Of a DNA stretch of 23,447 nt, positions 1 to 23,447 are shown one piece after another. The notes under the pieces are model-generated. The model saw nothing but the letters and a program-made list of their open reading frames with translations, was not told the origin of the DNA and made no database searches. Source of the DNA: a virus; the IMG/VR virus record IMGVR_UViG_3300021092_000217, positions 1 through 23,447 of that record. One strand, 5' to 3'. How positions within the stretch are numbered: position 1 is the first letter of the stretch; each line of letters begins with the position of its first letter. The translations under genes were made by a program, and so were the position numbers.

Positions 1-1
1 G

Positions 2-868
2 GAAGGTCCAACCGCGCAACAGTTGACGGATGCCGGCTTCCTTGCTGCTGCCAAGGTGCTGGCGCCACCGGGCTTCAGCGCCACCGGCCTGCGCAAGCGG
101 ATGGGTGACTTCGATACCAAGGAGTCTGAGCAGCGTGTCGGCACGATCATGGGCGATTGCCTTGGCCACTACCGCAAACACCTGCCAGGGCAAACGGCGA
201 TTGCGTTCTGCTGCTCCGTGGCGCACGCGGAGGCAGTGGCTGCACTATTTCAGTCAGCAGGTATCGCCGCAGCCAGCATTGATGGCAGCATGACCGGCGA
301 GCAACGCAGTGACCTGCTGCAGGCGCTCGGCACCGGCAGGCTCAAGGTGCTCACCAGTTGCGCCCTAATCGGTGAAGGCGTGGATGTGCCAAGCGTCGGC
401 GGCTGCATCCTGCTGCGTCCTACTGCATCCGTGGCGCTGCACTTGCAGATGATCGGTCGGTGCCTGCGCCCGCAACCGGGCAAGCGTGCGGTGGTGTTGG
501 ATCACGTCGGCAACACGCTGCGGCTTGGCCATCACCTAGAGCAACGCGACTGGTCGCTGGATGGCATCAAAAAGCGCGACCGCGAGGCAGCGCCATCGGT
601 CAAGGTGTGCCCGCAGTGCTTTGCCACCAGCCCAAGCGCTGCGCAGGTCTGCCGCGAGTGCGGGCATGTGTTCGCGCCACAGGAGACCAGGGAGCTGAAG
701 CAGGTTGATGGTGAGCTGGTGGAGATGGCGGCACGCGCTAGGCGGCGTGAGCAATCCAACGCCCGCGACCTTGAATCCCTCCGCGAGCTGGCGCAACAAC
801 GCGGCTACAAGCGCGGCTGGGCGGAACGGGTTTATCAGGCTAGGTTGGCGAAGCGTTACGGAATGTGA
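2..868 (+). CDS. SF2 DNA helicase, C-terminal part (5' end outside window)
   Basis: The reading frame is open from the window edge, so the N-terminal helicase lobe with the Walker motifs lies outside. About 288 residues remain. They look like the second RecA-like lobe of an SF2 (DEAD/DEAH, RAD3/UvrB-like) helicase: a stretch ending in GEGVDVPSV fits motif V, and QMIGRCLRP fits the arginine-finger motif VI. A CxxC...CxxC zinc ribbon (CPQC then CREC) follows, then a basic, helical tail ending in KRYGM. Phage helicases of this layout sit in replication modules and unwind DNA for replication or recombination. A TTG at position 23 could be read as a start, but the upstream frame stays open and the first lobe is absent, so this is a truncation by the window. 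The stop codon lies inside the first promoter repeat. Confidence 0.9.
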   Translation, partial: EGPTAQQLTDAGFLAAAKVLAPPGFSATGLRKRMGDFDTKESEQRVGTIMGDCLGHYRKHLPGQTAIAFCCSVAHAEAVAALFQSAGIAAASIDGSMTGEQRSDLLQALGTGRLKVLTSCALIGEGVDVPSVGGCILLRPTASVALHLQMIGRCLRPQPGKRAVVLDHVGNTLRLGHHLEQRDWSLDGIKKRDREAAPSVKVCPQCFATSPSAAQVCRECGHVFAPQETRELKQVDGELVEMAARARRREQSNARDLESLRELAQQRGYKRGWAERVYQARLAKRYGM

Positions 869-906
869 CAGACCACGGTTGACCACGGCGGCGCATGGTG
901 TATGAT
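862..906 (+). promoter_or_regulatory. Sigma-70-like promoter, repeat copy 1
   Basis: A -35 hexamer TTGACC (879-884), a 16-nt spacer and a -10 hexamer TATGAT (901-906) are visible. The 45-nt block recurs at 1535-1579 with 38 matching positions, and the core 877-906 matches at 28 of 30. It overlaps the stop codon of the helicase gene and lies 42 nt upstream of the 59-residue gene at 948. The repetition of both hexamers with identical spacing is the main evidence that this is a promoter. Confidence 0.75.
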
Positions 907-908
907 AT

Positions 909-935
909 GGGGACAGCGGACGAGAGCCGCACCCC
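909..935 (+). other. 5' UTR hairpin
   Basis: Just downstream of the -10 element, GGGG (909-912) can pair with CCCC (932-935) around an inner GCGG/CCGC stem (916-919 with 927-930) and a 7-nt loop. It would form at the start of the transcript for the gene at 948. Its role is unknown; it could stabilise the mRNA 5' end. Confidence 0.45.
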
Positions 936-947
936 AAACCAAGCATT

Positions 948-1127
948 ATGACCAACATCCCCGCTGGCGTCGAGTTTTCCATCAGCACCAACGCCTACTG
1001 GGTGCGTGCCGACTACGCCCTGATCCGCCGAGGTCGCACCTGGATTCTTGAAGACCAAGACACCCTCGATGAGCGCCGCTTCAACTCTGAAGCCGCCGGC
1101 ATCGCTGCCCTCGCTGCCCTCGTCTGA
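948..1127 (+). CDS. Hypothetical 59-aa protein in its own promoter-terminator cassette
   Basis: ATG at 948 opens a 59-codon frame ending at TGA 1125-1127. The protein begins MTNIPAGVEF, has a central aromatic and arginine-containing part (YWVRADYALIRRGRTW) and ends in an alanine/leucine-rich helix (AAGIAALAALV). I do not recognise a family. It is bracketed by a sigma-70-like promoter (862-906) and a strong intrinsic terminator (1136-1157), so it appears to be a single-gene transcription unit inserted between the helicase and the VRR-NUC gene. That arrangement is typical of phage accessory genes (morons) and small host-takeover proteins, but the function here is not known. There is no clear Shine-Dalgarno sequence before the ATG. 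Confidence 0.6.
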   Translation: MTNIPAGVEFSISTNAYWVRADYALIRRGRTWILEDQDTLDERRFNSEAAGIAALAALV

Positions 1128-1135
1128 TTCACCAG

Positions 1136-1157
1136 CCCCGCTCCGGCGGGGTTTTTT
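1136..1157 (+). terminator. Intrinsic terminator
   Basis: A perfect 6-bp GC stem, CCCCGC (1136-1141) with GCGGGG (1146-1151), encloses a TCCG tetraloop and is followed directly by six T residues (1152-1157). It stands 8 nt after the stop codon of the 59-aa gene and 41 nt before the VRR-NUC start. Confidence 0.92.
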
Positions 1158-1198
1158 AGTATCTGCCTTTACGCTGCTAGCACCCAGCGAGCAGCAGG

Positions 1199-1555
1199 AT
1201 GAGCGAGCAGCGGATACAGCAAGAGATCCGCCTAGCCTGCAGCACCGGCGACACGCGCCTGTTCCGCAATAACACCGGCACGCTCAGGGACCAGAATGGC
1301 AGACCGGTGCAATTTGGCCTTTGCAAAGGCTCAGCCGACCTCATCGGTTGGAAGCGGGTGACGATCACCCCAGAAATGGTTGGAACCACTCACGCTGTGT
1401 TCCTATCCATCGAGGTCAAGACCGCAACCGGCAGGCTTAGACCTGAGCAGCAGCAGTGGCTTGATGCGGTCCAGGCCGCTGGTGGCATTGCAGGCGTGGC
1501 ACGGTCAGTCGAGGATGCCCAGGCATTGTTGCAGAGTGTGACTGCACAGGGTTGA
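1199..1555 (+). CDS. VRR-NUC domain nuclease
   Basis: This 118-residue protein matches the stand-alone VRR-NUC family (PD-(D/E)XK superfamily, PF08774 type). It has FRNNTG near residue 22, GSADLIG with the catalytic Asp at about 47, and SIEVKTATG with Glu72 and Lys74 forming the E-x-K half of the active site, then RPEQQQWL and a final AGVARSVEDAQALL helix. The whole length is the domain, as in phage homologues. Such enzymes cleave branched or structured DNA (Holliday-junction-like activity has been shown for some members) and probably process replication or recombination intermediates here. The start follows AGCAGG closely, so the ribosome site is poor. The stop lies inside the second promoter repeat. 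Confidence 0.93.
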   Translation: MSEQRIQQEIRLACSTGDTRLFRNNTGTLRDQNGRPVQFGLCKGSADLIGWKRVTITPEMVGTTHAVFLSIEVKTATGRLRPEQQQWLDAVQAAGGIAGVARSVEDAQALLQSVTAQG

Positions 1556-1579
1556 CCACGGCGGAGCATGGTGTAGGAT
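1535..1579 (+). promoter_or_regulatory. Sigma-70-like promoter, repeat copy 2
   Basis: The same block as at 862-906 is present: TTGACC (1552-1557), a 16-nt spacer and TAGGAT (1574-1579). It overlaps the 3' end of the VRR-NUC gene just as copy 1 overlaps the 3' end of the helicase gene. Transcription from it would start near 1586 and would read the gene at 1635 and perhaps the recombination genes beyond. Confidence 0.7.
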
Positions 1580-1588
1580 GTGTGCATC

Positions 1589-1627
1589 GGAGGCAAACGG
1601 TCCTCCACTCGGCAGCCCAGAGGCTGC
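1589..1627 (+). other. Two consecutive 5' UTR hairpins
   Basis: GGAGG (1589-1593) pairs with CCTCC (1602-1606), and GCAGCC (1612-1617) pairs perfectly with GGCTGC (1622-1627) across a CAGA tetraloop. The second hairpin ends 7 nt before the ATG at 1635 and holds the only purine-rich stretch near that start, so it could restrict ribosome access. No function is demonstrated. Confidence 0.45.
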
Positions 1628-1634
1628 GATTCAG

Positions 1635-1865
1635 ATGCTGGATCAGCTCACTGCTCTACTGATGGTTGGCCAAAAGGTCTGGGCTGAAAACGCCTCGCAC
1701 CTTTTCGTTCAAGGCTCTTTTCGGGCTGAAGTGATTGAAGGTCACCGCGCTCCGCAGCCCGGCATGGTTTGGCTTCGTCAGCTTCCGACTGTTGCCCAAC
1801 CTTATGTGGGCGAAGAAGGCGGCTGGGTCACCGAGTGGAACGCCAAGGATTGCCTCGGGCGCTGA
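1635..1865 (+). CDS. Hypothetical 76-aa protein
   Basis: The frame is open from ATG 1578, but that codon overlaps the -10 hexamer (1574-1579) and would precede the transcription start. I therefore place the start at ATG 1635, in the same frame, giving 76 residues beginning MLDQLTALLMVGQKVW. The rest is rich in aromatic and turn-forming residues (GMVWLRQL, EGGWVTEWNAKDCLGR), suggesting a small beta-rich fold. No family is recognised. It follows promoter copy 2, so like the 59-aa gene it appears to be an accessory gene carried behind a repeated promoter. Confidence 0.55.
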   Translation: MLDQLTALLMVGQKVWAENASHLFVQGSFRAEVIEGHRAPQPGMVWLRQLPTVAQPYVGEEGGWVTEWNAKDCLGR

Positions 1866-1904
1866 CCCCGCGCGGCCAGCCGGAGCCGCACCCAATCCGG
1901 CATG

Positions 1905-1930
1905 AAAAAAGGCGGCCACACCAGCCGCCC
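1905..1930 (-). terminator. Terminator-like hairpin oriented for the minus strand
   Basis: GGCGGC (1911-1916) pairs with GCCGCC (1924-1929) around a 7-nt loop. On the + strand a run of six A residues precedes the stem and no T run follows. Read on the - strand, the stem is followed by six T residues, the classic intrinsic terminator layout. No minus-strand gene ends here, so it may stop antisense transcription, or act only as a structure between the 76-aa gene and the next operon. Confidence 0.5.
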
Positions 1931-1953
1931 ATCAATCTCACCCACATCATTCT

Positions 1954-2154
1954 ATGAACGACTCCGACATCTATTGGACCTTCATGACCGCCAGCAAGTA
2001 TGCAGGCAGTTTTTACAAGGCATTAGCCCATGCTGGCCTTGCTGCTGACCCCGGCAACAAACAACGACTGCTGACGGCATTCCCTGAGTTTGCCGCCACT
2101 TATGGACCTGCCAGCCGGCTCCATCGCACCATGCGCGAAGGGGTAGCAGCATGA
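1954..2154 (+). CDS. Hypothetical 66-aa protein
   Basis: The 66-residue product starts MNDSDIYWTFMTASKYAGSF and ends TMREGVAA. It looks helical and slightly basic toward the end. I do not recognise a family. Its stop overlaps the start of the next gene in an ATGA arrangement (2151-2154), so the two are probably translationally coupled. It is the first gene of the continuous overlapping series that leads into the exonuclease and annealase genes, and it stands about 24 nt downstream of the hairpin at 1905-1930. Confidence 0.6.
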   Translation: MNDSDIYWTFMTASKYAGSFYKALAHAGLAADPGNKQRLLTAFPEFAATYGPASRLHRTMREGVAA

Positions 2155-2534
2155 CTGGCACTTACAAATGGATTACAGATAGATCCCCTACGGAATATGA
2201 CATTGACATTTTTGATTGTATTGCAGTCCCATCGCCACCTGGCCGCAAAAGCAAAAGCATTTCAATACCTATTGAACTTTACAAAGAAGGCACGCCATGG
2301 CACTGCACAACCAAGCCTCGCAAAAACAAATTGCGCAAAAACAATGCTAATAATCAACATAATTTGTTTCAGCGCGGCACTTGTTTAACTTGTTTTTATT
2401 ATGACAATCACATCTGTCGCCGCCATGCGCCAGTCGCAGAAGTTTTGCCAAAATTAGAATCAGCTGAATGGATAATGAAATGGCCAGTTGTTGCCGAAGC
2501 AGACTGGTGCGGCGAATGGGAGGCTAAGAAATGA
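2151..2534 (+). CDS. Hypothetical cysteine-motif protein, 127 aa
   Basis: The C-terminal half carries a recognisable pattern: CLTC (Cys78, Cys81), then HICRRHAP (Cys89), then WPVV and DWCGEW (Cys120). Four cysteines with this spacing and the DWCGE(F/W) ending occur in small unnamed phage proteins and could bind zinc or an iron-sulfur cluster; that is inference. The N-terminal half is basic and low in complexity (KPRKNKLRKNNANNQH). The gene is clearly richer in A and T than its neighbours, and its codon use differs, which suggests a separate origin. It overlaps both flanking genes by 4 nt, so despite the composition it is integrated into the operon. Confidence 0.7.
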   Translation: MTGTYKWITDRSPTEYDIDIFDCIAVPSPPGRKSKSISIPIELYKEGTPWHCTTKPRKNKLRKNNANNQHNLFQRGTCLTCFYYDNHICRRHAPVAEVLPKLESAEWIMKWPVVAEADWCGEWEAKK

Positions 2535-3319
2535 CCACCAATGAGCAGTATCACGCCGACCCAGCCGTAAGCGCCAGTCACCTCAAAGCGGTAATGCAAT
2601 CGCCTTACCACTACTGGGCGCGTTTCCTTGACCCCAATCGCAAACTAGTTGAGCCAACAGCAGCGATGCGCCTCGGCTCTCTGGTGCATTGCGCGGTGTT
2701 GGAGCCTGATGAGCTGCTGCAGCGTTATGCAGTGGCGCCTGATAGGCGTACAAAAGCAGGCAAGGAGCAGGCTGAACGCATCGTTGCCGAAGGGCTTGAG
2801 CCTGTCAGCGATTCTGACATGGCGCTAGCGCTAAGCATGGCCGCCAGCGTCCGCAACCATCCAGCGGCTGCTGCATTGCTCGCACAAGGCACTGCAGAGC
2901 AAAGCTTCTGGTGGGATGACATGCCAACTGGCCTGCGGTGCAAATGCCGCCCTGACTGGTATCACGGCATTACGGTCGTTGACCTGAAGACCTGCACCGA
3001 CGCCAGCCCTGCTGCATTTGCCAGCAGCATCGCCAAGTTTGGCTACCACATCCAAGCGGCGCATTACCTCGAAGGATTGTTCGGTGCTGAGCGGTTTGTG
3101 TTTATCGCTGTCGAAAAGGAACCGCCTTATGCCGTCGCGGTCTACGAACTGGACCACGCATCAATGGCAGTAGGCCGAGACCTGCGCAACAATGCGCTTG
3201 ATGTGATCTCCACCTGTAAGGCTGCTGACCTGTGGCCTGGCTACGGAGACACATCCGTGCAAACGCTCAGCCTGCCTAGCTGGGCGCTTAAATCCACCAT
3301 CTCACCCATTTCTTTCTGA
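2531..3319 (+). CDS. RecE-like PD-(D/E)XK exonuclease (DUF3799 family)
   Basis: The 262-residue protein opens with [17 protein letters not shown] and [14 protein letters not shown], the hallmark start of the DUF3799/exonuclease VIII C-terminal domain family (PF12684). The nuclease core has CRPDWY (Asp142), VVDLKTC (Asp151 and Lys153) and [12 protein letters not shown] (Gln175), in the order and spacing of the PD-(D/E)XK fold used by RecE and related 5'-3' exonucleases. It would resect double-stranded ends to give 3' single strands for the annealase encoded immediately downstream, whose start overlaps this stop (TGATG). Start and stop both overlap neighbours by 1-4 nt, supporting the chosen ATG. 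It is much shorter than E. coli RecE but is the normal length for phage members with the nuclease domain only. Confidence 0.93.
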
Positions 3320-4077
3320 TGACTTCCGTATCCATCACCACTTGGACGCCTGACCAGCAGCAACTGATCAGTAGCACCATTGCACCAGGGTGCAGCAACG
3401 ACGAGCTAAAGCTGTTCGCCTATGCGTGCCAGCGCACTGGGCTTGATCCGTTCAGCAAACAGATCTATGCCATCAAGCGTGGCGGCAAGATGACCATTCA
3501 GGCCGGCATTGACGGCCTGCGCAGCATTGCAGAGCGCACCGGGCAGCTTGACGGCAGCGAGACTTATTGGTGCGGCGAGGAAGGCGACTGGCGCGACGTA
3601 TGGCTCTCCAGCAAACCACCCGCTGCCGCCAAGACCATTGTGCATCGCAAAGGATCGCAGCATCCGTTTGTTGGTGTCGCACGATTTGCCGATTACAACG
3701 CCGGCCAGGGACTCTGGTCCAAGATGCCTGCAACCATGATCGCCAAATGCTCTGAGGCATTAGCACTCCGCAAAGCATTCCCTGCTGACATGAGTGGTGT
3801 CTACAGCACCGACGAAATGGATCAGGTCGAGACCGTTACGGTTGAGCAGGTCAAGCTGCCAGCTACGGCTACCAGCAAACCCGATAGCACCAAAATCTTT
3901 GCCACAGGTAAGGCAGCGATTGCCAAGGCCAAGACGCTCAAGGATCTTGAAGACCTGCAACCGCGCATGGCAGCACGGCTAGAGGCTGGTGAGATTACAC
4001 AAAAGCAGCATGATGAGCTGCTGCAACTCATGCTTGAAAAGGAGACTGAAATTGACGGAACCGTATCTGACGACTGA
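3319..4077 (+). CDS. bet: Single-strand annealing protein, Bet/RecT family
   Basis: The 252-residue product has the RecT/Bet family (PF03837) signatures: an N-terminal [24 protein letters not shown], then [20 protein letters not shown], a [16 protein letters not shown] strand region, and [21 protein letters not shown] with a YSTDEM end to the core near residue 173. Length is close to that of lambda Beta (261). It binds single strands and anneals complementary DNA, working with the exonuclease encoded just upstream and the SSB just downstream. The C-terminal 70 residues are a lysine- and glutamate-rich helical tail, likely for partner binding. Its last 26 nt overlap the next gene, whose Shine-Dalgarno sequence lies within this coding region. 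Confidence 0.95.
4039..4044 (+). promoter_or_regulatory. Ribosome binding site deciding a TTG start
   Basis: AAGGAG at 4039-4044, inside the end of the annealase gene, lies 7 nt before a TTG at 4052. It is one of the few strong Shine-Dalgarno sequences in the left arm and identifies TTG 4052 as the start rather than the ATG codons further upstream. Confidence 0.8.
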
Positions 4078-4264
4078 GCAACTTGCGGAACGTTGGGGGC
4101 TTCAACCAAGCTCCATAAAATCTCAACGTTTACGCAAGCAAGGTCCTAGCTACTACACGGTTGGCAGGTTAGGATTGCCGCTGGGCGAGTCACGGGTTAG
4201 GTATCCCCTAGCTGGTGTACTTGCCTTTGAACAAACACATTCGATTACACCAATCAAACCATGA
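4052..4264 (+). CDS. Small helix-turn-helix DNA-binding protein, 70 aa
   Basis: Starting at TTG 4052 the protein reads [17 protein letters not shown] and continues [17 protein letters not shown], which resembles the MerR/excisionase-like HTH_17 fold: a tyrosine-leucine-threonine opening, a recognition helix and a wing ending [12 protein letters not shown]. An earlier ATG at 3989 would add 21 residues that look like out-of-frame annealase sequence (cysteine-rich and irregular), and it has no ribosome site. The stop overlaps the SSB start by 4 nt. Candidates for its role are a recombination directionality factor or a regulator of the recombination operon. Without an integrase in the window I favour a general DNA-binding regulator, with low certainty. 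Confidence 0.78.
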
Positions 4265-4608
4265 GTCTGTATGCGTCCGGCGTGGTTCGTATTATCAGCG
4301 AGCCACAAATTAAATTCTTCGATACTGGTTCAAGCTGCTGTACTTTTTACGGTGGCATCAGTGAAGGCAAAGACAAAGAAGGCAATTACATCAACAATGC
4401 CATTGATGTAGAAGTCTGGGGTAAAGGCGGTGAAATGATTGCTGACAACCTGAAAAAAGGCGACAGCATCATGGTTACCGGCGGCGTCCGCCGTCAGGAG
4501 TGGACCGATAAGGAAACCAACAAGCCACGGTCTAAGCATGTACTAAGCGTTACGCGCTTTGAGTACCTGCCGCGTGCCAAGGCAACTGAAGCGGAGCCTG
4601 CGTTCTAA
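4261..4608 (+). CDS. ssb: Single-stranded DNA-binding protein
   Basis: The 115-residue protein is almost entirely an OB fold: VRIISEPQIKFF, then NAIDVEVWGKGGEMIADNLKKGD, then IMVTGGVRRQEWTDKETNKP and a closing SVTRFEYLP strand. This matches the SSB/PriB-type OB family. It is shorter than bacterial SSB (about 178 residues in E. coli) and has almost no linker. It still ends in a short acidic stretch plus phenylalanine (EAEPAF), reminiscent of the DDDIPF tip that recruits partner enzymes. It would coat single strands during replication and recombination. Both ends overlap neighbours (ATGA at the start, TAATG at the stop). Confidence 0.92.
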   Translation: MSLYASGVVRIISEPQIKFFDTGSSCCTFYGGISEGKDKEGNYINNAIDVEVWGKGGEMIADNLKKGDSIMVTGGVRRQEWTDKETNKPRSKHVLSVTRFEYLPRAKATEAEPAF

Positions 4609-4766
4609 TGAACCAGGCCACCCTTGAAGTTGCATTTAAGGAGTGGTGGGAGGCGTCCTATGGGCGCCCCCCTGGCACTCATGCAGTAATGACCCATGCA
4701 GCTTTTGCTGCGCATGTGCTTGAGCTGATGGAGCTAATGCAGGATGCCGAGCGACCGTCAGCCTAA
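4608..4766 (+). CDS. Hypothetical 52-aa protein
   Basis: A 53-codon frame (with stop) begins at ATG 4608, sharing its A with the TAA of ssb, and ends at TAA 4764-4766. The product begins MNQATLEVAFKEWWEASYG and continues as a helix rich in alanine, leucine and methionine (HVLELMELMQDAERPSA). The pattern of a tryptophan-containing N-terminal helix followed by an amphipathic helix resembles small unnamed phage proteins. Its 3' end overlaps the following gene by 23 nt. No function can be assigned. Confidence 0.6.
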   Translation: MNQATLEVAFKEWWEASYGRPPGTHAVMTHAAFAAHVLELMELMQDAERPSA

Positions 4767-5049
4767 GGGTAAAGGCCGCAATTTTACGGTCAACATCCGC
4801 ATGACTCGTGAAGAAATTGAAGCGGCACGCAAGCTAGGCAGCGGCAACATTAGTATGGGTTTCCGGCAAGCCATCCGTTATGCGATGGCGCGCGAGATGG
4901 AGCCCGTCAAGCTCAGTGTCATGTTGCGTTCTGCTGCAGTAATGGCAAAAGACCTTGAAGATCAATGCCTGCTATTCAAATCCGATGCCCTGAATGCGCG
5001 TGCCAAAAAACCTATGTCGTCTACACAAAGCAAGACGATGCAGGCTTGA
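4744..5049 (+). CDS. Small putative ribbon-helix-helix-like protein, 101 aa
   Basis: The N-terminal half (KGRNFTVNIRMTREEIEAAR, then SMGFRQAIRYAMARE) has a basic beta-strand followed by two helices, as in ribbon-helix-helix DNA-binding proteins of the CopG/Arc type; this is a by-eye call. The C-terminal 28 residues (ending SSTQSKTMQA) overlap the next gene in another frame and look unstructured, so the original gene may have been shorter. Start at ATG 4744 within the previous gene; a weak GGAGC lies 11 nt upstream. It could regulate neighbouring genes or condense DNA. Family membership is not certain. Confidence 0.6.
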   Translation: MPSDRQPKGKGRNFTVNIRMTREEIEAARKLGSGNISMGFRQAIRYAMAREMEPVKLSVMLRSAAVMAKDLEDQCLLFKSDALNARAKKPMSSTQSKTMQA

Positions 5050-5201
5050 TTTATCGCCGCCGTAAATGCAACGGCTGCGGCCATCGATGGTACACCGCAC
5101 AACCACCCGAGCAAACCGTTACTCCCTATCAGGCCAGTGATTCTTTCCGACCACGAAATCCAAGACCTGATTCGCCAGCACTCGATGGTGCAGGATTATG
5201 A
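4965..5201 (+). CDS. NrdR-like zinc-ribbon protein, 78 aa
   Basis: The N-terminal 45 residues form a clear zinc ribbon: CPEC (8-11) and CNGC (35-38) separated by 23 residues, with YVVYTKQDD and IYRRRKCNGCGHRWYT between and after. This is the layout of the zinc ribbon at the start of NrdR, the repressor of ribonucleotide reductase genes (RRR.C..CG.R..T), but the ATP-cone domain of NrdR is absent. The remainder (residues 46-78) is proline-rich and overlaps the dCTP deaminase gene by 65 nt. The first 85 nt overlap the preceding gene. Position next to dCTP deaminase fits a link with nucleotide metabolism, but a simple DNA-binding role is equally possible. Confidence 0.7.
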   Translation: MPAIQIRCPECACQKTYVVYTKQDDAGLIYRRRKCNGCGHRWYTAQPPEQTVTPYQASDSFRPRNPRPDSPALDGAGL

Positions 5202-5691
5202 CGCAGACCTGATTAACCCAGCAAGCATCGATCTGCGGGTGGGTAATTTAATCATGCTGGAGTCTGTTCAAGGGCATCAGATGATCCCGCTCAGCATCAA
5301 GGATTACACCATCGAGCACCCGTATGAATTGGTGCCGGGGCAGTTCATCCTTGCGCAGACAATGGAGACATTCAATATGCCTGAAGACATCGCAGGCTTG
5401 TTTTTCTTGAAATCCAGTCGTGCACGCGAGGGCTATGAGAATCTCCATGCTGGTTACGCCGATCCCGGTTGGCACGGTAGCACGTTGACGCTGGAGCTAA
5501 AAAATGCACGCCAGCTTCAGCCGCTGCCGATTTACCCTGGCCTCAAAATTGGTCAGATGGTCTTTTGGCGCATGAGCCAACGACCAGCCATCAGCTATGC
5601 CGTCACCGGCAGCTACAACGGCGACAAGTTAGTCACGGCCAGCAAGCAGTTCATTAGCCGCTTGGATGTGCCAGTCCTGGATGCTGCATGA
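5137..5691 (+). CDS. dcd: dCTP deaminase (dUTPase superfamily)
   Basis: The 184-residue protein starts at GTG 5137 with MILSDHEI, the normal opening of the family. Family motifs follow in order: INPASIDLRVG (27-36), LKSSRAREG (91-99, counterpart of the substrate-binding Ser/Arg segment), HAGYADPGWHGSTLTLELKN (104-123, with Glu120 in the place of the catalytic glutamate) and YPGLKIGQMVFW. It deaminates dCTP to dUTP, the first step toward dTTP when followed by a dUTPase and thymidylate synthase. A bifunctional deaminase/diphosphatase cannot be excluded by eye. Length is typical for a trimeric dCTP deaminase. It overlaps the zinc-ribbon gene at its start, and its last 63 nt lie opposite an antisense frame. 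Confidence 0.93.
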   Translation: MILSDHEIQDLIRQHSMVQDYDADLINPASIDLRVGNLIMLESVQGHQMIPLSIKDYTIEHPYELVPGQFILAQTMETFNMPEDIAGLFFLKSSRAREGYENLHAGYADPGWHGSTLTLELKNARQLQPLPIYPGLKIGQMVFWRMSQRPAISYAVTGSYNGDKLVTASKQFISRLDVPVLDAA

Positions 5692-5874
5692 TCTCATGGC
5701 TTCCGCGACCAACCATTTAATCGTTGACCGCTGGCTGGCTTCTGATTCAGCCAGTAACAGGCCATATTCGAGCAATGCGTTCCAGTCTTTTGCCGCATGA
5801 AGCTGGCGCAGCATGTTAGCGTTGGCAGCGCCATGGAATTGTGCTTCCATCGTGTGAACCAGCGGATTCATCAT
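5629..5874 (-). CDS. Putative antisense small protein, 81 aa
   Basis: Between dCTP deaminase (ends 5691) and the sigma factor (starts 5873) the + strand has no gene, while the - strand is open for 81 codons. The product looks protein-like: MEAQFHGAANANMLRQLHAA, then KDWNALLEYGLLLAESEASQ and RSTIKWLVAEAM form regular amphipathic helices. Its ATG overlaps the sigma factor ATG (CATCATGG at 5869-5876), so the two starts face away from each other; M9 is an alternative start. Its 3' end runs 63 nt antisense into dCTP deaminase. If real, it is the only minus-strand gene within the left arm and must be transcribed from inside the sigma gene. No family is assigned. Confidence 0.5.
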   Translation of the reverse strand: MMNPLVHTMEAQFHGAANANMLRQLHAAKDWNALLEYGLLLAESEASQRSTIKWLVAEAMRSCSIQDWHIQAANELLAGRD

Positions 5875-6868
5875 GGCTGACAGCGTAAAAGACTATCTCA
5901 ACAGTATTGCCAAATATCCGTTGTTGACACCGCAACAAGAGATACAGCTAGGCAGGCGTGTAGCTAAATGGCAAGAATTAAAGAATCTAGAAAGGAAACT
6001 GACCGTTGCAGAACAGCGTGAAGTGCGCAGCGGTGAACGCGCACGGCAGCGGTTTATCCAGTCCAATCTGCAGCTTGTGGTGCATGTAGCGCGTAAGTAC
6101 GACAAACGCAGCAACAAAAGCCTTGAGCTGATGGATCTGATCCAAGAGGGTAATATCGGCTTGGCGCGTGCGGTTGAGTTGTTTGATCCATCACGGGGCT
6201 ACAAGTTCTCGACCTATGCCTACTGGTGGATCCGCCAGGGCATCACCCGTGCATTGATCCAAAGCGATGACATGATCCGGCTGCCAACCAGCCTGCATGA
6301 GACGCTGTACAAGCTAGGCCGCACGGTGCAAGACCTTAGCCATAAACTAGGGCGCCAACCAAGCATGGCTGAAACGGCAGCAGCAATGGGGATTGAAACA
6401 GAACAGTTGTCATATCTGATGAAACAAACCTATCGCGTCACCAGTCTTGATCAAAAGGTAGCTGAAACAGAAACCACATCCATTTGCGATAACATCGCTG
6501 ATCCTAAATACGAGGATGATTTAGTTGAAACGCGGCAAGAAATACGCGACATGATGGAGATATTTGAAGCAAAACTAGACGGTCGAACCAAGCAGATACT
6601 TAAAGCCAGAAGCCTTGCTAGGCCTGTGAGTTGGTCTGAACTGGAACAGCGTATGGGCATTAGCAAGACACGATTACAGAACCTAGAGAAGCGTGGCCTG
6701 CAGCGGCTGCGTATGCTAATGAGTAACCCTTTGGACGATACCCCCCTTGGACACGTCGAAACCAACGATTCACAAGGTGGGGCATATCTATCGCGTGTGC
6801 CTGAATGGTATGTGCATCGAGCACAGGCAGGCATGGCAAGCATTAATTTTTTACCACCAAATGCTTAA
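5873..6868 (+). CDS. Phage-encoded sigma-70 family RNA polymerase sigma factor
   Basis: The 331-residue protein carries region 1.2 (residues 3-30, DSVKDYLNSIAKYPLLTPQQ), region 2 (about 59-130, including LIQEGNIGLARAVELFDPSR and KFSTYAYWWIRQGITRALI, the core-binding and -10-recognition/melting segment), region 3 (about 134-190, with RLPTSLHETLYKLGR) and region 4 (about 236-285, ending in a helix-turn-helix, SKTRLQNLEKRGLQRLR). It resembles RpoD/group 2 sigma factors, with a short non-conserved loop instead of region 1.1. It should direct host RNA polymerase to phage promoters. The last 46 residues, after SNPLDDT, do not look like a sigma tail; they read like a shifted frame of the 6747-6929 frame, next to a run of six C residues (see findings). 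There is no good Shine-Dalgarno sequence before ATG 5873. Confidence 0.93.
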   Translation: MADSVKDYLNSIAKYPLLTPQQEIQLGRRVAKWQELKNLERKLTVAEQREVRSGERARQRFIQSNLQLVVHVARKYDKRSNKSLELMDLIQEGNIGLARAVELFDPSRGYKFSTYAYWWIRQGITRALIQSDDMIRLPTSLHETLYKLGRTVQDLSHKLGRQPSMAETAAAMGIETEQLSYLMKQTYRVTSLDQKVAETETTSICDNIADPKYEDDLVETRQEIRDMMEIFEAKLDGRTKQILKARSLARPVSWSELEQRMGISKTRLQNLEKRGLQRLRMLMSNPLDDTPLGHVETNDSQGGAYLSRVPEWYVHRAQAGMASINFLPPNA

Positions 6869-6929
6869 TCAAGCGTCCAATCCTGAATCCTTAGCACGCG
6901 ACATGCTGTCCACGAATCTTGACGGCTAA
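6747..6929 (+). CDS. Possible small protein or frameshifted sigma C-terminus, 60 aa
   Basis: A frame one base ahead of the sigma factor opens right after a CCCCCC run (6741-6746) and begins with TTG 6747. It encodes IHKVGHIYRVCLNGMCIEHR followed by QAWQALIFYHQMLNQ, which looks like a folded small domain and far more protein-like than the sigma tail over the same bases. There is no ribosome binding site before TTG 6747, so independent translation is doubtful. Fusion to the sigma factor by +1 frameshifting at CCC-C, or a single-base deletion, would explain it. The last 65 nt lie antisense to the HNH gene. Confidence 0.4.
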   Translation: MDTSKPTIHKVGHIYRVCLNGMCIEHRQAWQALIFYHQMLNQASNPESLARDMLSTNLDG

Positions 6930-7164
6930 ACCAGTCGCGCCAGTCTTCGCTGCCCTTTTTAAGGTTGCAAATCTGACACGCCGGTACAAGATTGCTAGCA
7001 ACTGTGGCGCCACCCTTATGCCGTGGCTTGACGTGATCTAACGTGTTAGCCTTTGCGCCGCAGTACGCGCACTCACGGCTCCATGCCTCAAAGATTTGTT
7101 GTCTGAACTGGTGTTTTGCATTGCGTTTCGGGATGAGGTTAGAGCCTTCAATCTGATGGTCCAC
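6865..7164 (-). CDS. HNH endonuclease, 99 aa
   Basis: The protein has the HNH zinc-finger nuclease core: CAYC (Cys32, Cys35), TLDHVKPRHKGG with the catalytic-type His44, NLVPACQICNLKK with Asn58, Cys63, Cys66 and Asn67. The C-terminus (KGSEDWRDWFSRQDSW) is the usual SxxxWxxWFxxQ ending of small phage HNH proteins. It makes a single- or double-strand break; in many siphophages such proteins help packaging, but those lie next to terminase genes. Here it is the last gene of the minus-strand late block, so a free-standing homing-type or replication role is also possible. Its stop overlaps the sigma factor stop by 4 nt, and its start overlaps the 60-aa gene upstream by 17 nt. Confidence 0.9.
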   Translation of the reverse strand: MDHQIEGSNLIPKRNAKHQFRQQIFEAWSRECAYCGAKANTLDHVKPRHKGGATVASNLVPACQICNLKKGSEDWRDWFSRQDSWTACRVLRIQDWTLD

Positions 7165-7330
7165 GCAGTTCTGGTATCGGTAACACCTGGACCGCTAAGC
7201 CCAGGATGTGATCGTTTGATGGCGCTAACTCAGTAAGCCGTGCCACAAAGTTGTCAGATACTGCTTCAGGGTCATCTTCTTCTGATTCGACCACGATGGT
7301 GTACTCGATCTCAAGGACGTACTGCCTCAT
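7148..7330 (-). CDS. Hypothetical acidic 60-aa protein
   Basis: ATG at 7330 overlaps the stop of the metallophosphoesterase gene in an ATGA arrangement. The product, MRQYVLEIEYTIVVESEEDD followed by PEAVSDNFVARLTEL and HILGLAVQVLPIPE, alternates hydrophobic and charged residues in a beta-alpha-beta pattern and is acidic. I do not recognise a family. Position between a phosphoesterase and an HNH gene, with overlaps on both sides, indicates that it is a genuine co-transcribed gene. Confidence 0.65.
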   Translation of the reverse strand: MRQYVLEIEYTIVVESEEDDPEAVSDNFVARLTELAPSNDHILGLAVQVLPIPELRGPSD

Positions 7331-8181
7331 ACGGTTGGTCTGCAGGTAATGTCAACGCCGCCACGCTTTCGTGGTTGCAACGTCAGCCATATCCCGCCAA
7401 GGCTTTTGGGCATCACGATCCGTTCAATCGCCCAGCCACCAGTAGCGCCAAACTCCTGTTTGTAAGTGCCAGTTTGCAGGTGCCAGCGCTGTTCAATCCA
7501 TGCCTTGCCATTGTCGTTGATCCGGTAGCAAGGATGTGCGACCATGGTGCGCTCATGGTTGTGACCATTAAGCACGATGTCTGCGTCAGGCGCTATTTGC
7601 GAATAGCGACCGCCGCCCATGGTGCCTTTGGTAACGATGCCACCCCAAGCGCCATGGTGAAAGAACAGCACGCAACGCCTGACGCCACCGCCAGCGCTGC
7701 ATTCAAATACGAACCGCACGAAGCCTTGATAGCCCATGTGCTCGGTGACGGCGCCATCATTGCGCATAAGCCTGACCACGTTCTCTAGCGGGTCGATTTC
7801 TTGATTGTTGAGGACAGCGGTTTCATGGTTGCCGTCGCCCATCATGAGGATCATGTCGCCGTATGGCTTAAGCAGATCTGCTGACTCGCGGAATACAAGA
7901 TCAAAGTAGTTGCCGCCTAGATGCTCAGGCCTAATGTCACCTTTGCTGCCACGCCTGTCTTTCTTGCCCTGCATCAGGCACATCACATCACCAAAAAAAA
8001 GCGCCTTGCCATTTACGGCTCGGCACTCATCAAGATGCTGCAAAAATAGCTTGCGGTCACATTTGGGATTATCCAAATGGATGTCGGATGCCAGCAAAAA
8101 GGTTGTGGAATCCTTGAAGCTGTTGTATGGTATGCGTACCTCTAACAGCTCTGGCGTCAACCTTGTAGTGGTGATCGCCAT
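7327..8181 (-). CDS. Calcineurin-like metallophosphoesterase
   Basis: From ATG 8181 the protein has 284 residues and carries all metal-binding motifs of the calcineurin-like (MPE) superfamily: SDIHLD (Asp33, His35), FFGDVM (Asp65), GDGNHE (Asn118, His119), then FFHHG and NGHNHE. The fold is shared by phosphodiesterases, Mre11-type nucleases and protein phosphatases, so the substrate cannot be read from sequence alone. A start 33 codons further upstream (8280) is open but would run into the endolysin gene, and the extra residues look unrelated, so I use 8181, which begins MAITTTRLTPELLE. It lies between lysis genes and the HNH gene, an unexpected place for an MPE, which is more common in replication modules. 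Confidence 0.92.
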   Translation of the reverse strand: MAITTTRLTPELLEVRIPYNSFKDSTTFLLASDIHLDNPKCDRKLFLQHLDECRAVNGKALFFGDVMCLMQGKKDRRGSKGDIRPEHLGGNYFDLVFRESADLLKPYGDMILMMGDGNHETAVLNNQEIDPLENVVRLMRNDGAVTEHMGYQGFVRFVFECSAGGGVRRCVLFFHHGAWGGIVTKGTMGGGRYSQIAPDADIVLNGHNHERTMVAHPCYRINDNGKAWIEQRWHLQTGTYKQEFGATGGWAIERIVMPKSLGGIWLTLQPRKRGGVDITCRPTV

Positions 8182-8209
8182 GCCGTTGTGTAGCGGCTGC
8201 GACAACAGT

Positions 8210-9301
8210 CTAGCGGTAATCCCACCTGCGTCTTGACTTATCAGCACGCCTGCCCAGGTGTATAAATTGCGGCGCAGCATAGCCCAGCGAGTACGGCCAC
8301 TCTTTGTCGCACCATTTCTGCACCGCCATCATGTCAGCGCCAACGATGTAAAAATCAACAGCACCCTCGCCAGCACGCGAGTACAGGTGCTCTGACTGCT
8401 TAGCGCCGCCGACCGCTGCATTGATCGCAGGTGGCCGATAGCCACTGGTGATGACCACCGGCTTGCTGCCAAATGCTGCGCGTGCCCGCTCTAAGAATGC
8501 TGCCAGCTCTGCTGCCGTATCGACCTGGTGCTGGTGATCAAAGCGCCTTGCTTCTTGATCAAGCGCAAACTCACCGATGCGGATATGTGGCGTGATGCGT
8601 GATGCAAACGGACTATTAGGCGTCAGCTTGGCCGGTTGCTGCTGAATCTGTGGTGCTGCCTTGCTGCCACTCCATAGCCTGCCTTCTGCTTCACGGCGGC
8701 GCTTCAGGCCAGCCTCAAAGCTGCTGCCAGGGTTGCGGTACAGCAGCAGTGCAGCGGGCACCTCAGACCATTTGCGGTCGCGCAGCTTGGCGCTAATCGT
8801 CTCGAAGTCGGGCACCAACCCGTAGAAACCCGAGCCTAGGTTGTAGGCAAACGACACCAGTGCACACTTCTGGTGATCTTCCATCTGCTGCCAATGCGGC
8901 ACGGTGGTGCGCAGCTTCTCAGCAATGCGATCGACCTCCTGCCGCAGGAGCATATCAGCCTCAACGCGATTGATCTTGTCGCCTTGCTTGACTGGTCGCC
9001 CATCGCTGTAGCGGGTGGTGCCCCAGCCGATTGTCCGTACATTGGCCGGACAAAGGTATGCCTCAAGGTGGCAACCCTCGAAGTCTTGGATCAGCTTGAG
9101 CGCTGCTGTCAGGTCAGTTTGCTTGCCATCCTGTGACCATGTGCTGAACCACGGCTGATCGCGGTTCAAAAGATCCGGTGCTGCCTTGAACAATGCTGCT
9201 TCAAGCTCGACGATGGCCGCGGCCTGGTGCGGCAACCCACGCCAGTAACGAAACAGCGATTCAAGTCTGACTGGTGTTTTCGCCACGTTTCCACGGTGCA
9301 T
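8210..9301 (-). CDS. Two-domain endolysin: GH24 lysozyme plus M15 peptidase
   Basis: From ATG 9301 the protein has 363 residues. Residues about 64-215 form a T4/P22-type lysozyme (GH24): FEGCHLEAYLCPANVRTIGWG with Glu75, Cys84 and Thr90 in the E-8aa-(D/C)-5aa-T spacing, then NLGSGFYG. Here Cys replaces the usual Asp, a known natural variant. After a glutamine/proline linker, residues about 230-363 form an M15-type peptidase (PF08291-like): SGYRPPAINAAVGG, SEHLY (His305), GAVDF (Asp316) and FIHLG (His348) as zinc ligands, ending RRWDYR. The enzyme would cut both glycan strands and peptide stems of peptidoglycan. No signal peptide is visible, so it needs a holin. A GTG at 9286 is an alternative start; the frame itself is open to 9352. 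Confidence 0.92.
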   Translation of the reverse strand: MHRGNVAKTPVRLESLFRYWRGLPHQAAAIVELEAALFKAAPDLLNRDQPWFSTWSQDGKQTDLTAALKLIQDFEGCHLEAYLCPANVRTIGWGTTRYSDGRPVKQGDKINRVEADMLLRQEVDRIAEKLRTTVPHWQQMEDHQKCALVSFAYNLGSGFYGLVPDFETISAKLRDRKWSEVPAALLLYRNPGSSFEAGLKRRREAEGRLWSGSKAAPQIQQQPAKLTPNSPFASRITPHIRIGEFALDQEARRFDHQHQVDTAAELAAFLERARAAFGSKPVVITSGYRPPAINAAVGGAKQSEHLYSRAGEGAVDFYIVGADMMAVQKWCDKEWPYSLGYAAPQFIHLGRRADKSRRRWDYR

Positions 9302-9518
9302 GGATGGACATTGCGCCACCGAGCAGGCGGCTGTCGCCAGTCTGCAGCTCATCGTCGATTGGGTGCTCGACGATTATCGGCTCTGGCTCTTTTGGTTGTG
9401 CTGCGTGCCAGTCAGCTTCGGCCTCATCCAGCTTGGCAGGCAAGGTCTGCTCAAACCACCATTGCCGGATGGCTTGCTCTAACTTGCGCTCCCAGCCGGG
9501 TTTGCCGAAGCGGATCAG
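9261..9518 (-). CDS. Hypothetical 85-aa lysis-region protein with probable CTG start
   Basis: The first ATG in this frame (9443) would start in the middle of a conserved-looking stretch. Upstream the frame stays open through LIRFGKPGWERKLEQAIRQ and WWFEQTLPAKLDEAEADW to CTG 9518, which overlaps the TGA of the preceding gene as CTGA, exactly like the ATGA junctions elsewhere. No ATG, GTG or TTG exists in frame between 9443 and that junction. The protein is charged, helical in the first half and acidic/proline-rich in the second (KEPEPIIVEHPIDDELQ), ending RGENTSQT. It lies between a holin-like peptide and the endolysin, so a part in lysis is plausible, but no family is recognised. Confidence 0.6.
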   Translation of the reverse strand: MIRFGKPGWERKLEQAIRQWWFEQTLPAKLDEAEADWHAAQPKEPEPIIVEHPIDDELQTGDSRLLGGAMSIHAPWKRGENTSQT

Positions 9519-9655
9519 CGCTTTTTTGCTTTCAACAGGTTGAGCACTTGAAACACAAGCTGAACGATGCCGTTGCTCTTTAGCGGCGACATGGCGATCA
9601 GTTCGCTAGCAGCAGCGACGATGATCCAAAAAGCAGGATGAGAAAGGAAGTCCAT
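9515..9655 (-). CDS. Holin-like single-span membrane peptide, 46 aa
   Basis: ATG 9655 opens a 46-codon frame ending at TGA 9515-9517. The product starts MDFLSHPAFWIIVAAASELI, continues AMSPLKSNGIVQLVFQVLNL and ends in a basic cluster LKAKKR. A hydrophobic N-terminal segment, an LKSN(x)(I/V)VQL helix and a positively charged end fit a small membrane protein. Very similar peptides (LKSNS.VQL) occur in cyanophage lysis regions, which I state from memory. Position directly upstream of the endolysin suggests a holin or a holin regulator. The gene begins 2 nt after the preceding stop, and its own stop overlaps the next start. Confidence 0.7.
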   Translation of the reverse strand: MDFLSHPAFWIIVAAASELIAMSPLKSNGIVQLVFQVLNLLKAKKR

Positions 9656-9657
9656 TG

Positions 9658-9906
9658 TCAGCGAGAAGGCCGTGCTTCCAGCGTAGCCACGCGCTGCTCA
9701 ACGCCACTGATCCGCTGGAATGTTTCACGTCGATCTTCTTTGATGTCAATATGTAACACCTCTAGCTGTGTGGCGATGTGTTCCACTGCAGCGGTAAGCC
9801 TGATCACTGCATCACGCGCTTCATCATTGCGCTTGCTGAATCCCATTGCGCCCATCGCAGCCACGCTGATGGATGCCCCAGCAACAGCAGCGACCAGCTC
9901 GATCAT
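9658..9906 (-). CDS. Membrane-anchored coiled-coil protein, 82 aa (lysis cassette)
   Basis: The N-terminus MIELVAAVAGASISVAAMGAM is a transmembrane helix. The rest (RDAVIRLTAAVEHIATQLEV, then IDIKEDRRETFQRISGVEQR) shows a continuous heptad pattern, so an amphipathic coiled coil would stand on one side of the membrane. This layout is shared by many small proteins in phage lysis cassettes (for comparison, XhlA-type proteins have the coiled coil first and the membrane helix last). It could serve as a holin partner or spanin-like component. Start ATG 9906; 2 nt separate its stop from the next gene. Confidence 0.75.
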   Translation of the reverse strand: MIELVAAVAGASISVAAMGAMGFSKRNDEARDAVIRLTAAVEHIATQLEVLHIDIKEDRRETFQRISGVEQRVATLEARPSR

Positions 9907-9915
9907 GCTCTGAGT

Positions 9916-10053
9916 TTAACGTCCTTGCCCGCGCAGAGGCTTCTTACCGCGACGCCTAGGACGGCTGTGCTGGCCTTGTCCTTGGCTGGTGGTTTTAGGT
10001 GGTCCTGGCTGGTGCTCGATGCGAGCGGTGCCGGTTTTACTGCGAACCGCCAT
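9916..10053 (-). CDS. Basic 45-aa protein of cyanophage type
   Basis: ATG 10053 opens a frame ending at TAA 9916-9918. The product, MAVRSKTGTARIEHQPGPPK followed by TTSQGQGQHSRPRRRGKKPL, is very basic, rich in glycine, proline and glutamine, and looks disordered. I recall very similar short proteins (KTGTARIE.Q.GPPK.T..G.G..S.PR...K..RGQG) in many cyanophage genomes, where their function is unknown. A basic disordered peptide could bind DNA or RNA. A longer frame over the same bases (9903-10142) gives an irregular sequence and was rejected. Confidence 0.72.
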   Translation of the reverse strand: MAVRSKTGTARIEHQPGPPKTTSQGQGQHSRPRRRGKKPLRGQGR

Positions 10054-10072
10054 TTGTAGGAAATTAAAAGCG
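10053..10072 (-). promoter_or_regulatory. Leader motif upstream of the 45-aa gene (copy 1)
   Basis: Read on the - strand, CGCTTTTAATTTCCTACAAA lies directly before ATG 10053. A close relative (CCGCATTAAACTCCTACAAA) lies at 10488-10507 before the 71-aa gene. The shared TTAA...TCCTACAAA could be a late-promoter -10 region or a translation leader; which one cannot be decided by eye. Confidence 0.35.
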
Positions 10073-10092
10073 TTTTACTACTGTATCGCCGG

Positions 10093-10245
10093 TTATGGCA
10101 GCGGCAGGCTTCCTTTCTTGTCTTCGTTCGGGCAAGGATCAACGTAACCGCAGCGTCCCCAGTAGTCGCGCCCCGAGTTGACCCAGCGAAAATTGCCGAT
10201 CTTGCCGGCGTGGCTGCAGACGTAGATAAAGGGAAGCTCAGACAT
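10093..10245 (-). CDS. Hypothetical 50-aa Cys/His-containing protein
   Basis: ATG 10245 to TAA 10093-10095 encodes a 50-residue product starting MSELPFIYVCSHAGKIGNFR and continuing WVNSGRDYWGRCGYVDPCPN. Cys10, His12, Cys32 and Cys38 could hold a metal ion. Three tyrosines and two tryptophans in a short span suggest a compact fold. No family is recognised. It sits in a run of very small genes between the tail fibre and the lysis genes. Confidence 0.6.
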   Translation of the reverse strand: MSELPFIYVCSHAGKIGNFRWVNSGRDYWGRCGYVDPCPNEDKKGSLPLP

Positions 10246-10259
10246 AGAAGTGGCTGGAT

Positions 10260-10475
10260 CTACGCAGCCCAAGGCACACCAGCAGCTTTGGTGGGGGCAC
10301 GTTGCTCGTCAAGCTGAGCTTGCAGGGCAACCTCGATCTCGGCCACCTTCTCGTTGCCGAAGTGGGATTTGACCCAGCCGGTGACGATCTCGGGCGTAAG
10401 GTCCGCAAATGGCACCATGCCGTCGGCGGTGTTGCGCTCCAGGTTGGCAATCGCCCAGGTGTATTCGGTAGCCAT
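10260..10475 (-). CDS. Small phage protein resembling DUF7936, internally shortened, 71 aa
   Basis: The product begins MATEYTWAIANLERNTADG and ends in the conserved-looking block VPFADLTPEIVTGWVKSHFG, then NEKVAEIEVALQAQLDEQRA and PTKAAGVPWAA. Both halves match a protein family that I recall from cyanophages and marine phages (DUF7936-like), but there the two blocks are separated by about 40 residues containing a HWR... beta region. Here ADG joins MVPF directly. The function of the family is unknown; its genes lie near tail fibre genes. A second frame over these bases (10238-10450) is a shadow. Confidence 0.72.
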   Translation of the reverse strand: MATEYTWAIANLERNTADGMVPFADLTPEIVTGWVKSHFGNEKVAEIEVALQAQLDEQRAPTKAAGVPWAA

Positions 10476-10487
10476 GACAGATTCAGG

Positions 10488-10507
10488 TTTGTAGGAGTTT
10501 AATGCGG
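10488..10507 (-). promoter_or_regulatory. Leader motif upstream of the 71-aa gene (copy 2)
   Basis: This is the second copy of the leader motif described at 10053-10072. It lies in the 52-nt gap between the 56-aa and 71-aa genes and ends 12 nt before ATG 10475. Confidence 0.35.
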
Positions 10508-10527
10508 ACGTGCAGTAGCGTCAAAGA

Positions 10528-10698
10528 CTAAGAGAGCTGGTCAAGGGCTTCTGAGTATTGCTCAATTCCTTGATGGGCAATACCAAGAACATTGGCAAGC
10601 CGCTCCAGTTGATCTTCATCCGCTGGGACGACCAGCGAAGGATCGTCCTCGATGCAGTGATCAATGAAGGAGAGGAATTGTGTTTCGGTGTCAGGCAT
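10528..10698 (-). CDS. Hypothetical acidic 56-aa protein
   Basis: ATG 10698 to TAG 10528-10530 gives a 56-residue product: MPDTETQFLSFIDHCIEDDP, then SLVVPADEDQLERLANVLGI and AHQGIEQYSEALDQLS. It is strongly acidic and mostly helical. A longer frame over the same bases (10521-10730) gives an irregular, serine- and lysine-rich sequence and looks like a shadow. The gene starts 15 nt after the tail fibre stop. No family is recognised. Confidence 0.6.
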   Translation of the reverse strand: MPDTETQFLSFIDHCIEDDPSLVVPADEDQLERLANVLGIAHQGIEQYSEALDQLS

Positions 10699-10713
10699 CG
10701 AAGTGAATGGGAC

Positions 10714-12294
10714 TTAAAGGTTTGCGGCATCTAATCGAGCCTTCAGTGATTCGATTTCACTGATGGCTTCCTGCAGTGCAGCAGTCAGCAGCGGCACAAT
10801 CTTACTCTGGTCGATGCCTTGGTACACAGGATTGCCCTCTTCGTCCACTTCATCCTTCTCGCCAGTGATGGCTTCGGGGACGATGGTTTGAACTTCGTGG
10901 GCGATGAAACCGTCAACGGTTTTGCTTGGGTCGGCAATGAAGTTGAAGCGACTTGGCTTCAGTTGCTGTAGGCGGGTGATGCCGTCAGTGACTGGAGTGA
11001 CGTTTTCCTTGAGGCGGTAGTCAGAAGACGTGTTGAAGGCCGTAGCTGAAGCACTTGTTGAAATAGAGCCAACAACACCGTTTGGGTTGGTAAATGAAAT
11101 ATGGTGACGTGTGCTTGTTGAGGTTGTATTTGCTTCATAGCCGCCAGCGGCTAGCAAGTTTGTGCTACTGTTGGTATATACAATTAAGTGAGGAGAGGTG
11201 GTTTGTTGACTTGAAGTGGTAATAGTAAGATTGCCGATATATGTAATACCTGTTGACGAAATCTTCACCCGCTCCGTCGGAGTACTCGCCCCGTCGGCGG
11301 TAGTGCTGAACACTAATCTTGACGGAAGATCAGTGGTGTCTCCAGAAGTAAATGGCTGTGCATCAACAACGCAATCAATAAGTGCTCCAATGTTGCTTAA
11401 ATCTGTGCCATTTGCTCCTGTAAAGAAGATGGCTCCAAGACGATCACCTTCTATAACTGCAGTAGTTCCGCCTGTGTTAGCGCCTCTGGATTTGCCTAAA
11501 AGCAAAAGCGGACCAGACGTGGAATTGGCATTGCAAACAGCCGCCAAAGACGAGGTAGGTGTGTTTGTTCCTTCTAGCAAAGACTGCGCCGTTTGTCCGC
11601 CTACAGCACGCGCACTAGACGTGCCAACTAACAGGCGTCCGCTGGAGTCGATGCGGGCTTTTTCGCTGGTTTGAATTCGGAACGCAAGAGGTTCGGCAGC
11701 GCCAAATGTTCCGGTATCAATGTATGCCGCTGTTGCATCTCCTCCGATAAAAGCAATGGCTCCACTTGATGCAGCTTCTTGAAAGCGACCTTTGCCTACG
11801 ACATGTAAAGCTTGCCCAGGGCTCGTAGTGCCAATCCCTACGCGATCCGTCGAGGCATCAACAAAGAACAGCGATGAGTTAGTGTCACCCTCGATGCGGA
11901 AGTCGTAGTTGTTCCCAGCATCGTTGAACACCACTTCGCTGGTGCCAAACTCGACGCGCTCAGTGCCATTAGTTGCTACCGCTACTTGGTCGGCGCCAGG
12001 GCTATAGATGCCAGTATTCAGGTCATCCGCAAAAGCCAGTCCCGGCGCGCCGTCAGTCCCATCCTCAATCGTCAGCGTGCCATCCAGCTCCCGCAGTGTG
12101 ATCCATGCCGCATTGGCTCCATCCCTCAGCTTCAGCACTCCAGCGCTGGTATCCGCCCAGAGCTGATAGGCATACGTTGTGGTCGGTTCGGTAGCGCCGC
12201 TGTTCAGGCTGACGATGGCCGCCAGCGCATTGTTCAAGTCAGAGCGGACAGCAGCACCAGTGCCGTTGGCAATGACGTAATCGTGTTGTGCCAT
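10714..12294 (-). CDS. Tail fibre with C-terminal S74 intramolecular chaperone
   Basis: This is a 526-residue fibre. The N-terminus (MAQHDYVIANGTGAAVRSDL, then YQLWADTSAGVLKLRDG) is a known virion-attachment type segment. The middle consists of beta-rich repeats of the VDASTDRVGIGTTSPG kind typical of trimeric fibres. The last 104 residues (from about 423, SSDYRLKENV) form the endosialidase chaperone domain (peptidase S74, PF13884), with GFIAHEVQTIVPEAI and a final coiled coil ending ARLDAANL. In the family the chaperone trimerises, folds the shaft and cuts itself off, usually at the serine before DYRLKEN. The protein probably binds the host surface. It lies directly downstream of the J-like gene, as lambda side-fibre genes do. 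Confidence 0.9.
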   Translation of the reverse strand: MAQHDYVIANGTGAAVRSDLNNALAAIVSLNSGATEPTTTYAYQLWADTSAGVLKLRDGANAAWITLRELDGTLTIEDGTDGAPGLAFADDLNTGIYSPGADQVAVATNGTERVEFGTSEVVFNDAGNNYDFRIEGDTNSSLFFVDASTDRVGIGTTSPGQALHVVGKGRFQEAASSGAIAFIGGDATAAYIDTGTFGAAEPLAFRIQTSEKARIDSSGRLLVGTSSARAVGGQTAQSLLEGTNTPTSSLAAVCNANSTSGPLLLLGKSRGANTGGTTAVIEGDRLGAIFFTGANGTDLSNIGALIDCVVDAQPFTSGDTTDLPSRLVFSTTADGASTPTERVKISSTGITYIGNLTITTSSQQTTSPHLIVYTNSSTNLLAAGGYEANTTSTSTRHHISFTNPNGVVGSISTSASATAFNTSSDYRLKENVTPVTDGITRLQQLKPSRFNFIADPSKTVDGFIAHEVQTIVPEAITGEKDEVDEEGNPVYQGIDQSKIVPLLTAALQEAISEIESLKARLDAANL

Positions 12295-12317
12295 AACAAG
12301 GCCATTTTGCTTCTACT

Positions 12318-15300
12318 TTAAGCGCCTCGGCCAAATCCAACCGCAGTCCACAGGAAATTCCGACTGACCGCCGTGCCAGCACTATTCCTGAAGGTCACAT
12401 CAAAGCCGGTGCCGGTCACGTTGGTGACGTTGAAGTAGTCGCCTGTAGCCATGTTCTGCGCCACGATGCCGATACTAGGCAAGTTGCTGTTGACGCCGCC
12501 CAGCACTGATGTGCCCGTAAAGAAACGATTGGCAAAGGTGACGGAGTACGTTCCAGCGCCACTGGTAACAACCCCCGCCGACTGCTCCGTACGGCGTTGG
12601 AAGGTGGCCTCATACCCAAGCTGGTCAATCAAAATGTTCTGCGCTGGATCGCCACTGACCAGTTCTGTTTTGAACTCAAAGGCGCGACCGCTGAAGGTGC
12701 CGTTGACAAATTGCTGCCAGCTTGACCAGGTTGGTGTGCCAGCGGGATCATCGTCTGTGCGACGCAGCAGCATGGTGGCATTGACGCGATCAATCACGCC
12801 GCCGTCCCAGTCCGACCAACTGTCTACCAAGCCATCGCGGCTGTCGATCAGATCACTGGGGAAAAATCCAGCGGTGACGAAGAAACGACTTAGATCCAGC
12901 GAATAGACCTGCTCAAGATCAAGCGTATTGGCAAAGAAATAATCGCCGAACGCGACAACCTCACCTAGATAATCGAAGACATCAAGCAGGTCAACATCAA
13001 CGATGTCATCGAACAAATCCTGACCGTCCAACACCAGTGCGTCGAACTCATCGCTGTAGAAAGTGGCGTTCTTTGTGCCTTGGTACGGAGGAGTATCGGC
13101 ATCTTCGCGGCGTGATTCAACAAGCATTGATCCCTGTGCATCAGGAAAATCAACAATGACGCTTGTCTCGTTGGTGCTTTGCCGTCCGCCATCATCCTCA
13201 AACTTGACAAGAATTTCGCCTTCGACCAAGGGCACAATCGCTTCAGTACTGGAACCAGCAATCGCTGGAATCAGGTCAATGCTGTTGCTCCAAGTGCCAC
13301 TGCCATCGGTCAGGTTGGTATGGCGAATGTGAACGCGACCACCAACACGAACATCAAGATCAACGGTTTGATCCCAGCGCAAGCGGGCGCTGTTGGCGTT
13401 GATTGTTTCAATGGTCAGATTCTGCACATCCCCCGGAACTGCCGTTTTGCCGATCAGATTAAAAGAGGCTGAAGCTATTGTGCTTAAGGAACCCAATGAA
13501 TTAACACTTTGTACTTGAATTTGAAGTGTTCCAGCATTAAGCTGGAGGATGTTATATGACGGCGATGTTGTATCAACTTGCGTCCAGTTGTTGCTATTCA
13601 GTCGATATTGCAACCTAAAACCGCTGACCAGATTTTGTGGACTTGTCCAACTCACATCAAAGGCGGTAAAAACACTTTGACCTGCTTGATACAGGTATTC
13701 AGAGCCAGTGATATTTGTTGGCGGAGCCGGTATAGCCGATAGATTGCTGATGTCGGCAAATTGCAGTTCAGTATCGCTTTCGATCGCGGCATAAATGCTG
13801 TCGTTGTAGCTGAGTGCTGTAACGCCGAAGACACCCCCCTCGCCTTCAGAAACCGATATGACGCGGAACTTGTTGGATTGGATGTCGTTGGTTTCGATTA
13901 GGAAAACACTTTGTGGATTTGGTGCTTCGCTAAAGGCAGTGCCAACCGTAAAAACGTTGCCCGCAATGCTGCTGACGGTGCGGGTTTCAACCAAGCCAGT
14001 CGGGAGTAGCACACTGATCGTTGGTGCGTTTGCTGTTGTGGTAGGTAAGCCTGTGGTGGCATCAATCGTGATTGCTGTTGTCGTGGCAGCACTGATGCGG
14101 CCAGACCGGCGCGAACCAGATTTGACCGGATCGGCAATGTCGATCACCATGCCAGGGCGCAGCACGATGCCAGATTCAATGCTGACGGCGAAAGAAACAG
14201 TCTCAGTCAGGTTTTGTTCAGACAGCAAAAGCCACTTGCCAAGGCGATGAGCTTGACCACGGCTGTAACAGCCCATGGCTTTGATTTCTTTGTTGATGAC
14301 GCCAAACTTGGCGACTGCATCTTGATCTTCAACGTACTCAAACTCGACCTCGCCCAGCGTGTCGTAGCTTTGGTACGCAACAGTGGCAGTAGTATGACGT
14401 GTCTTTTGTGAACTGCCGCTATAGCTGAAGTTGCCATCAATGACGTTGCTGGGACCCAACAGATACATAGCATCACTGGGTTTATCCTGCAGCACCACCA
14501 TTGAACCGGCACCGTAGTACGCGATGCCGCGAAATAGCGACACCATCTCCTGAATAATGTTGTAAATCTCGTCACGGCTATTTAGCAGCAGGTGGCATTG
14601 GAACCGTGGCTCTTGGCCGCCAAAACCGTTGCTGACTAGCTGGTTGCAATACTGACTGATTGCGTAAAAGTCATACTTGTCGAGGCTTGAGACAGGAAGC
14701 CCGACGCCATAGCGATCGTTCGTCAGCAAATCCCATAGACACCAAGCTGGATCGGCGCACCATGTCGCAGCACTAAACGTTCCATCCCAGACACCGCTGT
14801 AAGTAACGCGACCGGGATAGGTGGTTGTGTTGACAGTGGCATTGGATGGGATGTGTACCTTGATGCCACGGATTAGATATTTGCGTTGCGGAATAGCGTT
14901 GAACTGGCGACTATCAAAACGCAGAAAAGCCAATGCACTATTGGGGTAGCGCAGCTTTTCTTGGATGATTTCGGTGTAGCTGAACCAGTTGGTAACGCTG
15001 CTTCTTCTTGCACTTGTGTCGTCGTCTGAAATGCGTAATACGCGCACATCAACGGGAAAGTTTCCCGTCAAGTCAAACTCATAATCGCGCAAATATGGGT
15101 TTGATGTTTTGCCTGTAATCGTGTCGTTTCTGACTGTTGTAAAACCACCACCGTCGTATTGAACTTGGATTCTGATTTGAACCGAGTTGCCGACAATATC
15201 GCCATCGTTTTCAATGACTTGCAGTGATGGTATTTGGATGGTAACGCGGACGCGATCCACGTCGGAATCACTGATTGTGCGTGTTACAGATGTATCTTTT

Positions 15301-15632
15301 GTGACTTCAGCGTTTACGGCTTGCTCTGATTCAATGCCACCAAGACCTGAAATATGCGATTGCGCTTGCGTACCTGTTCTGAAGGCTGTCGTATAGCCAG
15401 TGAAATTATTACCGCCTGAACTGTTTTGAACCGGCGTGCCATCCAAATAGACGCTTTTAAGGCCATCATCTAAGCCTTGAATCGGACCTTCGCTTAGCAG
15501 GTCAAGGATTCGGCCATATTGAACTGATTGCAAGGAATCAGCAGCTTCAGTTGGCGTGCGAGCATTGCCACCGCCGCCTTTGCCGCCAAAGCCACCAGCG
15601 CCTTGAATTAGCCGTTTACTGGTATTACTCAT
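12318..15632 (-). CDS. J: Tail tip / host specificity protein, lambda J-like
   Basis: At 1104 residues this is close to lambda gpJ (1132). The N-terminal third (GGKGGGGNARTPTEAADSLQ, LDLLSEGPIQGL, SVYLDGTPVQN) is the conserved tail-hub opening. The middle contains EIIQEKLRYPNSALAFLRFD, ATWCADPAWCLWDLLTNDRY and the hub segment RGIAYYGAGSMVVLQDKPSD. Two fibronectin type III modules follow at about residues 630-820 (APPTNITG... and PGDVQNLTIE...). A very acidic stretch (LFDDIVDVDLLDVFDYLGEV) precedes the C-terminal receptor-binding part, which ends FLWTAVGFGRGA. It forms the tail tip hub and initiates host recognition. It overlaps the I-like gene by 4 nt. Confidence 0.93.
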   Translation of the reverse strand: MSNTSKRLIQGAGGFGGKGGGGNARTPTEAADSLQSVQYGRILDLLSEGPIQGLDDGLKSVYLDGTPVQNSSGGNNFTGYTTAFRTGTQAQSHISGLGGIESEQAVNAEVTKDTSVTRTISDSDVDRVRVTIQIPSLQVIENDGDIVGNSVQIRIQVQYDGGGFTTVRNDTITGKTSNPYLRDYEFDLTGNFPVDVRVLRISDDDTSARRSSVTNWFSYTEIIQEKLRYPNSALAFLRFDSRQFNAIPQRKYLIRGIKVHIPSNATVNTTTYPGRVTYSGVWDGTFSAATWCADPAWCLWDLLTNDRYGVGLPVSSLDKYDFYAISQYCNQLVSNGFGGQEPRFQCHLLLNSRDEIYNIIQEMVSLFRGIAYYGAGSMVVLQDKPSDAMYLLGPSNVIDGNFSYSGSSQKTRHTTATVAYQSYDTLGEVEFEYVEDQDAVAKFGVINKEIKAMGCYSRGQAHRLGKWLLLSEQNLTETVSFAVSIESGIVLRPGMVIDIADPVKSGSRRSGRISAATTTAITIDATTGLPTTTANAPTISVLLPTGLVETRTVSSIAGNVFTVGTAFSEAPNPQSVFLIETNDIQSNKFRVISVSEGEGGVFGVTALSYNDSIYAAIESDTELQFADISNLSAIPAPPTNITGSEYLYQAGQSVFTAFDVSWTSPQNLVSGFRLQYRLNSNNWTQVDTTSPSYNILQLNAGTLQIQVQSVNSLGSLSTIASASFNLIGKTAVPGDVQNLTIETINANSARLRWDQTVDLDVRVGGRVHIRHTNLTDGSGTWSNSIDLIPAIAGSSTEAIVPLVEGEILVKFEDDGGRQSTNETSVIVDFPDAQGSMLVESRREDADTPPYQGTKNATFYSDEFDALVLDGQDLFDDIVDVDLLDVFDYLGEVVAFGDYFFANTLDLEQVYSLDLSRFFVTAGFFPSDLIDSRDGLVDSWSDWDGGVIDRVNATMLLRRTDDDPAGTPTWSSWQQFVNGTFSGRAFEFKTELVSGDPAQNILIDQLGYEATFQRRTEQSAGVVTSGAGTYSVTFANRFFTGTSVLGGVNSNLPSIGIVAQNMATGDYFNVTNVTGTGFDVTFRNSAGTAVSRNFLWTAVGFGRGA

Positions 15633-16249
15633 GTTTCTTGTGCTGTATCAAGACCAGAACTGATAACAGCAGAACCAACGAACACTCGGCCATAGGCAAT
15701 CGGGACCGGCAAACCTTGCTTTGAGGTGTTGACGATACCGCTGAAACTGAAGCTCTCTAAACGTACATTTTCTGTCAATCCGTTCATTGTTGGCTGCGGC
15801 GAAATCATTTGGGCAATGCCTCCGATAACAAGAGTTGCGCCCAAGCCGACAAACGCAGTGCCAACTGTTCCAATCCCCATGAAGCCGCCCAAGGTCACAC
15901 CTGCCGATGCAATACCGCCTGTAATGATCGATAGGGCAATAATTCCAATGCCTAGCAAAATGGAACTAGTTGCATTACCAGCACCAACGATCACGGGCGT
16001 AATGCTGAACACGTCGCGCTCGGACCAAGGCAGCACCAAAGGATCGCCGTAGTCGTTAGTTACCTTGTCGCGGCCAACGGTAACGCGAAAATTTACGCCG
16101 CCCGCTTCACTGTCCATCAGCCACTTCTCCAGGCCGGGGAAATTGATGCACAACGCCTTCAGCGCCTGCAGCGGCGTGTCAACGTCAAACTCGAAGCGGC
16201 ACTGACCCAGTTTTTTGCGGAGAGCGCCGTAGACCTTAACGACTTTCAT
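15629..16249 (-). CDS. I: Tail assembly protein, lambda I-like
   Basis: The 206-residue protein starts MKVVKVYGALRKKLGQCRFE and has a ubiquitin-like N-terminal domain (FDVDTPLQALKALCINFPG, then NFRVTVGRDKV), followed by a glycine-rich hydrophobic block (about residues 95-150: SSILLGIGIIALSIITGGIA and so on) and ends KQGLPVPIAYGRVFVGSAVI. This is the lambda tail assembly protein I family (PF06805). It acts in tail-tip assembly together with K, L and J and is not thought to stay in the virion in lambda. It overlaps the K-like gene by 14 nt. Confidence 0.92.
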   Translation of the reverse strand: MKVVKVYGALRKKLGQCRFEFDVDTPLQALKALCINFPGLEKWLMDSEAGGVNFRVTVGRDKVTNDYGDPLVLPWSERDVFSITPVIVGAGNATSSILLGIGIIALSIITGGIASAGVTLGGFMGIGTVGTAFVGLGATLVIGGIAQMISPQPTMNGLTENVRLESFSFSGIVNTSKQGLPVPIAYGRVFVGSAVISSGLDTAQET

Positions 16250-16949
16250 GCCGTAGGACCATGGCAGTGCTCTTTACATAGTAGCCGCCGAACACGTCTC
16301 GGCTAGATAGTCGGCCTTGAACGTGATGCAAGATCTGCTGATCGCCAAGGTAGATCGCGGCGTGATTGGGCAGATCCGCACCAAGCTGCATCAGGATTGC
16401 ATCGCCGTATTGCAGCTCTTCAAATGGCACTTGGCGGAAACCTTGGGATTTATACTCATTGACGTACAGATTTTCGCCGCGTTCCCAAAATCCATCGCGC
16501 CGTTCAAAATCGTCCAGCTTCAAGCTCCACTCGCGTTGATACCAGTCGCGGACCAACGAGTAGCAGTCCACAATACCGAACACGAACTCACGCCCGACGT
16601 AGGGCAGCTCAAAATCAGCAGGCTCGCAGCCGCCCCATTGCTCGGTTTTAGGGTTGACGATTACCCATGGCAGGCCGGTGCTGTTGCAGGCAATACGGTC
16701 GGCAGGTGATGGTTCGGGGCGGGCGACAGGATGGCTGTGCACTACGGCCACAATTTCGCCTTTGTCCTCGGCAGCGGCGTAGTCGCAAGGATCCAGCACA
16801 AAATGCTCGTCTGGCGTAGCGGCAATGTTTTTGCACGGGTAGTAGCGCCGCCTGCCTTTTATGACATGGATCAGACCGCAACACTCATGCGGATCTTCGG
16901 CTTGGGCGTGCGCCAAGATTTCAGCCTGCAAAGCGTCGGTCAACTTCAT
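16236..16949 (-). CDS. K: Tail tip peptidase, lambda K-like (JAMM plus NlpC/P60)
   Basis: The 237-residue protein has two enzymatic domains. Residues 1-115 form a JAB/MPN metallopeptidase with all ligands: Glu22 (HECCG), VVHSHP (His71, His73), PSPAD (Ser81, Asp84). Residues 117-237 form an NlpC/P60 cysteine peptidase with VDCYSL (Cys129) and NHAAIYLG (His196). This is the lambda gpK arrangement. The NlpC/P60 part probably cuts peptidoglycan during tail assembly or entry, and the JAMM part may process a tail protein. It overlaps the L-like gene by 4 nt. Confidence 0.95.
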   Translation of the reverse strand: MKLTDALQAEILAHAQAEDPHECCGLIHVIKGRRRYYPCKNIAATPDEHFVLDPCDYAAAEDKGEIVAVVHSHPVARPEPSPADRIACNSTGLPWVIVNPKTEQWGGCEPADFELPYVGREFVFGIVDCYSLVRDWYQREWSLKLDDFERRDGFWERGENLYVNEYKSQGFRQVPFEELQYGDAILMQLGADLPNHAAIYLGDQQILHHVQGRLSSRDVFGGYYVKSTAMVLRHESR

Positions 16950-18523
16950 GTGGTCAAACCCGCGCCTGGAAATGAACCAAACGGTAGCGTGTACGCTGGA
17001 TCGCGGAAAACATACCTGTTATTGCCGGTAAATGTATACGAAGCAGAGGAATAAGCATCGACGCTATAAAAGGTATAACTACCTGATGCACTCTCTGAAG
17101 TAAAAGTGTAGCTTGTTTCTACGATAACTTTTGGGCCAAGTAGCGTATATATGTTGTATATCCTAGTAACTGTGGTTGAATAGTTATTTGGTAGGCCGGG
17201 ACCTCTAACAATTTGACCGACCGATATGCCTGTTGTTCCGCTGGGAAACACAAGCTGAAAACTGCCAGCTCTGCCATATCTTGGGAGAGTTACTCCAAGT
17301 ACTTGCCCAGTTCTTGTGGCCTGAAGGGTGTACGTTACTGTCGCGGCCTGACTCAAGGTCAGCGTTGTTCCTGCGATTGCCGTGATCGTTGTGCCGCTTC
17401 TAATTTGCGATCCGCTTACCCTCATACCGGTTGCTAGTGCTGAAGAGCTAGAAACAACAAGGCTTGTCCCATTTGGTTGAATCGTGCCAGTCAGCGTTGC
17501 AGTTGTGCTTGCGTTGGCGTTATTGCTCATCGTTACGGTTCTGCCGTCACCAGAGACTGCGCTAACTGTTGTGCTTGTTGGGACACCATGGCCGCTAATC
17601 TGCGCTCCAGTTTCAATCGAAATGGCTGAGGTCAAGGTCAACTGATTATTGCCGTCAGTCACAGAGCCTGTTCTTGTGATCGGCGCAAAACGTAACTTGC
17701 AGCTATCTAAACGCTTGCCGCAGACATCTTCTGCCAAGGTGCCAACTACTTGGTCTTGAGCGTTGTAATACCCCGTGCCTACATAGCCGCACTCGCTGCT
17801 GCGATATTGCCACTGGCAAATGTTGGCGACAATTTGCCGCTTGGGGATCATCATCCCCGCAAGATCCAACTTGCTGGCAAGCTCCCATTGCACCACATCG
17901 CGGTTTTCAGCGGATTTACGATCTACATACCAGATCTCATCAGGGAATTTGGCGTGTACGTCAGCCGTAGCCTCACCGTCAAGAAACTTCTTCAACGTGC
18001 GGATGCGCGTTACCTTGGCACCACCCAAATCGTTGCCAGGTGTAACCGCATTGGCCAGCAACAGTAAGGCGCTGATTTCACCGCCAAGGTTTGCAACAGA
18101 TAGGGTTGGCCTTGGCAGCGTGCCACCGTTGGAGTAGTCAAATCCCTCAGCTTGAATTGGCAATCTGGTGTATTGGTTGCCGTTCCAGACGATATTGCCG
18201 GTCACGTTGGCATTGGTGCCAGCATGAAAGTAATAGGTGTCACTGGTGCCGTGCAGCGTGGCGTCCAACGTGAGCTGGAACAGTTCGATCACGGCATTAG
18301 GTGCCAAGACCGACAGCTCTTCATAAACGCTGCTGATGGCTGTCCAAGTGACCGTGTTATCAACGATGGTGCTACCAATGTCGGTTGGCCATGCTGGCTG
18401 CGTGCTATCGCTGGTGCCAGCGTCGGTGCAGCGAAAGACAAGACCGCTTGCCTGTACGGACGTTGCCCGTACAACATCACCAACGGCGTAAGCAGTGCTG
18501 GCCGTCCAAGCTGCGTAAGCCAT
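16946..18523 (-). CDS. L: Minor tail protein, lambda L-like, with extra domains
   Basis: The core (about residues 68-280) matches lambda gpL: ELSVLAPNAVIELFQLTLD, AEGFDYSNGGTLPRPTLSVA, FPDEIWYVDRKSAENRDVVQ, WELASKLDLAGMMIPKRQ. It includes four cysteines (236, 245, 268, 275) whose 9/23/7 spacing equals that which I recall for the iron-sulfur ligands of lambda gpL. Two additions make it 525 residues instead of about 230. One is an N-terminal module of some 65 residues (WTASTAYAVGDVVRA... QPAWPTDIG) resembling small carbohydrate-binding tail modules. The other is about 230 residues inserted between KLRFA (280) and the conserved LPFGSFPG end (513). The insert is threonine/serine-rich with repeated beta motifs (GAQISGHGV, GMRVSGSQI, VGQIVRGPG). 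Confidence 0.9.
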   Translation of the reverse strand: MAYAAWTASTAYAVGDVVRATSVQASGLVFRCTDAGTSDSTQPAWPTDIGSTIVDNTVTWTAISSVYEELSVLAPNAVIELFQLTLDATLHGTSDTYYFHAGTNANVTGNIVWNGNQYTRLPIQAEGFDYSNGGTLPRPTLSVANLGGEISALLLLANAVTPGNDLGGAKVTRIRTLKKFLDGEATADVHAKFPDEIWYVDRKSAENRDVVQWELASKLDLAGMMIPKRQIVANICQWQYRSSECGYVGTGYYNAQDQVVGTLAEDVCGKRLDSCKLRFAPITRTGSVTDGNNQLTLTSAISIETGAQISGHGVPTSTTVSAVSGDGRTVTMSNNANASTTATLTGTIQPNGTSLVVSSSSALATGMRVSGSQIRSGTTITAIAGTTLTLSQAATVTYTLQATRTGQVLGVTLPRYGRAGSFQLVFPSGTTGISVGQIVRGPGLPNNYSTTVTRIYNIYTLLGPKVIVETSYTFTSESASGSYTFYSVDAYSSASYTFTGNNRYVFRDPAYTLPFGSFPGAGLTT

Positions 18524-18867
18524 CAGGGTTCAAATACTTGACGGAAGGTGGCGGTAATGTTGGCGCGTCCGCTATATGGAATAACCTTTTGCCAAGTTTC
18601 GCAAACCCACTTGTAGGCCGTTGCTTCATCGGGTGGTGTCCAATCAAATGATTCGCCATTATCAGCGCGAGCGTTCAAAAAAGTTTCAATTGTATCGGAA
18701 TCGGCTTCTGTGATATTGTTCCAAGTCAAAGACCATTCTTTAGGATTTTGGTTAAGACCAAACTTTAAACGTTGTTCATAACCATCACCAAATTGCACGC
18801 GGCGCAATACTGGTGCGCTGCTTTTAGTGGCGCCGTAAGCAGGTGTGATTGCTGGAAAGGTTGCCAT
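18523..18867 (-). CDS. M: Minor tail protein, lambda M-like
   Basis: The 114-residue protein contains the M family signatures (PF05939): VLRRVQFGDGYEQRL near residue 20, KEWSLTWNNITEADSDTIET in the middle and SFDWTPPDEATAYKWVCETW toward the end, closing with ATFRQVFEP. In lambda it joins the tail tip complex after the tape measure is loaded. Gene order H-M-L-K-I-J is fully kept here. It shares one base with the tape measure stop and one with the L-like start. Confidence 0.93.
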   Translation of the reverse strand: MATFPAITPAYGATKSSAPVLRRVQFGDGYEQRLKFGLNQNPKEWSLTWNNITEADSDTIETFLNARADNGESFDWTPPDEATAYKWVCETWQKVIPYSGRANITATFRQVFEP

Positions 18868-21002
18868 TAGCGTGTACCAGAAAGAAGACCGCCAGGGCGC
18901 TGCTGTCTGACGATTTCAGCCTGCACAGCAGCGCTCACAGCAGTGCCAAGAGCACGAGCTTGGCCTTGATCACCTTGCACTTGAGTGCCAGCAGCATCAA
19001 CGTTGATTGTAATGTTAGGACTGCCGCCAAAGCTGCCGGCTGGTGCAATGCCACCGCTGCGGCCTGGCATGAACAGCTCAGGACCGCGTTCACCGACCAG
19101 ATACGGCTGGCCAGCCATGACGCTACCGCCTTTGGCGCGTTGACGGATGCCATAATTGGGCCCAAGGGTGCCATACCGCCCGACCATGCCAGCGCCCGCA
19201 CCGAATGGCGTAGCGGGATTGAAAGGCGTAAGTATATTACGAATTGCGTTAATAGCCTGTTCAATCACAAAAATCTGCAGAAGTTGATTTGCAATATCAA
19301 TCAATACGCCCGAAGCGATTTGCTGCAAGCTCGCGCCCCAATCGTTTGAGCCTCTAATTAACGCATCAAAAGCAGAGCCTATCCCTTGACCTATTGTATT
19401 TGCGATGCCATCGGCTAACTTGAGCTGATTTTGTGCGGCGGTATTTAGTTCATACTGTCTTTCAATATGTTTCTGCAATGCAGACAATCGATCTTGGTCC
19501 GCCTTAGCTTGCAGCTCACCTAGATCACGTTGCAAATCTCTTTGATTTGCGACCAGTTCATTTTGTGCCTGATAAATAATTGCCTGCTGTGCTCTAGTGT
19601 TGGTTTCTTTTGCAAGTTCCTGCGCATATTGGAATTGAATATCCAATTCACGCTGCTGGCTTTGCAGTCGTGCGGCAAGTTGCTTATCACCAGCCTGCTC
19701 TGCGACAGAAATTCTGTCCTGCAGTTCAGACTTCAACTGGATAATTTGCCCCTCAGCCGTACGCAGTCGGATAATTTCTGCCACGCGCTCTGCTTCTTTT
19801 GCTGCTGCATCGGCTGCGCGTTCGGCGTCTGATTTGCCACCGCGGCCTTTTGCGCCGTCGCCAGTGCCGGCGCCCAATGGTGGAATCGTAAATAATTTGT
19901 CAGTCTGTTTTACCCCTGTTTGTAGCTGTTTTTGAGCTGCAAGATTCTGATTTATTTTTTGCAGAATTGTGCCCTGCAATTGCACAGCGCGATTGGCGTT
20001 TGGATCATCAGATCCAATGCTCTGCAAAAGGCGCTGATACTGTTGCAGTGCTTGTAGATTTTGACTGATGCCTGTCTTGTTTTTTTGAGATCCGACTTGG
20101 CTTACGCCTTTAGCGATATTGTCAACTGCTTGGCTTGTTGCGCCGATATTCAGAAACTGCCTAGCAACTGCAACGCTGCGCGTAAATCCACCGCCCCTGC
20201 CGGCAGCTAATGCAGCGTTAATTGCATCAACAACCGCAATCGCCTGATTAAATATGGCTTTGAGCGCAGGCGTAAGAGCCGTGCCGATGCGCCGCGCCAA
20301 AGCTTCTACACCATCTTGCAATGTACTTAACTTGCCACTTAACGTGTCGCTCTGTGCAATAGCACCATTGGCGTATTTGCCTCCAGCGCTGGTGAGTCGC
20401 TGCAGTGCTACCTCAACAGCCTTGGCGCTAACTTGACCTTTGCTTAGAGCTTTTTGGAACTCTTCGCTGGTCATGCCATACATCTTCCGCAGCTCTTCCT
20501 GCAGCGCAATGCCACGCTCTTGGAACTGCAGCAGTTCCTCGCCCTGCAATCTGCCCTTTGCTTGGACTTGGCCGTAAGCGGTCACTAAGCCTTGCAGCTC
20601 AGCGCCTGTTGCACCAGACGCGTCCGCCAACCGACGAGTAGTTTCTACAACGTCTTTAGCTTCAACACCAAAAGCCTGCAGCCGCTTAGCTGCATCGATC
20701 AGCTCAGTGCTGGTAAATGGAGTTACAGCGCCTAACTGCTGCAGCTCTTGAATGATCTGCTTTGCCTGCTGTGCGCTGCCCGTCAGAACTTGCAAGCTGC
20801 GAGTCTGCGATTCAAGCTCTGCCGTCTTGGCAAAGACAAACTTGGCTGCAGTTACCGCTGTAAATGCGCCAAGCAACCCAGTTACTGCATTCTTAAGAGC
20901 GCTGACACCAGCCTGTGCTGCTTTAGATGCTGCACCAACTTGCTGAAGATTCCTAACAGCACCTTGGCTGTTTACCTGAATATCAACAACCGATACAGCC
21001 AC
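18867..21002 (-). CDS. Tape measure protein
   Basis: The 711-residue product begins at GTG 21002 (see the ribosome site). Residues about 60-250 form the tape measure core domain: LTGSAQQAKQIIQELQQLGA, TPFTSTELIDAAKRLQAFGV, GRLQGEELLQFQERGIALQE. Long alanine- and glutamine-rich coiled coil follows (AERAADAAAKEAERV, LQSQQRELDIQFQYAQELAK), then a hydrophobic, glycine-rich segment (residues about 560-640) and a C-terminus ending RPGGLLSGTR. It sets tail length; at about 0.15 nm per residue a tail of roughly 105 nm is expected, which is inference. It follows the G/G-T chaperones, as in lambda. Confidence 0.95.
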   Translation of the reverse strand: MAVSVVDIQVNSQGAVRNLQQVGAASKAAQAGVSALKNAVTGLLGAFTAVTAAKFVFAKTAELESQTRSLQVLTGSAQQAKQIIQELQQLGAVTPFTSTELIDAAKRLQAFGVEAKDVVETTRRLADASGATGAELQGLVTAYGQVQAKGRLQGEELLQFQERGIALQEELRKMYGMTSEEFQKALSKGQVSAKAVEVALQRLTSAGGKYANGAIAQSDTLSGKLSTLQDGVEALARRIGTALTPALKAIFNQAIAVVDAINAALAAGRGGGFTRSVAVARQFLNIGATSQAVDNIAKGVSQVGSQKNKTGISQNLQALQQYQRLLQSIGSDDPNANRAVQLQGTILQKINQNLAAQKQLQTGVKQTDKLFTIPPLGAGTGDGAKGRGGKSDAERAADAAAKEAERVAEIIRLRTAEGQIIQLKSELQDRISVAEQAGDKQLAARLQSQQRELDIQFQYAQELAKETNTRAQQAIIYQAQNELVANQRDLQRDLGELQAKADQDRLSALQKHIERQYELNTAAQNQLKLADGIANTIGQGIGSAFDALIRGSNDWGASLQQIASGVLIDIANQLLQIFVIEQAINAIRNILTPFNPATPFGAGAGMVGRYGTLGPNYGIRQRAKGGSVMAGQPYLVGERGPELFMPGRSGGIAPAGSFGGSPNITINVDAAGTQVQGDQGQARALGTAVSAAVQAEIVRQQRPGGLLSGTR

Positions 21003-21008
21003 AGCGGC

Positions 21009-21016
21009 ACCTCCCT
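21009..21016 (-). promoter_or_regulatory. Strong ribosome binding site for the tape measure GTG start
   Basis: On the - strand AGGGAGGT (21016-21009) lies 6 nt before GTG 21002. It is the best Shine-Dalgarno sequence in the window and fixes the tape measure start at a GTG codon. Confidence 0.85.
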
Positions 21017-21027
21017 ATAGCGGCAGT

Positions 21028-21557
21028 CTACCTACGAGACCGCGCTTTATCCATGGCTTCTTTTTCACGTCTGCCTTTGACCTCGTAATACGCCGCGAAA
21101 TGCACAAACTCTGCATCGGTCAGCTCAGTACGCAGCTTGCTGACGGTCATGCCTAGTTCAGTTGCAAGGAAGAACTCAAAGAATAGCCAGGAGTCTTCCT
21201 CTAGTCTTTTTTTGCCTCTTCAAGCCCAGCGCCATCACCAAGGCCAAACAGAAACAGCTCAAGCTCGTTCAATACACGCTCGGGCAGCTCACGTTGCAGC
21301 TTGGCCGCATCAGCCGGCGCAAATGCCTTGCTGCCATCTTCCAACTCAGCCATCTGGCACAGCAACTGCGTGCTGATTTCCAGCGCTTCATCGGAACCAG
21401 CTAGTGTGGTCGCCTTTTTGCGGTCGGCGCGGGTGATAGGCTTGAAATAAAGCGTCATCACCACATCACCGCTATCGGTCTTCACCTCAAACTTGCGCCT
21501 TTGATTCAGGTCAAAGGCTGCGGTGAGCAGGTCAACCGCACGTTGTGATGCAGGCAT
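21028..21557 (-). CDS. GT: Tail assembly chaperone G-T fusion (-1 frameshift product)
   Basis: Ribosomes that slip back one base on the A7 run at 21213-21207 leave the G frame and continue through RLEEDSWLFFEFFLATELGM, then TVSKLRTELTDAEFVHFAAY and YEVKGRREKEAMDKARSRR to a TAG at 21030-21028. The G-T protein would have 176 residues (117 plus 59). The T part matches the usual T-domain theme of an LTxxEFxxxAAYY helix. In lambda-like phages G-T binds the tape measure protein and recruits tail tube subunits. The T frame has its own ATG (21147), but it lies inside the domain, so frameshifting is the likely route. Confidence 0.85.
21201..21557 (-). CDS. G: Tail assembly chaperone, G-like
   Basis: The 118-residue protein starts MPASQRAVDLLTAAFDLNQR and has a regular alpha/beta pattern (KFEVKTDSGDVVMTLYFKPI), then helices (EISTQLLCQMAELEDGSKAF) and ends GLEEAKKD, just after the slippery A7. 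Size, position between the major tail protein and the tape measure, and the frameshift at its end fit the G protein of the lambda G/G-T pair. It coats the tape measure protein until the tube is built and is not in the virion. Its ATG overlaps the TAA of the preceding tail protein gene (TAATG). Confidence 0.85.
   Translation of the reverse strand: MPASQRAVDLLTAAFDLNQRRKFEVKTDSGDVVMTLYFKPITRADRKKATTLAGSDEALEISTQLLCQMAELEDGSKAFAPADAAKLQRELPERVLNELELFLFGLGDGAGLEEAKKD
21207..21213 (-). other. Slippery heptamer for -1 frameshift
   Basis: On the - strand the sequence is GC-AAAAAAA-GAC, read in the G frame as GCA AAA AAA GAC TAG. A_AAA_AAA is a classical X_XXY_YYZ slippery site. The G stop codon follows within one codon, and the -1 frame continues for 59 codons. 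Confidence 0.85.
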
Positions 21558-21976
21558 TAGATGCTGAGGGTCAGCGCCCCAGAAGTAACGAAGTTGATCG
21601 TGATGATTTCGATCTCGCCAACAGTAGCGGAATACTCCGAACCTGTCACCACCAAGGTGCCGGTGATCTTTTTGCCGCCGGTTTCATCCAGATACAGCTC
21701 AAACGCTGCATCGGCTTCGTCGGTGACCTGATTGACATCCTTGATCAGGTCCAGCTTGTCACCAGACCCAGGGGCGTCGTACATCAGCTCAATGGTGCCC
21801 GAACCGCTGATCAGGCCGCCTACGTTGGCGCGGTAGGTGTCGCCGTGATCGGTCACGTCGAGCGATTCCTTTTCAACGGTCATAGACCAAGACCGCACCG
21901 CAGCGATCTCGGAAAGACCGCCACTGCCAGCCTTATCAAAAAAGACCGTGCCCTGTTGCCCGCGATAAAAAGCCAT
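21557..21976 (-). CDS. Major tail protein, paralogue 2
   Basis: The 139-residue protein starts MAFYRGQQGTVFFD and contains RSWSMTVEKESLDVTDHGDT, TYRANVGGLISGSGT and SEYSATVGEIEIITINFVTS, all beta-strand patterns of a siphophage tail tube (lambda V-like) protein. It is a close paralogue of the next gene upstream, with identical MAFYRGQQG and TYRANVGGLISGSGT blocks. It would form rings of the tail tube together with, or instead of, that protein. The stop overlaps the G start. Confidence 0.88.
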   Translation of the reverse strand: MAFYRGQQGTVFFDKAGSGGLSEIAAVRSWSMTVEKESLDVTDHGDTYRANVGGLISGSGTIELMYDAPGSGDKLDLIKDVNQVTDEADAAFELYLDETGGKKITGTLVVTGSEYSATVGEIEIITINFVTSGALTLSI

Positions 21977-21978
21977 GA

Positions 21979-22395
21979 TCAGATGTCCAGCGTGATGGCG
22001 CCGTTGGTGACGAAGTTGATCGTGATCACTTCAATTTCACCCACGGTAGCGGAGTATTCAGCCGAGGTGATCACCCCATCAAAGGTGATTTTCTTGGTGC
22101 CGGTGGTGTCAAGGAACAGCTCGAACAGAGCAATGCCTTCGTCGTTAGCTGTATTGACGTGCTCGATGAACACGTTGGTTTCATCGGCGCTGCTGGCGGT
22201 GTACAGCACCTCACAGGTGCCGCTGCCGCTGATTAGGCCGCCGACATTGGCGCGATAGGTAGCACCCAGAGCGGTGGTGTCCAGCGACTCCTTCTCAACG
22301 GTCAGAGACCACGAGCGAGTGCTAGCGATCGTGACGCCGGTAGCGCCAGCGTCGTCAAACTTGACGCTGCCCTGCTGTCCCCTGTAAAAGGCCAT
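21979..22395 (-). CDS. Major tail protein, paralogue 1
   Basis: The 138-residue protein (MAFYRGQQGSVKFDDAGATG, RSWSLTVEKESLD, ATYRANVGGLISGSGTCEVL, SAEYSATVGEIEVITINFVT) is the upstream copy of the tandem pair, separated from the second by only 2 nt. Differences cluster in the middle (residues about 62-105, the acidic SSADETNVFIEHVNTANDEG segment), as expected for surface loops of a tube subunit. It follows the tail terminator gene, the standard place for the major tail protein. Confidence 0.9.
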   Translation of the reverse strand: MAFYRGQQGSVKFDDAGATGVTIASTRSWSLTVEKESLDTTALGATYRANVGGLISGSGTCEVLYTASSADETNVFIEHVNTANDEGIALFELFLDTTGTKKITFDGVITSAEYSATVGEIEVITINFVTNGAITLDI

Positions 22396-22397
22396 GG

Positions 22398-22823
22398 CTA
22401 GAGATCCTCGAAGGTTTCAAAGGTCAATCTGACCTGTGTTTGGAAGTAACCCTCTGGAGCTGGCGATGCCACCACCTCGGGTCCAGTAGGCGGATCAAAA
22501 TGAACGCTACTGACTACCTGCCTATTGTAAAGGTCACGGATGCGCTTGCCTATTGTCAGATTAGCGCCGGGTCCAACACCCTTAGGCGTAAAGACATTTA
22601 TGACAATGACACCGATGACGCTGTTGCTGCTGCCTGTGGTGCCGCCCATTGTGAGAAAGTTATTGTTGCCAAAGCTGACAAGGCATTGGACAAACGAGCT
22701 GTTAGGCGTTGGGGTCGAGGGTTGATTGTGAAATACAACCGGAATTGCTGGTGCTAACGCCAACTCAGTAGCAAGCCTGCCTTCAATGGTTGAGCGGATG
22801 GTGTTGAGGTTGACGGCTGCCAT
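22398..22823 (-). CDS. Tail terminator protein (DUF4128-like, lambda U-like role)
   Basis: The 141-residue product begins MAAVNLNTIRSTIEGRLATE and includes IPVVFHNQPSTPTPNSSFVQ, then VIVINVFTPKGVGPGANLTI, GKRIRDLYNRQVV and a final strand FQTQVRLTFETFEDL. This is the pattern of the DUF4128/minor tail protein family, whose members cap the tail tube and join it to the head. Position between the HK97 gp10-like gene and the major tail protein supports this. It shares a base with the upstream stop. Confidence 0.85.
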   Translation of the reverse strand: MAAVNLNTIRSTIEGRLATELALAPAIPVVFHNQPSTPTPNSSFVQCLVSFGNNNFLTMGGTTGSSNSVIGVIVINVFTPKGVGPGANLTIGKRIRDLYNRQVVSSVHFDPPTGPEVVASPAPEGYFQTQVRLTFETFEDL

Positions 22824-23224
22824 TAGTCTTGCCTCCCAATGCGATCAGCCTGCTGCTTAGCCCATGCACTCATTTCACGGGCGATACGATCAGTCCAGCC
22901 TGCTGGTGCCTGCGTAGACCAGCCGCCAGCCAATCGCTCGGCATAGGGCAGGTTGTTGTGGATGTGGTACACATTGCCAGCACGCTCCATCTGGTAATCC
23001 AGCTTGCGAGGCGGCGTAATTGCGCTAGGCGTTGTCTGCGGACCAGCGTCGTAGCCAGGTGTACCCTGCTCGCTAACTGCCCAGCTCAAACGAAAGCGAC
23101 CAGTATCGACAGGGCTTTCTTGCTTCAGCCTGCTATCAGTCTCAAACACCGTCGCCCGTAAGAGCTGCTCGTACTTCTGCAGGCTGTAGTTGCCAAAGTC
23201 AACTAGGTTGATCCGTCGTGCCAT
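22823..23224 (-). CDS. HK97 gp10-like tail completion / minor tail protein
   Basis: The 133-residue protein has the family pattern: an N-terminal helix (NYSLQKYEQLLRATVFETDS), the signature SPVDTGRFRLSWAVSE and, later, HNNLPYAERLAGGWSTQAPA with the C-terminal helix MSAWAKQQADRIGRQD. The P(V/R)DTGxLRxSW and YAxxLExG elements define the HK97-gp10_like (PF04883) family, which works at the head-tail junction or as a tail completion protein. Its ATG lies 2 nt after the preceding stop. Confidence 0.9.
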   Translation of the reverse strand: MARRINLVDFGNYSLQKYEQLLRATVFETDSRLKQESPVDTGRFRLSWAVSEQGTPGYDAGPQTTPSAITPPRKLDYQMERAGNVYHIHNNLPYAERLAGGWSTQAPAGWTDRIAREMSAWAKQQADRIGRQD

Positions 23225-23226
23225 GG

Positions 23227-23447
23227 TTATGCCCTCAGGATCAGCTCGTAGGTGATCGCTGTATTGTCCTGCTCGATGGTATCAACGCGAATGATTTGAT
23301 GACTGACACTATTAATCACCACACGGTCAACCGTGTCTGGCACAGTGCCGTTCAGATCCAATGCTGCAATGATAAGCCGCTTGTCGCCAGCCTGCACTAG
23401 CTCGTTGACCTCACGGACGCTGACATCCTCCAGCACGCCCTTAATCC
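23227..23447 (-). CDS. Head-tail connector protein, C-terminal part (cut by window)
   Basis: The frame is open to the right edge; the first visible residues read IKGVLEDVSVREVNELVQAG. It continues DKRLIIAALDLNGTVPDTVD, RVVINSVSHQIIRVDTIEQD and ends TAITYELILRA. The GDKRLIIAA...YEL.LR pattern is that of small siphophage head-completion/neck proteins encoded just upstream of gp10-like genes. A GTG at 23436 could be read as a start, but upstream codons are open and fit the protein, so the start is outside the window. Confidence 0.75.
   Translation of the reverse strand, partial: IKGVLEDVSVREVNELVQAGDKRLIIAALDLNGTVPDTVDRVVINSVSHQIIRVDTIEQDNTAITYELILRA

Follow-up and report, generated by a model that had tools for sequence, protein, structure and literature searches.

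Two adjacent genes, which we refer to as A and B, code for paralogous major tail (tube) proteins in the window analyzed here, an entire viral record of 23,447 bases. The virus is a relative of phages of aquatic cyanobacteria. The usual description of a phage tail tube is a stack of one protein, and the presence of two diverged and equally well-kept tube proteins suggests that this tube is composed of two kinds of subunit. The explanation that we favor, with a probability of about 0.52, is that a tandem duplication occurred in a common ancestor, that both products are needed, that their synthesis is coupled, and that they co-assemble into a two-subunit tube. This widespread lineage, with its two diverged and apparently co-translated tube proteins, may be an example of how a ring machine passes from homomeric to heteromeric.

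A tandem pair of tail tube genes

The tail genes of the window are in the order neck/tail completion, tail terminator, A, B, tail assembly chaperone, and tape measure (Table 1), with lambda-like M, L, K, I, and J-type tail-tip genes also downstream of the pair. A sequence-only reading had noted two adjacent genes, 2 nt apart, for proteins of 138 and 139 residues that agree by eye over well more than half of their positions. Both are present as ATG-started open reading frames, and BLASTP aligns their products with 90 of 139 positions identical (65%), 1 gap, and an E value of 5e-60, a likeness that is not due to chance. The uneven identity described in the same reading, with identical blocks and a divergent middle, is also evident, with about 80 to 83% identity in residues 1-13, 41-61, and 109-128, and 30% in residues 62-80, in the window's clade.

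Table 1. Tail genes of the window and sequence elements associated with the A-B pair
Feature	Coordinates	Strand	Details
Neck/tail completion protein	22823-23224		upstream of tail terminator
Tail terminator	22398-22823	minus	phrog_179, E 7.5e-18; PF13554 over cut-off
Shine-Dalgarno-like GAGGA within GAGGATCT, 5' of copy A	22404-22411	minus	duplex energy about -5.9
Copy A, first gene of the pair, for a major tail (tube) protein	22395-21979	minus	138 aa; ATG start; phrog_10528, E 8.3e-22
A/B junction TGA-TC-ATG, candidate translational coupling element	21974-21981	minus	A stop, 2 nt, B start
Copy B, second gene of the pair, for a major tail (tube) protein	21976-21557	minus	139 aa; ATG start; phrog_10528, E 1e-19
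Tail assembly chaperone, first frame	21201-21557	minus	phrog_20784, 4.7e-39; weak phrog_344 tail assembly chaperone, 0.03
Tape measure protein	18867-21002	minus	711 aa; PF20155, E 1e-23; phrog_9959

The proposed identity of A and B as paralogous major tail proteins is supported by their matches to phrog_10528 ('major tail protein'; Table 1), by synteny, and by their predicted structures. AlphaFold2 models from this protein family show a tail-tube fold, with mean pLDDT values of 85 for A and 73.5 for B, in which hairpin 38-54 is poorly predicted and of low confidence. Both models have a beta-sandwich with a single helix (about residues 70-81) and a long beta2-beta3 hairpin. Foldseek comparison with the PDB gives a probability of 1.00 to several tail tubes, with matches to those of GTA, roseophage R4C, monocin, 80alpha, lambda, and SPP1, and the R4C tube protein (8gtb, E=0.0033) is the only solved relative by sequence profile. 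The VIA-align lists have unrelated beta proteins mixed in at similar Z and were set aside as family evidence. With Pfam Phage_tail_2 (PF06199), B scores 15 bits, below the gathering score of 23.8, and A is not listed; we therefore assign neither protein to this Pfam family.

Several other genes in the window are of note. The chaperone gene has an ordinary gpG/gpGT arrangement, with a canonical -1 slippery sequence (A AAA AAA G) just 5' of its stop codon and a -1 frame that stays open to about position 21037, a typical gpT-like extension (LFFEFFLATELGMTVSKLRTELT...). A 525-aa protein (16946-18523, minus strand) matches the minor tail protein L family in residues 68-280 only, leaving a long C-terminal part without assignment. 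The window also codes for an endolysin with two catalytic domains, a phage lysozyme and a peptidase M15 (8210-9352, minus strand), and for a sigma-70-type factor with regions 1.2, 2, 3, and 4 (5873-6868, plus strand), which is possibly a late-gene regulator.

Distribution of the pair among relatives

Relatives were collected by IMG/VR scans seeded with A, B, the A copy of Synechococcus phage S-H1, and the single-copy Prochlorococcus protein, with the best 80 loci taken per scan; phage records and the window's own pieces were added, and identical sequences were then removed. The set of at least 393 loci was thereby reduced to at least 142 distinct pairs and at least 62 distinct single-copy loci, counts that describe a sample rather than a census because of the 80 loci taken per scan. 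The survey of relatives for single or double genes that had been suggested gives a consistent picture, with two genes at pair-lineage loci having enough flank and one at loci of the P-HS2 type; where the pair lineage seems to show a single gene, the contig stops at the locus. A and B are flanked by the tail terminator and chaperone genes in the window and in at least 133 distinct pairs.

Among the matching records of 50,697 phage records, the pair is present in S-H1 only (MK105819; AZB50577 and AZB50578), at the same place and with the same 2-nt gap. By BLAST, the S-H1 proteins are 69% (A) and 67% (B) identical to those of the window. They are annotated as hypothetical proteins only, and a search of a literature collection for structural data on the S-H1 pair found none. 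The major tail protein of Prochlorococcus phages P-HS2, MED4-184, and MED4-117 belongs to the same family and neighborhood (48% identity to A and 41% to B) but is present in one copy per whole genome, preceded by an unrelated 50-aa open reading frame. Whole genomes of MED4-184 and MED4-117 were checked and have one tail protein gene each; a second tail protein location in the MED4-117 record is accounted for by terminal redundancy. The 50-aa open reading frame (7819-7971 in MED4-184), which in the P-HS2-type phages follows the tail terminator gene and precedes the only major tail protein gene, was considered as a remnant of a second tube copy, and sequence inspection shows no resemblance.

The related cyanophage KBS-S-2A codes for one 252-aa protein at the equivalent place (6055-6813). 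By sequence inspection this protein resembles one tube domain with roughly 90 aa inserted in the beta1-beta2 turn, rather than two fused tube domains, which looks like another route of tube elaboration. A degenerate pattern derived from the A1 alignment and aimed at remoter relatives retrieved close ones only, and a search of cellular genomes found no relatives. A search of the same literature collection for papers naming tandem tube paralogues in siphophages found none.

Duplication and retention of both copies

A maximum-likelihood tree of 93 proteins places A, B, and the single-copy proteins in one group each (2 changes, the minimum). These groupings are present in 88% of bootstrap trees for A, 88% for B, and 100% for the single-copy proteins, with modest stem supports of 84/48 for A and 87/49 for B. 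Because A and B form separate clades, we favor one tandem duplication of a single ancestral tube gene, which would have occurred after the P-HS2 lineage had split off, in an ancestor that the window's clade shares with the S-H1-like cyanosiphophages and prior to their separation. Both copies have changed since then, with stem lengths of 0.25 (A) and 0.36 (B), A somewhat less so, as its identity to the single-copy proteins is 46% versus 41% for B.

Purifying selection is strong on both copies, with median dN/dS values of 0.10 for A and 0.08 for B that are rough because dS is near saturation. Decay of one copy, which would have counted against two functional tube proteins in the sequence-only reading, is ruled out within the sample by this selection and by intact frames, as both A and B are intact at all 142 distinct pair loci among the matches listed. 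The identical blocks do not appear to be preserved by gene conversion. Where A and B share a residue they share its codon at almost the same frequency within and between genomes, at 48% within and 46% between for the window's clade and 46% within and 42% between for that of S-H1. Codon sharing is not raised in the identical blocks. We note one outlier B of 150 aa (locus L309, 2910-3359), with a branch length of 1.35, an intact but much diverged frame, and insertions after the helix, which is possibly a recombinant.

Constraint at the A-B junction

In the window, the TGA stop codon of A and the ATG of B are separated by exactly TC (TGATCATG). All 142 distinct pairs among the matches listed have this 2-nt spacing, and its bases are TC in all 41 representatives. 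The flanking junctions vary, with spacings of 2, 3, 29, or 32 between the terminator and A and of -29 to 8 between B and the chaperone, and there are five kinds of dinucleotide 5' of the start of A among the representatives. The second codon of B has T at its third position in 40 of 41, whereas the matching codon of A has all four bases; synonymous sites by the junction are nearly invariant, on B's side only.

A Shine-Dalgarno-like GAGGA precedes A in nearly all cases (about -5.9 kcal/mol), whereas the median duplex energy for B is 0. S-H1-clade loci have no site before B, and most members of the window's clade have a weak one (-3.0); such weak sites do not of themselves demonstrate coupling, as the single-copy tail protein gene of the P-HS2 type is likewise without a Shine-Dalgarno site. 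The difference in sites together with the invariant gap and TC fits linked synthesis, and the invariant start context of B suggests that it is probably made by coupling to A through termination-reinitiation, translated by ribosomes fresh from A.

We also considered whether A and B are partly made as one A-B polypeptide by frameshifting, or whether one of them carries an outer decoration in the manner of SPP1 gp17.1/17.1*, which we regard as very improbable. Two forms of the major tail protein are present at 3:1 in SPP1 (PMC6316719), and B is in the -1 frame of A, which is open for 9 to 34 codons before the B start. However, none of the 41 representatives has a canonical slippery heptamer in the open -1 stretch, so we rejected an A-B frameshift fusion, and RNA folding at the junction is unremarkable (mean z of -0.2 over 14 tested). 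Neither copy has an added domain, and a decorating role for one of them, an option in the sequence-only reading, is unsupported given the lack of an extra outer domain in either.

Location of the differences between A and B

We defined fixed differences as positions at least 90% constant in each copy and differing between the copies. There are 12 of these, six of which are in residues 66-79, the helix region (P=0.0002), and a looser measure places 10 of 20 differences in the same segment (P=2.8e-7). Residues 103-138 have no fixed difference (P=0.001 by the looser measure). Segment 37-54, which aligns to the long ring-stacking loop of R4C, has zero fixed differences, alone not significant (P=0.17). 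In the S-H1 clade the hairpin and loop segment differs too, with 49% A/B identity in residues 41-61, a point against the favored reading.

Strand pairing holds the subunits of an R4C ring together, as do salt bridges that link D67, E70, and E103 with R91 and K126 (PMC10276861). D67, E103, and R91 align to positions 72 (acidic), 113 (E), and 101 (K), which both copies retain and the single-copy proteins mostly do as well; the helix alignment to R4C is uncertain. With these residues kept in both, A and B look able to form the same ring and stacking contacts, and the A/B difference looks to sit at the helix beside the lateral, within-ring contact. A shared framework with differences mainly at one surface by this contact points to co-assembly. 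Charges swapped exclusively between A and B at the mapped lateral salt bridges would have been strong evidence of hetero-rings; we looked for such a swap and saw none, so homotypic rings could also form.

The retained ring contacts would also suit A and B being interchangeable or alternative subunits that mix at random, with both retained because of dosage or as a way around host surveillance of tube proteins (e.g., of the DSR2 type). We consider this improbable, as paralogue-specific residues fixed in every genome argue for distinct roles, and simple dosage would permit a copy to be lost or converted by the other, whereas we see no loss and no gene conversion.

It is also conceivable, although in our view less likely than a two-component tube, that one copy (most likely A) forms the tube and the other a single specialized end ring, either an initiator seated on the distal tail protein or the ring that closes the tube beneath the terminator. 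Tube-fold paralogues serve as initiator rings in contractile injection systems (Alg5/Alg7, versus Alg1; PMC8894135), and the weaker ribosome-binding site of B, its slightly longer stem, and its larger divergence from the single-copy proteins are in keeping with such a role. Special residues would, however, be expected on one stacking face, whereas segment 37-54 has no fixed difference, an absence not significant by itself, and the differences sit by the lateral side. The invariant junction suggests linked amounts, which are needless for six copies, and the single-copy relatives do without such a ring. On this indirect evidence we favor a mixed tube over a terminal ring, with the paralogue-specific residues near the lateral interface, invariant junction, and equal constraint fitting a two-component tube body better than a special end ring, a matter of fit rather than of proof.

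A candidate two-component tube

In the two-component tube that we favor, A would start at its own ribosome-binding site and B would be translated by ribosomes that have just finished A, tying the amount of B to that of A. Both would now be required as tube subunits, retaining the ring-closing and ring-stacking framework and differing mainly at one surface (residues 66-79), and would assemble together around the tape measure, giving one tube with two subunit types. Perhaps the likeliest arrangement is rings that mix A and B, an unfused equivalent of the pseudo-hexameric rings that T5 pb6 and P74-26 form, with alternating or segmental rings of A and of B as a second choice. Tentatively, the tube may be an obligate two-component polymer whose rings have three A and three B subunits in alternation. 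It would then be a heteromeric siphophage tube and a still-existing, unfused stage in the duplication-fusion route proposed for tubes of the T5 and P74-26 type. In ring machines such as the V-ATPase c-ring, subunits that arose by duplication have become obligate hetero-rings through complementary loss of contacts, and the A/B pattern would fit a similar course.

By length arithmetic, the tape measure protein of the window corresponds to about 107 nm and a tube of about 27 rings. Phages with one copy and phages with two have tape measures of similar length (667, 711, and 776 aa), and the second copy is thus unlinked to a longer tail.

Comparison with known systems

Several systems resemble the A-B pair in part, and each element of the favored explanation has a precedent in either the fused T5 and P74-26 tubes or the Hcp2-Hcp3 heterohexamer. 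Contractile injection systems encode tube-fold paralogues for one particle, as do the phages described here, but Alg5 and Alg7 are specialized initiator rings by the spike and baseplate of contractile particles and do not form a tandem near-equal pair with Alg1. The lateral location of the A/B differences, outside the aligned stacking loop, disfavors a baseplate-end initiator of this type. The Hcp2-Hcp3 heterohexamer of the Bacteroides fragilis type VI secretion system (PDB 9vne, deposited) has tube paralogues in one ring and shares the general fold; it is part of a bacterial secretion system with no demonstrated sequence relation. In SPP1, two major tail protein forms are present in one tail, with gp17.1 and gp17.1* produced at a 3:1 ratio from one gene by a +1 frameshift that adds an outer domain (PMC6316719); the window has two major tail protein genes of near-equal length, with no extra domain and no such frameshifted arrangement.

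A further parallel is offered by the tubes of T5 (pb6) and P74-26, in which a tube domain that has been duplicated and fused forms C3 pseudo-hexamers (PMC5717097, PMC10034513). Like A and B, their two tube domains stem from a duplication, and the rings that they form are pseudo-six-fold. Those domains are in one polypeptide, whereas A and B are separate and apparently co-translated genes with 65% identical products, and they are separate open reading frames in 142 of 142 distinct pairs among the matches listed. By analogy, the A-B pair would be the unfused counterpart of the duplicated T5 and P74-26 tube proteins, and the proposed duplication-then-fusion origin of such tubes would become testable in cultured S-H1 with its cultured host.
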